From Nitrobacteraceae bacterium AZCC 1564 (GTDB lineage: Bacteria > Pseudomonadota > Alphaproteobacteria > Rhizobiales > Xanthobacteraceae), in contig JBAGRR010000001.1 in assembly GCA_036924835.1 (NCBI GenBank), positions 124,001 through 188,000 of the forward strand: DNA of 64,000 bases, given 5' to 3'. A model generated the notes under the pieces. The model did no database searches, was not told where the DNA came from, and worked only from the letters and a program-made list of their open reading frames with translations. Position numbers and translations under genes: made by a program. The stretch's first letter is position 1. The number at the start of each line of letters is the position of its first letter. This document shows positions 1-64,000 of the stretch, one piece after another.

Positions 1-923
1 AGCCAGAGGTTGTGGTGCTCCTTGGCCCAGTTAACATCGACCGTGCCGCTACCCATCGCTTCGAATGCGCCCTCCATCCCGATCGTGCCGATATAGATAT
101 GCGCGAGCATCACCGCCACAAAAAGCACCGCCACGACAGCGTGGACGATCTGTGCGAACTGCATCCCCTCGATATCTGACAGATAGAATGGGAACATCAG
201 CACATACCCGGTGGCCGCTACCAAACCTCCGCCGATCACTACGATCCAATAGATTGCCTTCTGGCCGGCGTTAAAACGATAGGCGGGCGGATGATCGTGA
301 CCAACGATACCGCCACCGCGCTTGAGCCAATCGACATCCACCTTGTTCGGGATATTGCCTGCGATCCACATCAGAAAGATCAGGATGACCCCGATCGTGA
401 ACGGGAAGCTTACATAGTTATGCGCATACTTTGCCCACTGCGACCATTCGGAAAACGCCTCGTAGCCAATCAACGGCAGGAGCAACGGACGGCCGAAGGT
501 GATGTTCAATCCGGAAATCGCCAGAACGATGAAGCAGGTCGCGGTCATCCAATGCACGAATCGCTCGAATGCGGTAAAGCGCACGATCGTCCGACCGGAA
601 CGTCCGCTCTCCAGTCGCACCATGCCGCGGGTGAGATAGAAGATGATCAAGGCCGCAAGCATGCCAACAATGGCGATGCCGCCAATCCAGCGGAGCGTGA
701 CGTTATGGAATTCTCGCCATTCACGGCCCGCCGGCTGTATGAGGACGCGCGAACGCTGGTCGGGAATACTCACGCGTCCCTGGATCCGATCCAGTTCCTG
801 CAGAAGCTGTTGTTCCTTGACCGATCTCTCAGTCGGGTTGATCTGCTGGGCAATGGACGGTGAAGCTGCGGATACGAGCATCAGTACCGCGGCGAGCCGA
901 ATAAATCGTACAAGACGCGCCAT
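1..923 (-). CDS. fdoI: Formate dehydrogenase gamma subunit (cytochrome b), partial
   Basis: Membrane cytochrome b of a respiratory formate dehydrogenase; in this family it anchors the enzyme in the inner membrane and passes electrons from the iron-sulfur subunit to quinone. 307 residues are visible from an ATG at 923 preceded by GGAGG; the C-terminus lies beyond the left edge. A signal-like hydrophobic N-terminus (about residues 9-25) is followed by membrane segments near 80-97, 126-143, 174-190, 225-245 and 258-280. H124, H168, H261 and H275 sit in or beside these segments and are candidate haem ligands. The roughly 75-residue extension before the first core helix is absent from short E. coli FdnI but, from memory, usual in alphaproteobacterial forms. 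It starts 40 nt after fdoH and ends the visible operon. Confidence 0.93.
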   Translation of the reverse strand, partial: MARLVRFIRLAAVLMLVSAASPSIAQQINPTERSVKEQQLLQELDRIQGRVSIPDQRSRVLIQPAGREWREFHNVTLRWIGGIAIVGMLAALIIFYLTRGMVRLESGRSGRTIVRFTAFERFVHWMTATCFIVLAISGLNITFGRPLLLPLIGYEAFSEWSQWAKYAHNYVSFPFTIGVILIFLMWIAGNIPNKVDVDWLKRGGGIVGHDHPPAYRFNAGQKAIYWIVVIGGGLVAATGYVLMFPFYLSDIEGMQFAQIVHAVVAVLFVAVMLAHIYIGTIGMEGAFEAMGSGTVDVNWAKEHHNLW

Positions 924-963
924 AAGTTCCTCCCGATATTGACGCGACGCAAACCGGTCGTTG

Positions 964-1560
964 TCAGAATGCGATCGTCTCGCGATAGGCCGTCTTCCAG
1001 CCCCACGCGCCGGAGCCGTAACCGCGCTTCATGACGCGCTCCTTGTAGATCTGGGCAATGATCTCGCCATCGCCTGCAAGCAGCGATTTTGTCGCGCACA
1101 TCTCGGCGCAGAGCGGCAGCTTGCCCTCGGCGAGCCGGTTCGCACCATACTTCGCATATTCCGCCTCGCTTCCGTCGACCTCGGGGCCGCCGGCGCAATA
1201 GGTGCATTTGTCCATCTTGCCGCGCGAGCCGAAATTACCGACTTTCGGATATTGCGGGGCGCCAAACGGGCAGGCGTAGAAGCAATAGCCGCAGCCGATG
1301 CACAGGTCCTTGGAGTGCAGCACCACGCCGTCGGCAGTCGTGTAGAAGCAGTTCACGGGGCAGACAGCCGCGCAGGGCGCATCGGTGCAGTGCATGCAGG
1401 CCATTGTGACCGAACGTTCGCCTGGCTTGCCGTCATTGATGGTGACGACACGGCGCCGGTTGATACCCCAGGGCACCTCGTGCTCGTTCTTGCAGGCCGT
1501 CACGCAGGCGTTGCACTCGATGCAACGGTCGGCGTCGCAGAGAAATTTCATACGTGCCAT
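964..1560 (-). CDS. fdoH: Formate dehydrogenase beta subunit (4 x [4Fe-4S])
   Basis: Iron-sulfur electron-transfer subunit linking the molybdenum site of FdoG to the cytochrome b FdoI. The 198 residues hold four cysteine groups typical of the DMSO-reductase-type beta subunit: CIECNACVTAC near the start, CMHCTDAPCAAVCP, CIGCGYCFYACP, and a last one split as CTYC...CAEMC. Unlike E. coli FdnH it has no C-terminal membrane helix, so attachment must be through FdoI or FdoG. The ATG at 1560 has AAGGAG about 8 nt upstream; that site overlaps the fdoG stop codon, which suggests tight coupling of the two genes. Confidence 0.95.
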   Translation of the reverse strand: MARMKFLCDADRCIECNACVTACKNEHEVPWGINRRRVVTINDGKPGERSVTMACMHCTDAPCAAVCPVNCFYTTADGVVLHSKDLCIGCGYCFYACPFGAPQYPKVGNFGSRGKMDKCTYCAGGPEVDGSEAEYAKYGANRLAEGKLPLCAEMCATKSLLAGDGEIIAQIYKERVMKRGYGSGAWGWKTAYRETIAF

Positions 1561-1572
1561 CGTCGTTGCTCC

Positions 1573-4515
1573 TTAAGCCGCCGCGATTTGGCAGAGGGTG
1601 ACTTTGGCCTCCTGCATGCCCGTCGCGGGATCGTATCCGTAAGTCGTGATCGTGTTCGCGCTCTCGCCGAGCACGATCGGATCGGTGCCTTTCGGGTAAT
1701 TGCCACGAAGATCCTTGCCTGCGAACCAACCGCCGAAGTGGAAGGGCATCCAGGCAACGCCCTTGCCGACACGCTCGGTGACAAGCGCCTTCATCCTTGC
1801 CTTGGATTTGTTCTCGGGACCCGTGACCCAGACCCAGCCGCCGTCCCTGATACCGCGCTCGGCGGCATCGGCCGGATTGATCTCGATGAACATGTCCTGC
1901 TGCAATTCGGCAAGCCATGGATTCGTACGAGTCTCCTCGCCTCCGCCTTCATATTCAACCAGACGGCCGGACGACAGGATGAGCGGGAATTGCTTGGCAA
2001 TTCCTGTCTCCACCGCCGCTTTTTGCACGGAGAAGCCAATATTGGGCACGCGGAACTGCTTGGCATCAGGCAGCGTCGGATACTTGGCGACGAGATCAAC
2101 GCGCGACGTATAGATCGGCTCGCGGTGAACCGGAATCGGGTCTGGCAAGCCGAAGGCATTCATGCGTGCCTTGCCGTTGCCGTAAGGCACACAGCCGTGG
2201 GCCAGCGCCACGCGCTGGATGCCGCCGGACAGATCAAGCGACCATGACACCACATCCGGATTGGCAGGGTTGATCCGTGTGATGGTCGCCATTTCCGTCT
2301 CGGTAAGGTCCTTGTCCCAACCGAGCTTCTTCAGGCTCGCCAGCGTGAACTCCGGATAGCCGTCTTGGATGGCCGACCCCAGCGAGTATGAGCCGTCAGC
2401 GAGCAGGCTGACTTTCCGCGTCGTGCCGTCCGGCAGCTTCTCCTCGCGCTCGAGGCCGAACCGCGGCCGGAACGTACCGCCGCCATCCATCACGTGCAGG
2501 TTGGTGTTGTAGAGCAGCGGCGTGCCCGGATGCTTGACCTCCGGTGATCCCCAGCACGGCCAGGGCAGACCGTAGTAGTCGCCGCCGACCTCTGGATCGT
2601 CCTTTGGCGCGCGCATCGTCAGCATGTCGAACTTCGCCTGGTTCTTCATGTGCGCCTTGAGGCGTTCGGGCGATTGTCCGCAATAGCCGGTGGACCAGCT
2701 GCCACGGTTCATCTCGCGCAGCACATCCTCTGCCTCAGGTAGATTGTTCTCGACTTTGATTTTCTTGAACATCTGGTCGGCGAATCCGAGCTTCTTCGCC
2801 ATCAGATAGATCACCTCGAGATCGTCCTTCGATTCGAAGATCGGTTTGACGATCTGTTCGCCCCATTGCAGCGAGCGGTTCGAGGCGACGCGCGATCCCT
2901 TGCATTCGAACTGCGTGGCGACCGGGAGAATGTAGACGCCATCTTTGCGTCCCGCCTCGACGGCGAGCGAGGCCCAAGTCGTCGGGTGCGGGTCGGCGAT
3001 GACGAGCAGTTCGAGCGCCTTCAGGCCATTCAGGGATTCGGGAATGCGGGTGATGCTGTTGGAGGCGTGTCCCTGCACGAACATTGCCCGCACCGTGTCT
3101 TTCTGCGCGACTTGATCTTTCGGCAGCGTCACCGCTTCGAACCAGCGGGTCAGCGGAATGCCGGGGGTTTCCATGCTCTGCTTGGAGTCGAAGCGGGACT
3201 TCAGGAACTCATAGTCGACGTCCCAAACCCGCGACCAGTGCTTCCAGGCGCCCTCGGCGAGGCCGTAGTAGAACGGCAGCGTTACGATATCGAGCCCGAC
3301 ATCGGTCGCGCCCTGCACGTTGTCGTGGCCGCGGAAGATGTTGGCGCCGGCACCGGCCCTGCCGACGTTGCCGGTCATCAGCAGCGCGATACAGCTAGCC
3401 CGTACGTTGGCGGTGCCGACTGTCTTCTGGGTCTGGCCCATGGCCCAGATCAGCGTTGCCGGCTTTTCGGTGGCGAACATCTTGGCGACGCGCTTGAGCT
3501 GTTCGCCGGGAATGCCGGTGACACGCTCGACTTCTTCCGGATTCCACTTCTCCACTTCCTTCCGCAGATCGTCAAACCCGTAGACGCGCTGCCGGATAAA
3601 CTCCTTGTCTTCCCAACCGTTCTGTAGGATGTGCCACATCATGCCGTAGAGCACTGGGATGTCGGTGCCCGGCCGCATACGCACATATTCGGTCGCATGG
3701 GCGGCGGTTCGCGTCAGGCGCGGGTCGATGACGATGAAGTTGGCGTTTTGCATCTCCTTACCCTCAAGGAGATGCTGCAACGAGACAGGATGCGCTTCGG
3801 CCGGATTGCCCCCCAACACGACCTGGGTCTTCGCGTTGCGGATGTCATTGTAGCTGTTGGTCATCGCGCCGTAGCCCCAGGTGTTGGCGACGCCGGTGAC
3901 GGTCGTTGAATGGCAGATGCGTGCCTGGTGATCGGTGTTGTTGGTTCCCCAGAACGCGCCGAGCTTGCGGAACAGATAGGCGCCTTCATTGGTCATCTTG
4001 GCCGAACCCAGCCAATAGACAGAATCGGGGCCCGACTTCTCACGCACGCTCAGAATCTTGTCGCCGATCTCGTTGATTGCGGTGTCCCAGGAGACGCGGG
4101 TCCATTGCCCGCCAACCAGCTTCATCGGATAGCGCAGCCGCCGTTCGCTGTGCACGAGTTCGCGAACGGAAGCGCCCTTGGCGCAATGCGAGCCGCGATT
4201 GATCGGGGAGTCCCAGCTCGGCTCTTGGCCGATCCAAACCCCGTTCAGGACCTCCGCCGTCACGGTGCATCCGACCGAGCAATGCGTGCAAATGTTCTTG
4301 CGGACGGTTGCGCCCGCGGTGAGCGGACCGGCCGTCGCTGCTTTCGCCTTGCGTACGCTGCCGATCGGCATCGTGCTGAGCGCGGCGAGTGCGCCGCCGG
4401 CAAGACCGGATCTGCGCAGGAAGGTGCGACGGTCGAAACCGCCTCCCTGACCTGCAAGGGACTCAGCGACGGAGCCCTGCCGCTCGGAACGCTGGTGTGT
4501 TCGCTTGATCAACAC
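1573..4515 (-). CDS. fdoG: Formate dehydrogenase alpha subunit, molybdopterin catalytic, Tat-exported
   Basis: Catalytic subunit oxidising formate to CO2 with a bis-MGD molybdenum (or tungsten) cofactor, exported folded. The 980 residues start with a twin-arginine signal (DRRTFLRRSG at 28-37), then the proximal [4Fe-4S] cysteines C76, C79, C83 and C111, and a molybdopterin oxidoreductase body. The metal-ligand position reads ARICHSTTV with cysteine C201, where E. coli FdnG has selenocysteine in a closely similar context, so this is a selenium-independent form. Start is GTG at 4515 with GGAGG 6 nt upstream. It lies between the small Tat-target gene and fdoH in the same orientation. Needs molybdenum cofactor; moaC and moeA are in this window. 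Confidence 0.96.
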   Translation of the reverse strand: MLIKRTHQRSERQGSVAESLAGQGGGFDRRTFLRRSGLAGGALAALSTMPIGSVRKAKAATAGPLTAGATVRKNICTHCSVGCTVTAEVLNGVWIGQEPSWDSPINRGSHCAKGASVRELVHSERRLRYPMKLVGGQWTRVSWDTAINEIGDKILSVREKSGPDSVYWLGSAKMTNEGAYLFRKLGAFWGTNNTDHQARICHSTTVTGVANTWGYGAMTNSYNDIRNAKTQVVLGGNPAEAHPVSLQHLLEGKEMQNANFIVIDPRLTRTAAHATEYVRMRPGTDIPVLYGMMWHILQNGWEDKEFIRQRVYGFDDLRKEVEKWNPEEVERVTGIPGEQLKRVAKMFATEKPATLIWAMGQTQKTVGTANVRASCIALLMTGNVGRAGAGANIFRGHDNVQGATDVGLDIVTLPFYYGLAEGAWKHWSRVWDVDYEFLKSRFDSKQSMETPGIPLTRWFEAVTLPKDQVAQKDTVRAMFVQGHASNSITRIPESLNGLKALELLVIADPHPTTWASLAVEAGRKDGVYILPVATQFECKGSRVASNRSLQWGEQIVKPIFESKDDLEVIYLMAKKLGFADQMFKKIKVENNLPEAEDVLREMNRGSWSTGYCGQSPERLKAHMKNQAKFDMLTMRAPKDDPEVGGDYYGLPWPCWGSPEVKHPGTPLLYNTNLHVMDGGGTFRPRFGLEREEKLPDGTTRKVSLLADGSYSLGSAIQDGYPEFTLASLKKLGWDKDLTETEMATITRINPANPDVVSWSLDLSGGIQRVALAHGCVPYGNGKARMNAFGLPDPIPVHREPIYTSRVDLVAKYPTLPDAKQFRVPNIGFSVQKAAVETGIAKQFPLILSSGRLVEYEGGGEETRTNPWLAELQQDMFIEINPADAAERGIRDGGWVWVTGPENKSKARMKALVTERVGKGVAWMPFHFGGWFAGKDLRGNYPKGTDPIVLGESANTITTYGYDPATGMQEAKVTLCQIAAA

Positions 4516-4527
4516 GGTCAGCCTCCT

Positions 4528-4737
4528 TCAACTCGGATAACGATTGACGCGGTAAAAGGCCTTCACATGATCGGATAGCCTGTAGCGTGCCTTGCGTTTT
4601 TCATCATTGTTTTCGCTGTCGGCCTGCGCGGATTCAACCAGCGGCGTCGCGAGCGTGGCACCGGCGCCGACCGTGCCGATGCCGATTTTGCGCAGGAAGT
4701 CGCGGCGTCCGACTGTGGTCTTCTTTTCTTCACTCAT
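4528..4737 (-). CDS. Formate dehydrogenase region TAT-target protein
   Basis: A 69-residue protein with a twin-arginine motif (GRRDFLRKIG at about 10-19), a short hydrophobic stretch rich in Gly/Ala, then a charged tail ending in RYRLSDHVKAFYRVNRYP. This matches the small family always found beside periplasmic formate dehydrogenases and known as the formate dehydrogenase region TAT target (often called FdhX or FdoX). Its exact job is not established; a role as an accessory subunit or export partner of FdoG is inferred from conservation of position. It ends 12 nt before fdoG. GGGAGAG precedes the ATG. Confidence 0.88.
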   Translation of the reverse strand: MSEEKKTTVGRRDFLRKIGIGTVGAGATLATPLVESAQADSENNDEKRKARYRLSDHVKAFYRVNRYPS

Positions 4738-4764
4738 CGCATCTCTCCCGGACCAGCGTGCTGG

Positions 4765-5544
4765 TCAGTTGGCGAATGTGAATGCTTCCATCTCAATCTC
4801 GATAAAGGCACGACCGAGCATGCCGACCGCACGATAGAAGGCGGCGTTCTCCGCAAGCTCGATGTCGGCGAACAGTCGCCCAAACCACGGCGCGATGTGT
4901 TTTTCGAAGAAGGCGCGCTGTGCGTCGAACGACGCCTCGAAGCGTCCTTCGGCAAAGCCTGCCATGATCTCGCACAGGATGGCTGCGTGATCCTCGGGCT
5001 CGGAATTGTTTGCGACACGCTCGATCCCAAGCGCCGCGAGGTCCGCCCGCAGGCGCGACAGCGGCCGCTCGTTGAGAAAGCCCGTCAGGTAATAGGAGGC
5101 ATAGGGCAGGAGCTCGCCGCGGCCGAGACCGACGAACAGATCAAAATATTCGCGTGCGACCTTCTCGGTGACCGCACCGGCCGCAGCTTCGGCGAGCGCA
5201 GCATGCGCGCGTCCAAGCGGCGTCGCATCGCCTTGCAATGCAGCCAACTGATCGAGCAGCTTTCTTGACGGCGGTGCTGACAGCAGTGTCGCGAGCAGCA
5301 AATATTCTTGGGCACGCGCCGCATCGACGGGATCAAGCGGCTCCCCGGACGAGGACGGTTCGCTGTAAAGCTCCGGCCGCAATTGGTTGCGCGACACGCC
5401 GGTTGCAGTTTCGACTGCAATTACCCGCTGTACAGGCACCTTGTTCCAGTTCGAAACGGAAGGCTGGCTGATGCCGATTTTGCGCGCAAGCTGGGCGACG
5501 CCGCCGGCGGCGTCTATGGCACGATCAAGGCCATCATCACGCAC
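4765..5544 (-). CDS. HTH-TorD fusion: chaperone for FdoG with DNA-binding N-terminus
   Basis: 259 residues in two parts. Residues 1-60 form a Cro/YdaS-like helix-turn-helix (GGVAQLARKIGISQPSVSNW) ending in the family-typical SRNQLRPELY. Residues about 75-250 are an all-helical TorD/DmsD-type chaperone with the signature region YFDLFVGLGRGELLPYASYY. TorD-family proteins bind the Tat signal and apo-form of molybdoenzymes until the cofactor is inserted; here the client is almost certainly FdoG, two genes downstream. The fused DNA-binding domain suggests the same protein senses client load and controls the operon, which is inference. Start is GTG at 5544 with an ideal AGGAGG 5 nt upstream, much stronger than other sites in the cluster. 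Confidence 0.9.
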   Translation of the reverse strand: MRDDGLDRAIDAAGGVAQLARKIGISQPSVSNWNKVPVQRVIAVETATGVSRNQLRPELYSEPSSSGEPLDPVDAARAQEYLLLATLLSAPPSRKLLDQLAALQGDATPLGRAHAALAEAAAGAVTEKVAREYFDLFVGLGRGELLPYASYYLTGFLNERPLSRLRADLAALGIERVANNSEPEDHAAILCEIMAGFAEGRFEASFDAQRAFFEKHIAPWFGRLFADIELAENAAFYRAVGMLGRAFIEIEMEAFTFAN

Positions 5545-5611
5545 GTGGACCTCCTATCGAAAGCCTAAGTGCCCCAGTTCCCAAAAGTCTCGAGTGCCCG
5601 ATTTTTCTTTT

Positions 5612-5617
5612 ATTATA
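5612..5617 (-). promoter_or_regulatory. Candidate -10 box for the torD-fdo operon
   Basis: The 135 nt between DUF3306 and the HTH-TorD gene contain an AT-rich block with a perfect TATAAT on the minus strand, about 68 nt before the GTG start. No convincing -35 box is seen at the usual distance, so an activator would be expected. The rest of the operon is so tightly spaced that this is the only obvious internal place for a promoter. Confidence 0.35.
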
Positions 5618-5679
5618 AGCACTAACCCAAGCGTAGTACCGGTTCCGCGGGTGGTCAATCTCTTCTACATAGCTTGAGA

Positions 5680-6357
5680 CTATAGCCTTTCGTCGCGCAT
5701 TTTTTGTCGCGGCCCTAAACGCGGCAGCGCGCCGCCATGTGTGCGACGCCGAAGGGGTTCGCTTTCGCTCTTTTCGCTTTCGCTCTTGATGAGTTCCGAC
5801 GCCGTCGGTTCTGTTGGAGTACGAGCTGCGCCGAGTTGAGGTTTCGGCGAAGCTTCGGCAACCGCCTCAACGCTTAAGGTTTCAATTTGAGTCGATTCCC
5901 GCGAAGAATCTGCAGCCTCAATCGAAGTCTCGGGCAGCGCCTCGGCTGCCTTGCGCAGTCCACCGACGATCCGATCCGCCAGTTTGGCCAGCTCTCCCTC
6001 GGAGCAGTCCAGTGGCCCAAAGCCCGGCATCGCGGTCGGATCATTGAAGTCCCAGGCATTCTCCGCGAGCCCGACGAAGTCGCGAATGGTGGGGTCGGCG
6101 CTCCAGGCGCGGCGAAGGGCCGCACGCGTCAACTCCTGCGGAATCCCTTTGCGCAGGAATGCCGTGATGTCGGTGGCCGATGTGATCTCTTCAATTGATG
6201 GCAGACTCGAGAGGTCGAATTCCAGCTCGTCGTCCTTGGCGGCGGGCGGCGGTGCAAATGGCACGTCGTGCTCCACTGCCGCATCCGGCAGCACGGCATT
6301 CGCCTTCGCCTCCTGCTTGCGTCGTGCCCAGCGGGCCAGGAATTTGTCCTCACTCAT
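5680..6357 (-). CDS. DUF3306 domain protein of the formate dehydrogenase cluster
   Basis: 225 residues. The N-terminal two thirds (FLARWARRKQEA start, then LPSIEEITSATDITAFLRKGIP and LRRAWSADPTIRDFVG) match the DUF3306 family, whose genes travel with periplasmic formate dehydrogenases. The function of DUF3306 is unknown; a role in maturation or regulation is inferred from constant linkage. The C-terminal third is low in hydrophobic residues and rich in Ser/Glu, probably disordered, ending in a basic tail. Its ATG overlaps the stop codon of the DUF3305 gene by ATGA, so the pair is translationally coupled. Confidence 0.85.
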   Translation of the reverse strand: MSEDKFLARWARRKQEAKANAVLPDAAVEHDVPFAPPPAAKDDELEFDLSSLPSIEEITSATDITAFLRKGIPQELTRAALRRAWSADPTIRDFVGLAENAWDFNDPTAMPGFGPLDCSEGELAKLADRIVGGLRKAAEALPETSIEAADSSRESTQIETLSVEAVAEASPKPQLGAARTPTEPTASELIKSESEKSESEPLRRRTHGGALPRLGPRQKMRDERL

Positions 6358-6869
6358 TCGTGTCCGCCTTCATGCTGACGGCGCGCCAGCGCCTCCGGAT
6401 TGGCCTGCTCCAGCTTGCGCTTGAAGAACTCACGTTCGACATGGTGCTCGGCAACGAAACTTTCAATCGTGCCGCGCAGCGCCTCCGGCATCGGCACCGC
6501 CTCGACGAGATTGGCGGCTGCGTCAGTGAACGCCTCGCCCTCTGCGGGATCGGCGGTAGCGGCAGCGATCGAATATGGCCAGGCGCCTTCCGCGGGCGAC
6601 AACACGGTCCAGATGCTCGGATTGCCAGAGGCAAGATTGTCGCGATAGCGCGCCGTCTCGGACTGATAGAGATCGACCGTAGCGCTGCCGGCATAAAACA
6701 AGGTCGTCCCGTCTTCTTCGCGGAGCACTGTCCAGGGTTCTGTCTCTGGCTCATCCGGCAGCACGGTGACGCTGCGCCAGACGAAGTCGGCCCATGGCGA
6801 GTCCGTCTTGCGCCGTTCGACAACGATGCCGACGGGAATTCGCAGGAGGGGCAGCGCGGCGGGACTCAT
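6354..6869 (-). CDS. DUF3305 domain protein of the formate dehydrogenase cluster
   Basis: 171 residues with the DUF3305 pattern (IPVGIVVERRKTDSPWADFVWR, then FYAGSATVDLYQSETARYRDNL). No catalytic motif or signal peptide is apparent. The family has no proven function and occurs with DUF3306 next to formate dehydrogenases. The reading frame is open further upstream, but the ATG at 6869 is chosen because conserved sequence starts there and because it overlaps the stop of the preceding gene (ATGA); the longer form would run through that gene. Both flanking junctions overlap by 4 nt, so three genes form one coupled unit. Confidence 0.85.
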   Translation of the reverse strand: MSPAALPLLRIPVGIVVERRKTDSPWADFVWRSVTVLPDEPETEPWTVLREEDGTTLFYAGSATVDLYQSETARYRDNLASGNPSIWTVLSPAEGAWPYSIAAATADPAEGEAFTDAAANLVEAVPMPEALRGTIESFVAEHHVEREFFKRKLEQANPEALARRQHEGGHE

Positions 6870-7270
6870 GTCACTGTCTCCAGGCGTTTGATCGGCAGCC
6901 CCGTCAGCAGATTCTGCGGCTTCATGCGGAGCTTCTGGTCTGAGGTGGTCGCCAGGATGAGATACACCGGGTGGCCCTGCACATTTTCCATGGCGAGGCC
7001 TGCGTCCGTGAATGTCAGGCCAAACTGAGATAGCACGCATCCAGCGCTGCCTTCGTCGAGCTGCTCGCCATGCCAGAGGTGCTGAACCGATCTGGCTTTC
7101 TCCCTGGATAGTGCCGGAACGACGTACTGGCCGCTTCGGCCGTTGTCACCGTGATAGGTCAGAACTGAGTCGTCTTGAGCAAGGGCGGAGAGCGGTGACA
7201 GCGCAAATGCAAATAGTCCCGCCACCAAGGCAGGACGTGCTGTGATCGAAAAAGCGCGTCGGATGTTCAT
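6866..7270 (-). CDS. Small exported protein, function unknown
   Basis: 134 residues with a clear Sec-type signal peptide (basic MNIRR, hydrophobic core, cleavage after ALA at about 31). The mature N-terminus, DDSVLTYHGDNGRSGQYVVP, resembles the opening of PQQ-like beta-propeller proteins, but the remaining 85 residues do not continue such a fold and no catalytic motif is visible. It may be a genuine small periplasmic partner of the formate dehydrogenase or a shortened relic of a larger protein. Its stop overlaps the DUF3305 start (ATGA), which argues that the frame is translated. I do not recognise the family. Confidence 0.6.
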   Translation of the reverse strand: MNIRRAFSITARPALVAGLFAFALSPLSALAQDDSVLTYHGDNGRSGQYVVPALSREKARSVQHLWHGEQLDEGSAGCVLSQFGLTFTDAGLAMENVQGHPVYLILATTSDQKLRMKPQNLLTGLPIKRLETVT

Positions 7271-7284
7271 GAGCGTCTAACAGT

Positions 7285-7343
7285 CCCATGCGGATCCGGT
7301 TCCGTCGGCATGGGGAGCCCGTCACACGCGGGCGATGCCCGCG
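7285..7343. other. Two hairpins in the gap upstream of the formate dehydrogenase cluster
   Basis: Two inverted repeats: CCCATGC (7285-7291) with GCATGGG (7308-7314), and CGCGGGC (7327-7333) with GCCCGCG (7337-7343) around a 3-nt loop. They lie between the 51-residue peptide gene and the exported-protein gene, both on the minus strand, so the second hairpin may end transcription of the peptide gene. No U-tract follows, so a factor-independent terminator is not proven. Confidence 0.35.
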
Positions 7344-7446
7344 GAATAGTCCGGGATCGCTAAGGCGAACATTAGGGTGACCGGGATGCCCAAAGAACGG
7401 CAAGGCCCGCTCAGGCGATCGCTTTTCTCGACGAGTTGCATGCTGA

Positions 7447-7602
7447 TCAGCCGGGGCCGATCAGGTTGCGACCAGGATCACCAACACGAGCTCCGCTTGT
7501 TGCGAATGCAACGTAAGCGGGCTCTTGAAACTTGTTGAGCAACACGGAGGCGGCGGCGGCCACGAGGCCCGCAAAAACCAAGGCGACAATAAAAGTCTTC
7601 AT
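7447..7602 (-). CDS. 51-residue peptide with N-terminal hydrophobic segment
   Basis: Short reading frame starting MKTFIVALVFAGLVAAAASV and ending GARVGDPGRNLIGPG. The N-terminus is a signal or signal-anchor sequence of about 20 residues; the remainder is a short Gly-containing tail. AGAGGA lies 5 nt before the ATG at 7602. Small proteins of this pattern with a GARVGDPG-type tail are, from memory, common in Bradyrhizobiaceae, with no known function. Confidence 0.6.
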   Translation of the reverse strand: MKTFIVALVFAGLVAAAASVLLNKFQEPAYVAFATSGARVGDPGRNLIGPG

Positions 7603-7716
7603 GGCATTCCTCTGTTAAAGCACCTTGCAGTTCCAATTTATGAGCGTGAGAATTGCACAAAGCAAGTGATCCTTGTCGCGCTCGCGGGCACGAAGATGTG
7701 CGCTGCAAGAGATCTC

Positions 7717-8112
7717 ATGGTGAGTAGGGCAGTCGCTTTGAGCAGTCCCGTCTGGCCGGTCGAAATTCGGCTCACGAAAGATAGGCGTTCGCTGAACATC
7801 ACGTTCGACGATGGCAGCAGCTTCGCTCTGCCGGCGGAGCTGCTTCGCGTGACCAGCCCTTCGGCCGAGGTTCAAGGCCATTCGGACGCCGAACGAAAGA
7901 CCGTCGGCGGCAAGCGCAACGTCGCCATCCTCTCGGTCGATCCGGTCGGCAATTATGCGGTGCGGATTGGCTTCGACGACATGCACGATACTGGAATCTA
8001 TACCTGGGCCTTTCTGCATGATCTTGGCGTCAATGCCGCAGCGCGCTTCCAAGAGTATCTCGACGATCTCGCCGCCAAAAACCTGGACCGCGATAAGCCC
8101 GGTGTTCGCTAG
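7717..8112 (+). CDS. DUF971 (gamma-butyrobetaine hydroxylase N-terminal-like) protein
   Basis: 131 residues with the DUF971 core: WPVEIRLTKDRRSLNITFDDG, LPAELLRVTSPSAEVQGH, and GNYAVRIGFDDMHDTGIYTW. Stand-alone DUF971 proteins are small beta-rich domains related to the N-terminal domain of gamma-butyrobetaine hydroxylase and linked in other systems to iron-sulfur or cofactor assembly; no activity is established for this one. ATG at 7717 (MVSRAVAL) is preferred; an ATG 21 nt earlier at 7696 is possible. The frame is open further upstream, but that part overlaps the small peptide gene on the other strand and has no conserved sequence. Confidence 0.8.
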   Translation: MVSRAVALSSPVWPVEIRLTKDRRSLNITFDDGSSFALPAELLRVTSPSAEVQGHSDAERKTVGGKRNVAILSVDPVGNYAVRIGFDDMHDTGIYTWAFLHDLGVNAAARFQEYLDDLAAKNLDRDKPGVR

Positions 8113-8168
8113 CTGTGCGATGTCCCGTGGAGACTGCCAGCGCTCCGCTACGAACCTGGAGGCGTGAT

Positions 8169-8798
8169 TTATCGCACAGATACCGAGCTCTGCCTTGCTG
8201 CGCGAAGCAGTCGCCAGATAAGAATAGCCAACAATTCCAGTCCAACGAGGGCGGTCATCAACAGCAAGGCTGAGGATGTCGCAACATCGGAGCCTCGTCC
8301 TTGCAAGACATAGCCAGCAATCAATAACGGTCCGGTCCAAGTCAAGCTGCCGATCAATATTGCTGTGGTGAATTCCACGACTGCAAGATTGATCACACCT
8401 GCTGGAATTGAAAGATAAACGCGGACCACAGGAATGGTTTGTCCGACAACCGTGACCCAGAAGTGGTTGCGGCGATAGGCTTCCGCGATGCGCCGGTAGA
8501 GAGTGGGCTTGAGAAAAATATAGTGCCCAAAGCGCGCGACGAAGGATTCGCTTCGTTCTGCTCCCAAAGCGAAGCCAAGACCATACCAACACAGCGAACC
8601 AATGGTTGAGCCGATAGCCGCTGAGGCAACGGTCATGGTCAGATCGCCTTGTCCCCATGCGACTGTGATGCCCAGCAGCACAAACACAAGATACGATGGC
8701 ACAAGCGGGAATATCTTTTCGGCAATCGCTATTCCCACAACGCCAACTGGACCAGCCTCTGCCATCAGCGACACGAATGCATGAGTGTCTATTGTCAT
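8169..8798 (-). CDS. DedA/VTT-family membrane protein
   Basis: 209-residue integral membrane protein of the DedA (SNARE-associated, VTT) family, thought to act as lipid scramblases or lipid-carrier transporters. Visible marks are the re-entrant motif EKIFPLVPSYLVFVLLG near the N-terminus, GSTIGSLCWYGLGFALG, and the conserved loop VVGQTIPVVRVYLSIPAG. The ATG at 8798 overlaps the stop of the upstream methyltransferase gene as TAATG, so the two are coupled. Pairing with a phospholipid methyltransferase suggests a joint role in membrane-lipid modification or flipping (inference). Confidence 0.85.
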   Translation of the reverse strand: MTIDTHAFVSLMAEAGPVGVVGIAIAEKIFPLVPSYLVFVLLGITVAWGQGDLTMTVASAAIGSTIGSLCWYGLGFALGAERSESFVARFGHYIFLKPTLYRRIAEAYRRNHFWVTVVGQTIPVVRVYLSIPAGVINLAVVEFTTAILIGSLTWTGPLLIAGYVLQGRGSDVATSSALLLMTALVGLELLAILIWRLLRAARQSSVSVR

Positions 8799-9388
8799 TA
8801 GAGTTGCGCCAGCTTGCATGGTTTTCGGCGCGTGATGCGGTAGACGGAGGCGGGTGGAACGTTGAGGAAGACACGACCGATACAGGTTGCTTTCAGGCCG
8901 AGGCGATTGAGGTGCGACTTGGAAATCGGGCACTGCATGCCGTAGGTGAATTGATAAAAAGCTCCGCCGGCCCTCAAGTTGCTGAAGGTGCCAGTGAGAA
9001 TGGCCATGACTTTCTTCGGAGACATATTGAGAAGCGGTAGTCCGCTGATAACTGCGCCGAAGGGTTGATCCCTGAACAGATCGTGCGAGATGATCCATGA
9101 GGCATCCATCCAGAGCACGCGCGCCCTCGGAAAACGCAGTTGCAGCAATCTCATGAAATCGGAGCCGTATTCGATCAGCGTCAAATCGGACTCTTTCACA
9201 CCGCGTTCTAGCAATGCTTCGGTGAAAATGCCGGTGCCGGGACCAAGTTCGAGGATCGGTCCTGATGCGGCAGTGATCTCACTTGTGATCAGGTTTGCGA
9301 GACTTGGGCTGGACGGAGCAATCGCTCCTACGGTCCGAGGATTCGAAGCCAGCGCGCGGAGGAAGAGAAAGACATCGCGTGTGGTCAT
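8798..9388 (-). CDS. Phospholipid N-methyltransferase-like SAM-dependent methyltransferase
   Basis: 196 residues of the class I SAM methyltransferase fold. The SAM-binding motif ILELGPGTGIFTEALLERG and the following acidic strand (LTLIEYGSDFMRLL) match the COG3963 family that includes rhizobial PmtA, which methylates phosphatidylethanolamine toward phosphatidylcholine. The region around SGLPLLNMSPKKV and FTYGMQCPI also fits. Whether it is the main PmtA or a paralogue cannot be told from sequence alone. Coupled by TAATG overlap to the DedA-type gene. Confidence 0.75.
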   Translation of the reverse strand: MTTRDVFLFLRALASNPRTVGAIAPSSPSLANLITSEITAASGPILELGPGTGIFTEALLERGVKESDLTLIEYGSDFMRLLQLRFPRARVLWMDASWIISHDLFRDQPFGAVISGLPLLNMSPKKVMAILTGTFSNLRAGGAFYQFTYGMQCPISKSHLNRLGLKATCIGRVFLNVPPASVYRITRRKPCKLAQL

Positions 9389-9532
9389 GTCAGTGGATCA
9401 TCCATCCTGTCAGAGCGGAATGCCGAAATCGGCGTGGCGCGATTTGTGACGGATGGAGGTTGTGTGAACATTGCGACCTGCGGTGTGTCGCAAGAATTTC
9501 AACGACAATGGCGAGCGGCAGCCCTGCTGACT

Positions 9533-10903
9533 TTACGCAACGCGTGGCGCAGGCGGGAAGCTCATCCGCACGCGGGCTCCGCCTTCGGGACCATCGAGCA
9601 TGGCGATCTGGCCATCATGAAGCCGCACGATCTCCTGAACCAGGTTGAGCCCGAGACCCGCCCCTCGATCGAAGCCGTGCAGGCGATAGAAGGGCTCGAA
9701 GATGCGTTGACGGTGCTTGAGCGGCACGCCGGGCCCTTGGTCCGTCACCGAGATTGTCGCAGGTTCGTCGACGCATACCGAGATGGCGCCTTTTCGGCCA
9801 CCATACTGGATTGCATTCTGGATCAGGTTGGTAAGGGCTCGCTCCAGCGAACCTTCGTCTCCTCGCACGCAGGCACGTTCGATGTCAGATTCAAACGATA
9901 GCTCGTAGCCGGCGGAAATGGCGAGAGGAGCAAGATCGCCGACGACCTTCCTGCCGATCGATACGAGATCCACGTCCTTGAATTGGTTGGTCACCTGGCC
10001 GATGCGCTGGAGATCGAGGAGCTGCTCGGCCAGTGTCGAGAGCCGTGCAACATCCTCAAGAACACGGCTGATCTCGGGACTGGACGGAAGCGATTCCAGC
10101 CGGGTTTGAAGAATGGCGATGGGCGTTCGCAATTCGTGCGCAGCATCGACGAGAAAGCGCTTGTGCCGTTGGTAGCCTTCATCAAGACGGCGCAAGGCGT
10201 CGTTCATGGCCGAGATAAGAGGAGCGATCTCAGTTGGGACATCCTGCAGCGGTAATCGCGTGCCCCGCTTGTCGATATCGATCGTCGCGGCGTGTGATGC
10301 TGCTTGGCCTAGTCCTTCAAGAGATTTGCGAACCACGATCGGCGTCGCAAGCAGTGTGGCAAGCGTCATCAGCAACACGGCTGGCGCAACAGCGGTCAGA
10401 AACAAGGTCGATGTCGCGCTCGCGACGCGACGCCACGATACGCTGCCGCCCGGGCCGGTCATGATTTGGATATCGCCGTTCGGCGTGCTGACCCATTTAA
10501 CTCTTGCTGTCGGGCGCGGCCGATCGCCGATGTTCCAGCCCAGCCGTGCCTGACCGATGCTATCGAGAGCACCGCCGATCTTAGCAAACGGCTCCGGCAC
10601 CGGTCCTTGGGATACCGTATGGCCCGAGCGATCTCTGACGACAAACCAGAGATCGGGTAATGTCGTGCGTTGCCGAACGAGAGCAGGCGTCTCCTGCATA
10701 CTGATCCGCCCGTCCGCGCTGCGATGGATGGCATTGCGGATAATCTCGATTGTGTCGTCATCCGGTTCGAGCGAGACCAAATACCCGCCGGCCCAGAGTC
10801 CGCCGATCACGAGCAGCACGATGGCCGTCAGCATGCCTGCCTGCAGTGCCACAAGCCGGCGGATCAGGTGCCATCGCAAGGAGCGCGCGTTCGTCGTCGT
10901 CAT
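9533..10903 (-). CDS. Sensor histidine kinase of an OmpR-class two-component system
   Basis: 456 residues: first membrane helix about 18-45, a periplasmic sensor region of some 120 residues, second helix about 168-190, HAMP-like linker, then the dimerisation box AAHELRTPI with phospho-accepting H256, and an ATPase domain with the N box NLIQNAIQ, DQGPGVP and GLGLNLVQEI. This is the QseC/PhoQ/TctE-like layout. The ATG overlaps the stop of the response-regulator gene by ATGA, so the two are co-produced. The stimulus cannot be inferred from the periplasmic region. Confidence 0.92.
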   Translation of the reverse strand: MTTTNARSLRWHLIRRLVALQAGMLTAIVLLVIGGLWAGGYLVSLEPDDDTIEIIRNAIHRSADGRISMQETPALVRQRTTLPDLWFVVRDRSGHTVSQGPVPEPFAKIGGALDSIGQARLGWNIGDRPRPTARVKWVSTPNGDIQIMTGPGGSVSWRRVASATSTLFLTAVAPAVLLMTLATLLATPIVVRKSLEGLGQAASHAATIDIDKRGTRLPLQDVPTEIAPLISAMNDALRRLDEGYQRHKRFLVDAAHELRTPIAILQTRLESLPSSPEISRVLEDVARLSTLAEQLLDLQRIGQVTNQFKDVDLVSIGRKVVGDLAPLAISAGYELSFESDIERACVRGDEGSLERALTNLIQNAIQYGGRKGAISVCVDEPATISVTDQGPGVPLKHRQRIFEPFYRLHGFDRGAGLGLNLVQEIVRLHDGQIAMLDGPEGGARVRMSFPPAPRVA

Positions 10904-11574
10904 GAGGAGCGCCTGAGCAGATAGCCCACGCCGCGAATGGCATGGATTTCGACGCCTGCATTGGCTTCCGACAGTTTGCGTCGAAGCCGGGAGATGTGGG
11001 TGTCCAGTGCATTCGACTGTATTTCATCGTCGAAATTGTACACGGCGTCTTCGAGCGCTGATCTTGGGACCGTGCGCCCCATTCGGCGTAACAGCGTTTC
11101 GAGAACCAGAAGCTCGCGGCGGGGCAGATCAAGTAGCTTGCCGTCAACGCTGGCCTCGCGATTGCCGGCGTCAAAGGATAAGTGGCCAAGCGACATCGTT
11201 TCCGGTGGCAGGTCGGCAGGCCGGCGGAGAACTGCACGCAGTCGCGCCAGGAGCTCTTCGATGGCAAACGGCTTGCCGAGATAATCGTCTGCGCCTGTAT
11301 TCAGCCCAGTCACACGATCGGCGAGGTCGCCCCGAGCCGTCAGCACGATGACGGGCGTGTTCGTACCGCGTGCGCGCAGCTTGGGAATGAGTGTCAGTCC
11401 GTCGCCGTCAGGCAACTGTCTGTCGAGCAGGATTGCGCTGTAGGCGGCGGTAGAGACGGCTTCGTCCGCATCCGCAAGCGATCCCACGCAGTCAACCAGG
11501 ATGTCGTAGCCTATGAGGGCAGCAGACAGCGCGGCCGCCATCTCCGGTTCATCCTCCACAAGCAGTAGCCGCAC
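10900..11574 (-). CDS. OmpR/PhoB-family response regulator
   Basis: 224 residues: receiver domain with acidic pocket VEDE and phospho-acceptor D51 (LLDRQLPDGDG), conserved LTARGD and the lysine in GKPF, followed by a winged-helix DNA-binding domain (RELLVLETLLRR, IQSNALDTHISRLRRKL, IRGVGYLL). Start is GTG at 11574, exactly where the receiver fold begins; the frame is open upstream but without conserved residues. It follows moeA by 76 nt on the same strand and is coupled to the kinase gene. Targets unknown. Confidence 0.93.
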   Translation of the reverse strand: MRLLLVEDEPEMAAALSAALIGYDILVDCVGSLADADEAVSTAAYSAILLDRQLPDGDGLTLIPKLRARGTNTPVIVLTARGDLADRVTGLNTGADDYLGKPFAIEELLARLRAVLRRPADLPPETMSLGHLSFDAGNREASVDGKLLDLPRRELLVLETLLRRMGRTVPRSALEDAVYNFDDEIQSNALDTHISRLRRKLSEANAGVEIHAIRGVGYLLRRSS

Positions 11575-11650
11575 CGTCGCAACCTCACAAATGGCGTGCC
11601 GTGGCTTTAAGCCCTCAACATTGCGCCAAGATTGCGCGCCGTCGCAAAGG

Positions 11651-12859
11651 TCAGCCGGGGAGCCTGAGAATGGTGCAGGGCGAGCCTTTGGCGGCAGGAG
11701 CGGCAAATGGAGGCCTGATGATCAACGCGTTGGCCGACGACAGATAGGCGACCAGCGAACTGTCTTGATGGCCTACCGGGACGGCGGTGGACACGCCGAC
11801 GCTGTCCGTTGTCAGCCGGGCGCGAAGGTAGTCTTGCCGCTTGTCGTTGGCGGGCAGATCGTGACCGAGCGTCGCTGTCTCGAAGTGGTGATCGACTGTC
11901 GCGCGGCCAGACAGGGCGCGGATCAGCGGCACCAGAAACAGGTACGCGCAAATGTAGGACGACACAGGATTGCCGGGCAGTCCCAGCACGCGCATTGACC
12001 CGAGCCGGCCGTGCATCATCGGCTTGCCTGGACGCAGCGCGATTTGCCAGAAGGCCATGTCAGTGCCCTCCGCATCGAGCGCACGTTTGACGACGTCGTG
12101 GTCGCCCACTGAAGCTCCGCCCGTCGTGATCAGAATATCGACGCCCAGATCGCGCGCGCGTCTGATGCCGGCCGTGGTCGACTCGAGCGTGTCGTTCGCG
12201 ACGCCGAGGTCGATCGCCTCGGCCCCTTCACTGCGAACCAGCGCGCGCAAGGCATATCCGTTCGAATATACGATCTGTCCGGGAGCAGGGGTTTCGCCCG
12301 GCATCACCAGTTCGTCGCCGGTGGCGAGGATCGCCACCTTCGGGCGGCGGTGCACCGGGAGCCGCGGATGGTTCATGCTCGCGGCCAGCGATAAATCCCG
12401 ATCCGTGAGCAATGCGCCGCCTTTCAGCAGCACGTCACCTTCGCGAAAATCGATGCCGGCGGCGCGGATGTTCTTGCCTCTCTCACTGGCTTCGTTGATC
12501 GTGACGATATCGTTGTCGCGTGTGGCGTCTTCCTGAATGACCACGGCATCGGCGCCATCGGGAACAACACCGCCCGTGAAGATGCGGGCTGCTTCGCCGG
12601 CGGCCAACGCGCCGTTAAGCGGCTGTCCGGCGGCAACCTCGCCTATGATTTTCAAGCGAGCGCCAAGCACGGCGTCCGCGGCGCGCACCGCGTAACCATC
12701 CATTGCCGACATCGCGGCGGGCGGTTGCGTGCGCAGGGAAGGGAGGTCGCGCGCCAGAGTGCGATGGTAGGCCTCGTCGAGTGGCACGAGCTCTTCTGGA
12801 AGTGCGTCGGCCCCCTTGAGAACGGCTGCATACGCATCGGCGACCGGCATCAGTGCCAT
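11651..12859 (-). CDS. moeA: Molybdopterin molybdenumtransferase MoeA
   Basis: Inserts molybdate into adenylylated molybdopterin to complete the molybdenum cofactor, required here by FdoG. 402 residues with the substrate-binding SAMDGYAVRAAD near 65-80, GDELVMPGETPAPGQIVYSN in the middle, ITTGGASVGDHD of the MPT-binding domain, and the C-terminal PGNPVSSYICAY and RPPF parts. The start chosen is the ATG at 12859 behind AAGGA; an upstream ATG would overlap moaC. It follows moaC by 10 nt, so both cofactor genes are co-transcribed. Confidence 0.95.
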   Translation of the reverse strand: MALMPVADAYAAVLKGADALPEELVPLDEAYHRTLARDLPSLRTQPPAAMSAMDGYAVRAADAVLGARLKIIGEVAAGQPLNGALAAGEAARIFTGGVVPDGADAVVIQEDATRDNDIVTINEASERGKNIRAAGIDFREGDVLLKGGALLTDRDLSLAASMNHPRLPVHRRPKVAILATGDELVMPGETPAPGQIVYSNGYALRALVRSEGAEAIDLGVANDTLESTTAGIRRARDLGVDILITTGGASVGDHDVVKRALDAEGTDMAFWQIALRPGKPMMHGRLGSMRVLGLPGNPVSSYICAYLFLVPLIRALSGRATVDHHFETATLGHDLPANDKRQDYLRARLTTDSVGVSTAVPVGHQDSSLVAYLSSANALIIRPPFAAPAAKGSPCTILRLPG

Positions 12860-12869
12860 TGTGCAATCC

Positions 12870-13382
12870 TTACGCTCCGGCGCGGTAGTGGCCGGACTTT
12901 CCACCCTTTTTTTCGACGAGGTGGATGCCTTCGATCCTAATCCCTCGTTCCACCGCTTTGACCATATCGTAGATCGTAAGGCACGCGACCGAAACAGCGG
13001 TCAGCGCTTCCATTTCGACGCCGGTCGGGCCCTTGACCTTCACGGTGGCGCGGACGTGACAGCCCGGCAGTTTCGCGTCGGGCTCGATATCGACGACGAC
13101 TTTCGACAGCGCGAGCGGATGGCACAACGGAATGAGTTCAGACGTGCGCTTCGCCGCCATGATTCCGGCGACGCGCGCGGTGCCGAGCACGTCACCCTTG
13201 GCCGCATTGCCCTTGACGATGAGATCGAGGGTCTCGCGGGTCATGATCACGCGGCCTTCGGCGACCGCAACGCGCTCCGTGTCCGCTTTCGCGGACACGT
13301 CGACCATGCGGGCTTCGCCTTTCGCGTCGATATGGGTGAGGCCAGAGCTTTTCTTCGAAGCTTTGTCTGACGTCGTGGCCAC
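12870..13382 (-). CDS. moaC: Cyclic pyranopterin monophosphate synthase MoaC
   Basis: Second enzyme of molybdenum-cofactor synthesis, turning the MoaA product into cyclic pyranopterin monophosphate. 170 residues, slightly longer than typical because of a Lys/Ser-rich N-terminus; the core [30 protein letters not shown] and [19 protein letters not shown] holds the family's substrate-binding and catalytic residues, including the LCHP histidine and the KGP lysine loop. It sits 3 nt after trpC and before moeA, an arrangement (trpD-trpC-moaC-moeA) that from memory is common in this order. Confidence 0.96.
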
Positions 13383-13385
13383 GGT

Positions 13386-14207
13386 TCAACGCGTCCCGGT
13401 TGCGCGTTGGACGTTATCGCGGGCGAGCAGGGTTCGCGTCGCCGCGGTGACGTCAGCCTGACGCATCAGGCTTTCACCAACAAGGAAAGTGGACATGCCG
13501 ACCTTAGCAAGCCGTGACAGGTCATCCGGCGTGAAGATGCCGCTCTCGCCGACCATAACCCGCTCTTTCGGGATCATTGGGGCGAGTTGTTCACTGGTGG
13601 CCAGCGTCGTCTCGAATGTGCGGAGATTCCGGTTATTGACGCCGAGCAGTGGCGAACGCAGCTTGAGCGCACGGTCGAGCTCTTCCTTGTTATGGACTTC
13701 GAGCAGCACGTCCATGCCGTGGGCAAACGCCGCATCCTCGATATCCTTCGCTGCCGCATCGTCGAGGGCAGCCAGGATGATGAGAATGCAATCCGCGCCG
13801 TGCGCGCGGGCCTCGGCCACTTGATAGGTGTCGTACATGAAGTCCTTGCGCAGCACGGGCAGCGACACGGCGGCACGGGCGGCGACCATGAAATCGAGAT
13901 GTCCCTGGAACGACGGCGTATCCGTCAGGACCGAGAGACAGGCCGCACCACCAGCCTCATAAGCCTTTGCCAGTGCCGGAGGATCGAAATCGGCGCGGAT
14001 TAAGCCCTTCGAGGGAGAGGCCTTCTTGATCTCCGCAATCAGCGCGTACTCGCCTTGGGCGTGCTTCTTGCGAATGGCGTTGACGAAGCCGCGCGGCGGA
14101 GGCGCTGCCTTTGCGCGAGCTTCGACCTCTGCGAGGGGATGGGCACGCTTGGCAGCAGCGATTTCTTCGCGCTTATAGGCTTCGATCTTTGTAAGGATAT
14201 CGGACAA
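13386..14207 (-). CDS. trpC: Indole-3-glycerol phosphate synthase
   Basis: Closes the indole ring in tryptophan synthesis from the rearranged anthranilate-phosphoribose. 273 residues of a TIM barrel; visible family blocks are [17 protein letters not shown] with the catalytic lysines, [50 protein letters not shown], and [14 protein letters not shown]. It is a stand-alone TrpC without a fused TrpF. Located 12 nt after trpD and 3 nt before moaC. Confidence 0.97.
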
Positions 14208-14219
14208 CGGAGTTGCTCC

Positions 14220-15233
14220 TCAAGCATTCGAGACAGCGACAAGGCGCTTCAGCTTGTCCGCGGCCGCGCCGCTGTCGAGAGACTTTGCACCAATTGCAAC
14301 GCCTTCCTTGAGGTCTTTCGCCTTTCCGGCGACCACAAGGGCGGCGGCGGCATTGATTAGAGCAACATTGCGGTATGCGCTGGGCTTGCCTTCGAGAACA
14401 CCGAGAAGTGACTTTGCATTTGCATCCGCATCGCCACCCTTGAGCTCCGCGCTGGTTGCGCGCGGCAGGCCAGCGTCTTCGGGCGTGACTTCAAACGAGC
14501 GGATATTGCCCTTCTCCAGCGCCGCCACGAAGGTGGGGCCGGTGAGGGTGATCTCGTCGAGCCCATCGGAGCCGTGGACAACCCAAACGGATTCTGCGCC
14601 GAGGTTCTTCAGCACCTGGGCCAGCGGCTGCACCCAGTGCTTCGAAAACACGCCGACCATCTGCCGCTTGACGCCGGCAGGGTTGGAAAGCGGGCCCAGC
14701 AGATTGAAAATCGTGCGGGTGGCCAATTCGACCCTGGTCGGGCCGACATTCTTCATCGCAGGATGATGCGTCGGCGCGAACATGAAGCCGATGCCCGCTT
14801 CGGCGATGCAGCGCCCAACATCATCGGGTGTGATGTCGATCTTGATGCCAAGGGACGTCAAGACGTCGGCCGCGCCGGATTTCGACGACAGAGCGCGATT
14901 GCCGTGTTTCGCGACCGGCACGCCGGTGCCGGCGAGGATGAATGAGGCGCAGGTCGAGACGTTGACCGATCCGGAGCCATCGCCTCCGGTCCCGACGATG
15001 TCCACCGCATCGGCAGGTGCCTTTACAGGCAGCATCTTGGCTCGCATGGCCGAAACCGCGCCGGTGATTTCGTCGACCGTCTCACCGCGCACGCGTAATG
15101 CCATCAAGAGACCACCCATCTGGGAGGGCGTCGCCTCGCCGGACATCATGCAGTCGAAGGCTGTGGTTGCTTCCTCACGCGATAGAGCGGCGCCGGTCGC
15201 GACCTTTCCAATGATGGCTTTGAAGTCGTTCAT
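14220..15233 (-). CDS. trpD: Anthranilate phosphoribosyltransferase
   Basis: Transfers phosphoribose from PRPP to anthranilate. 337 residues with the PRPP loop [15 protein letters not shown], the [17 protein letters not shown] anthranilate/magnesium motif, and [18 protein letters not shown], which lines the anthranilate channel. Length and motifs match functional TrpD. It lies directly after ppiD (17 nt) and before trpC. trpE and trpG are not in the window. Confidence 0.97.
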
Positions 15234-15250
15234 GTGACTTTCGCTTGAAG

Positions 15251-17158
15251 CTATTGCGCGGATGCTGCGCCGGTGGCCACGGCGAACGCTTGCTGATTGA
15301 TCGTCGTGCCAACGTTCGATTCAAGTTTGGTCACAAACTGCGCGATCTGCTCGTCGCTCAGGGCGCGCTCAAGCGTCTCTTTTAGTTTCTTCACGTCGTC
15401 CGACGCCATATCAACTGTTGGCGTGATCACATCGGTGACCTTGAACACGATCCAGTCGGTGCCGTTAGCGCCTTCGGTCTGGCCTATGCCATCCTTCGGG
15501 GTCCGGAACGCAGCCGCGATCAGGCGCTCGGGTACGCCCTTGATTTCGGCGTCGCGCTTGAAGGCGGTCGCGGTTTCAACCTTCACGCCCAATGCAGCGG
15601 CCTCGGCATCGAGTTTACCACCTTTTTCAAGCTTTCCGACCATCTCGGTTGCCTTGGCCTGCAGACGCTTTGAAATCTCTTCGGCGCGCCAGCGTTTCTC
15701 GACCTGATCCTTGACTTCTTCGAGTGTGCGATCCCGCGATGGGGTGACGCCCAGCACGTCGAACCAGAGTTCGCCGCCGTTGAATTGCACCGAATCGTTT
15801 TCGACGCCGACATTGCTCGCGAAGGCCGGGGAGACGACGTCGATGCCCTGCGGCAGACCAGTGACGGGCTTGCCATCCGGGCCGCGGCCGGAGCGATCGA
15901 CGGCCTCGATGGTGATGGCTTTCAGTCCCAGCTTTTGTGCGGCTTCCGCGATATTGGCGCCGCCGCCGCGCTCGTCTTCGATCTTGTTGTGGAGATCCTG
16001 AATCTGCGCGCGTGCACGCTCCATCGCGATCTCGCGCTTGATGACGTCCGCAAGGCTCTCATAGCTTGGGTTCGCGCCGGACTCGACCTTGGTGACCTTC
16101 AGCAGTGCGGTCACAAGCGCTCCCTTCACGGGTTCGCTGACAGTATCGGGTGCAAGCGAGAAGGCGGCATCGGCGATTGCGGGATCGCCAATCGCGGCCT
16201 TGGTGACGGTGCCGAGGTCAATGTCCGAAGGCGTCAGCTTGCGTTCCTTCGCAATGTCTTCGAACGATGTCCCTGCTGCGATCTTTTCGCGGGCGGCCTT
16301 TGCCTCGTCCATGTTCGGGAATGCGATCTGGTAAACCTGACGGCGCTCCGGAGTGGCGTAGCGCTCGCGCCGCTGCTCGAAGATCTTCCTGGCATCTTCG
16401 TCGGAGACAGTGATGGATTTCGCGAGCTCATCAGGTGTCAGAGTAAGCACCGCGAGCTTGCGATACTCCGGCGCGCGGAATAGCGCCTTGCGGTCTTCGA
16501 AATAGGCCGCCAACGCTTCAGGCGAGGGCGGATCGATCGTTCCAGCCTGGGCCTCGGTCAGATTGACGTATTGGACGGAGCGCTGTTCGTTCTGGAAGCG
16601 GATCAGGGCTTCGAGCTGGGTCTTCGATGGCTCAGCTCCTGTGGCAACCGTGCCGGTGAGCTGCCGGCGCAGGGACACCCGGCGCTGCTCTGCAATATAG
16701 CGCTGTTCGTTGTAGCCAAACTGCCGAATCAACTGGTTGAACCGGTCGGGATCGAACTTGCCGTCGAGGCCCTTGAAATTCGGATCCTCGGAAATCGCGC
16801 GGACCACATCCGCATCCGATTGTCCCAATCCCATGCGGCGCGCGCCTTCATCGAGGGCTGCTTCAGCGATCACTTGCTGCAGCACTTGGCGGTCGAGGCC
16901 GAATGCACGAGCCTGCTCCATGGTGATCGGCCGGCCGAACTGGCGACCAATCTGCTGCAGCTTGTCGGTGAAGAGATTGCGGAATTGCTCCGTGGTGATT
17001 TCGGTGCTGCCGATCTTGGCCAGGCTCGATTGTCCGAAGCCCTTGAAGATATCGGCGATACCCCAGATGCCGAAACTGACGATCAGGATGCCGAACAGGA
17101 CAGACATGATCGTCTTGCCGAGCCAGTTCGATGAGGCTTTGCGCATTCCTCGGAGCAT
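15251..17158 (-). CDS. ppiD: PpiD/SurA-type membrane-anchored peptidyl-prolyl isomerase
   Basis: Periplasmic chaperone tethered by one N-terminal helix (about 15-36, [16 protein letters not shown]). 635 residues: helical SurA_N-type domain about 40-200 ([21 protein letters not shown]), a parvulin (PPIC) domain about 260-370, where [29 protein letters not shown] begins with a parvulin-like strand, and a second long C-terminal chaperone region. In this lineage PpiD helps fold proteins emerging from the Sec channel; secG lies divergently beyond tpiA. The neighbouring 245 nt up to tpiA hold the divergent promoters. Confidence 0.93.
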
Positions 17159-17403
17159 GGGGCCAACTTGCTTGATGTTTCAGGAAAGGAGCGGTTCGCC
17201 AACATGGCTGAAGGGCGTTACCGCATTGTTCTGCCAACATATAAAGGGGTGACAGTTCCCTAGCAACCTTGCTGACGGCGACGCTTCAGCGCGGTTAACA
17301 GTCGGCAATGTGGAAACTACCCTTGCACTACCCTTGGGAACTAGCGCCAGGGCGCCCCCTCTGATAGGCCGCGAATAGTGCCATCTGATGAGTGAGATCG
17401 ATC

Positions 17404-18159
17404 ATGACCGACAAGCGCCGCCCGCTGATCGCAGGGAACTGGAAGATGAACGGGCTCAAAGCCTCTCTGAACGAGCTGGTGGCCATCGGTCAGGGCGTGG
17501 GCGAGATCTGGCAGAAAGCCGATCTGCTGATCTGCCCGCCCGCGACGCTGGTGTTCAGCGCCGCTGCGGCGGCAATTGGATCGAAAGTTGCGATCGGTGG
17601 CCAGGATTGCCATCCCAAAGCGTCAGGCGCGCACACCGGAGATGTTTCCGCCGAGATGCTGGCGGATGCCGGGGCGACGGCCGTCATTGTTGGGCACTCG
17701 GAGCGGCGGACGGATCACCATGAAAGCGACGAGCTGGTGCGGCTCAAGGCGGAGGCCGCCTGGCGCGCCGGGCTCGTTGCCATCGTTTGTGTCGGCGAGA
17801 CGCGGCAGGAACGGGGTGCCGGCCGGACCCTCGATGTGATCGGGACCCAGCTCGCTGGCTCGCTCCCGGATGGCCTGACAGCGGCCAATACCGTCGTTGC
17901 CTATGAACCGGTCTGGGCGATCGGCACCGGACTGACCCCGACGACAAAAGATGTCGAGGAAGTTCATGGGCTTATCCGCTCCAAGCTGGAGGAACGCTTT
18001 AGCGGCGAGGGTGGCCGGGTCCGCATTCTCTACGGCGGTTCGGTGAAGCCTTCCAACGCGGCTGAATTGATGGCTGTTGCCAATGTCGACGGTGCACTGG
18101 TCGGCGGCGCCAGCCTCAAGGCCGCGGACTTCCTTGCGATCGCCGCCGGATGCCCTTAA
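17404..18159 (+). CDS. tpiA: Triosephosphate isomerase
   Basis: Interconverts dihydroxyacetone phosphate and glyceraldehyde 3-phosphate. 251 residues of a TIM barrel: AGNWKMNG with the catalytic lysine, VIVGHSERR with the catalytic histidine, [11 protein letters not shown] with the catalytic glutamate, and the phosphate-gripping YGGSV and LVGGASL. ATG at 17404 is preferred because the fold begins immediately; an ATG 12 nt earlier is possible. Divergent from ppiD. A strong hairpin follows at 18218. Confidence 0.96.
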
Positions 18160-18217
18160 ATCCCTGATAACGCTAGTTCGGGCGAACTTCTGGACCACCA
18201 CGCGGGACGCGGTTCGT

Positions 18218-18238
18218 CAGGGGTGACAATCACCCCTG
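18218..18238 (+). terminator. Hairpin downstream of tpiA
   Basis: Perfect 9-bp stem CAGGGGTGA (18218-18226) and TCACCCCTG (18230-18238) with a 3-nt loop, 58 nt after the tpiA stop and 89 nt before secG. It lacks a run of T, so it may be a weak terminator or an mRNA end-stabiliser. Confidence 0.5.
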
Positions 18239-18327
18239 CAATCGTGTACAGACCGCGCAACTTCAACCCCCGCAGGCTTCAGTGCGACCGGTTGCCCGGT
18301 GCTGATGGCTTGTGACGGAAGGTCACG

Positions 18328-18690
18328 ATGCAAACCGTCATTATCGTCATCCATCTCATGATTGTTGCCGCCTTGATCGGGGTGGTGCTGCTTCAGCGGT
18401 CCGAAGGCGGAGGACTTGGCATTGGCGGCGGTGGCGGCTTCATGTCGAGCCGCGGCACGACCAACCTGCTGACGCGAACAACGGCAATCCTGGCCGCCGG
18501 CTTCTTCGTGACGAGCCTTTTCTTGTCATGGTGGGCAAGCTACGAGCGCAAGCCTGTCTCGATCATCAATACCACCAGCCCGGCGCCAATCTCCCAACCA
18601 GGAACTCCACCGGCTCCGTCTGGCGGACTTCTGGATTCACTGAAGAAGCCTGAAGCGCCTGCTGCACCGCAGGCTCCGCAGTCGAAATAA
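18328..18690 (+). CDS. secG: Preprotein translocase subunit SecG
   Basis: Small Sec-channel subunit that assists SecA-driven export. 120 residues with two membrane helices (about 4-22 and 55-75), the family's GIGGGGGFMSSRGTTNLLTR linker and a Pro/Ala-rich cytoplasmic tail typical of alphaproteobacterial SecG. GGAAGG lies just upstream of the ATG at 18328. Located between tpiA and pyrG. Confidence 0.94.
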   Translation: MQTVIIVIHLMIVAALIGVVLLQRSEGGGLGIGGGGGFMSSRGTTNLLTRTTAILAAGFFVTSLFLSWWASYERKPVSIINTTSPAPISQPGTPPAPSGGLLDSLKKPEAPAAPQAPQSK

Positions 18691-18706
18691 CACCCATGCG
18701 GGATAA

Positions 18707-18790
18707 AGATTTGCAGATATGCAGCGAATGCTTATCTGCAAATCTCAAGGTGTTCTTCCAACTCATTGACTGACTTCACTTTTTGAAGTC
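18707..18790. promoter_or_regulatory. Two hairpins between secG and pyrG
   Basis: A perfect 13-bp stem (AGATTTGCAGATA at 18707-18719, complement at 18733-18745) with a 13-nt loop follows secG by 16 nt. A second stem (GACTTCA at 18772-18778, TGAAGTC at 18784-18790) with a T-rich loop lies 81 nt before pyrG. The first could terminate secG; the second lies in the pyrG leader. CTP-synthase genes in other bacteria are controlled by leader hairpins, but nothing here proves that mechanism. Confidence 0.45.
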
Positions 18791-18865
18791 ACCCACAGCG
18801 TGACGATTTGTCGACGTGCGCGTGGTGTTTGGTTTTGCGAATCGGTCCGGCGGCGGTAAAGGTAA

Positions 18866-20503
<1,638 letters not shown>

Positions 20504-20558
20504 GCGGTCGAATATTTAGTATGCTGCCGGTCGTTGGAACGACGCGATCGGATCGACC

Positions 20559-21371
20559 ATGAATCGCGACAGCAAATCTGAGACGGACACACCGCTGCGG
20601 CCGTGGGGTCAGCCTTCGGCTGATCAAGCGCAGCAGGTCGCTCACGAGGGGCTGCCAAGCGCAACCCGTTGGCGCCGTTTGTTCAACCGCAGTTCTCTGG
20701 TTTCCTTTCTTTTCGCGATTGCGATCATCGGCCTTTATGGCGGTCGCGCTTATCAGGACCTCTCGACACCGCAGGCCTGGGCCTATTGGAAGGACCTGTA
20801 TTTTTCCCACTCAATGACCGCCTCAGTCGTGACGGTTGATGGCCTCGGGCAATCAAATCGCGCGTTGGCGGTGAGGGGTGAAATTGGAGCCGCAACTGCC
20901 AGCCTGTTTCGCACGCAACTGGATGAGGCCAAGCTCGTCGCGGGTGACACTGTTATCTTTTCGTCGCCGGGCGGCCGGCTCGATCAGGCGCTCATCATGG
21001 GCGAGATTATCCGCTCCCGCGGGCTGAGGACGCTGGTCGGCTCGGTGAACTCCGAGGGGCGCCTGAAGCCCGCTTATTGCGCCAGCGCCTGCGTGCTGGC
21101 CTATGCGGGCGGAACAGTTCGTGCCCTGGTGCCAGGCTCCCGATTGGGCGTTCACCAGTTCACGGCGGAAGTGCCCAAGGAGGGCGCTCGCGATTGGGAT
21201 GGTGTCGCATACGCCCAGAAAACGTCGGGAATGATCCTCGAATACATGACCCGAATGGGCGTCTCGCCATCGATCCTGCAGCAGATGTCCGCGAGCAAAG
21301 AGATACACTGGCTCAGTGAAAAAGATGCGCTTGCTCTGAACCTTGTGACGAAGCGTTTTGGTTCAGGCTGA
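20559..21371 (+). CDS. Membrane-anchored ClpP-like (COG3904-type) periplasmic protein
   Basis: 270 residues. A hydrophilic 45-residue N-terminus is followed by one membrane helix (about 46-66) and an extracytoplasmic domain with the crotonase/ClpP signature: VIFSSPGGRLDQALIMGEII, then PAYCASACVLAYAGG, then PGSRLGVHQF. The serine in CASACVLAYAGG sits where ClpP-class proteases carry the nucleophile and the histidine of GVHQF is a candidate partner. The family (predicted periplasmic protein, COG3904) has no proven substrate. It runs toward the PAAR gene, which is on the other strand. Confidence 0.7.
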   Translation: MNRDSKSETDTPLRPWGQPSADQAQQVAHEGLPSATRWRRLFNRSSLVSFLFAIAIIGLYGGRAYQDLSTPQAWAYWKDLYFSHSMTASVVTVDGLGQSNRALAVRGEIGAATASLFRTQLDEAKLVAGDTVIFSSPGGRLDQALIMGEIIRSRGLRTLVGSVNSEGRLKPAYCASACVLAYAGGTVRALVPGSRLGVHQFTAEVPKEGARDWDGVAYAQKTSGMILEYMTRMGVSPSILQQMSASKEIHWLSEKDALALNLVTKRFGSG

Positions 21372-21386
21372 GGCGATCCAGTCTCG

Positions 21387-21719
21387 TTACCGGGGGCATC
21401 CAGATGTCTGATCGCCGCTGCGTGCGGCCGGCTTGCCATTGATGAACACGCCTCCGCCGCCGCCAATCACGACGCCGCCGCAGTTCGTCTTGTCGCTCGT
21501 GATCGCCGCCGGTTTGCCGTTGATGAAGACGTTCTTCGAGCCTTCGACGATGACGTTCCCACCTGTGGTCGTGTCGCCCTGACGCGCTGCAGGCTTTCCT
21601 CCAATCGATACGTTGTCGCTACCCTTCGTGATCACGCCTGGCGTGCCGGGACGTTCCTGGGCAGAGACGGGAAGTGACGTGGCAATCAGGGCGAAAAGCA
21701 GACCGGACAGCATTCGCAT
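21387..21719 (-). CDS. Exported PAAR-motif protein
   Basis: 110 residues: signal peptide (LLFALIATSLPVSA, cleavage after about residue 20) and a Gly/Lys-rich repeat domain with two exact PAAR motifs (GGKPAARQGD, NGKPAARSGD) and a third variant (NGKPAAITSD), plus two cysteines spaced for metal or disulfide use. PAAR proteins cap the type VI secretion spike, but those lack signal peptides and no type VI genes are visible here. The role of an exported stand-alone PAAR-like protein is unknown; it may be a periplasmic or surface beta-helix protein. Confidence 0.75.
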   Translation of the reverse strand: MRMLSGLLFALIATSLPVSAQERPGTPGVITKGSDNVSIGGKPAARQGDTTTGGNVIVEGSKNVFINGKPAAITSDKTNCGGVVIGGGGGVFINGKPAARSGDQTSGCPR

Positions 21720-21842
21720 GGAGGACTCTCCGCGGAGGGCCTGTTGATGCCGACGCTTGATCAGCCCACCGCGCGGCCACTATACCTCGGCCATCGAAAC
21801 TGGCATACGCCGTATCCGCCATAACAAAAAAGCAGGGGATCG

Positions 21843-22175
21843 ATGAGCAAGATTTACGAAATGCGGGTGTACCGCTGCGTCCCGGGACGTCTTCCAAACC
21901 TGCTCAATCGGTTCGAGACGATCACGCTGAACCTCTGGAAGAAGCACGGTATCCGACCGGCGGGCTTTTTTACCACCCTGATCGGCGAATCTAATCAGGA
22001 ACTGACCTATTTCCTTGAATGGGATTCGCTGGCCGAGCGCGAGCAGAAGTGGAACGCATTCCAGGCCGATCCGGCGTGGATCTCCGCCCGTGCGGAGAGC
22101 GAGAAGGACGGTCAGATTGTCGGCAACATCACCAGCCAGCTTCTTCAGCCGACTGCGTTCTCGTTGATGAAGTGA
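21843..22175 (+). CDS. NIPSNAP family protein
   Basis: 110 residues of a ferredoxin-like dimeric alpha/beta-barrel domain. The opening KIYEMRVYRCVPGRLPNLLNRFE and the central ELTYFLEWDSLAEREQKWNAF match NIPSNAP. Function in bacteria is not established; some relatives are in small-molecule catabolic operons. AGGGG lies 5 nt before the ATG. It is followed after 23 nt by the VOC gene on the same strand, so they probably form one transcript. Confidence 0.88.
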   Translation: MSKIYEMRVYRCVPGRLPNLLNRFETITLNLWKKHGIRPAGFFTTLIGESNQELTYFLEWDSLAEREQKWNAFQADPAWISARAESEKDGQIVGNITSQLLQPTAFSLMK

Positions 22176-22198
22176 AGGGCGCCTTGGCGCGTTGAACC

Positions 22199-23071
22199 AT
22201 GCCTCGCGGTCTTGATCATATTGTCCATGCCGTTCGCGATCTCGATGCAGCGGCGGAGTTCTACCGCCGTGCGGGCTTCAAGGTTGGCGCGCGCAACAAG
22301 CACCCCTGGGGTACGCACAATCACGTCGTCCAATTTCCCGGATTCTTTATCGAAATCCTGACAGTCGCTGAACCGGAGAAACTCGTTGGCGAGGGATTGC
22401 CGCAGATCTTCGGTGTGGCCAATCGCGATGCGATCGCGCGAGGCGACGGCTTTTCGATGCTTCTGCTGGAAAGCGTAGACTCCGAAGCTGATGTCGCGGA
22501 TTTCGAACGCGCTGGCATAAGCGCCTCTCCTTCATTGCCGTTTTCGCGAGAGGCGAGGTTGCCGGATGGCAGCACGGCGACAGTTGGGTTCTCTTTGGCT
22601 TTCGCGCGCGATGTGCTGTCGCCGCACACCGGGTTTGCCACCTGCCAGCAGCAAAACCCGTCGGCCTTCTGGAAGGCGGACTATCAGCAGCATCCTAACG
22701 GCGCGAGCGGCGTGCTGGGTGCTGTGCTGGTCGCGGAAAACCCCACTGACCACCACATTTTCCTCAATGGCTTTACCGGCGTGCGCGAGCTTCACTCAAG
22801 CTCGATGGGCGTCAGCGCGCCAACGCCGCGCGGCGATGTCGAAATCATTGAAGCAGTCGCGTTCCGGGATCAATTCGGGATCACGCCGAAGGCGGGTGGC
22901 GAGGGGGCATTGCTCAAGGCGCTGCGGTTGTCGGCTCCATCAATCGACGGAGTCGAGCAGCAACTTCGTAAAAGCGGCATTGTATCTCACCACCATATCG
23001 GGCGCCTGATCGTGCCTCCGGAGGCTGCCTTTGGCGCAACCCTGATATTCGAGCCTTCAACCAGTACTTGA
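22199..23071 (+). CDS. VOC (glyoxalase-like) superfamily protein
   Basis: 290 residues with two vicinal-oxygen-chelate modules. The first begins LDHIVHAVRDLDAAAEFYRRAGFKVG, the standard first strand and helix with a metal-ligand histidine, followed by the acid-bearing FFIEILTV. The second half carries HIFLNGFTGVRELHSSS and ends with HHHIGRL. This is the glyoxalase-like domain type of about 290 residues; the substrate is unknown. Probable operon with the NIPSNAP gene. Confidence 0.85.
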   Translation: MPRGLDHIVHAVRDLDAAAEFYRRAGFKVGARNKHPWGTHNHVVQFPGFFIEILTVAEPEKLVGEGLPQIFGVANRDAIARGDGFSMLLLESVDSEADVADFERAGISASPSLPFSREARLPDGSTATVGFSLAFARDVLSPHTGFATCQQQNPSAFWKADYQQHPNGASGVLGAVLVAENPTDHHIFLNGFTGVRELHSSSMGVSAPTPRGDVEIIEAVAFRDQFGITPKAGGEGALLKALRLSAPSIDGVEQQLRKSGIVSHHHIGRLIVPPEAAFGATLIFEPSTST

Positions 23072-23171
23072 TCCTGCATCGCCAGACCGGCATGGTCATG
23101 TGGCATTTGCTGTACGACGTTCATCGGAATCGCGGCCTTGTTCGCCGATTGCTTCAGACAAAGGATAAGCA

Positions 23172-24023
23172 TTGAACGCTAAGCTCTCAGCGGCATCGGT
23201 GGTGTCCGCAGGTTCAGTGAAATTTGGCAACGCGCTGCCGTTGGCGCTAATCGCTGGACCGTGTCAGCTGGAAAGCCGCGCGCACGCACTTGAAGTCGCT
23301 TCAGCCTTGAAAGAGATTGCCGCGCGTCTCAAGGTCGGGCTCGTCTACAAGACGTCGTTCGACAAGGCCAATCGCACCAGCGCGTCGGGCGCGCGCGGGA
23401 TTGGCCTTGACAAGGCACTTCCCATTTTCGCCGAGATCCGCTCAACGCTTGGGATGCCCGTGCTGACCGATGTGCATGAAGTCGAACAGTGCGCGCGCGT
23501 CGCGGAGGTGGTCGATATCCTGCAGATCCCTGCGTTCCTGTGCCGTCAGACCGATCTTCTGCTCGCTGCTGCGGCGACCAGCAAGATCGTGAACGTGAAG
23601 AAGGGGCAGTTTCTTGCGCCATGGGACATGGCCAATGTCGTGGGTAAGGTCACCGGCGGCGGCAATCCCAATGTGCTGGTGACCGAGCGCGGGGCCTCGT
23701 TCGGCTACAACACGCTGGTGTCGGACATGCGGGCGCTGCCCATCCTGGCGCGCACCACCGGCGCCCCGGTGATTTTCGACGCGACGCATTCGGTGCAGCA
23801 GCCTGGCGGCAAGGGAACGTCATCGGGCGGCGAACGAGAGTTCGTGCCGGTGCTGGCGCGGGCGGCTGTGGCGGTTGGTGTTGCGGGTGTGTTTATTGAG
23901 ACTCACCCCGATCCGGACAAGGCGCCGTCTGACGGACCTAACATGGTGCCGCTCAAGGACTTCGAGGCACTCGTCAAGAACCTGATGGCATTCGACGCCC
24001 TCGCAAAGGGCGATAGAAGCTGA
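23172..24023 (+). CDS. kdsA: 3-deoxy-8-phosphooctulonate (KDO-8-P) synthase
   Basis: Condenses phosphoenolpyruvate with arabinose 5-phosphate for the KDO of lipopolysaccharide. 283 residues with [37 protein letters not shown], the [13 protein letters not shown] lining and [11 protein letters not shown]. The start is TTG at 23172 with AAGGAT six nt upstream; no ATG lies in a position that keeps the full fold. Two GTG codons at 23199 and 23202 are alternatives but lack a comparable ribosome site. Position between pyrG and eno is typical for this group. Confidence 0.95.
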
Positions 24024-24066
24024 TGATCCCATCGGGGGCAGCATTCAAGGAGCGATCGGACTCCTG

Positions 24067-25242
24067 ATGCTCCCGATCCTCAATGTGATCGCTGCAACGA
24101 CATTCGCAGCCGCGCTGTCATCGCGTTCGATGGAGCCGGTTTTGCCGATGGTGGCGAACGATCTCGGCGTGACAATCGCAACGGCTGCAAGTCTCTCGGC
24201 TGCTGTCGCTCTGACATTCGCAATCGTACAGCCCATCCTGGGAGCCGCAGCCGATATGTTCGGCAAACCGCGGCTGATGATCGCGTGTCTCGCAACGCTC
24301 GGCGCAGCCAATATCATTGGCGCGCTCGCCACGTCCTTCGAGATGCTGTTCCTGTCGCGAATCCTGTGCGGCATCGCCGCTGGCGGGACGTTTCCAATTG
24401 CGATGGGGCTGACGAGCGACCTTGTCCCGACGGCACATCGGCAGATTGCGCTAAGCCGGGTGCTTGCCGGCGCGATGACCGGAAATCTGCTCGGCTCTTC
24501 AGCCGCGGGGGTGATCGGCGATTTTCTCGGATGGCGCGGTGTTCTGACGGTGCTTGGCCTGCTGGTGATCGTCGCCTCGATTGCCGTCTGGATTGGATTT
24601 CGCCGTGGCGGCGTCTCCAGCCCAACACAGGCAGTGGATTTCAGCACGCTCAAGCACGGTTATCGGACGATCCTGAAGAATCCCAACGCGCGCGTCTGTT
24701 TCTCAGCGGTGTTCGTCGAGGGACTTTGCGTACTCGGCTTGTTTCCATTCATTGCTGCGTTTCTGTTCGAACTCGGCGAAACGCGTGCTTCGATCCCAGG
24801 TGTGGTGATCGCAGCGTTTGCTGTGGGTGGTCTGCTCTACACCATGACTGTGCCACGATTGCTGCCGCGTGTCGGCGTCCTGGGCTTGATGATCGGTGGC
24901 TCCGTCGCGGTTGGATTGCAGATTGTGGCCATCGCCTTCGGCCCGCGCTGGGAGGTGCAAGCGCTGTGCTTCCTGATCATGGGCTGGGGCTTCTACTGCC
25001 TGCACGGCTCGCTGCAGGTGTTTTCAAGCGATCTTGCGCCGGAAGCGCGTGCATCCGCGCTATCGCTGCACGCGTTCTCCTTCTTCATGGGGCAGGCGGT
25101 TGGCCCGATTATCTACGGCTTCGCGCTGTCGCGCGCTGGCAAGCTGCCGACGCTAATCGCGAGCGCGGCAATCATCATGGTGCTCGGGATCGTCGCCGCG
25201 CGCTTGCTCAATCGGAAATCGGCGAAGCCGGCGGGCATTTGA
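24067..25242 (+). CDS. Major facilitator superfamily transporter
   Basis: 391 residues, twelve hydrophobic segments, starting directly with a membrane helix. The A-motif region between helices 2 and 3 reads GAAADMFGKPRLM, as in drug:H+ antiporter-type carriers; FLSRILCGIAAGGTFPIAMGL is helix 4. Substrate not predictable. It follows kdsA by 43 nt in the same direction and converges on queF. Confidence 0.88.
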   Translation: MLPILNVIAATTFAAALSSRSMEPVLPMVANDLGVTIATAASLSAAVALTFAIVQPILGAAADMFGKPRLMIACLATLGAANIIGALATSFEMLFLSRILCGIAAGGTFPIAMGLTSDLVPTAHRQIALSRVLAGAMTGNLLGSSAAGVIGDFLGWRGVLTVLGLLVIVASIAVWIGFRRGGVSSPTQAVDFSTLKHGYRTILKNPNARVCFSAVFVEGLCVLGLFPFIAAFLFELGETRASIPGVVIAAFAVGGLLYTMTVPRLLPRVGVLGLMIGGSVAVGLQIVAIAFGPRWEVQALCFLIMGWGFYCLHGSLQVFSSDLAPEARASALSLHAFSFFMGQAVGPIIYGFALSRAGKLPTLIASAAIIMVLGIVAARLLNRKSAKPAGI

Positions 25243-25251
25243 GCTGACCGG

Positions 25252-25737
25252 TTAGCCCCGTCCGCGATATGGGGGAACGCCCTGATCGGGCACCCACACA
25301 TTCGCCGGCAGTTTTCCGGCCTGCCAGAACACGTCGATCGGCATGCCGCCGCGCGGATAGAAATATCCGCCTATACGCAGCCAGCGCGGCGCGAGCAGCT
25401 TCGTCAATCGCTTGCCGATGGAGACTGTGCAGTCCTCATGGAACGAGCCGACATTACGGAAACTGTTGAGGTAGAGCTTGAGCGACTTCGATTCGACCAG
25501 CCATTTGTTCGGCACGTAGTCGATCACCAGGATGGCGAAATCCGGCTGGCCGGTGACCGGGCAGATCGAGGTGAATTCCGGCATCGTGAAACGCGCGACG
25601 TAGTTTGTGTCCGAATGCGGATTTGGCACGCGGTCCAGTTGTGCGCGATCCGGCGAGCTCGGCGCTTCCACCTGCTGACCAAGTTGCAAAGATGTTTTTG
25701 CTGACGCGGCGGGGCGCCTGCGAGGCTTTCGTGACAT
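25252..25737 (-). CDS. queF: NADPH-dependent 7-cyano-7-deazaguanine reductase QueF
   Basis: Reduces preQ0 to preQ1 for queuosine in tRNA. 161 residues of the unimodular (YkvM-type) T-fold enzyme: catalytic cysteine in [13 protein letters not shown], the family signature [14 protein letters not shown], and HEDC. A basic, low-complexity N-terminus of about 20 residues precedes the fold. It is divergent from eno; the shared upstream region contains one palindromic repeat element. No preQ1 riboswitch was recognised. Confidence 0.95.
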
Positions 25738-25790
25738 GGGTTTCTCCGTTGGGGCTTCTGATAACCAATCCAGGGTGGAACGTCACCGGT

Positions 25791-25866
25791 CTAGTGTCCC
25801 GGTTCGAACGTTCGCATCACCTCGCAGCACTCTCGTTTGCTACGAACGTCAAATCCGGCGCGCTAG
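25791..25866. repeat. Palindromic repeat element, solo diverged copy
   Basis: 76 bp bounded by CTAGTGTCCC and GCGCGCTAG. The arms around AACGTTCG (left) and CGAACGT (right) pair imperfectly: about 18 of 26 arm positions match. It clearly belongs with the palindromes at 27214, 46411 and 55042 (shared CTAGTGTCC end and ACGTTCG stem) but is decayed and lacks the one-sided bulge. Lies between the divergent queF and eno genes, 72 nt before the eno start. Confidence 0.7.
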
Positions 25867-27288
<1,422 letters not shown>

Positions 27289-27301
27289 CAAGAATATGAA
27301 T

Positions 27302-27380
27302 CCAGTGCGGTTTTGGATCTGACGTTCGTATGATGGACTAGCGGTTAGTGCCGATACGAACGTCAGATCCACCGCACTGG
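27302..27380 (+). repeat. Palindromic repeat element, hairpin II of a composite
   Basis: 79 bp, 13 nt (CAAGAATATGAAT) after hairpin I. Left arm CCAGTGCGG, a TTT bulge, then GGATCTGACGTTCGTAT; right arm is the perfect complement without the bulge, ending CCGCACTGG. The loop carries GCGGTTAG. The end sequences CCAG/CTGG pair with each other, so they are part of the palindrome, not a duplicated target. An inverted copy lies at 46317-46398. Confidence 0.92.
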
Positions 27381-27399
27381 CGTAAAACTTCATTTTGGC

Positions 27400-27421
27400 G
27401 CGGGGCATGTGCTTGCCCCGC
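27400..27421 (+). other. GC-rich hairpin upstream of the CoA-transferase gene
   Basis: Perfect 8-bp stem GCGGGGCA (27400-27407) and TGCCCCGC (27414-27421) with a 6-nt loop, between the repeat pair and the start of the CaiB-type gene at 27480. It could end transcription coming from eno; no T-run follows. Confidence 0.4.
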
Positions 27422-27479
27422 CGATGCTTCGCGGCTTGACTGCCCGTAAACGGAATCAATCCGGACGGGAGCGAAGCGA

Positions 27480-28604
27480 ATGAACGGGCCACTCAAGGGC
27501 ATCAGGGTCATCGAGATCGGGCAGGCGCTGGCCGGCCCATTGGCCGGTGCGATCCTGGCCGACATGGGCGCCGACGTCATCAAGGTCGAGAAGCCCGATG
27601 GCGGCGACGATGCGCGCGGGTGGGGACCGCCTTTCATCGAAGAAGCATCGATCATGTTTCATGTCACCAACCGCAACAAGCGGTCGGTGACTCTCGATAT
27701 GAAAAGCACAGACGGCGTCGCGAAGCTGAAGGACCTCGTGCGCGATGCCGATATCCTGATCCAGAATCTGCGCTCGGGCGTCGTGAGCGATCTCGGCATC
27801 GGTCCCGAGGACATGGCCGCGATCAACCCACGCCTGATCTATTGCTCGATCTGGGCGTTCGGTCCGAGCGGTCCGCTCTCGAAAGCGCCTGGCTTCGATC
27901 CGTTGCTGCAGGCTTACAGTGGCGTGATGATGCAGACGGGTCGCCACGGTGATCCGCCGACATTCTGTGCGCCTGCCATCAACGACAAGGCCACCGCGCA
28001 ATGGTGCGTGATCGGGGCGCTCGCCGCGCTTCAGCAGCGGCATGTCACCGGCAAGGGATGTGTGATCGACACCTCGCTGCTCGATAGTGCTGCGTCGTGG
28101 GTGGATACGTCGCTGGCGACCTATCACGTCACGCAGGAGCTCTCTCCAAGGAGTGGCACGGCGGCGTCCGCCATCGTGCCTTATCAGGTGTTCGAAACCG
28201 CCGACAGCCCGATGGTGATTGCGGCTGGTTACGATCGGCTGTTTCACAAATGCGCGGCGGTCCTGGGCTATCCCGAATGGGCGACCGATCCGCGTTTCGT
28301 GCGAGGACGTGACCGGTTTCTCAACCGTGACGTGCTGATCGATCTCATGGCGGCCGTATTGCGCACCAAGCGCCGTGCCGAATGGATCTCGGCATTCGAG
28401 GCGGAGGGTGTGCCTTGCAGTCCGGTCAACACGATCGTCGAATTGTCACAAACCGAGCAGTTCAAGGCCGTTGATCTTGTTCGGACACTGCCCGGCAGCG
28501 GCCTGCCGGTGATCGGATTGCCGATTTCATTCGATGGCGAACGTCCGCATCCGCATTCCGGTGCACCAAAACTCGGCGAGCACAATGATGAGTTATTGGG
28601 TTGA
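27480..28604 (+). CDS. CaiB/BaiF family (family III) CoA-transferase
   Basis: Moves CoA between organic acids. 374 residues with the family III opening GPLKGIRVIEIGQALAGPLAGAILADMGADVIKVE, the nucleotide-binding FMVTNRNKRSVTLD-type segment (here FHVTNRNKRSVTLD), the conserved aspartate block after DLRSGV-like LIQNLRSGVVSDLGI, and FEAEGVPCSPVNTI near the C-terminus. The substrate pair cannot be inferred. Stand-alone gene between eno and a flavin reductase. Confidence 0.93.
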   Translation: MNGPLKGIRVIEIGQALAGPLAGAILADMGADVIKVEKPDGGDDARGWGPPFIEEASIMFHVTNRNKRSVTLDMKSTDGVAKLKDLVRDADILIQNLRSGVVSDLGIGPEDMAAINPRLIYCSIWAFGPSGPLSKAPGFDPLLQAYSGVMMQTGRHGDPPTFCAPAINDKATAQWCVIGALAALQQRHVTGKGCVIDTSLLDSAASWVDTSLATYHVTQELSPRSGTAASAIVPYQVFETADSPMVIAAGYDRLFHKCAAVLGYPEWATDPRFVRGRDRFLNRDVLIDLMAAVLRTKRRAEWISAFEAEGVPCSPVNTIVELSQTEQFKAVDLVRTLPGSGLPVIGLPISFDGERPHPHSGAPKLGEHNDELLG

Positions 28605-28748
28605 TGATGTGATCACGGATCGCAACTCACGAAAATAATACACAAATGCACGATGCTAATGGAATCCATGAATTGAATGCACTTGCATCTTTTCGAGGGC
28701 GGGCATAATTGCGGGCGATCATTTATCCGTCCCTGAAAGGATCGTTTC

Positions 28749-29300
28749 GTGGCCCACACCGTCTCCGTCATCGTCGGCAGCCTTCGCAAAGAATCGTATT
28801 CGCTCAAAATCGCCAATGCGCTTACGAAGCTAGCTCCGGCGTCGCTCAAGCTCAACGTGGTGACGCTTCATGGGTTGTCGTTCTTCAACCAGGATCTCGA
28901 AGCCAATCCGCCGGCGGATTGGCTGGCGTTCCGGGAAACACTTCAGAAGTCTGACGCTGTTCTGTTCGTGACGCCAGAATACAACCGCTCCATCCCCGGC
29001 GTGCTGAAGAACGCGATCGATGTGGGCTCGCGTCCGTACGGCAAGAGCTCGTTCAACGGCCGCCCAGCCGGCATCATCAGCAATTCGCCAGGTCCGCTCG
29101 GCGGCGTCTCTGCAGCGATGAGCCTGAAGCAACTCCTTCCGGGCTATACCGGCCCAATCATGCAGCAACCGGAGACGTACCTCACCGCGGTTGGTGATGC
29201 GTTCGATGACAAGGGCAACCTGACAAAGGAAGCGCTCGAGAAGGTACTGAAGCAGTACATCGATGCGTTCGCGGTCTGGGTCGAACAGCACAAGAAATAA
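28749..29300 (+). CDS. NADPH-dependent FMN reductase (ChrR/YieF type)
   Basis: 183-residue flavodoxin-like quinone or chromate reductase. FMN phosphate-binding segment VGSLRKESYSLKIANAL near the N-terminus, and the family signature PEYNRSIPGVLKNAIDVGSRP in the middle. Likely a cytoplasmic two-electron quinone reductase protecting against oxidative stress. Start is GTG at 28749 with AAGGA 8 nt upstream. Confidence 0.92.
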   Translation: MAHTVSVIVGSLRKESYSLKIANALTKLAPASLKLNVVTLHGLSFFNQDLEANPPADWLAFRETLQKSDAVLFVTPEYNRSIPGVLKNAIDVGSRPYGKSSFNGRPAGIISNSPGPLGGVSAAMSLKQLLPGYTGPIMQQPETYLTAVGDAFDDKGNLTKEALEKVLKQYIDAFAVWVEQHKK

Positions 29301-29358
29301 TTCTCGATGATGACAGCCTGGTTAGCATTCGATTAACCGGGCTGTCGCACCATTCGGA

Positions 29359-29676
29359 ATGGTCTCACGCTCCCGACTTAAAGCTATTATGACCGGCCTC
29401 GCGTTGTACGCGATTGCTGCCGCACTGATTGCCTATTTCGGCGTCAATGCGTACACGGGCAAGTACGGCCTGAACGCGCAGCAAGAACTCGATCACGAAA
29501 TTGTGGCGCTCACGGCAGAGCTCGCGCGGCTGAAGGCGGAGCGAACAGCAGCCGAACAGCGAGTGTCATCCCTTCGTTCAGACCGAGTCGATCCGGACAT
29601 GCTCGATGAGCGTGCGCGCTATCAACTCGATTATGCACACCCGCGTGATCTGGTGCGCATGATTACGCCGAACTGA
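29359..29676 (+). CDS. ftsB: FtsB/DivIC-family septum formation initiator
   Basis: 105 residues: one membrane helix (about 8-27) followed by a leucine-rich coiled coil (LDHEIVALTAELARLKAERTA...) and the C-terminal DERARYQLDYAHPRDLVR that marks this family. In the divisome FtsB bridges FtsL and FtsQ. Its position immediately upstream of pdhA is, from memory, conserved in related alphaproteobacteria. Confidence 0.88.
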   Translation: MVSRSRLKAIMTGLALYAIAAALIAYFGVNAYTGKYGLNAQQELDHEIVALTAELARLKAERTAAEQRVSSLRSDRVDPDMLDERARYQLDYAHPRDLVRMITPN

Positions 29677-29830
29677 GTTTCAAATTTCAAAAAACATCGC
29701 ATTTGGATTTTAAAATTGCGCTCGCTGCATTGCGTCATAAGCGCGAGATTTGGTAGCGCACGCAATGCTTTCATGGCGATGTGAGTTGGAGTAGAGAGGA
29801 TTGATATCCGCTCTCTCACTCGGACCCATC

Positions 29831-30853
29831 ATGGCATCAGCGAAGAAGACCGCAACGCAGGAAGCTGGCAATGGCTCCCGCCATCCATCAAATTTTGCTT
29901 TCACAAAAGAACAAGAGCTTCATGCATTTCGCGAGATGCTGTTGATCCGCCGTTTCGAGGAAAAGGCAGGTCAACTTTACGGCATGGGGGCTATCGGCGG
30001 CTTCTGCCATCTCTACATCGGCCAGGAAGCGATCGTGGTCGGCATGCAGCTCGCGCTCAAGGATGGCGATCAAGTCATCACCGGTTACCGTGATCACGGC
30101 CACATGCTGGCCACCGGCATGGATCCAAAGGGCGTGATGGCTGAGTTGACGGGACGTGCTGCCGGCTACTCGAAAGGCAAGGGCGGCTCCATGCACATGT
30201 TCAGCAAGGAGAAGGCCTTCTACGGCGGTCACGGTATCGTCGGTGCGCAGGTGCCGCTCGGAACCGGTCTGGCTTTCGCCAATCGTTACCGTGGTAATGA
30301 CAATGTCAGCATTGCCTATTTCGGCGACGGTGCGGCCAACCAGGGGCAGGTTTACGAAAGCTTCAACATGGCGGAGCTTTGGAAGCTCCCCGTCATCTAC
30401 ATTATCGAAAACAACCGATACGCCATGGGCACGTCAGTGACGCGTTCCTCCGCGCAGACCGATTTTTCCAAGCGCGGCGCTTCATTCAACATCCCCGGAG
30501 AGCAGGTCGACGGCATGGATGTGCGGGCGGTGAAGGCTGCCGGTGACAAGGCTGTGAAGTGGTGTCGCGAAGGCAACGGTCCCTACATCCTCGAGATGCA
30601 GACCTACCGCTATCGCGGTCACTCAATGTCCGATCCCGCGAAGTACCGGACTCGCGAAGAGGTGGACAAGGTTCGTCATGATCAGGACCCGATCGAACAG
30701 GTCCGGCTGCGTTTGCTCGACATGAAGGTCAGCGAGCAGGAGCTCAAGGCGATCGACGCCGAGGTGCGTGATATCGTCAACGCATCCGCTGATTTCGCGC
30801 AGCACCAGCCGGAGCCCGATGTGTCCGAGCTCTACACCGACATCTACCGCTAA
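29831..30853 (+). CDS. pdhA: Pyruvate dehydrogenase E1 alpha subunit
   Basis: With PdhB forms the thiamine-diphosphate E1 that decarboxylates pyruvate. 340 residues: FEEKAGQLYGMGAIGGFCHLYIGQEA, HGHMLATG, the thiamine motif GDGAANQGQVYESFNMAELWKLPVIYIIENN, and the regulatory-loop region YRYRGHSMSDPAKYR. ATG at 29831 is preferred; a TTG at 29801 directly abutting GAGAGGA is too close to serve. First of a pdhA-pdhB-pdhC-lpd cluster; the 154 nt before it should hold the promoter. Confidence 0.97.
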   Translation: MASAKKTATQEAGNGSRHPSNFAFTKEQELHAFREMLLIRRFEEKAGQLYGMGAIGGFCHLYIGQEAIVVGMQLALKDGDQVITGYRDHGHMLATGMDPKGVMAELTGRAAGYSKGKGGSMHMFSKEKAFYGGHGIVGAQVPLGTGLAFANRYRGNDNVSIAYFGDGAANQGQVYESFNMAELWKLPVIYIIENNRYAMGTSVTRSSAQTDFSKRGASFNIPGEQVDGMDVRAVKAAGDKAVKWCREGNGPYILEMQTYRYRGHSMSDPAKYRTREEVDKVRHDQDPIEQVRLRLLDMKVSEQELKAIDAEVRDIVNASADFAQHQPEPDVSELYTDIYR

Positions 30854-30884
30854 GCGCAGACCTACAGATTAGTCCGGAGTGATC

Positions 30885-32306
30885 ATGCCGATTCAAGTTC
30901 TTATGCCTGCGCTTTCGCCAACGATGGAGAAAGGCAACCTTTCGAAATGGCTGAAAAAAGAGGGCGAGGCCATCAAGTCCGGTGACGTCATCGCCGAAAT
31001 CGAAACCGACAAAGCCACGATGGAAGTCGAGGCGACAGATGAAGGGACGCTCGGCAAAATTCTCGTTGCCGAAGGCACCAACGACGTCGCGGTCAACACG
31101 CCGATCGCAACCATCCTGAGCGACGGTGAAAGCGCCTCCGATCTCGATAAGGCACCGGCAACTGCGACAGCCAAGGCGGCTGCCGAGTCACCGAGTGTTC
31201 AGCAGGAAGTTCAAGAGTCTCGTGCACCTGTTGGTGAAGGCAAGCCGCAGATCAGTGCGCCACCGGCTGTTGCTGCACCCGCGGCTCCGGTAGAGCCAGA
31301 TCCCGAAGTGCCCGCCGGCACCGAGATGGTGAAGATGACCGTGCGCGAAGCACTGCGCGACGCCATGGCCGAGGAAATGCGCCGCGATGGCGACGTCTTC
31401 ATCATGGGTGAGGAAGTCGCTGAGTACCAGGGTGCCTATAAGGTAACCCAAGGGTTGTTGCAGGAGTTCGGCGCCAAGCGCGTGATCGATACGCCAATCA
31501 CCGAGCACGGTTTCGCTGGCGTTGGCATCGGCGCTGCGATGGCCGGCCTGAAGCCGATCGTGGAGTTCATGACCTTTAACTTCGCCATGCAGGCGATGGA
31601 CCAGATCATCAACTCGGCAGCCAAGACGCTTTATATGTCCGGTGGCCAGATGGGCTGTTCGATCGTCTTCCGTGGCCCGAATGGTGCTGCCGCTCGTGTC
31701 GCGGCCCAGCACAGCCAGGATTATTCATCGTGGTATTCGCAGATCCCTGGCCTGAAGGTGGTGTCGCCTTATTCGCCGGCCGACGCGAAGGGTCTGCTCA
31801 AGGCGGCGATCCGCGATCCCAATCCGGTGATCTTCCTTGAAAACGAAATTCTCTATGGTCACTCGGGCGATGTGCCGAAGCTCGATGATTATGTCATTCC
31901 GATCGGTAAGGCCCGCATCGTCCGCGCAGGCGGACATGTCACGGTGATCTCCTGGTCGCACGGCATGACCTATGCGCTGCAAGCGGCGGACGAACTCGCC
32001 AAGGAAGGCATCGAGGCTGAGGTCATTGATCTTCGCACCTTGCGTCCGATGGACACTGAAACGCTGGTCGAGTCAGTAAAGAAGACCGGCCGTGCTGTGG
32101 TGGTCGAGGAGGGCTGGCAACAGTCTGGCGTTGGCGCCGAGATTGCTGCACGGCTGATGGAGCACGCGTTCGACTATCTCGACTCACCGGTGGCGCGGGT
32201 GTCCGGCAAGGACGTGCCGATGCCATACGCAGCCAACCTCGAGAAGCTCGCGTTGCCTACAACGGCTGAAGTCGTCGCAGCAGCCAAAGCTGTTACCTAT
32301 CGCTGA
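30885..32306 (+). CDS. pdhB: Pyruvate dehydrogenase E1 beta subunit with N-terminal lipoyl domain
   Basis: 473 residues in two parts: a lipoyl domain (1-78) with the lipoylated lysine in [13 protein letters not shown], a 60-residue Ala/Pro linker, then a standard E1-beta from about 145 ([55 protein letters not shown]). The extra lipoyl domain on E1-beta is a known feature of alphaproteobacterial PDH. ATG at 30885 is preferred, with GGAG 6 nt upstream; a GTG two codons earlier is less likely. 31 nt after pdhA. Confidence 0.97.
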
Positions 32307-32324
32307 GAGAGCAGGGCCTGGATC

Positions 32325-33698
32325 ATGCCGATCAACATTTTAATGCCCGCGCTTTCGCCCACCATGGAAAAGGGCAACCTGTCCAAGTGGCTCAAGAAGG
32401 AAGGCGACAAGGTCAAGTCTGGTGACGTGATTGCCGAGATCGAAACCGACAAGGCGACGATGGAAGTCGAAGCCGTCGACGAAGGAACGATCGCCAAGAT
32501 CCTCGTGCCGGAAGGCACGCAGGACGTTCCGGTCAACAATGTGATCGCGGTGCTCGCCGCAGACGGCGAGGACGTGAAGGCTGCTGGAGCAGGGGCTGCG
32601 TCTGCCGCACCGGCCAAATCAGAACCCGCTAAGTCAGAAGCACCGGCTGCACCCGCACCGAAAGCGGCAGCTCCTACTGCGACGCCAGCGCCAGCGCCAA
32701 CACCGGCACCAGCCGCCGCTGCTCCTGCGCCCGCGCCATCGGCACCGCCAAAGGCTGCGTCTGCCGCGCCCAGCAATGGTGCGCGCGTCTTCTCGTCTCC
32801 GCTCGCCCGCCGCTTGGCGAAAGAAGCGGGCATCGATCTGTCACGGGTGAATGGATCCGGTCCGCACGGTCGCGTGGTTGCTCGCGATATCGAGCAGGCG
32901 AAGTCGGGTCAGGGTCTTAAGCCCGCTGCGGCTCCGGCAATTGCACCGGCCGCGGGTCCCTCCGATCAGCAGATCCGTGCGCTGTTCCAGGACGGCGAGT
33001 ACGAGGTCGTGCCGCACGACGGCATGCGCAAGGTGATCGCGCAGCGTCTGTCGGCGTCGGACCGCGATATCCCGCAATACTATCTGACTGCGGACTGCGA
33101 TATCGGCAAACTCGTCGCTGCGCGCGAAGAGATCAATGCACTTGCGCCGAAGGACAAGGAAGGCAAGCCGACCTACAAGCTTTCGGTCAATGACTTCGTC
33201 ATCAAGGCACTCGCGATGGCCTTGCAGCGCGTCCCCGAAGCTAACGTGACATGGACTGACGAGGCGATGCTGCACCACAAGGTGTCAGACATCTCCGTGG
33301 CGGTCTCTATCCCAACTGGCCTGATCACGCCGATCATCCGCAACGCTCACAGCAAGTCGGTTTCGCAGATTTCAGCCGACATGAAAGATCTCGCGTCACG
33401 GGCCAAGGCCCGCAAGCTGAAGCCGGAAGAGTATCAGGGCGGCTCCTCTGCGGTGTCGAACCTTGGCATGTACGGCATGAAGCAGTTCACCGCCGTGATC
33501 AATCCGCCGCAGACCTCCATCCTTGCGGTCGGCATGAGCGAAGAACGGCCGGTGGTTCGCAACGGCAAGATCGAGATCGCCAACATCATGACGGTCACGC
33601 TGACGTGCGATCACCGCGCCATGGACGGCGCGCTCGGCGCCCAGCTCCTGAGCGCGTTCAAGCTGCTGATCGAAAATCCTGTGATGATGGTGGTGTAG
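32325..33698 (+). CDS. pdhC: Dihydrolipoamide acetyltransferase (PDH E2)
   Basis: Core of the complex, transferring the acetyl group to CoA. 457 residues: one lipoyl domain (1-78, [13 protein letters not shown]), a long Ala/Pro-rich swinging linker (about 85-150), a peripheral-subunit-binding domain ([34 protein letters not shown]), a second linker, and the catalytic domain ending in the acetyltransferase motif [14 protein letters not shown]. The lipoyl domain is nearly the same as that of PdhB. Confidence 0.97.
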
Positions 33699-33720
33699 TC
33701 AAGCACTGAGGGCGAGGCCG

Positions 33721-33837
33721 TGCGGCTCTTTCTCACGGCACTAACTGCTGCAAGCGCGTCCTTTGTCGTCGGATTTGGAGGCATGCTCGCGAGCTCGGCA
33801 CTTGTCCCTTGCCGCAGCGCCCCCGCCATTTGTTGAA
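33721..33837 (+). CDS. Possible 38-residue peptide between pdhC and lpd
   Basis: Open frame from GTG at 33721 (read as Met, then RLFLTALTAASASFVVGFGG) to TGA at 33835. The first 25 residues look like a signal peptide or membrane segment; two cysteines are near the end (LVPCRSAPAIC). GAGG lies a few bases upstream. The 168-nt gap in an otherwise compact operon is consistent with a small gene, but without a comparison this is weak. Confidence 0.3.
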
Positions 33838-33866
33838 AACGCGCCTTTCGGCGCACGGAGCGTTAC

Positions 33867-35288
33867 ATGGCTGATACATCTTTCGACGTCGTAGTCATCG
33901 GTTCAGGACCTGGCGGCTATGTCACCGCGATCCGCGCGGCACAGCTCGGCTTCAAGACCGCGATCGTCGAGAAGGCTTATCTCGGTGGCATCTGCAACAA
34001 CTGGGGTTGTATTCCGACCAAGGCGCTGCTGCGTTCGGCGGAAATCTATCACTACATGAAAAACGCCAAGGACTACGGACTGTCCGCGGACAACGTCTCG
34101 TTCGATCCGAAGGCGGTGATCGCGCGGTCACGCAACGTGGTGAAGCGCCTCAACAGCGGCGTCGAATTCTTAATGAAGAAGAACAAGATCACGATCATCT
34201 GGGGCGAGGCGACGCTCGAAGCGCCTGGCAAGTTCAGTGTGAAGAAGTCGCAGGCCGAGGCGCCGAAAGGTTCGTTGGGTGAGGGCAGCTATCTGGCCAA
34301 GCACATCATCGTCGCGACCGGTGCGCGTCCGCGCGTGTTTCCCGGTCTTGAGCCCGACAAGAAGCTGGTCTGGACCTATTTCGAGGCGATGAACCCGGAC
34401 AAGATGCCGAAGTCGCTGCTCGTGGTCGGCTCCGGCGCGATCGGCATCGAGTTCGCCTCGTTCTACCGCACCTTGGGTGCGGAGGTGACCGTGGTCGAAG
34501 TGCTGCCGCAGATTCTTCCGGTCGAGGACGCGGAGATCGCAGGCTTCGCCCGCAAACAGTTCGAGAAGCAGGGCATCAAGATCCTGACCGGCGCCAAGGT
34601 CACCAAGCTCGACAAGAAGGCCGACAGTGTTACCGCGACGATCGACGACGGGAAGGGCGGCACGCAGTCCCTGACCGTAGACCGCGTCATCTCGGCGGTT
34701 GGCGTCGTCGGTAATATCGAAGGCTTCGGACTTGAGAAGCTTGGCGTGAAGACCGACCGCGGCACCATCGTCATCGACGGTTACGGCAAGACCAACGTGC
34801 CAGGCATCTACGCCATCGGCGACGTTGCAGGCCCTCCGATGCTGGCCCACAAGGCCGAGCACGAAGGCATCATCTGCGTCGAGGCCATCAAGGGCATGCA
34901 TCCGCATCCGATGGATAAGACCCTGATCCCGGGCTGCACCTATTGCCATCCACAGGTCGCGTCCGTCGGGTTGACGGAAGCCAAGGCTAAGGAAGCCGGC
35001 AAGGACGTCCGCGTCGGCCGTTTCCCGTTCGTCGGCAACGGCAAGGCCATCGCGCAGGGCGAGGATCAGGGCATGGCCAAGGTCGTCTTCGACAAGAAGA
35101 CCGGCCAGCTTCTCGGTGCCCACATGGTCGGCGCCGAGGTGACCGAACTGATCCAGGGTTTCGTCGTAGCAATGAACCTGGAGACAACGGAAGAGGAGCT
35201 TTTCCACACCATCTTCCCGCATCCGACCATCTCCGAGACCATGAAGGAAGCGGTGCTCGACGCCTATGGGCGCGTGCTGAACATGTGA
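33867..35288 (+). CDS. lpdA: Dihydrolipoamide dehydrogenase (PDH E3)
   Basis: Reoxidises dihydrolipoamide with FAD and NAD. 473 residues: FAD-binding VIGSGPGGYVTAIRAAQLG, redox-active disulfide in GGICNNWGCIPTKAL, NAD-binding VVGSGAIGIEFASFYRTLGAEV, and the C-terminal catalytic His-Glu in HTIFPHPTISETMKEA. Last gene of the PDH cluster, followed by a terminator-like hairpin. Confidence 0.97.
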   Translation: MADTSFDVVVIGSGPGGYVTAIRAAQLGFKTAIVEKAYLGGICNNWGCIPTKALLRSAEIYHYMKNAKDYGLSADNVSFDPKAVIARSRNVVKRLNSGVEFLMKKNKITIIWGEATLEAPGKFSVKKSQAEAPKGSLGEGSYLAKHIIVATGARPRVFPGLEPDKKLVWTYFEAMNPDKMPKSLLVVGSGAIGIEFASFYRTLGAEVTVVEVLPQILPVEDAEIAGFARKQFEKQGIKILTGAKVTKLDKKADSVTATIDDGKGGTQSLTVDRVISAVGVVGNIEGFGLEKLGVKTDRGTIVIDGYGKTNVPGIYAIGDVAGPPMLAHKAEHEGIICVEAIKGMHPHPMDKTLIPGCTYCHPQVASVGLTEAKAKEAGKDVRVGRFPFVGNGKAIAQGEDQGMAKVVFDKKTGQLLGAHMVGAEVTELIQGFVVAMNLETTEEELFHTIFPHPTISETMKEAVLDAYGRVLNM

Positions 35289-35301
35289 GAACGGCCCTTG
35301 G

Positions 35302-35324
35302 TGCGGGCTGCAAATAAGCCCGCA
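35302..35324 (+). terminator. Hairpin downstream of lpdA
   Basis: Perfect 8-bp stem TGCGGGCT (35302-35309) and AGCCCGCA (35317-35324), loop of 7 nt, followed by TTGTCAT. It starts 14 nt after the lpdA stop and fits a terminator of the PDH operon with a weak U-tract. Confidence 0.55.
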
Positions 35325-35394
35325 TTGTCATCAGCATGCGGCAAATTCATGCGACACCTGTTGATATCTTAACGGCCATTCCGGGGATGATCTG

Positions 35395-35673
35395 ATGAGC
35401 GACGCACAGGCATTTCTCAGTCAGCCGGGAGTGGGGTTCTTCACCATGATCCTGATCGGCGCCATTGCCGGTTGGATCGCCGAGCGCGTCACCGAATCCA
35501 ATCACGGGATCTTCACCAACATTCTGGTCGGTATTGCGGGCTCCTTCGTCGGCGCCAAGCTCGCCGAGATCGCTCAAGTGCCCGTGTTCGGCTTCATGCG
35601 CACACTGATTTCAGCTTCGATCGGTGCTATACTGATTTTGTTAGCATGGCGCTCTTTGCGTGGTCGCCGTTAA
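35395..35673 (+). CDS. GlsB/YeaQ/YmgE-type stress membrane protein
   Basis: 92 residues, three hydrophobic segments with the family's glycine-rich pattern: FFTMILIGAIAGWIAERVT, GIFTNILVGIAGSFVGAKLAE and a final helix. Members are small transglycosylase-associated inner membrane proteins induced by stress; activity unknown. Independent gene between lpdA and ilvD. Confidence 0.88.
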   Translation: MSDAQAFLSQPGVGFFTMILIGAIAGWIAERVTESNHGIFTNILVGIAGSFVGAKLAEIAQVPVFGFMRTLISASIGAILILLAWRSLRGRR

Positions 35674-35901
35674 GGCAAGCCAGTCTTTCCTCCCATGTCT
35701 CGGCTTTGTCCTTAAGCCGCCTGTGTCGAAGAGCGACACCTTCCTCGTTGCGCCGCCGCAACGGATGTGGCGAGGTCGCAACACTTGGTGAACATTTAAC
35801 CGTCGCGGCATGAAGCTCTTGCGTGCGCCGCGATTTGGCCACACGCCTCAATGACATCGTAACTTCGTTAGCTCAGGGCTACTTTGCTCGCGAAGGTACT
35901 G

Positions 35902-35926
35902 GAAATTCCAGCCTTTTGGGAATTTC
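35902..35926 (+). promoter_or_regulatory. Hairpin in the ilvD leader
   Basis: GAAATTCC (35902-35909) pairs with GGAATTTC (35919-35926) around a 9-nt loop with TTTT, 35 nt before the ilvD start. The 287 nt between the GlsB-type gene and ilvD hold no other gene that I can support. A leader-peptide attenuator is not evident. Confidence 0.3.
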
Positions 35927-35960
35927 GGTTTTGGCGGGTGGCTGCAGGCAAAGGTTCACG

Positions 35961-37685
35961 ATGGACGCGAAGACCAACATCAAGGGCAGACTGCCGAGCC
36001 GTCATGTGACGGAAGGCCCCTCGCGCGCGCCACATCGGTCGTACCTCTACGCCATGGGCCTGACCACCGAGCAGATTCACCAGCCCTTCGTCGGCGTGGC
36101 GTCCTGCTGGAATGAGGCAGCTCCCTGCAACATCTCCCTGATGCGCCAGGCTCAGGCCGCCAAAAAGGGGGTCGCCGCGGCCGGCGGTACGCCGCGCGAG
36201 TTTTGCACCATCACCGTGACCGACGGTATCGCCATGGGCCACGACGGTATGCGTTCGTCGCTGCCATCACGTGAGACCATTGCTGACTCGGTCGAACTGA
36301 CCGTGCGTGGCCATGCCTATGACGCACTGATCGGCCTGGCCGGGTGCGATAAGTCTCTGCCGGGCATGATGATGGCGATGCTGCGTCTCAACGTGCCGTC
36401 GATCTTCATCTATGGCGGCTCGATTCTGCCGGGTAACTTCCGGGGCCAGCAGGTCACCGTCCAGGACATGTTCGAGGCGGTCGGCAAGCATTCGGTCGGC
36501 CAGATGTCCGACGAAGACCTCGATGAAATCGAGCGAGTGGCGTGTCCTTCAGCAGGCGCCTGCGGTGCCCAATTTACAGCCAACACTATGGCGACGGTGT
36601 CCGAAGCGATTGGACTGGCGCTGCCTTATTCAGCCGGTGCACCGGCGCCTTACGAAATCCGTGACTCCTTCTGCGTGGCGGCAGGCGAGAAGATCATGGA
36701 GTTGATCGCCTCCAATATCCGTCCGCGCGACATAGTGACACGCAAGTCCTTGGAAAACGCTGCTGCCGTAGTTGCGGCGTCCGGTGGCTCGACTAACGCG
36801 GCGTTGCATCTGCCGGCGATGGCGCACGAGTGCGGAATTGAATTCGACCTGTTCGACGTCGCCGAAATCTTCAAAAAGACACCGTATATCGCGGATTTGA
36901 AGCCAGGCGGCCGCTATGTCGCCAAAGACATGTTTGAGGCTGGTGGCATTCCGCTGCTGATGAAAACGTTATTGGATCACGGCTACCTGCACGGCGACTG
37001 CATGACAGTCACCGGCCGCACGATTGCCGAAAATCTCAAAAACGTGAAATGGAATCCCCACCAGGATGTAGTGCGATCTGCCGATAACCCTATTACGTTA
37101 ACCGGCGGCGTGGTGGGCATGAAAGGTAATCTCGCGCCAGACGGCGCGATCGTTAAGGTCGCTGGCATGTCCGTCCTTAAGTTCACCGGTCCTGCGCGTT
37201 GCTTCGATTGCGAAGAGGATGCGTTTGAGTGCGTGAACAACAAGACCTACAAAGAAGGCGACGTCATCGTGATCCGCTACGAGGGCCCCAAGGGTGGCCC
37301 CGGCATGCGGGAGATGCTTCAAACCACTGCCGCCCTCACTGGTCAGGGAATGGGCGGGAAGGTTGCCCTCATTACTGATGGACGTTTCTCCGGAGCAACC
37401 CGTGGCTTCTGCGTCGGCCATGTCGGTCCCGAAGCTGCCGTCGGCGGCCCGATCGGCCTCATCCGCGACGGCGATATCATCGAACTTGATGCGATAAATG
37501 GCACACTCGACGTCAAATTGACGGATGCGGAGCTTGCCGAACGCAAAAAAGCCTGGAAGCCACGCGAGACGCGGGTTGGATCAGGCGTGCTCTGGAAATA
37601 TGCCCAACAGGTTGGACCGGCGGTTAAAGGCGCCGTCACCCATCCCGGCGGGTCGGCCGAGAAAACCTGTTATGCGGATATCTGA
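35961..37685 (+). CDS. ilvD: Dihydroxy-acid dehydratase
   Basis: Iron-sulfur dehydratase of isoleucine and valine synthesis. 574 residues; cluster-ligand and catalytic regions are [43 protein letters not shown] and [11 protein letters not shown], with [19 protein letters not shown] near the C-terminus. The frame extends upstream, but the ATG at 35961 behind AAAGG is where similarity to the family begins. Its last 14 nt overlap the next gene. Confidence 0.97.
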
Positions 37686-38499
37686 GCGCATTGCCGTCGT
37701 TGTTGCCCTGACGGCCACAGTTTTCGTGGCCGCCCCGGCTGTTGGCTTTGACGGGACGACGGCAGGCAGCCAGGAAGACGCCGCTCTGCCGGTCGTTGCC
37801 GCGCCGACCGGCGTTGCGATTGTCAAAAAGCCGGTCCCGCCGGCAAATGTCCCGCAACAGACCTCGTTGACCGCTCTTCAATACGCCGCCGAAGGCGGCC
37901 ATCCGGTTGCTCAGTGGAAGCTGGGACGCATGTACGCCAACGGCGACGGCGTCGCGCAGGACGATCTTCGCGCCTACGATTACTTCAGCAAGATCGCCAA
38001 CGCCCATGCCGAGGACAGCCCATCGGCGCCGCAAGCGGCCATTGTGGCCAACGCGTTCGTGGCGCTCGGCAAATACTACGTCTCTGGAATTCCGAACACC
38101 CGCGTGAAGGCTGATCCCGAGCGCGCCCGGGAAATGTTCTCCTATGCGGCGTCGTATTTCGGCAACGCCGAGGCTCAGTACAGCCTGGCCCGGATGTATC
38201 TCGACGGCGTGGGCATGCCGCAGGATGTCAAATACGGCATTCGCTGGCTCGGTCTTGCTGCCCGGAAAGGCCAGCATCAGGCTCAGGCTCTTCTTGGTCA
38301 GATGTTGTTCAATGGCGACAAGTTGCAGCGGCAGGCTGCACGTGGCCTCATGTGGCTGACCCTTGCTCAGGATAGCGCGTCGCCTGATGAGACCTGGATC
38401 AAGGAAAGCTACAAGACCGCGCTCGGCAAAGCGTCCGATGACGACCGGGCCATGGCGCTGAAGATGCTTGAGCGCTGGGTTCAGGGCCGACGGGACTAA
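37672..38499 (+). CDS. exoR: ExoR-like periplasmic Sel1-repeat regulator
   Basis: 275 residues: signal peptide (about 1-25, cleavage after APAVG), then Sel1/TPR-like repeats such as [30 protein letters not shown] and [20 protein letters not shown]. Layout and block order match ExoR of Sinorhizobium (DGVxQDDxxAF, NALLSLxxYYxxGI, then Sel1 repeats), the periplasmic inhibitor of the ExoS-ChvI two-component system that governs exopolysaccharide and motility. ATG at 37672 overlaps ilvD by 14 nt, placing it in the ilvD transcript. exoS and chvI are not in the window. Confidence 0.8.
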
Positions 38500-38540
38500 A
38501 GGCGGGGTTTGGCGGAGGCGCCGGCCTTCGAAGCGACCTC

Positions 38541-39326
38541 CTATTTCAGATCAAGATCGACCCACACGGGCACGTGGTCGGATGCCTTTTCCCATCCCCT
38601 GACATACCGGTCGATCCCAACATCCACCAGCCGGTCGGCTGCCTGCGGCGACAGCAGGAGATGGTCGATCCTAATGCCATTGTTCTTCGGCCAGGCGCCG
38701 GCTTGGTAATCCCAGAACGTGTATTGGTTCGGTTGGTCCGATACCGCGCGGAAAGCGTCGGTTAGTCCGATATTGAGCAGAGAGCGGAACCGCTCCCGGG
38801 TCTGGGGCAGGAATAGTGCATCACCTTGCCACGCCACAGGGTCGTGGACGTCGTCCGGCGTCGGGATCACGTTGAAATCGCCGGCCAACACGAAGGGCTG
38901 TTCCGCCTTCAATTGCTCCTTTGAATAATTAAGAAGCCTCTTCATCCAACTGATTTTATAAGAATATTTATCTGTATTTGGCGGATTGCCATTGGGCAAA
39001 TAGAGGCAAGCGATCCTCAGTGATCCGCTGCTGTGAGACACGACGCCCTCGAGAAAACGGGCGTGGAGGTCTTCAGGATCGCCGGCCAAGCGGGGGGTCG
39101 TTTCATCAAACCGATAGCGCGACAGCAGGGCTACCCCGTTGAAGGTTTTCTGGCCGTGGGTCACGACGTTGTATCCGAGGGCCTCGAGCGCTTCGCGCGG
39201 AAAGGCTTCGTCCGTGCACTTGATTTCCTGCAGACAGGCGATGTCCGGCGAGGTCTCTTTCAGCCACGTTTGCAGGTGGTCGAGTCGTTGGCGGATCGAG
39301 TTAACGTTCCATGTGGCAATACGCAT
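38541..39326 (-). CDS. xthA: Exodeoxyribonuclease III
   Basis: AP endonuclease and 3'-5' exonuclease of base-excision repair. 261 residues: RIATWNVNSIRQRLDHL start, CLQEIKC with the metal-binding glutamate, LAGDFNVIPTPDDVHDP, and the terminal DHVPVWVDL with the catalytic histidine. Independent gene convergent with exoR and divergent from the pump operon. Confidence 0.96.
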   Translation of the reverse strand: MRIATWNVNSIRQRLDHLQTWLKETSPDIACLQEIKCTDEAFPREALEALGYNVVTHGQKTFNGVALLSRYRFDETTPRLAGDPEDLHARFLEGVVSHSSGSLRIACLYLPNGNPPNTDKYSYKISWMKRLLNYSKEQLKAEQPFVLAGDFNVIPTPDDVHDPVAWQGDALFLPQTRERFRSLLNIGLTDAFRAVSDQPNQYTFWDYQAGAWPKNNGIRIDHLLLSPQAADRLVDVGIDRYVRGWEKASDHVPVWVDLDLK

Positions 39327-39486
39327 CCGACGGTCTCGCGTGGCTTCGGTTATATTATTTCCCGTCCATCCCGTACCATGGCGGGAGCGGCCGTGATAAG
39401 GCGTATAACAATAATGCAGCTAAACAGGCGTCTGAATTGAGGAAATGCCGATCATCCAATTGTGGATGATCTATGCGCGAGTCGAG

Positions 39487-40626
39487 ATGGCAAAAAATTT
39501 ATATAAAAAACGGGCTTTGTTCATTGCAGGGGTGGTTGCGCTTGCGGCGGTGGCTTACGGCAGCAAAGCCACCTGGATGGGGGGAGGGACGACGGCACAG
39601 ACACCCCCACGCCCGCGGCCGGTGTCTGTCGAGATCGCGCGTGCGGAGAAAAGGTCGGTCCCGGTTGATGTGAATGCGATCGGTACAGTGACACCGATTT
39701 CGAGCGTGGCACTGAAATCGAGGATCGAGACGACCATCGTCGACGTCCATTTCGAAGACGGTGCGCGCGTCAAGGAGGGCGATCTCCTGTTCACGCTCGA
39801 CTCGCGCCAGATCGACGCCCAGATCGCACAGGCTGAGGGAACGCTCGCTCGCGACAAGTCGCAGCTCGCAGCGGCCGAACGTGATCTCAAGCGTTACACA
39901 GAACTGATCGGAAAAGGCGCGACCACTCAGGTCAACGTCGACAACGCCAAGACAGCAGCCGACACTGCCATCGCGACCATTCAGGCTGATCAAGCCAATC
40001 TGGATAATTTACGTGTTCAGAAGAGCTACACGCTGATCAAAGCGCCGATCAGCGGGCGCATCAGCGCGGCCTCGGTCAAGGTCGGCAACTTTGTGCGGCC
40101 GGCAGATACAACGCCGCTTGCGACCATCAACCAGATGGCTCCCGTCTATGTCACCTTTGCGATCCCCCAGCGCGTCCTGAGCGACCTGCATGAGGCGATG
40201 AAGACGAAGCAGTCTTCCGTTCTCGCCACCATCCCAGGCAGTGGGAAATCGCAAACCGGCGCTATTGCGATGGTCGAGAATACGGTCGATCCCACGACCG
40301 GAATGGTCACCGTCCGCGGGATCATGGGGAACGAAAGCGAACTGCTCTGGCCGGGGATTCTGGTCAACACCACGCTCACAGTGCGAACCGAAGATGCGGT
40401 CACTGTGCCATCGGTTGGGGTGCAGCGCAGCCAAACTGGAAACTTCGTATTCGTCGTCAAAGACGGCAAGGCGCATGTGCAGCCTGTCACGATTAGCCGC
40501 ACGTTCCAGGGCAATTCCGTGATCGACAGCGGATTGGAGGGCGGTGAGGATGTCGTGGTCGATGGCCAATTGCTGTTGTCCGACGGCACGCCCGTCGAGC
40601 CTCGTACGCGCAAGGCCGGAGCCTGA
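39487..40626 (+). CDS. RND efflux periplasmic adaptor (MdtA-like)
   Basis: Membrane-fusion subunit of a tripartite pump. 379 residues: N-terminal membrane anchor (about 8-25), lipoyl-like half motifs around VDVNAIGTVTPISSVALKSRI and IDAQIAQAEGTLARDKSQLAAAERDL coiled coil, then beta-barrel domains. ATG at 39487 (MAKNLYKKR) is chosen because the anchor follows; the frame is open 42 nt further upstream. Ends 3 nt before the pump gene, so they are one operon. Confidence 0.93.
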   Translation: MAKNLYKKRALFIAGVVALAAVAYGSKATWMGGGTTAQTPPRPRPVSVEIARAEKRSVPVDVNAIGTVTPISSVALKSRIETTIVDVHFEDGARVKEGDLLFTLDSRQIDAQIAQAEGTLARDKSQLAAAERDLKRYTELIGKGATTQVNVDNAKTAADTAIATIQADQANLDNLRVQKSYTLIKAPISGRISAASVKVGNFVRPADTTPLATINQMAPVYVTFAIPQRVLSDLHEAMKTKQSSVLATIPGSGKSQTGAIAMVENTVDPTTGMVTVRGIMGNESELLWPGILVNTTLTVRTEDAVTVPSVGVQRSQTGNFVFVVKDGKAHVQPVTISRTFQGNSVIDSGLEGGEDVVVDGQLLLSDGTPVEPRTRKAGA

Positions 40627-40629
40627 CCG

Positions 40630-43600
40630 ATGAATCTGTCGGAACTCTGCATCCGCAGACCGGTGATGACGACGCTGATGACCGCGACAATCATCGCTTT
40701 CGGCGTGTTCGGCTTTCGGCTGCTTCCGGTTTCTGCGCTTCCAAAGGTTGATTTCCCGACGATCTCTGTGACGGCGACGCTTCCCGGCGCCAGCGCTTAT
40801 ACGATGGCGGCATCTGTCGCAGGGCCCATCGAGCGGCAGCTATCAACGGTGGCAGGCATCTCGTCGATGTCGTCGAGTTCCTCTCAAGGCACCAGCGTCA
40901 TCACGATTCAGTTCGACCTCAACCGGAATATCGACGGCGCGGCCTTGGACGTGCAGACGGCGCTGACGATTGCGCAGCGTCGCTTGCCGGTCGAAATGTT
41001 GATCCCGCCGAGTTTCCGCAAAGTGAACCCGGCGGACTTCCCGATTTTGTTCATCTCGCTGAGTTCGGAGACACTGCCGCTCTCCACGGTCAATGAGTAT
41101 GGCGACATCACCGTTGGCCAGACGCTTTCGCAGATCCCGGGCGTTGCTCAGGTTCTGATCTACGGCACACAGAAATTCGCAATCCGTGTGCAGGCCGACC
41201 CGGAGGCGGCCGCAGCCCGCGGACTTTCGCTCGAGGACATCCGGGCAGCCGTCTCGCGCGCCAACTCCTCGACACCGGTCGGCACCATCAATGGACCGAA
41301 GCAGGACATCGCACTGCAGGCGTCGGGACAGTTGGATAAAGCCGCGGACTATCGGCAGGTCGTGGTGGCGTGGCGCAACGGTTCTCCGGTCAAGCTGGAA
41401 GAAGTCGCCAAGGTCTATGACAGTGTCGAAAACGACAAGATCGCGACGTGGTTCAACGGGACGCGTTCGATCGTGCTCGCAATCCAGAAGCAGCCCGACG
41501 CCAACACGGTTGCCGTCGTCGATGCCGTGCGGGCCAAGCTGCCGTCCTTGCGTGCGCAGATCCCGCCATCGGTCACCATGGATGTCACCTTGGATCGCTC
41601 GGTTTCGATCCGTGAATCCGTGGCTGACGTGGAAGAGACGCTGCTGATTGCTGTTGGTCTCGTCATTGTCGTCATCTTCCTGTTTCTGCGTTCGGCCTCG
41701 GCGACCTTCATTCCCGCGCTTGCGGTCCCGATCTCGGTGCTGGGCACCTGCGCCGTCATGTATGCGCTGGATTACTCCATCAACAACATGACGTTGCTTG
41801 CGCTCACATTGTCCGTGGGCTTCGTGGTCGACGACGCCATCGTCATGCTCGAGAACATCGTTCGCTACATCGAGCAGGGCATGAAGCCTTACGAGGCCGC
41901 ACTGAAAGGCGCGCGCGAGATCGGCTTTACCATTCTGTCGATTACGTTCTCACTGATCGCGGTGTTCATTCCCGTGCTGCTCATGGGCGGTATTGTCGGC
42001 CGCGTCTTCCGCGAGTTCGCCGTCACCATCTCGGTCGCTATCGTCGTCTCAGGTTTCGTGTCGCTCACGCTGACGCCGATGCTCTGTGCCCGTGTGCTGA
42101 AGAGCCATGATCCAAGCCATAAGTCGAATTTCGTGCTGCGCTGGTTCGAGGCCATGTTTGACTCATGGTTGAGGGCTTACGAGTGGGCGCTCGATCGCGT
42201 GCTCGCCTTCAAGTTCGTCACCTTGATGGTGACGCTTGCGACGCTGGCAGCCACGATCTGGCTTTACGTCATCGTTCCCAAGGGCTTCTTCCCGCAAGAA
42301 GACACCGGCTTCCTCACCGGAACGACGGAGGCTGCGACCGACACTTCCTTCGATGCGATGAGCGCAAGGCAGAAACTGCTGGCGGACTTGCTGCGATCCG
42401 ACCCTGCGGTGGAATTCGTCAACAGCACTGTGGGATCGGGCGGTCCGAACCCAACGGCGAACTATGGACGGCTGTTCATCGGATTGAAGCCGAAAGACCA
42501 GCGTGATCCTGCCCCTGTGGTCATGGCGCGGCTGCGGCAGAAGGCGCTTCAGGTGCCGGGCCTGCAGGCCTTCTTCCAGAGCATCCAGAACCTCAACATT
42601 GGCGGGCGCCCGTCGAAGAGCCAGTATCAATACACGCTGCAGAGCGGAGACACCGAGACTCTTTATCGCGTCGCGCCGGAAATGCGTGAGAAGATCGCAA
42701 AGATCCCTGGGCTGCAGGACGTCACCACGGACCTTTACATCAAGAACCCGCAGCTCACGGTGGAAATCGATCGTGAGAAGGCAGCGGTCTACGGCGTGAC
42801 CGCGGAACAAATTCGCAATCAGCTCTTCAATGCTTACGGTGCGCGCCAGGTCGGCACCATCTACATGCCGTCAAACGACTACCAGATCATTCTGGAAGCA
42901 CAGCCGAAATTTCGCGTCGATCCGACCGATCTCTCGAAGCTCTATGTGAAGACCGCCAACAATCAAACCATTCCGCTTGAGGCGGTCGCGAAGATGGTGC
43001 CGTCGGTCGGACCGCTGCAGATCAATCACCAGGGGCAGCAGCCCGCGGTGACAATCTCGTTCAATCTCGCGCCCGGCACCTCGCTCGGTTACGCGGTCGA
43101 TGAGATCACCAAGATCGAGCAGGACTCAAACCTGCCAGCGACGATCGCCACCGGCTTCTCCGGAACAGCGCAGGTGTTCCAGGATTCGCTGCGCGGGCAG
43201 GGTGTCCTGATCCTCGCGGCCGTATTCGCGGCGTTCGTGATCCTCGGCATTCTTTACGAGAGCTTCATTCACCCCATCACCATCATCTCGGGTCTGCCGT
43301 CTGCTGGTATCGGCGCGATCCTGACGCTGATGCTGTTCAAGATGGAGCTATCGGTGATCGCGATGATCGGCATCGTGATGCTGGTAGGTATCGTGAAGAA
43401 GAACGCGATCATGATGGTGGACTTCGCCATCGAGCGGCGCACCGTCGGGTTGAGTGCGGAACACGCCATTCGCGAAGCGGCGCTGCTGCGCTTCCGCCCC
43501 ATCATGATGACGACCTTCGCGGCGATTTTCGGCACGCTGCCAATTGCGCTTGGCGCGGGCGCGGGTGCCGAGCTGCGTCAGCCGCTTGGTGTCTCGGTTG

Positions 43601-43758
43601 TCGGCGGTTTGCTGGTGTCGCAATTGTTGACGCTGTTCATCACGCCGGTGATCTACATCTACCTCGATCGCATCGACCGTCGTCTCAAGAAGCGTCTGGA
43701 CCCAACGCTGCAAGAAACACCGGAGGTTCAGCCGCCACGCGTCGCCGCGGCCGAGTAG
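40630..43758 (+). CDS. RND multidrug efflux transporter (MdtB/MdtC type)
   Basis: 1042 residues, full length for hydrophobe/amphiphile efflux RND pumps: N-terminal SELCIRRPVMTTLMTATII helix, two large periplasmic loops, and membrane helix IV with the proton-relay pattern LSVGFVVDDAIVMLENIVR; the second half has VGIVKKNAIMMVDFAI. The DD and K residues in these helices are the known proton-relay positions. No outer-membrane channel gene is adjacent, so a TolC-type partner from elsewhere is expected. Confidence 0.95.
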   Translation: MNLSELCIRRPVMTTLMTATIIAFGVFGFRLLPVSALPKVDFPTISVTATLPGASAYTMAASVAGPIERQLSTVAGISSMSSSSSQGTSVITIQFDLNRNIDGAALDVQTALTIAQRRLPVEMLIPPSFRKVNPADFPILFISLSSETLPLSTVNEYGDITVGQTLSQIPGVAQVLIYGTQKFAIRVQADPEAAAARGLSLEDIRAAVSRANSSTPVGTINGPKQDIALQASGQLDKAADYRQVVVAWRNGSPVKLEEVAKVYDSVENDKIATWFNGTRSIVLAIQKQPDANTVAVVDAVRAKLPSLRAQIPPSVTMDVTLDRSVSIRESVADVEETLLIAVGLVIVVIFLFLRSASATFIPALAVPISVLGTCAVMYALDYSINNMTLLALTLSVGFVVDDAIVMLENIVRYIEQGMKPYEAALKGAREIGFTILSITFSLIAVFIPVLLMGGIVGRVFREFAVTISVAIVVSGFVSLTLTPMLCARVLKSHDPSHKSNFVLRWFEAMFDSWLRAYEWALDRVLAFKFVTLMVTLATLAATIWLYVIVPKGFFPQEDTGFLTGTTEAATDTSFDAMSARQKLLADLLRSDPAVEFVNSTVGSGGPNPTANYGRLFIGLKPKDQRDPAPVVMARLRQKALQVPGLQAFFQSIQNLNIGGRPSKSQYQYTLQSGDTETLYRVAPEMREKIAKIPGLQDVTTDLYIKNPQLTVEIDREKAAVYGVTAEQIRNQLFNAYGARQVGTIYMPSNDYQIILEAQPKFRVDPTDLSKLYVKTANNQTIPLEAVAKMVPSVGPLQINHQGQQPAVTISFNLAPGTSLGYAVDEITKIEQDSNLPATIATGFSGTAQVFQDSLRGQGVLILAAVFAAFVILGILYESFIHPITIISGLPSAGIGAILTLMLFKMELSVIAMIGIVMLVGIVKKNAIMMVDFAIERRTVGLSAEHAIREAALLRFRPIMMTTFAAIFGTLPIALGAGAGAELRQPLGVSVVGGLLVSQLLTLFITPVIYIYLDRIDRRLKKRLDPTLQETPEVQPPRVAAAE

Positions 43759-43765
43759 GGCTTCC

Positions 43766-44614
43766 ATGAGGACGATGAACAGAATTCGCTGGTGTCATGC
43801 AATCGCTCTCGCGGCGCTACTGTTAAGCGCTGCGCCGGCTGTTGCGGCGGAAGAGCCGATCGAGATTTTCGATGCTCACCTGCACTACAATTGGGAGCCG
43901 AAGCCGCTCTACCAGTTGGACGAAGTTCTGGCGCTGTTCAAGAAGAACCGCGTCACCGGCATTCTGGCGACGAGCCGTCCCAACGCCGGAACGCATGCGC
44001 TGATGGAGGCAAAGGCCGACGGCCTTTGGGTCGTGCCGTTCATTCGGCCCTACCGGATTCGCGCCGATATCCAGACATGGTTCAACGATCCGACGATCTT
44101 CGATCTGGTTCACGATGAGTTCAAGCGCGGTTACTATCGCGGCATCGGTGAATTTCATCTCACGGGAAAGGCGGCCGCCAGCGAGTGGGTGAAGAAGACC
44201 GTCGACTTCGCGGTCCAGCATGATCTCTATCTTCACGCCCATGCGGATGATGAAGCCGTCGAGATCCTCATGGGGCACAATCCACGCGCAAAGATCATCT
44301 GGGCGCATACCGGATTTGGCCTGGCTTCGGATCGTGTGTCGGAGATGCTTGCCAAATATCCGCAATTGTGGGGCGAGCTGTCGTATCGCAGCGGCATCAC
44401 GGCTGGAGGCGGCAAGCTGACGCCTGAATGGCGTGCATTATTCGAGCTCTATCCCGATCGGTTTCTGCTTGGCTCGGACACCTGGATCAACGAGCGCTGG
44501 GTGAGTTACAGCGACATTATGGCTGGGTACCGCGGATGGCTGTCGCAACTGCCGCCAGCGATCGCAAACCAGATCGCGCACGGTAATGCGCGCCGGTTGT
44601 TCGCGGCCAAATAG
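43766..44614 (+). CDS. Exported amidohydrolase-family protein
   Basis: 282 residues with a signal peptide (hydrophobic AIALAALLLSAAPAVAA, cleavage after about residue 28) and a TIM-barrel metal-dependent hydrolase domain: FDAHLHYNWEP with the HxH metal pair, later HDLYLHAHADDEA and KIIWAHTGFG with further metal histidines, and LLGSDTW with the catalytic aspartate. Periplasmic location is inferred. Substrate unknown. It starts 7 nt after the RND gene and is probably in that operon; ATG at 43775 is an alternative start. Confidence 0.85.
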   Translation: MRTMNRIRWCHAIALAALLLSAAPAVAAEEPIEIFDAHLHYNWEPKPLYQLDEVLALFKKNRVTGILATSRPNAGTHALMEAKADGLWVVPFIRPYRIRADIQTWFNDPTIFDLVHDEFKRGYYRGIGEFHLTGKAAASEWVKKTVDFAVQHDLYLHAHADDEAVEILMGHNPRAKIIWAHTGFGLASDRVSEMLAKYPQLWGELSYRSGITAGGGKLTPEWRALFELYPDRFLLGSDTWINERWVSYSDIMAGYRGWLSQLPPAIANQIAHGNARRLFAAK

Positions 44615-44627
44615 ATCCGTCTGATTT

Positions 44628-44984
44628 TTAGATCGAGAAACTGGTGCCGCAGCCGCAGGACGCGGTTGCGTTCGGGTTGACCACGCGGAACGACGCCCCG
44701 ATCAAATCGTCGACGAAGTCCACTTCCGAACCCGCAAGGAAGGGTACAGAGGCTGAGTCGACCAGCACCACCGCATTATCACGCGAAATCACGAGATCGT
44801 CGTCAGCTTTGGTGCGTTCGACGTCAAACTTGTACTGGAAACCGGAGCAGCCACCGCCTTCGACGCTGATCCGCAACATCGCTCCGTCACCTTCAGATTT
44901 CAGAATGTCGCCGATTCGCCGGGCCGCGCGTTCCGAAATGGTAACGCTGCCGGAAGAGGCCGTATCGGTGGCAAGGGCGGTCAT
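44628..44984 (-). CDS. erpA: Iron-sulfur insertion protein ErpA/IscA type
   Basis: A-type carrier delivering [Fe-S] clusters to target enzymes. 118 residues with the three invariant cysteines: GGGCSGFQYKF and the C-terminal SCGCGTSF. ATG at 44984 with GGAGA 8 nt upstream is used; an upstream start would add an unlikely hydrophobic stretch. Divergent from dgt. The window's [Fe-S] enzymes (FdoG, FdoH, IlvD) are plausible clients. Confidence 0.93.
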   Translation of the reverse strand: MTALATDTASSGSVTISERAARRIGDILKSEGDGAMLRISVEGGGCSGFQYKFDVERTKADDDLVISRDNAVVLVDSASVPFLAGSEVDFVDDLIGASFRVVNPNATASCGCGTSFSI

Positions 44985-45101
44985 GACAGGTCTCCAAGCA
45001 ACCCACAAAAAGCAACCCGCGAAGCATATTTGTAAGACTCCGCATGCCATAGTTAAGTGCGCGGGGCAGCAGAATCAAACGCCGAAAGTAGAATAGTTCG
45101 C

Positions 45102-46310
45102 ATGTCTGTTGGAATGGCAGCCCCCCAAGAGCCCTATGGCTGCGATCCCAGCCAAAGCCGGGGTCGTCGGTTTAATGAGCCGTCCAGCCTGCGACGGAGC
45201 GCTTTCCGCCGCGATTGTGACCGCGTGATTCATTCCACGGCCTTCCGCCGGCTCAAGCACAAAACCCAGGTCTTCGTATTTCACGAGGGCGACCACTATC
45301 GCACGCGGCTGACCCACACGCTTGAAGTCGCGCAGATCGCGCGCGCCTTGGCGCGCCAGCTTGGCCTTGACGAGGATTTGACGGAAGCGCTGGCGCTTGC
45401 CCATGATCTCGGTCATCCGCCGTTTGGGCATGCGGGCGAACGGGCCCTGGATGAATGCCTGCGGAACTATGGCGGCTTCGATCACAACGCACAGAGCCTG
45501 CGTGTGGTGACGCTGCTGGAACGGCGTTATCCCGAATTCGATGGCCTCAATCTCACGTGGGAATCGCTGGAAGGCATCGTCAAACATAACGGGCCGCTGA
45601 CGGATCGGGGCGGTCATGCGGTTGGCCGCTACAAGGATCACGGCGTTCCTGTCGGCATTTCCGACTACATCGCCCAGCACGACCTTGAACTCTGGAGTTT
45701 CGCGTCACTGGAAGCGCAGGTTGCCGCCATTGCCGACGACATAGCCTATGACGCCCACGATATCGACGACGGTCTGCGGGCAGGGCTGTTTACAGTCGAT
45801 GATCTCGATGCGATGTCGCTAATCGCGGCTATCAACGCCAAGGTCAGATCGCGTTATCCGAACCTCGAAGAGGTCAGGCGTGGCGCGGAACTGGTGCGTG
45901 AACTGATCGCCTACCTGATCGAAGATGTCATTCTGGAGACCGAACGACGTTTGGCCATCGTCCAGCCGCGTTCGGTGGATGAGGTGCGCGGTCATGACGG
46001 CGTGCTTGTGGGGTTCTCGGCGGAGGCCTCACAGGCCGAAACGGAAATCAAAAGGTTTCTTAAGGTTCGGATGTACCGCCATGATCGCATCATGAACGTG
46101 ATGCGCGATGCGGAAGCTGTGGTGCGCAACCTTTTTACACGCTATCAGGCTGCGCCTGAGGATCTGCCGCCGGAATGGGCGCCCCACGCCGGCGAGGATA
46201 CAGCGGCCAGCCGGGCGCGCCGGATTGGCGATTTTATTGCCGGAATGACCGATCGGTATGCGATCGTGGAGCACCAGCGGCTTTTTGACTCGACCCCGGA
46301 TTTGCGTTAG
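45102..46310 (+). CDS. dgt: dGTP triphosphohydrolase-like HD-domain protein
   Basis: Cleaves dNTPs to nucleoside and triphosphate. 402 residues of the short Dgt subfamily: [15 protein letters not shown], the HD motif [13 protein letters not shown] and [16 protein letters not shown], and later [10 protein letters not shown] and [15 protein letters not shown] with the other metal histidine and aspartate. Seven nt after its stop the repeat at 46317 begins. ATG at 45102 (MSVGMAAP) fits the usual start; the frame is open 45 nt upstream. Confidence 0.94.
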
Positions 46311-46316
46311 GCGGCG

Positions 46317-46398
46317 CCTTGGTGCGGTGGATCTGACGTTCGTATCAGTATTAACCGCACATCCATCATACGAACGTCAGATCCAAAACCGCACCAGG
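46317..46398 (-). repeat. Palindromic repeat element, hairpin II (inverted copy of 27302)
   Basis: 82 bp. Arms GGTGCGG + TGGATCTGACGTTCGTAT and complement, with an AAA bulge on the right arm, matching the 27302 element read on the opposite strand. Loop on the minus strand carries GATGGATGTGCGGTTAATAC against GATGGACTAGCGGTTAGTGC in the 27302 copy: the arms are better kept than the loop. Ends GGTG/CACC pair, differing from CAGTG/CACTG in the other copy by compensating changes. Confidence 0.92.
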
Positions 46399-46410
46399 TT
46401 CATACTTTTG

Positions 46411-46486
46411 CTAGTGTCCCTTAGGTTCTGACATTCGTAAACGAGCTAACCGCAAACAAATACGAATGTCAGAACCGGGACACTAG
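46411..46486 (-). repeat. Palindromic repeat element, hairpin I (inverted copy of 27214)
   Basis: 76 bp from CTAGTGTCCC to GGACACTAG, 12 nt (TTCATACTTTTG) after hairpin II. Inner stem GGTTCTGACATTCGT is the same as at 27214, with a 3-nt bulge on the arm facing the spacer. Minus-strand loop reads TTTGCGGTTAGCTCGTTT. Together with 46317-46398 it forms a composite of about 167 bp equal to 27214-27380 in reverse. Ends 34 nt before argS. Confidence 0.92.
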
Positions 46487-46520
46487 TGGCCCCAAATCTA
46501 TGCGTAGCAAGGACTTTTCA

Positions 46521-48314
46521 ATGACTTCGCCTGTCCCGTCCCTTCACCTGTTCGCCGGTGTGCTGGCGCGTGTTCACGCTGTCTGCGGCGCGCTGGAGCG
46601 TGAGGGCGGCTTGCCGGCCAATATTGACGTGTCGCGCGTGGTGGTCGAACCGACCAAGGACGCGGCGCATGGCGACATGGCGACCAATGCGGCAATGGTG
46701 CTGGCGAAGGAAGCCAAGGCGAAACCGCGCGATCTCGCGGAGAAGATCGGGGAGAAGCTGCGCGCCGATCCGTTGATCGATCGCGTCGAGATCGCGGGAC
46801 CCGGCTTCATCAATCTTACCCTGAAGCCATCTGCATGGTTCGGTGCTCTGCTGGCAGTTCTGGAGCAGGGCAGCGGCTATGGCCGGAGCGGAATCGGTGC
46901 GGGCGAGAAGGTCAACGTCGAATATGTCTCGGCCAACCCCACGGGTCCGATGCATGTCGGCCATTGCCGTGGAGCGGTGTTCGGCGATGCGCTGTCAAGC
47001 CTGCTGTCGTTCGCCGGCTACGATGTGACCAAAGAATATTACATCAACGACGCCGGCGCGCAGGTGGATGTGCTCGCGCGTTCCGCATTCCTGCGTTACC
47101 GCGAAGCGCTCGGCGAGAACATCGGTGAGATTCCCGAGGGACTTTACCCCGGGGATTACCTGAAGCCCGTCGGTGAAGCGCTCGCACGCGAACATGGCGA
47201 CAAGCTCGTAAAGCAGACCGAGGCGGAGTGGCTTCCGATCGTCCGCGCCAAGGCGATCGCCATGATGATGGAGATGATCAAGGGCGATCTCGCCGCGCTG
47301 AACATCAAGCACGACGTCTTCTTCTCGGAGCGATCGCTGATCGAGGGTGGCAAGGACCAGGTCGGCGAGACGATCGCCGGGTTGCGTGCGAAGGGCGACG
47401 TTTACGAGGGCCGGCTGCCGCCACCCAAAGGCGCGCCCGTCGAGGATTACGAGGATCGCGAGCAGACGTTGTTTCGTGCAACCGCGTTTGGCGACGACGT
47501 TGACCGGCCGCTGAAGAAGTCCGACGGGTCGTACACCTACTTCGCGTCCGACATTGCCTATCACAAGACCAAGTTTGATCGCGGCTTCCTCAACATGGTT
47601 GATGTGTGGGGCGCGGACCACGGCGGTTACATCAAGCGCGTGCAGGCGGCGATCAAGGCTGTGACCAGCGATAAAGCGACGCTCGACGTCAAGATTGTTC
47701 AGTTGGTCAAGCTGCTGCGGAACGGCGAGCCGGTGAAAATGTCGAAGCGCTCGGGCGACTTCGTCACCCTGCGTGAAGTGGTCGATGAAGTCGGTTCCGA
47801 CGCCGTGCGGTTCATGATGCTATTCCGCAAGAACGATGCGGTTCTCGATTTCGACCTCGGCAAGGTGATCGAGCAGTCCAAGGACAACGCGGTGTTCTAC
47901 GTTCAGTATGGGCACGCACGCGGCCATTCGATCTTCAAGAATGCCCGGGAAACGGTTACTGCCTTGCCCGAGGATGAGTCGGCGCGCCTCGCATTTCTGC
48001 GCGACGCCGAGGTCGAACGGCTAAACGATCCGGTGGAATTAAATTTAATTCGACAAATTGCGCTCTACCCACGAATAGTTGAAGCGGCGGCCCTGGCCCA
48101 CGAACCTCATAGAATTGCCTTTTATCTCTACGATTTAGCCAGCGAATTTCATGCGCTTTGGACGAAGGGGCGCGACATGCCTCATTTACGCTTCATTATC
48201 CAGAATGATGCAGAAATCACATTCGCGCGACTGGCCTTGGTTCAGGGCGTCGTCTCCGTTCTGGCGTCAGGTCTCGCCGTACTTGGCGTGCATGCTCCGG
48301 ACGAGATGCGGTAG
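46521..48314 (+). CDS. argS: Arginyl-tRNA synthetase
   Basis: Class I synthetase, 597 residues. HIGH motif appears as HVGHCRG after SANPTGPM, and KMSK as [11 protein letters not shown]; an N-terminal Add-1 domain (1-100) and C-terminal DALR anticodon-binding domain are present. ATG at 46521 has AAGGA 8 nt upstream; an ATG at 46500 is possible. From about 48030 to 48200 codon use becomes visibly AT-richer than in the rest of the gene. Confidence 0.97.
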
Positions 48315-48424
48315 CAGGGGGATTGTGGCCGGTTACGTATGGGGATGCGTAATGGCGTTGAGTAGCGTTCGCTTCGTCTGAAACGGCGGATGGACAGCTT
48401 TCCCGAAGGGGATGCAACATCACG

Positions 48425-49978
48425 ATGGCAGATCGATATCGCGACAGGCTCTTTTCCGCGGACGACAGTTACGCCCGGGAGAGCCGTAGTGCGCCCCAGC
48501 AGCCCAGCGCTCCGGATGATCCGCTGGCTGAGCTGGCACGCCTGATCGGACAGGCTGATCCATTCTCGAATTATGGACGCGAACAGCGCTCTGCGCAGCC
48601 AAGCGTGCATCAGCACGAGACGCATCAGGCTGAAGACCCAGCCGGTTATGAGGAAGAGCCGCCAAGGCCCTCATGGCTCCAAAATTTCGCTTCGGCTCGT
48701 CAGACGCACGAGCAGGCGTATGACCAGCAGGCGTACGGTCATCAGGAGCCGTCGTTTAGCGAGCAACCGCAGTCTTTTGGGCAGGACGAGCAGTACGATC
48801 ATCGGTACGCGGACCCACGTGGCCACGATCCGTACCATCAGAGCGATGATCATCACGCCGCGGAGCCCCGCTTCGAGATGTCGCCGCGTTTTGACTCGGC
48901 TCCGCGCTACGAGCGAAAAAACCTGAGTGTGCCACAAGCTCCCCAAGAGCCCGAGTGGGGACACCAGCCGCTGCCTGACAGCGCGCGGTATGATCACGTG
49001 CTGTATGGCCAGCCGGATCACGATCCCGGTCATGGGACGCCGTTCAACGTTCAAGACGACTATGGGGATGGGTACGGCGATCACTCTTACGAGGAAGAGG
49101 AACGGCCCCGCGCGCGCCAGGGCGGCACCATGACCGTTGTGGTGGTGCTGCTGCTTGCCGTGGTCGGCACTGCCGGAGCCTTTGCGTATCGGAACCTGGT
49201 CGGGTCGCCGCGCAGTGGCGAGCCTCCGATCATCAAGGCCGACGCAGGACCCAACAAGATCATTCCTCCGGGGCAGGGCGACAACGCCAACAAGCAAATC
49301 TACGACCGCGTCGGCGACAAGAACGCCGAGCGCGTGGTATCGCGCGAGGAACAGCCCGTCGACGTGAACGCCCGGACATCGCCGCGCGTGGTGTTCCCCC
49401 CACTGACCCAGAACAACAATCCGCCGACGGTTGCGAGCGCATCACCTGAGGTCAGACCGACGGGCGCGGGGATCGGCAACGGCACGCTTGGGGGCGAGGA
49501 GCCACGCAAGATCCGTACGCTAAGCATCCGTCCGGGTGAGCAGGATGCCGCATCTGCTCCGGCGCCTCGTGCGACCGCGCAGCCTGCGCCACAGCGTGTG
49601 TCGGCACCGAGCACGACTGCCTCAACGCCAGCGCCGAATGCGCCGGTTTCACTTGCCCCACAGGCCCAGCCGTCTCAGGCGACTGCGCCCGATAAGCGGG
49701 TGGCCTCGCTCGGTCATTCGGCGGGTGCCGTCGGCGCCTATGTGCAGGTGTCGTCGCAGAAGACCGAGGCCGATGCTCAAGCCTCATTCAAGGCCTTGCA
49801 GGCGAAGTACTCGGGAATCCTTGGCTCCCGGAGTGCTACGGTTCGCCGCGCGGATCTGGGCTCGAAGGGGGTCTTCTACAGGGCCATGGTTGGGCCGTTC
49901 GGGACCACCGAGGAGGCCGCGCAGTTCTGTTCCAGCCTGAAATCGGCTGGCGGACAGTGCGTCGTCCAAAGGAATTAA
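48425..49978 (+). CDS. SPOR-domain membrane protein with Gln/His/Asp-rich N-terminus
   Basis: 517 residues. Residues 1-230 are cytoplasmic by topology and very rich in Gln, His, Tyr, Asp and Glu, low-complexity and probably disordered. One membrane helix (about 237-256, VVVVLLLAVVGTAGAFAY) is followed by a Pro/Ala linker and a C-terminal SPOR domain (about 437-517, GAYVQVSSQKTEADAQASF...VFYRAMVGPFG) that binds denuded septal peptidoglycan. Likely a division or cell-wall protein. It lies between argS and nagZ, as is usual in this order. Confidence 0.9.
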   Translation: MADRYRDRLFSADDSYARESRSAPQQPSAPDDPLAELARLIGQADPFSNYGREQRSAQPSVHQHETHQAEDPAGYEEEPPRPSWLQNFASARQTHEQAYDQQAYGHQEPSFSEQPQSFGQDEQYDHRYADPRGHDPYHQSDDHHAAEPRFEMSPRFDSAPRYERKNLSVPQAPQEPEWGHQPLPDSARYDHVLYGQPDHDPGHGTPFNVQDDYGDGYGDHSYEEEERPRARQGGTMTVVVVLLLAVVGTAGAFAYRNLVGSPRSGEPPIIKADAGPNKIIPPGQGDNANKQIYDRVGDKNAERVVSREEQPVDVNARTSPRVVFPPLTQNNNPPTVASASPEVRPTGAGIGNGTLGGEEPRKIRTLSIRPGEQDAASAPAPRATAQPAPQRVSAPSTTASTPAPNAPVSLAPQAQPSQATAPDKRVASLGHSAGAVGAYVQVSSQKTEADAQASFKALQAKYSGILGSRSATVRRADLGSKGVFYRAMVGPFGTTEEAAQFCSSLKSAGGQCVVQRN

Positions 49979-50025
49979 CGGCGGTTTCCTTGACCCTGGC
50001 GGCGTACGCGGGCTAATCGCCCGGT

Positions 50026-51054
50026 ATGACCGTGCAAGCCTTCATTACCGGCGTTTCCGGCCCCGTTCTGACCGAGGATGAGCGCGCATTTTTGCGCGCG
50101 CACCGGCCGTGGGGCTTCATTCTGTTTAAACGGAATGTTGAAAATCCGGCGCAAGTTGCTGCCCTGGTTCAGGATTTACGGGAAGTCGCCGGACGCTCCG
50201 ATGCACCGGTTCTGATCGATCAGGAAGGTGGGCGAGTTCAGCGGCTGTCGCAGCCGCACTGGCCGGTCTATCCACCGGGGGCTGTCTTCGGCGCGCTGTA
50301 TGACCAGGACAAGGGTGTTGGGCTTGAGGCGGCAAGGCTCACCGCAAGGCTCATTGCCGCCGATCTCGACGAGCTTGGGATTAACGTGGACTGTCTGCCG
50401 TTGGCGGACGTTCCCGTCGCAGGGGCTAATGCGGTTATCGGGGATCGCGCCTACGGCACGTTTCCGGACAAAGTCGCGGCGATCGCCCGGGCGGTTACGG
50501 ACGGCTTGGCCGAGGGTGGCATTCTGCCGGTTCTGAAACATATTCCGGGTCATGGGCGGGCCACGGCCGACAGCCATATCGGGCTGCCAACGGTGGATGC
50601 GCCTGTGGCGGAACTCACCGCTACGGACTTCGTGGCGTTTAAGCCGTTGGCGGACCTGCCGATGGCGATGACCGCACATGTTGTGTTTAGCGCGCTCGAT
50701 AGCGCCAAACCCGCGACCACTTCTGCGACAATCATCAGTCAAGTGATTCGCGGAACGATTGGGTTCCAGGGCCTCCTGATGAGTGATGACGTTTCGATGA
50801 ATGCCTTGCAGGGATCGATCGCTGAACGGACACGCGCCATCGTCGCGGCGGGCTGTGACATGGTCCTGCATTGCAACGGCAAGCTGGACGAGATGCGGCA
50901 GGTCGCTGATGAAACACCGGTACTGGGAGGCGAAGCTCTGAAGCGTGCCGAACGCGCGCTCGCATCACGCCGTCCGCCGCGACCGTTCGATCGCAAGAGT
51001 GCGCGGATCAGGCTTGATGAATTGATCGGCCGGGCAGGGAGCCTGACGTCATGA
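50026..51054 (+). CDS. nagZ: Beta-N-acetylhexosaminidase NagZ
   Basis: Glycoside hydrolase family 3 enzyme removing GlcNAc from muropeptides in peptidoglycan recycling. 342 residues, single domain: PVLIDQEGGRVQRL, KHIPGHGRATADSHIGLP with the flexible catalytic-histidine loop, and MSDDVSMNAL with the nucleophilic aspartate. Its stop overlaps the scpA start (ATGA). Confidence 0.96.
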   Translation: MTVQAFITGVSGPVLTEDERAFLRAHRPWGFILFKRNVENPAQVAALVQDLREVAGRSDAPVLIDQEGGRVQRLSQPHWPVYPPGAVFGALYDQDKGVGLEAARLTARLIAADLDELGINVDCLPLADVPVAGANAVIGDRAYGTFPDKVAAIARAVTDGLAEGGILPVLKHIPGHGRATADSHIGLPTVDAPVAELTATDFVAFKPLADLPMAMTAHVVFSALDSAKPATTSATIISQVIRGTIGFQGLLMSDDVSMNALQGSIAERTRAIVAAGCDMVLHCNGKLDEMRQVADETPVLGGEALKRAERALASRRPPRPFDRKSARIRLDELIGRAGSLTS

Positions 51055-51890
51055 CAGCGGAAATTCTTTCGTTTGAAACCGGGTTACCGGCGACGGCAGC
51101 GGAGCGGGCGGAAGACGAGCCCGCGCTCGTCGTTGACGTCGAGGGGTATGAAGGCCCGCTCGATCTGTTGTTGGCGCTTGCGCGGCAGCAGAAGGTCGAT
51201 CTCGCCAAGATTTCCATTCTGGCGCTGGCGGACCAGTATCTCGTCTTCATCGAAGCAGCGCGCAAGCTGCGTTTGGAATTGGCCGCCGATTACCTCGTGA
51301 TGGCCGCCTGGCTGGCTTACCTCAAGTCTCGCCTGCTGCTTCCCGAACCACCCGAAGCGGCGGGGCCAAGCGCCGAAGATATGGCGAATGCGCTTGCCGA
51401 ACGGCTGCGCCGCCTTGAACAGATCCGTGAAGCGTCCAACCGCCTGATGACACGGCCGCAGCTTCGCCGTGATATCTTCCCGCGCGGCCAACCCGAAGCG
51501 ATCGCCCAGATCAAGCAGCAGCGCTGGACCGCGACGCTTTACGACTTGCTGACAGCCTACGCGACCCAGCGTCAGCAGCGTGTGCTTGCGACCGTCCACA
51601 TGAGCAAGCGCACTGTTTGGTCGCTTGCGGAAGCTCGCGCCTCCCTCGAACGGCTGGTCGGAGTGACCGAAGATTGGGCCAGCCTCGACGAATACCTCAT
51701 GACTTACGTGATGGATCCTTCGCAAAAGGCGACGGTGTTTGCCTCCAGCTTTGCCGCTGCGCTCGAACTGGTGCGTGAAGGCACCCTCGATTTGCATCAG
51801 GAAAAACCCCTCGCGCCTTTGTATTTTCGTAAGCCACCGGCGCGTTTGCCCCCCGACGCTCAAGCAGCGCCGGAAGTGTCGGCAGAGTAA
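51051..51890 (+). CDS. scpA: Segregation and condensation protein ScpA
   Basis: Kleisin subunit that closes the SMC ring for chromosome organisation. 279 residues; the N-terminal YEGPLDLLLALARQQKVDLAKISILALADQYL is the family hallmark, and the C-terminal winged-helix part is present. Coupled to nagZ by ATGA and 21 nt before scpB. smc is not in the window. Confidence 0.96.
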   Translation: MTAEILSFETGLPATAAERAEDEPALVVDVEGYEGPLDLLLALARQQKVDLAKISILALADQYLVFIEAARKLRLELAADYLVMAAWLAYLKSRLLLPEPPEAAGPSAEDMANALAERLRRLEQIREASNRLMTRPQLRRDIFPRGQPEAIAQIKQQRWTATLYDLLTAYATQRQQRVLATVHMSKRTVWSLAEARASLERLVGVTEDWASLDEYLMTYVMDPSQKATVFASSFAAALELVREGTLDLHQEKPLAPLYFRKPPARLPPDAQAAPEVSAE

Positions 51891-51911
51891 TTGGAAGAAG
51901 GAGACCAGGCC

Positions 51912-53057
51912 ATGCCAAGTCCCGCACGAGTACACCACTTCGCTCCGGTAGAGGATATTCCGATGGAAGAGACGAAGGCCGAGGTCTCGGTCGAAGAAAC
52001 GTCCATCGTGGAGCGAGACGTCGCCCAGGTCGAACCAGAGGTTGTTGGTGCTGGTGAGGAGGCAACGGCTGAGGAGGTGTCCTCCGCTGACGAAGCTGTG
52101 ACGGCTGCGGAAGTATCTTCGGCTGAGGAAGTGGTGATGGCTGAGGAGATGGCCTCCGCCGATCAAGCTGTGGCGGATTCTGACTCTGGTGACATTGCTG
52201 TCGCTGACGCTGTCGCTCCCGAAGAAACCTCCTCCGTTCATGAAGCGGCCGCTTCCGTCGGGGATGAAGAGGCTACTTCAGTTGGTGAGACCGCTTCAGT
52301 TACTGAGACCACTTCAACTGATGAGGTTGCTTCGGTTGAAGCGCCGGCGGTCGCTGAATCTGTGTCGGTTGTCGATGAAGCCCCGGCCGTCGACGCGGCT
52401 GCGCGCCCAGAGGAATTGCGCCTGCTCGAAGCCATGCTGTTTGCCTCCACCGAACCGCTCGACGAGCCTTCGCTGGCGAAGCGGATGCCCGAGGGCGTCG
52501 ACATCAAGGCTGCGCTCGCCCGGTTGCAGGAAGATTATTCGCTGCGGGGCGTGAACCTCGTACGCGTTGCCAACAAATGGACGTTCCGGACCGCCAGCGA
52601 CCTGTCATGGCTGATGACGCGCGAGAGCGTCGAAACCCGCCGCCTGTCGCGCGCTGCAATCGAGACGCTGGCGATCATCGCCTACCACCAGCCGGTGACC
52701 CGCGCGGAAATTGAAGAAATCCGCGGTGTCGTGACCTCGAAGGGAACACTCGACGTTTTGCTGGAAACAGGCTGGATCCGTCCCCGTGGGCGCCGCAAGA
52801 CGCCGGGGCGGCCGCTGACCTTCGGCACCACCGAGGGGTTCCTCTCGCAATTCAGTCTCGAAGCGCTAGGCGACCTGCCCGGGCTGGAGGAACTGAAGGG
52901 ATCGGGATTGCTGGATACCCGTCTGCCGACAGGTTTCAGTGTGCCGTCGCCGTCGGACGATCCGGCATTGCGTGAGGACGAAGATCCATTGGAGCCAGGC
53001 GATCTGGATCTGGGCCTGGCGCCTGCGGTTGAGCCCGAAAAGGACGGGGAAAGCTGA
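51912..53057 (+). CDS. scpB: Segregation and condensation protein ScpB with long acidic N-terminal extension
   Basis: Winged-helix partner of ScpA. 381 residues, longer than the 190-240 typical of ScpB. Residues 1-165 are a low-complexity acidic region built on degenerate units such as SSAEEVV, SADEAV, TAAEV and SVEA; the conserved domain starts near RPEELRLLEAMLFASTEPL and includes RLSRAAIETLAIIAYHQPVTRAEIEEIRGV. ATG at 51912 with AAGGAG 8 nt upstream is preferred to a TTG at 51891. Confidence 0.93.
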   Translation: MPSPARVHHFAPVEDIPMEETKAEVSVEETSIVERDVAQVEPEVVGAGEEATAEEVSSADEAVTAAEVSSAEEVVMAEEMASADQAVADSDSGDIAVADAVAPEETSSVHEAAASVGDEEATSVGETASVTETTSTDEVASVEAPAVAESVSVVDEAPAVDAAARPEELRLLEAMLFASTEPLDEPSLAKRMPEGVDIKAALARLQEDYSLRGVNLVRVANKWTFRTASDLSWLMTRESVETRRLSRAAIETLAIIAYHQPVTRAEIEEIRGVVTSKGTLDVLLETGWIRPRGRRKTPGRPLTFGTTEGFLSQFSLEALGDLPGLEELKGSGLLDTRLPTGFSVPSPSDDPALREDEDPLEPGDLDLGLAPAVEPEKDGES

Positions 53058-53196
53058 TTTTCGGGGCAGGGCGAGCGGGATTTTGCGATCTCGCTCCGTC
53101 ATTAACGCTTGCGTGAACGCATTGCTTCAAGCCGTCGCGGGAACGACTTAAGTCCTTGTTTTTGCCAACCCCGGAGCCTACTTTCCGGTCAAGATT

Positions 53197-53213
53197 GGCC
53201 GGCGGAGCCGGCC
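53197..53213 (+). promoter_or_regulatory. GC hairpin in the tatA leader
   Basis: GGCCGGC (53197-53203) and GCCGGCC (53207-53213) with loop GGA, 22 nt upstream of the tatA start, leaving room for the TGGAGGA ribosome site. It may limit tatA translation or end readthrough from scpB. Confidence 0.35.
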
Positions 53214-53235
53214 GCGTAATTGGAGGACGGCCGTA

Positions 53236-53463
53236 ATGGGTTCGATGAGTATTTGGCACTGGATCGTCGTCATTGGCGTCGTCCTGTTGTTGTTCGGTCG
53301 CGGCAAGATTTCCGACCTGATGGGTGATGTCGCTCAAGGCATCAAAGCCTTCAAGAAGGGTATGGCCGACGACGAGAAGACCGCTGAGAAGCAAGAACCG
53401 GTGAAAACAATCGACAGCGCTCCGCAGTCGGCACAGCGTTCGGACGTCGGTAGCAAGGTCTGA
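53236..53463 (+). CDS. tatA: Sec-independent translocase subunit TatA
   Basis: Pore-forming subunit of twin-arginine export. 75 residues: short periplasmic N-terminus, membrane helix (about 6-22, [15 protein letters not shown]) and the amphipathic helix [14 protein letters not shown] with the invariant FGRGK hinge between them. TGGAGGA precedes the ATG. First gene of tatABC, which must export FdoG and the small Tat-target protein. Confidence 0.96.
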
Positions 53464-53536
53464 TATTACGGTCTGCGGCTACGGTCTGCGCCATCACTGA
53501 CGGAGGCGGGGCCGGACCTCGCAGGCGGAATTTCCT

Positions 53537-53956
53537 ATGTTCGATATCGGGTGGAGTGAACTGGTTGTTATCGGCGTCGTTGCGCTGATCGCCATCGGCC
53601 CGAAGGAGCTGCCCGGCGTTTTGCGCATGGTCGGGCAATGGATCGGCAAGGCGCGTCGCATGGCTGCTGAATTTCAGGGCCAGTTCAACGAAGCGATGCG
53701 CGAGGCCGAAATGGCCGACATCAAGAAGCAGTTCGATGATGTCTCCACCGCCGCCAAGGACATGTCGCCGACCAATCTTCTGACGTCCATCAGCAAGGAT
53801 GTCGAAGACTCCGTGAAGCTCGACCCACCGGCTCCTACAACGCCTGCATCGCCGACGTCCGAGACTTTCGCTGAAGCCGAGGCCCATACATCCCCGGCGG
53901 ACGTGACGTCTCCAAAAGCGCCGTCTCCAAACGTACCGGACGCCAAAGCGTCATGA
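53537..53956 (+). CDS. tatB: Sec-independent translocase subunit TatB
   Basis: Partner of TatC in signal recognition. 139 residues starting [18 protein letters not shown], with the TatB-type glutamate in the membrane helix and hinge [11 protein letters not shown], a long amphipathic helix, and a Pro/Ser-rich tail. Its stop overlaps the tatC start as ATGA. Confidence 0.95.
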
Positions 53957-54783
53957 GTATCGAAGATATCGAAGCCACCAAGGCCCCGTTGATGGAGCAT
54001 CTGATCGAGCTGCGGTCGCGGCTGATCAAGGCGTTGCTCGCGTTCGCGGTCGCTTTCGTGATCTGCTTCTTCTTTGCCAAGCAAATCTACAACGTGCTGG
54101 TGTGGCCCTTCGTCTGGGTTGCGGGGCCTGAGAACTCCAAGTTCATCTACACGGCGCTGTTGGAATACTTCCTGACGCAATTGAAGCTAGCCATGTTCGG
54201 TGCGGGCTTCATCTCGTTCCCTGTCGTCGCGGCGCAGGTCTACATGTTTGTCGCGCCAGGTCTCTACAAACACGAGCGCGGCGCGTTTCTGCCTTACCTG
54301 ATCGCCACGCCGATCTTTTTCGTCCTCGGCTCGCTGCTCGTCTATTTCGTTGTGCTGCCGATGCTGATCCGTTTCTCGTTGGGCATGCAGCAGGCTGGCG
54401 GGGCTGAGACGGCGCAGATCGCGCTGCTGCCTAAGGTCGGCGAATATCTGTCGTTGATGATGTCGCTGATCTTCGCTTTCGGCATCGCTTTCCAGTTGCC
54501 GGTGATCCTGACGCTGCTGGGGCGCATCGGCATCCTGACTTCGCAACAGCTTCGTGACAAACGGCGCTATTTCATCGTGATCGCGTTTGTTATCGCTGCC
54601 GTGTTGACGCCACCGGACGTCATCAGTCAGGCGTCGCTGGCGATCCCGCTGATGGTCCTTTACGAGGGCTCGATCATAGCCGTTGCCATGGTGGAGAAGA
54701 ATGCCGCCAGGCGCGCAGCCGGTACCTCCGGCACGCCACCGTCAACGCCTCCGACGCCGCCGGCGACTAACCCGGCGGAATAG
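53953..54783 (+). CDS. tatC: Sec-independent translocase subunit TatC
   Basis: Six-helix receptor for twin-arginine signals. 276 residues: [19 protein letters not shown] at the N-terminus (cytoplasmic contact with the RR motif), [32 protein letters not shown], and the [18 protein letters not shown] block of the last loop and helices. A Pro/Thr-rich tail follows. The array of palindromic repeats begins 91 nt after the stop. Confidence 0.97.
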
Positions 54784-54874
54784 CCGTCCGGAAGAACTTC
54801 AAATCCACGGCACTAGGGCTGCATTCGGCTATCATTGCAGCCAAGCCTCTCGATTCGTGGTTTCCGGGCTTGAC

Positions 54875-54951
54875 CTAGTGGAGCGGATTTGACATTCGCT
54901 ATCGGTCAGGCAGCGAGTTCGTTCTGCGAATGTCAAATCCAAAGCTCCACT
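54875..54951 (+). repeat. Palindromic repeat element B1
   Basis: 77 bp. AGTGGAGC + GGATTTGACATTCG pairs perfectly with the right arm except for an AAA bulge on the right. The stem is related to the copies at 27302 and 46317 (GGATCTGACGTTCG). Loop of 28 nt contains CAGCGAGTTCGT. The right end (CTCG) is shared with the next element. Confidence 0.88.
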
Positions 54952-55028
54952 CGTGTGGCGTCTTGCAATTGCCGGCCTATCTTGCGGCTGGTGTCTTATC
55001 GGCAATTGCGAGACAAAAGCCACACGAG
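54950..55028 (+). repeat. Palindromic repeat element B2
   Basis: 79 bp. CTCGTGTGGC + GTCTTGCAATTGCCG pairs with its right arm with one mismatch and an AAAA bulge on the right arm. Stem sequence is unlike all other copies, but size, bulge position and a loop core TTGCGGCTGG are the same. Ends CTCG/CGAG pair rather than repeat directly. A 13-nt spacer CATTTTAATTTTG leads to B3. Confidence 0.9.
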
Positions 55029-55041
55029 CATTTTAATTTTG

Positions 55042-55116
55042 CTAGTGTCCTTTCGCCTCCGAATAACCGTGCAAACGTGCGGCAAGTTCGTCGGTTATTC
55101 GGAGACAGGACACTAG
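55042..55116 (+). repeat. Palindromic repeat element B3
   Basis: 75 bp from CTAGTGTCC to GGACACTAG, with inner stem CTCCGAATAACCG and its perfect complement and a 3-nt excess on the left arm (facing the spacer). Inner stem is unrelated to that at 27214, while the ends and loop core TGCGGCAAGTTCGT (compare TGCGGCTAGCTCGT at 27214) are kept. Confidence 0.9.
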
Positions 55117-55130
55117 CAGCTTATATTTGG

Positions 55131-55204
55131 TAGTGGTTCTTGATTCTAACATTTGCAATGGTATCCGCCGAAACAGGATGCAAATGTTAGAATCGAACCA
55201 CTAG
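55131..55204 (+). repeat. Palindromic repeat element B4
   Basis: 74 bp, TAGTGGTTC + GATTCTAACATTTGCA with perfect complement and a TT bulge on the left arm, ending GAACCACTAG. Inner stem resembles the 27214 type (GGTTCTGACATTCG). The loop has CGGCGGATA on the minus strand. Separated from B3 by CAGCTTATATTTGG. Confidence 0.88.
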
Positions 55205-55281
55205 GCATCCGCGACTTATTCTAACCCACGCAGAATGAATGCCGATGGCCCGACAGCTTCGGGTCATGACGGGAAATTGCC

Positions 55282-56595
55282 ATGCACGATATCAAATGGA
55301 TCCGCGATAATCCTGAGGCCTTTGACAAAGCGCTGAAACGGCGCGGGTTGGAGCCGTTGTCGAAGCCGCTGATCGCGCTGGACGAGAAGCGCCGGACGGC
55401 GATCGTCGCGGCCGAACAGGCGCTGGCGCGGCGCAATGCAGCGTCCAAGGAAATCGGCGAGGCCAAGAAGAACAAGGATGAAGCCCGCGCCAATGCGCTG
55501 ATGGCTGAAGTCGGCGAACTGAAGACAAAGCTGCCGGAGCTCGAGACCGCCGCGAAGCAGTTTGAAGACGATTTGAAGAGAGAGCTCTCAGGTATTCCGA
55601 ACTTGCCGCTCGACGATGTACCAGATGGCGTCGATGAGCACGGCAACGTCGAGCATCACCACTTCGGCGCGAAGCGGGCCTATGCGTTTAAGCCAAAAGA
55701 ACATGTTGAGCTTGGCGAAGGTCTCGGCTTCATGGATTTCGAGGCTGCGGCAAGACTTTCAGGTGCTCGTTTCGTTGTGACCAAGAAAGGCCTTGCGCGG
55801 CTCGAGCGCGCCATTGGCCAGTTCATGCTCGATCTGCACACTGGCGAACATGGCTACACCGAAGTCAATCCGCCGTTGCTCGTGCGTGACGATGCAATGT
55901 TCGGCACCGCCCAACTGCCGAAATTCAAGGATGATCAATTCTCGGTCTATGCGGGACCTGCGCAGGCCGACGCCTCGAGCTACTGGCTTATTCCCACGGC
56001 CGAAGTGCCGCTGACCAATCTTGTCCGCGAGTCCATTCTCGACGAAAAAGAATTGCCGATGCGGCTGACTGCACTGACCCCGTGTTTCCGCGCGGAAGCG
56101 GGCGCGGCTGGGCGCGATACCCGCGGCATGATCCGCCAGCATCAGTTTACCAAGGTCGAACTGGTGTCCGTCACGGCGCCCGAGCAGAGCAGGGATGAGC
56201 ACGAACGCATGCTTGCCTGCGCCGAGGAGGTTTTGCGCCGCCTTGAGCTGCACTACCGAGTGATGACGCTGTGCACCGGCGACATGGGATTTGCGTCGCA
56301 AAAGACCTACGACATCGAAGTCTGGATGCCGGGGCAGGGCGAAGGCGGCATGTATCGTGAGATTTCCTCCTGCTCGGTCTGTGGCGATTTCCAGGCGCGG
56401 CGCATGGATGCACGCTCGCGCGGCCCCGATGGCAAGCCGCGTTTCGTGCATACGCTCAATGGGTCCGGCACTGCGGTCGGACGGGCGCTGATCGCCGTCA
56501 TGGAAACGTATCAGCAGGATGACGGTTCGATTGCCGTGCCGACGGTGTTGCAGCCCTATATGGGCGGCCTCAAAGTGATTTCGAAGGATCAATAA
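55282..56595 (+). CDS. serS: Seryl-tRNA synthetase
   Basis: Class II synthetase, 437 residues: N-terminal coiled-coil arm (about 30-105) that binds the tRNA-Ser variable arm, motif 2 region [37 protein letters not shown] motif 3 end. ATG at 55282 behind GGGAA. Followed by surE after 4 nt, so the two are co-transcribed. Confidence 0.97.
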
Positions 56596-56599
56596 CGCG

Positions 56600-57367
56600 A
56601 TGCGAATTCTCTGCACCAACGACGATGGCATTCATGCGCCGGGCCTGAGGACCATCGAGGAGATCGCGCGCAAGATTTCCGACGACGTCTGGGTCGTGGC
56701 GCCCGAACTTGATCAGTCGGGGGTGTCGCACTCGCTGTCTTTGAACGATCCGCTGCGCCTGCGCGAGGTTGGTCCGCGCCACTTCGCGGTGCGCGGCACG
56801 CCCACCGATTGCGTCATCATGGGATCGCGCCACATCCTCGGCGACAAGGGGCCAGATCTCGTGTTGTCCGGTGTCAACAAGGGCCGCAACGTTGCGGAAG
56901 ACGTAGTTTACTCCGGCACTATTGCGGGGGCACTCGAGGGCACCATTCTTGGCCTGCCGTCGTTCGCGCTGTCGCAGGAATTCAGCATGGAGACCCGCAA
57001 TAAGCCATTGTGGGACACCGCGCTGAAATTCGGTCCTGATGTCATCCGCAATGTGATGAAGCTCGGCGTCCCGCGCGACACGGTGATCAACGTCAACTTC
57101 CCATCGTGCATGCCGGACGAAGTGAAGGGGCTCCTCGTCACTAAGCAGGGCAAGCGCAATCAGGGATTCCTGCGCGTGGACGGCCGTCGGGACGGACGTG
57201 GAAATCCGTATTACTGGATCGGTTTTGAAAAACTCTCGGTCGTCGATGCGCCGGCGGAGGGAACCGATCTTGCGGCGCTCGCCGCTAACTTTGTCTCGGT
57301 CACGCCGTTGCGGCTGGACCGCACCGACGTTGTTTTCGCGGAAAAGCTGAAAGACGTTCTGAAGTAG
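56600..57367 (+). CDS. surE: 5'/3'-nucleotidase SurE
   Basis: Metal-dependent survival phosphatase acting on nucleoside monophosphates. 255 residues with the N-terminal metal motif [13 protein letters not shown], the [11 protein letters not shown] loop, and [27 protein letters not shown]. serS-surE-pcm-nlpD order is widespread; here a response-regulator gene on the other strand interrupts it. Confidence 0.97.
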
Positions 57368-57373
57368 AGCAGA

Positions 57374-57760
57374 TTACGCTGCTATCCCTTTGAGCGCATC
57401 CTCGATCACGCGGGCCAGCGTTTCCATCTGAAACGGCTTCTCAAGCGCGGGCCGGTCGCGGAATTTTTCAGGCAATCCTTGCGCGCCGTAGCCTGTCGCA
57501 AACACGAACGGTCGGTTGCGCATCTGGACGGCCTCCGCGACGGGGGAGATCACCTTGCCGTTGACATTGACGTCGAGGATCGCGAGATCGAAATCCGTCG
57601 CCTGCACAAGCCGGATCGCCTCGTCGATATCGCCGGCTTCGCCGGCAATCGTATAGCCGAGCTCCTCGAGCATGTCGGCGACCATCATGCGGATCATGAC
57701 TTCGTCTTCGACCAGCAGAATGGACCGGCGAGGTGACCCCGCTGTAGCGGTACTCAACAT
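57374..57760 (-). CDS. Single-domain response regulator of the FAT GUY type
   Basis: 128 residues, a receiver domain only: acidic pocket VEDE, phospho-acceptor D63 (AILDVNVNGK) and the signature RPFVFATGYG, where the PFxFATGY pattern defines the FAT GUY receiver group of alphaproteobacteria. In Sphingomonas a protein of this group (SdrG) acts in the PhyR-NepR-EcfG general stress pathway. No output domain, so it probably relays or sinks phosphate from a HisKA2/HWE kinase. It lies alone on the minus strand between surE and pcm. Confidence 0.88.
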   Translation of the reverse strand: MLSTATAGSPRRSILLVEDEVMIRMMVADMLEELGYTIAGEAGDIDEAIRLVQATDFDLAILDVNVNGKVISPVAEAVQMRNRPFVFATGYGAQGLPEKFRDRPALEKPFQMETLARVIEDALKGIAA

Positions 57761-57824
57761 TTGCCCCCCAATGGCAGCAATTTTAGACCGTAGGATGCTG
57801 AACCAACATAATTGTTCAGGGCGT

Positions 57825-57849
57825 AACTTGCATCGAATGTTTAGGTTCC
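57825..57849 (-). promoter_or_regulatory. Candidate EcfG (general stress) promoter for the response regulator
   Basis: Minus strand GGAAC (57849-57845), 16-nt spacer, then AGTT (57828-57825), against the EcfG pattern GGAAC-N16/17-CGTT; one mismatch. It would start transcription about 57 nt before the ATG. The -35 lies within a palindrome GGTTCCAT-CAA-ATGGAACC (57844-57862), which puts GGAAC on both strands. Confidence 0.4.
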
Positions 57850-57955
57850 ATCAAATGGAACCTGCTAAAAACCAACGTTGATCCGGCGGCGTTCGCCAAA
57901 ATTCACATTGAGTCTGGATCATTCGATTCCGGCTGGAAGTTATCTTTGAAATCTC

Positions 57956-58609
57956 ATGATGCAGCCCAACTCATTGCCTAGTGAAAACATGATGTTTCAG
58001 CTCAATCTCAGGCGGCGAGGTATTAGCGATCAGGCAGTCCTGAAAGCGATGGAAGACATTCCGCGCGAACTCTTCGTTAGTCCGGCGGATAGGGACTACG
58101 CGTATCGGGATACGGCTTTGGGCATTGATTGCGGCCAGACCATCAGTCAGCCCTTCGTGGTGGCCTACATGACTGAGCAGCTTCAGGTGCGCCCCGAGCA
58201 TCGTGTGCTGGAAATCGGGACCGGTTCTGGATACCAGGCGGCGATTTTGTCCAGATTGAGCCGGGAAGTCGTGACGATTGAGCGATTTCGGACATTGGCC
58301 GACCGAGCCCGGCGTGTCCTTGCCAAGCTCGATTGCAGCAATGTTGACGTTGTTCTTGGCGACGGCCTGAACCTGCCGGACACGCTGGGGACGTTCGATC
58401 GCATCATGGTGACGGCAGCCATGGAGGAAGTGCCGCAGTCGCTGCTCAACCGTCTCGAGCCGGATGGGATGCTCATTGCTCCGGTTGGGCCGCTTGAGGG
58501 CAGTCAGCTGCTCACGCGATTTCAGAGGACCGGAGAAGAATTCCCCTCACAGGAGCTTGTCGCCGTTCGCTTCGTGCCGGTCTTGCCGGGGGTCGCCCGC
58601 GAATTGTGA
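57956..58609 (+). CDS. pcm: Protein-L-isoaspartate O-methyltransferase
   Basis: Repairs isoaspartyl damage with SAM. 217 residues: [16 protein letters not shown], the SAM motif [15 protein letters not shown], and the post-motif [23 protein letters not shown] at 57956 used; an in-frame ATG at 57989 is possible since similarity starts near [12 protein letters not shown]. Lies after surE and before the NlpD-like gene, a common order. Confidence 0.95.
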
Positions 58610-58731
58610 TTAGAGCGTGCTTCTAGTCAATTCGTCGTGTCATTCGTTAAGACAATCGCCGCGATTTAAACAGTTATTTACTCCCGATGTGTTTACTCAA
58701 ATTTGTGCCAGTTGCGTACAAGTGAGTAACC

Positions 58732-60123
58732 ATGTCCCGCTTTGCCGAGTTGATCAGCTCGCGCCGCGTGCCGCATTTCGCGGTCCTGGCGCTCGTTTCA
58801 GTGGGGTTCGGAGGCTGCAGCGCAGATACCTCGACGCGCCTTTCCGATAACTCGTTCTCTAATCCTTTTGCTTCGAGGGGGGCGCCGGAGTCTACGGGCT
58901 CGGTCCATCAAGGTTACCCTCAGCAGAGTTACCAGCAGCCAAGCTATCAGCAGCAGGGCTATCCGCAGCCGCAGCGTGAGCTGCCGCAGTACGCCCGTCC
59001 GCGGTCCGCCCCAGTGATCTCCGCGCCGCTATCTGCGCCTAGCAGTACACCAACATCTGGCGGTGGCCGCGGCATGGCGTCCTATACGCCTCCGTCATCG
59101 CCGATCGAACACACCGGCAGCACGCCTGCGCCGCGCTCGGTTGCCGCGACCCCAGAATTCAATCGCGAGGGTGGGACCAAGATCATTGTCGGCACCTCCG
59201 ATACGCTCGATGTGATTTCGCGCCGCTACAACGTGCCGCAGGCAGAAATCCTTCGCGCGAACGGCTACCGCGGGCCGCGTGTTCTGCAGCCGGGTCAGCA
59301 GCTCATCATTCCTCGTCGCGCCGCTCAGGCGCAGCCGCCTACGTTGTCGCCGGCGCCAGGCACAAAAGTGGCAGCGGGCTTGCCGTCGAGCGTGCATGTG
59401 GTTGCCCCCGGCGACACGCTGATGAATTTGTCTCGCCGTCATCACATCACCGCCGCGCAACTGGCTGCGGCAAATAACATCCCGGTGACGACGCAGCTCA
59501 AGATCGGCGACAAGATCAATATCCCTGGTGGAAAGTCAGGGTCTGTTGCAGCCGCCACTCCGGCACCAGCGCTCGCGTCCGAAACTCCAAAACCGGCCGC
59601 TGTGACGCAAGCTCCGGCTCCCGCCGCAAAGCCTGTTGCCGTCGCGTCCGCTGAGCCTGCGCAGAAAGCACGTCTCGCGTCTGAGGGGCACGATATTCCC
59701 GAAGCTCAGTCGCCGGCGAAAGCTGCCGAAACAACCAACGCGCTGCCAACATTCCGATGGCCAGTGCGTGGCCGCGTGATCACGACCTACGGCGCAAAGA
59801 CCAACGGCAAGCAGAACGACGGCATCAATGTTGCTGTTCCGGAAGGCACGCCCATCAAGGCTGCTGAAGATGGCGTCGTTGCCTATTCGGGCAACGAACT
59901 GAAGGGATACGGCAACCTGATCCTGGTGCGGCATTCCAACGGTTACGTCACCGCCTATGCCCATGCGAGTGAGCTGATGGTGAAACGCGGCGATACGATC
60001 AAACGCGGTCAGGTCATTGCCAAGTCCGGCCAGTCAGGTGAAGTGGGCTCGCCGCAACTTCACTTCGAGATCCGAAAAGGATCTACCGCAGTCGATCCTC
60101 TGCAATTCCTCAACGGCGCTTAG
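58732..60123 (+). CDS. nlpD: NlpD-like lipoprotein: two LysM domains and degenerate M23 (LytM) domain
   Basis: 463 residues. Signal peptide with lipobox-like FGGC at about 30 suggests a lipoprotein; then a Gln/Ser/Pro-rich region with SYQQ/GYPQ repeats, LysM 1 (about 148-192), LysM 2 (about 222-265), an Ala/Pro linker, and a C-terminal M23 domain (about 340-463). The zinc-ligand sites read NDGIN and QLHFEIR where active enzymes have HxxxD and HLHFE, so ligands are replaced, as in NlpD and EnvC. It should therefore activate a cell-wall amidase rather than cut peptidoglycan itself. The final TAG opens the repeat at 60121. Confidence 0.92.
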   Translation: MSRFAELISSRRVPHFAVLALVSVGFGGCSADTSTRLSDNSFSNPFASRGAPESTGSVHQGYPQQSYQQPSYQQQGYPQPQRELPQYARPRSAPVISAPLSAPSSTPTSGGGRGMASYTPPSSPIEHTGSTPAPRSVAATPEFNREGGTKIIVGTSDTLDVISRRYNVPQAEILRANGYRGPRVLQPGQQLIIPRRAAQAQPPTLSPAPGTKVAAGLPSSVHVVAPGDTLMNLSRRHHITAAQLAAANNIPVTTQLKIGDKINIPGGKSGSVAAATPAPALASETPKPAAVTQAPAPAAKPVAVASAEPAQKARLASEGHDIPEAQSPAKAAETTNALPTFRWPVRGRVITTYGAKTNGKQNDGINVAVPEGTPIKAAEDGVVAYSGNELKGYGNLILVRHSNGYVTAYAHASELMVKRGDTIKRGQVIAKSGQSGEVGSPQLHFEIRKGSTAVDPLQFLNGA

Positions 60124-60175
60124 AGCGTTTTCGAGCGAAGTGGCTCACCGGTTCGCGTGAAGAAAACGCGTCAAA
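60121..60175 (+). repeat. Interspersed palindromic repeat of the Bradyrhizobiaceae GCGTTTTC family
   Basis: GCGTTTTC (60125-60132) pairs with GAAAACGC (60162-60169); between them lie GCGAA and TTCGC in pairing order. The sequence around AGCGAAGTGG and CCGGTTCGCGTGA is, from memory, a very frequent intergenic repeat in Bradyrhizobium and relatives. It overlaps the nlpD stop codon. Confidence 0.6.
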
Positions 60176-60186
60176 AGCAAAGTATC

Positions 60187-60231
60187 TAAAACATATGCGG
60201 CTCTGATTAAGTCAGGGCCGCATATGTTTTA
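60187..60231. terminator. Strong hairpin between nlpD and the truncated LysR gene
   Basis: TAAAACATATGCGGC (60187-60201) and its perfect complement (60217-60231) give a 15-bp stem, extended inside by CTGA/TCAG around a TTAAG loop. Each side ends in a run of T or A, so it can end transcription of the two convergent genes. The stop codon of the LysR remnant (60229-60231) lies inside the right arm. Confidence 0.7.
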
Positions 60232-61047
60232 GGGCGCCGTTTTGGTTTTCGGGCGTGCAATTTCCAGCATGAAGTCGATGAAAGCGCGAACCTTTGCCGG
60301 CGCATGTTGCCGCGAAGGATAAAAGGCGTAGAGCGGATATGTCTCGCCATTCCATCCCGGAAACAGTTCGACGAGTTGTCCGCGCTCGATGAAGCCGCGA
60401 ACTGCATTCTCCATCACCTGGGCGATGCCGGTCCCCGCAACGCATTCCATCAGCAGTGCGTCGCCATCGCTTAAGGTGAGCCGGCTTGGCGTCTCAACTG
60501 TCAGGATTTTGCGCTCTTTGTGGAATTCCCAGTCGAAGGCCTGTCCGGTCGCAGGATCGCGGAAGTGAATGCACGAATGGTGCTTAAGGTCGTTCGGGTG
60601 AGCTGGTCGGCCGTGGCGTTTAAGATAGGCAGGCGCGGCGACGGTCAGGATGCGGATATCGAGCAGCTTGCGCGAGACCAGCGAAGGCGCGGCTTGGTCG
60701 CCAAAGCTGATCGCAACGTCGATGCCGTCAGCGACGAGATCGCCGGTCTTGTCCTGCGTGATGATCTCAACCGAGAGTTCTGAATAGCGGGCAAGGAATT
60801 CGCCGAGCCGCCCTGCAAGCACACCGGTCGTGACGAGAATAGCCACTCGTGCGCGCAGGCGGCCGCGGACCACATTGGCGGCGCCGGATGCGTGGACAGC
60901 AGCTTCCTCGATCGCCGCGAGTGATGGTTTGACACGCTCATAAAAGCGGCGGCCTTCTTCGCTCAGGCTGACCACGCGTTTGGTGAGGTTATCCGTGATC
61001 TCGTGAGGGCGGCGGACCCGGAGGATTAATCCGGGCCCGAGCTTGTA
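60229..61047 (-). pseudogene. LysR-family regulator lacking its DNA-binding domain
   Basis: The frame is open from 61047 (TGA at 61050-61048 closes it upstream) and encodes about 272 residues, starting YKLGPGLILRVRRPHE, then the LysR linker RVVSLSEEGRRFYERVKPSLAAIEEA and a full substrate-binding domain. A complete LysR protein needs about 40-45 more residues with the helix-turn-helix before this point; none of the three frames upstream supplies them before the neighbouring gene ends at 61062. Translation from the GTG at 60975 would give only the 248-residue effector domain. Probably an inactive remnant. Confidence 0.75.
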
Positions 61048-61061
61048 TCACTTCCTGGACA

Positions 61062-62036
61062 TCAGTTGCTGGCGGTGAGCCGGACACCCATCCGGCCCGC
61101 CAGTTCCTGCGTAAATTGCCAAGCCACGCGGCCCGATCGTGAGCCGCGCGTCGTGGCCCACTCGAGCGCTTCACGTTCCAGATCGCTCTCCGCGATCTTC
61201 ACGCCGAAGTGGCGGCAGTAGCCTTTCACCATATCGAGGTACTCGTCCTGGCTGCACTTGTGGAAGCCGAGCCACAGGCCGAAGCGGTCCGACAGCGAGA
61301 CTTTCTCCTCGACGGCCTCACCAGGATTGATTGAGGTCGAGCGCTCGTTCTCGATCATGTCGCGGGCCAGCAGGTGACGGCGGTTGGACGTCGCGTAGAG
61401 AATGACGTTTTCAGGCCGGCCTTCGATGCCGCCTTCCAGCACGGCCTTGAGCGATTTGTAAGACGCATCGTTCCCGTCGAACGACAGGTCATCGCAAAAC
61501 ACGATGAAATGGAAATCCGACTCGCGCAGCAATGCCATCAGGTTTGGCAGGCTTTCGATGTCCTCGCGATGGATCTCAATCAGCTTCAGCCGGCCGTTCA
61601 CATCGGGCAGGGCGTTAACGGTTGCGTGAGCAGCCTTCACCAGCGACGACTTCCCCATACCGCGGGCGCCCCACAGCAGGGCATTGTTCGCTGGCAGTCC
61701 CGTGGCAAACCGTTCGGTGTTTTCGATCAGGATATCGCGCATCCGGTCGACCCCCTTCAGGAGGCCGAGTTCGACGCGGTTGACCCGGGGAACCGGCGTG
61801 AGCCGTCCGTCGGGGTGCCAGATAAAGGCGGCGGCTGCCTTGAGGGAATCTGCTGCGGTCGGTTTGATGGCGGCGGCCGAGAGGCTGGCGGCGATGGCTT
61901 CAAGCGCCTTGGCGATCCGCTCGTCGGCGCCGGGTGTGGCGACGGGCGCTGGGCGTTTTGTCGCGGGCTTCGAGGTCTTCTGCTGAGTCGCCTTTTTGGG
62001 GCTGGCGAGGCTTGTTTTACGTGACTTTTTCGACAT
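61062..62036 (-). CDS. DUF815 family AAA ATPase
   Basis: 324 residues. After a basic Lys/Pro/Ala-rich N-terminus (1-45) comes a single AAA-type ATPase: Walker A in LLWGARGMGKSSLVKAA, Walker B in FHFIVFCDDLSFD, sensor-like LYATSNRRHLL, and DRFGLWLGFHKCSQDEYL. This is the DUF815 (YcjX/Yfc-unrelated) group with no established role. Divergent from yajC, as in related genomes from memory. Confidence 0.87.
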   Translation of the reverse strand: MSKKSRKTSLASPKKATQQKTSKPATKRPAPVATPGADERIAKALEAIAASLSAAAIKPTAADSLKAAAAFIWHPDGRLTPVPRVNRVELGLLKGVDRMRDILIENTERFATGLPANNALLWGARGMGKSSLVKAAHATVNALPDVNGRLKLIEIHREDIESLPNLMALLRESDFHFIVFCDDLSFDGNDASYKSLKAVLEGGIEGRPENVILYATSNRRHLLARDMIENERSTSINPGEAVEEKVSLSDRFGLWLGFHKCSQDEYLDMVKGYCRHFGVKIAESDLEREALEWATTRGSRSGRVAWQFTQELAGRMGVRLTASN

Positions 62037-62068
62037 GTTTCCACTTCCTTGCGCCGCACCCTATGCGA

Positions 62069-62090
62069 GGCTTGCGGACTGCCGCAAGCC
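62069..62090. other. Hairpin in the DUF815-yajC divergent region
   Basis: Perfect 9-bp stem GGCTTGCGG (62069-62077) and CCGCAAGCC (62082-62090), loop ACTG, 33 nt upstream of the DUF815 start and 129 nt upstream of yajC. Its role is unclear; the remainder of the 182-nt gap shows no gene. Confidence 0.4.
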
Positions 62091-62218
62091 GCCCAAATGG
62101 AAGGGCTGCCCGCCGTTGCAATTGGGGCAATGGCCGCTATAGTCCGCGCAAATTTGGCCAAAACGGCCTGATGCCAACGGCTTGTTCGCCTTGGCGTGCA
62201 CCCCACGAGGATCTTTCG

Positions 62219-62536
62219 ATGCTGATTACCCCTGCCTTTGCCCAGGCTGCCGGTGCTGCCGGTGACACCAACAGCATGCTGATGTCGCTGCTGCCGTTCG
62301 CGTTGATCTTCGTGATCATGTACTTTCTGATCCTGAGGCCCCAGCAGAAGAAGCTGAAGGACCATCAGGAGTTGGTAAAGAACATCCGGCGGGGAGATAC
62401 TGTCATCACGAATGGCGGTCTCGTCGGCAAGGTTACCAAGGTCGTGGATGACGACCAGATCGAGGTGGAAATCTCCGACGGCGTCCGCATCCGCCAGATG
62501 GCGCCAGATGATTACCGGCGTCCGGACCAAGGGTGA
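62219..62536 (+). CDS. yajC: Preprotein translocase subunit YajC, C-terminus altered by a frameshift
   Basis: Small Sec accessory protein forming a complex with SecD-SecF. 105 residues: membrane helix (about 22-42, LLPFALIFVIMYFLILRPQQKK) and the conserved NIRRGDTVITNGGLVGKVTKVVDDDQIEVEI domain, then an abnormal ending APDDYRRPDQG. One extra base near 62500-62507 causes it: reading in the +1 frame from about 62502 gives RQMITGVRTKGEPAKDSKEE and a stop at 62574-62576, which is the tail I recall for close relatives. It could be a real mutation or a sequencing error. 87 nt before secD. Confidence 0.88.
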   Translation: MLITPAFAQAAGAAGDTNSMLMSLLPFALIFVIMYFLILRPQQKKLKDHQELVKNIRRGDTVITNGGLVGKVTKVVDDDQIEVEISDGVRIRQMAPDDYRRPDQG

Positions 62537-62623
62537 GCCGGCTAAGGATTCGAAGGAAGAATCCGCCGCGAGCTGATGCTTTCGGTTCGCGACTATATGT
62601 ATCTGATCTGACAGGTCATCTCG

Positions 62624-64000
62624 ATGTTGTATTTCTCGCGGTGGAAGGCGCTGGCGATCATTCTGACCGCCGTGATCGTTTGCCTTTTCGCGGTTCCGAA
62701 CTTCTTCCCTGAAGCGACCGTCAAGAGCTGGCCGAAATGGGCCCAGCGTCATGTCGTGCTTGGTCTCGACCTGCAGGGTGGTTCTCACCTTTTGTTCGAA
62801 GTCGATTCCAATTCAGTGAAGAAGGACAAGCTGGAGCAAGTTCGCGACGAGGCCCGGCGGACATTGCGCGATGCCAAGATCGGCTACACCGGCCTTGCCG
62901 TGCGTAACGACACCGTTGAGGTTCGCGTCAAGGACACTGATCTGACGAACGCACTCGCGAAGCTGCGTGAGCTTTCGCAACCGCTGGGCGGCATTCTGGG
63001 ATCGAGCGGGCAGCGCAGCCTGGAAGTCAGCGATGCCGGAGGCGGGTTGATCCGGCTCACGGTGCCGCCCGCTGCCATCACCGAGCGAATCCGCCAGACG
63101 GTCGAGCAGTCCATCCAGATCGTTGAAAAGCGCATCAACGAACTCGGTACCGTCGAGCCGCTGATCCAGCGCCAGGGCGTTGACCGTATTCTGGTGCAGG
63201 TGCCCGGATTGCAGGATCCGACACGTGTGATCGAACTCGTCGGCAAAACCGCGAAGATGGAATTCCGGATGGTGGACACGTCGGTGTCGCCTGAGCAGGC
63301 CCAAGGGGGCCGGGTGCCGCCGGAGTCCGAAATCCTGATGAGCGCGTCGTCGCCCAAGATTCCTTATGTCATCAAGAAGCAGGTGCTGGTGCCGGGCGCG
63401 GATTTGACCGACGCGCAACCGGGCTTCGATCAGCGCACGGGTGAGCCAATCGTCACCTTCCGCTTCAACACGTCGGGCGCACGCAAGTTCGCACAGGCGA
63501 CGCTTGAGAATGTCGGCCAGCCGTTTGCCATCGTCCTCGACAATGAGGTGATTTCAGCGCCCGTCATTCGCGAACCCATTACCGGCGGCTCCGGACAGAT
63601 TTCCGGCAACTTCACCGTGCAGGGCGCGAACGATCTCGCGATTCTGCTGCGAGCGGGCGCGCTGCCCGCGCCGCTGACGCCGATCGAGCAACGGACGGTC
63701 GGTCCCGGCCTTGGGCAGGACTCAATCGCGGCCGGCGAACTGGCGTCTTACGTCGGCTCGGTGCTGGTCATCGTCTTCATGTTGCTGACCTATCGCTTGT
63801 TCGGTTTCTTCGCCAATGTGGCAGTTGCCATCAACGTGGCGATGATCTTCGGCATCCTGTCGATGTTGAATGCAACGCTAACGCTGCCCGGCATCGCCGG
63901 CATCGTTCTGACGGTTGGTATTGCGGTGGACTCCAACGTGCTGATCTACGAGCGTATCCGTGAAGAGGTGCGCAACGGCCGCACCGCTATCTCAGCGATT
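62624..64000 (+). CDS. secD: Protein translocase subunit SecD, partial
   Basis: RND-type accessory of the Sec channel that uses proton flow to pull exported proteins. 459 residues are visible; the C-terminus is beyond the right edge. N-terminal membrane helix (about 7-25), the P1 head region with HVVLGLDLQGGSHLLFEV, then GQISGNFTVQGANDLAILLRAGALPAPL and the following helices with GIAVDSNVLIYERIREE, matching the conserved D-type proton-pathway block. yajC-secD order is standard; secF is expected next. Confidence 0.97.
   Translation, partial: MLYFSRWKALAIILTAVIVCLFAVPNFFPEATVKSWPKWAQRHVVLGLDLQGGSHLLFEVDSNSVKKDKLEQVRDEARRTLRDAKIGYTGLAVRNDTVEVRVKDTDLTNALAKLRELSQPLGGILGSSGQRSLEVSDAGGGLIRLTVPPAAITERIRQTVEQSIQIVEKRINELGTVEPLIQRQGVDRILVQVPGLQDPTRVIELVGKTAKMEFRMVDTSVSPEQAQGGRVPPESEILMSASSPKIPYVIKKQVLVPGADLTDAQPGFDQRTGEPIVTFRFNTSGARKFAQATLENVGQPFAIVLDNEVISAPVIREPITGGSGQISGNFTVQGANDLAILLRAGALPAPLTPIEQRTVGPGLGQDSIAAGELASYVGSVLVIVFMLLTYRLFGFFANVAVAINVAMIFGILSMLNATLTLPGIAGIVLTVGIAVDSNVLIYERIREEVRNGRTAISAI

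Follow-up and report, generated by a model that had tools for sequence, protein, structure and literature searches.

The four-hairpin array between tatC and serS

The array located between tatC and serS (positions 54875 to 55204 of the window, the whole 64,000-nucleotide stretch of DNA analyzed) contains four bulged hairpins lying one pair within the other, and it raises two questions: how hairpins that share a geometry and differ in stem sequence came to be nested at this place, and whether a folded strand is what is recognized or copied in them, as an initial annotation had proposed. All the hairpins quoted in that annotation were present at the places given. The window contains eight hairpins of this type, with predicted folding energies from -36 to -53 kcal/mol. 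Together with their spacers they are organized as follows, the hairpin limits including the terminal tetranucleotides and Y and R being the two hairpin types defined below and A-B the composite found at eno:

27214-27288, plus strand: hairpin A of the A-B composite (Y type; CTAGTGTCC / GGTTCTGACATTCGT); 3′ end of eno
27289-27301, no strand: spacer CAAGAATATGAAT of the A-B composite at eno, 13 nt
27302-27380, minus strand: R-type hairpin B (inner stem GGATCTGACGTTCGTA; compensated CCAG/CTGG end)
46319-46397, plus strand: R-type hairpin B of a second, reversed A-B composite (TTGGTG/CACCAG end)
46398-46410, no strand: spacer of the second A-B composite, 13 nt
46411-46486, minus strand: hairpin A (Y type) of the second A-B composite, which lies between argS and a dGTPase gene
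54875-54953, plus strand: outer R-type hairpin (CTAGTGGAGC / inner GGATTTGACATTCGC, 3′ bulge AAA); site empty in relatives
54950-55028, plus strand: nested R-type hairpin (CTCGTGTGGC / GTCTTGCAATTGCCG, bulge AAAA); compensated CTCG/CGAG ends
55029-55041, no strand: spacer of the nested composite, 13 nt (12-13 nt in 140 of 148 composites)
55042-55116, minus strand: nested Y-type hairpin (CTAGTGTCCT / GTCTCCGAATAACCG, spacer-side bulge)
55117-55129, no strand: spacer of the outer composite, 13 nt
55130-55204, minus strand: outer Y-type hairpin (CTAGTGGTTC / GATTCTAACATTTGCA, spacer-side bulge; the inner end reads GTAG)

The composite at 54950-55116 sits within the composite at 54875-55204, and the last four bases of hairpin 54875-54953 are common to the next hairpin, 54950-55028. 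The inner stems CTCCGAATAACCG and GTCTTGCAATTGCCG, both from one composite of the window, had been taken for unique. Instead, they belong to subfamilies: hairpin 55042-55116 is one of the 11 members of subfamily TCCC-GTCTCCGAATAACC in the 1.664 Mb of genome sampled, and hairpin 54950-55028 is one of the eight members of subfamily TGGC-GTCTCGCAATTGCC. The nested array of four hairpins was also found at full length in at least five other places of the genome (e.g., L322 1501-1832), with 81-87% identity. Movement of the array en bloc was considered and is not preferred; since the outer subfamilies differ among three aligned copies, repeated nesting is as likely. Two other observations were made in the window. 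The terminal CTAG region of the A-B composite provides the final codons of eno (25909-27225), stop codon included, and positions 60186-60232 contain a 21-bp near-perfect inverted repeat (CTAAAACATATGCGGCTCTGA) that is unlike the twin-hairpin family.

Size of the family and anatomy of the hairpins

The twin-hairpin repeats are a large family of short mobile elements, mostly intergenic, of Afipia and related bacteria. The genome was sampled as the window (bases 124001-188000) plus four 400-kb blocks, which amount to 1.664 Mb or 28% of the 5,994,409-base single-contig genome. A structure finder that considers only pairing gave 402 matches in this sample, whereas a single first-order Markov sequence of 400 kb gave three. 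This difference excludes chance as the origin of the family, although some 12 of the 402 matches may have arisen by chance; the Markov sequence was used in place of the reversed genome sequence, a control unsuitable for inverted repeats. Normalization was possible for 398 hairpins, 390 of them within the pairing limits, and 380 of these 390 carried at least eight of the 12 family terminal bases. The family GTG/CAC was lacking in 26 hairpins, some of which look like chance matches. Scaled up from the 390 found in 1.664 Mb, the family would comprise about 1,400 hairpins genome-wide, or about 2% of the genome.

From its ends inward, each hairpin has the 10-bp outer stem CTAGTGNNNN, a bulge in one of the arms, an inner stem of 16 bp, and a loop that measures 19-24 nt in 368 of 390. 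The 75-80 nt hairpins have CTAGTG/CACTAG on both ends, with all 12 bases matched in 225 of the 390. The bulge is placed on the 3′ arm between outer and inner stems, its commonest forms being AAA, GAA, AAAA, and TAA, and it measures 3 nt in 264 of the normalized hairpins, 4 nt in 80, 2 nt in 22, 1 nt in 15, and 5-6 nt in nine. The one-armed bulge described in the initial annotation was confirmed; its distance from the end is 10 bp and not about 9 nt. Constant geometry with variable stem sequence within one repeat family was supported. The stem sequence is itself constrained, a GTTCG-like motif and NNNN classes recurring among hairpins, which counts against the reading preferred below.

Composites join two different types of hairpin

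Neighboring hairpins separated by 8-20 nt formed 169 pairs, and in 148 of them the two hairpins were inverted with both bulges toward the spacer. The claim that bulges face the spacer therefore holds for these pairs and not for the other 21, which have mixed orientation; many of the latter resemble nested insertions, and in three the bulge call is doubtful. All 148 composites were heterotypic, joining a Y hairpin (classes TCCC, GTCC, TCCT, GTTC, and similar) with an R hairpin (classes TGGT, GAGC, CCGC, CGCT, CGGT, and TGGC). This was established for 146 of them by a rule based on four variable bases and for two by eye, these being one-base variants of the same classes. The rule suits this genome, and elsewhere both partners can score as Y and yet differ in sequence. 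The spacer is AT-rich, 12-13 nt long in the 140 composites mentioned above, and conserved when read from Y to R, approximately as CAAATCTATGATT. By inspection of the listing, the inner stems of partners tend to be alike (ACATT/ACATT, AAGTT/AAGTT, ACGTT/ACGTT), as would be expected of ends served by one enzyme. In 21 cases, one tetranucleotide was common to both neighboring hairpins. The A-B composite was found in near-full dispersed copies with 80-93% identity and sharp ends.

These elements are probably non-autonomous and mobile; each end would be read as a folded hairpin, and the unit moved, by a trans-acting enzyme that was not found. The following sections deal with the evidence bearing on this reading and on three others: a classical miniature inverted-repeat element (MITE), a family of RNA hairpins, and a REPIN family.

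Covariation and substitution pattern of the stems

The covariation of the stems that had been noticed in a few copies was confirmed in larger sets. Among the 150 best covariance-model matches, 97.1% of the cells were paired and changes had occurred on both sides in 21 of the 26 pairs; none of 500 shuffles reached the observed value on any of five covariation measures, and pairing dropped to 27-36% when the structure was slid. Under a null of our own design that follows R-scape, simulated 20 times on a tree of 345 distinct sequences, 12 of the 26 structural pairs and no other column pair were significant at an E of 0.05, and the best match of a stem column was its partner for 25 of 26 columns. 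The whole clustered sample contained 282 compensated double cells, 373 one-sided cells, and 43 double cells that were uncompensated or G-U. Since the finder requires pairing, its paired percentages are inflated, and therefore the count was repeated on copies found by BLAST. This set of 30 A-B copies (58 of 60 hairpins located, 1,508 cells) contained 13 compensated doubles versus 0.27 expected by chance, 70 one-sided changes, and no uncompensated double. Neither a lack of covariation nor identical stems in the other copies, the two outcomes that would have spoken against the annotation, was found in the genome sample. Paired changes of the terminal bases, also noticed there, were recovered at the second base of CTAG, where among 296 hairpins both sides had changed and were complementary in 20, one side had changed in 28, and both had changed and were unmatched in one. 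The corresponding numbers for the first base were four, 30, and two, this pair being little coupled.

The substitutions were further divided by their distribution among copies. In 29 A-B copies without a nested insert, total substitution was 3.6% in the arms, 14.3% in the loops, and 13.9% in the spacer, and private substitution in the same 29 copies was 1.8%, 2.4%, and 3.5%, respectively. Inherited substitution (total minus private) was thus six- to sevenfold lower in arms than in loops. Because inherited arm changes are rare while the private rates of arms and loops are closer, pairing seems to matter when copies multiply. Resident copies would thus decay fairly evenly, and multiplying lineages would keep their stems, as selection at the copying step predicts; repair, or selection acting on copies where they sit, is less likely to be the main cause of the pattern. 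The slowness of the arms, mainly in inherited changes, points to a requirement during propagation. Regarding the proposal that a folded strand is recognized, the covariation was borne out and the recognition itself was not established; part of the covariation pattern could come from arm-to-arm correction inside palindromes, or from a protein that binds the inverted ends as double-stranded DNA.

Such a correction is central to the MITE explanation, which we regard as unlikely. According to it, a DDE transposase binds double-stranded inverted ends, each hairpin amounts to two facing copies of an end, and pairing is maintained not by selection of the fold but by correction of one arm from the other, through template switching or mismatch repair in an extruded palindrome. 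The ends are indeed inverted, and private arm changes are somewhat below those of loops and spacer. Compensated changes also occur among the private events of A-B copies (eight, versus 39 private singles, i.e., eight of 47 private events). These exceed the expectation for neutral resident copies, an excess that arm-to-arm correction would explain; since they are too many for plain drift, some arm correction, or sister copies absent from the sample, should be allowed for. However, correction should lower private and inherited changes alike, whereas the private rates are 1.8% versus 2.4% and the inherited ones six- to sevenfold apart, and it should erase the one-sided bulge, which has been kept.

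The same data bear on a second alternative, in which the hairpins act as RNA (terminators, stabilizers of mRNA 3′ ends, or small RNAs), selection for RNA folding in place produces the covariation, and dispersal is secondary or RNA-mediated. The predicted folds are stable, as the energies given above indicate, and one-sided G-U cells are present (124). However, private arm substitutions are not far below those of loops (again 1.8% versus 2.4%), so that selection apparently does not maintain the majority of copies where they sit, and no Rfam 15 family rose above its gathering cut-off in the window, the best value over the hairpins being 35.6 bits versus a cut-off of 60. With the orientation data and the search for reverse transcriptases described below, we consider this explanation improbable.

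Insertion sites

The tatC-serS locus was obtained from 28 of 28 congeners, though not every one of these loci extends to the junction. The hairpin finder detected no family hairpin near the junction in these 28 loci, and in one locus it detected one more than 1 kb away. By means of a motif on the serS side, the junction could be printed for 19 of 27 loci, of which eight had diverged there and 11 contained an empty site, GGGCTTGAC-CCGG-GCATCC or a close variant (nine with CCGG and two with CGGG), while the filled site of the window reads GGGCTTGAC-CTAG...CTAG-GCATCC. In other words, 11 relatives have GACCCGGGC, or something close to it, as the orthologous empty site where the window has GACCTAG...CTAGGC, and the site is empty for the nested pair of composites as a whole. 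Paralogous empty sites also exist within the genome: the loop of hairpin A, which contains CTAG, and the loop of an R hairpin, which has CGAG or CGAA when empty and CTAG..CTGG in the filled copy. Further orthologous comparison with relative G020 yielded 15 junction-spanning alignments, in which genes were about 77% identical and junctions mostly unreadable. A separate dispersed repeat (GAGCGTTTTCGAGCGAAGTGGNNACCGGTTCGCGTGAAGAAAACGCG), located at 60120-60193 of the window and in the genome blocks, has a central CCGG that is an insertion hotspot. Of its copies in the 1.664 Mb, 10 are occupied by composites and eight, matched by a pattern, are empty; the 10 insertions need not be independent, since eight of them are of one subfamily and one orientation. 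The junction bases at this hotspot vary among insertions in the last base.

Elements are flanked by CTAG on both sides, and their empty sites read CCGG, CGGG, or CGAG as well as CTAG. By the simplest rule, a unit TAG...CTA would move between a C and a G, replacing one or two bases between them, and the TA of the terminal CTAG would be supplied by the element. This rule is provisional: insertions at the CCGG hotspot differ in their last base, and replacement cannot be told from duplication where the target itself is CTAG. For the MITE explanation, targets that hold CTAG (the hairpin-A loop, with its TA, and shared hairpin ends) are favorable, and the tatC-serS and CCGG-repeat empty sites are unfavorable, as they hold neither TA nor CTAG to be duplicated. 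Direct duplication of CTCG on both ends of six composites was examined as a possible target duplication and rejected, since several of these composites share flanks. A general preference for palindromic targets was likewise rejected: the mean folding value of 106 joined empty sites was -12.0 versus -12.5 in 848 controls (p 0.91), and because joined empty sites match controls in folding energy, the CCGG repeat is to be seen as a special case. CTAG occurs outside hairpins 868 times versus 1,460 expected, and this shortage was left out of the argument; a shortage of CTAG is common in bacterial genomes.

Only three of 148 composites lie inside open reading frames of at least 150 codons, versus 1043 of 1500 random intervals. 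This almost wholly intergenic location would suit hairpins acting as RNA, whereas their unbiased orientation would not. No replichore bias was seen, with 35 composites in Y-to-R and 45 in R-to-Y orientation in blocks B1 and B2, 34 and 31 in B3 and B4, and one and two in the window. This might count against an obligate lagging-strand single-strand transposon, though the inverted ends may hide a bias.

Distribution in related genomes

A covariance model detected the family in all 28 congeners, with three to at least 74 matches in each. In a first draw, it was present in four of eight genomes of other genera of the bacterial family, and no match came from 24 genomes that represent other families in the order. 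In a wider survey of the bacterial family, 59 of the 119 genomes had hairpins, as did 29 of 47 genera. Among the matches listed for a 16-base element motif, facing pairs came mostly from Afipia records and from a single Bradyrhizobium MAG, and solitary occurrences were scattered elsewhere; Afipia is accordingly the most likely genus of this genome. Plasmids were considered as a vehicle of spread and rejected, as the A-B composite had no match in a plasmid collection.

Search for the mobilizing enzyme

The enzyme searches covered Y1, TnpB, IS110, IS481, IS630, and reverse transcriptases. RAYT, IS200/IS605-like, and reverse transcriptase proteins had been suggested as agents, and the genome did not bear this out: it has no match to Y1_Tnp (PF01797; RAYT/IS200) or to the TnpB zinc-ribbon domain (PF07282), and its sole reverse transcriptase match is a type VI retron (RT_VI and neighboring HTH_VI models; L363 1056-2322). 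Three family hairpins lie about 0.8 kb upstream of this retron. No reverse transcriptase encoded together with a hairpin element was found, the single one of the genome being that of the retron with its own HTH gene, which is a further point against RNA-mediated dispersal. The genome also lacks matches to the IS110 Transposase_20 domain (PF02371). IS481 transposase (NF033577) gave one weak partial match below cut-off, with an internal stop, and DDE_3 (IS630-type) gave one domain fragment. These two matches, in a search limited to a minority of DDE families, leave room for the DDE transposase of the MITE explanation; against it, both matches are fragments, and their 3-kb loci contain no hairpin of the twin-hairpin family.

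A credible copy in which convergent Y and R ends enclose a gene was encountered neither in the 1.664 Mb sample nor in the loci fetched from relatives. Five candidates for an autonomous copy in the genome were rejected: four have gaps of 84-103 bp, with no room for a gene, and the first hairpin of the fifth does not belong to the family. Neither the genome sample nor the fetched relative loci contained a parent insertion sequence sharing the hairpin ends.

The relatives allowed a third alternative to be weighed, namely that these are REPINs mobilized by a RAYT (Y1), an enzyme that is now present in some relatives and has been lost from this genome. Such a family would look much the same, with numerous intergenic copies, bulged palindromes paired in inverted orientation, and a tetranucleotide at the end, and compensatory changes have been reported in REPIN spacers (PMC3116915). 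Y1 genes were found in 11 of 61 relatives, three of them among the 28 congeners. They occurred in four of the nine genomes at the 74-match ceiling versus one of 24 other hairpin-bearing genomes (p 0.013), an association with the hairpin-richest genomes that favors this alternative, and in relative G036 the distance from one weak Y1 match to a composite is about 3 kb. On the other side, no Y1_Tnp match exists in the genome itself or in 25 of 28 hairpin-bearing congeners, several congener assemblies being less than 90% complete. The 15 Y1 loci recovered (14 places, eight of them in hairpin-bearing genomes) had no family hairpin within 1.5 kb, and four of these eight places carry GTAG-type palindromes. 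In relatives G031 and G004 (L286, L288, L372, and L373), RAYT-like Y1 genes adjoin GTAG-type palindromes (GTAGCCCGG...), an ordinary REPtron-like arrangement that is distinct from the CTAG hairpins. Moreover, the hairpins have CTAG on both ends and not GTAG on one, and their length is roughly double the 20-40 bp of REPs (PMC3733652). Movement by a RAYT is therefore very improbable.

A model for the movement of twin-hairpin elements

Returning to the reading that we prefer, a non-autonomous element with folded ends, the mobile unit of about 165 bp would consist of a Y-type and an R-type bulged hairpin inverted around an AT-rich spacer of mostly 12-13 nt. A trans-acting enzyme would recognize each end as a folded hairpin plus a few stem bases, the fold arising by extrusion, either as a cruciform or on single-stranded DNA, and the bulge perhaps serving as a landmark. 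Only copies that still fold would be copied again, and inherited stem changes would thus be rare and mostly paired. Structure-dependent ends are likely. A bolder version, which we put forward tentatively and with less than even confidence, is that the elements belong to a separate transposition system with two structure-recognized ends (Y and R), insertion between C and G, and an enzyme outside the Y1, IS110, IS481, and IS605 groups; this system would make up about 2% of the genome, with Y/R pairs co-evolving across the bacterial family.

If this model is right, a single genome harbors a family of more than 1,000 hairpins without a recognized transposase, undescribed as far as the literature was searched, and the bacteria concerned belong to the family of Bradyrhizobium and Afipia. 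The repeats would provide a natural library of hundreds of partnered hairpin pairs, from whose covariation the reading rules of the enzyme (stem, bulge, and partner) would be legible, as well as a model for the movement of REP-like elements without a RAYT. No description of such elements was seen among the papers listed, judged by titles and the beginnings of abstracts in a coverage with few subscription journals.

Comparison with known systems

Bacterial MITEs such as RUP, Correia/NEMIS, Nezha, and ERIC are short, dispersed, non-coding, and intergenic, with inverted ends. The twin-hairpin elements are like them in being short and non-coding, with inverted ends and precise insertion, and unlike them in that each end is a complete bulged hairpin, the ends are of two types, and insertion, which falls between C and G, leaves no clear target duplication. 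The single-strand transposons of the IS200/IS605 group (IS608, ISDra2) have two different hairpin ends with an extrahelical feature and a short target motif. In contrast to them, the bulges of the two ends of twin-hairpin elements are inverted, and the genome has no TnpA or TnpB match. Among other insertion sequences, IS110/IS1111 target REPs, IS481 elements target CTAG, and IS630 elements target CTAG/TA with duplication of TA.

The closest resemblance is to REP-type repeats of bacteria. REPINs and GTAG REPs (PMC3116915, PMC8266576, PMC3733652) share with the twin-hairpin elements a non-autonomous and mostly intergenic nature, many inverted pairs of imperfect palindromes, a terminal tetranucleotide, a bulge in some palindromes, and paired changes in hairpins. 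Compared with these, the twin-hairpin elements have CTAG on both sides, hairpins of about 75-80 nt with a 26-bp stem and a 19-24 nt loop, and two hairpin types; in addition, neither the genome nor 25 of 28 congeners yielded a RAYT. The nearest lookalike, compared by description and not letter by letter, are the GTAG-14 repeats of Bradyrhizobium and R. palustris, which may be related. According to their report (PMC3733652), these come from the same bacterial family and some have long self-complementary loops of the GCGG/CCGC type of up to 27 bp; the loops of twin hairpins also hold a GCGG core, whereas the tag of GTAG-14 is GTAG. The CGTC-tagged REPs of Bradyrhizobium and others (PMC3733652) are likewise palindromic, occur in the same bacterial family, and have no dedicated transposase known, yet they carry another tag and are short units, not twin composites of such size. 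Overall, the twin-hairpin elements work like a REPIN or a MITE and yet differ from REPINs in tag, length, and RAYT.
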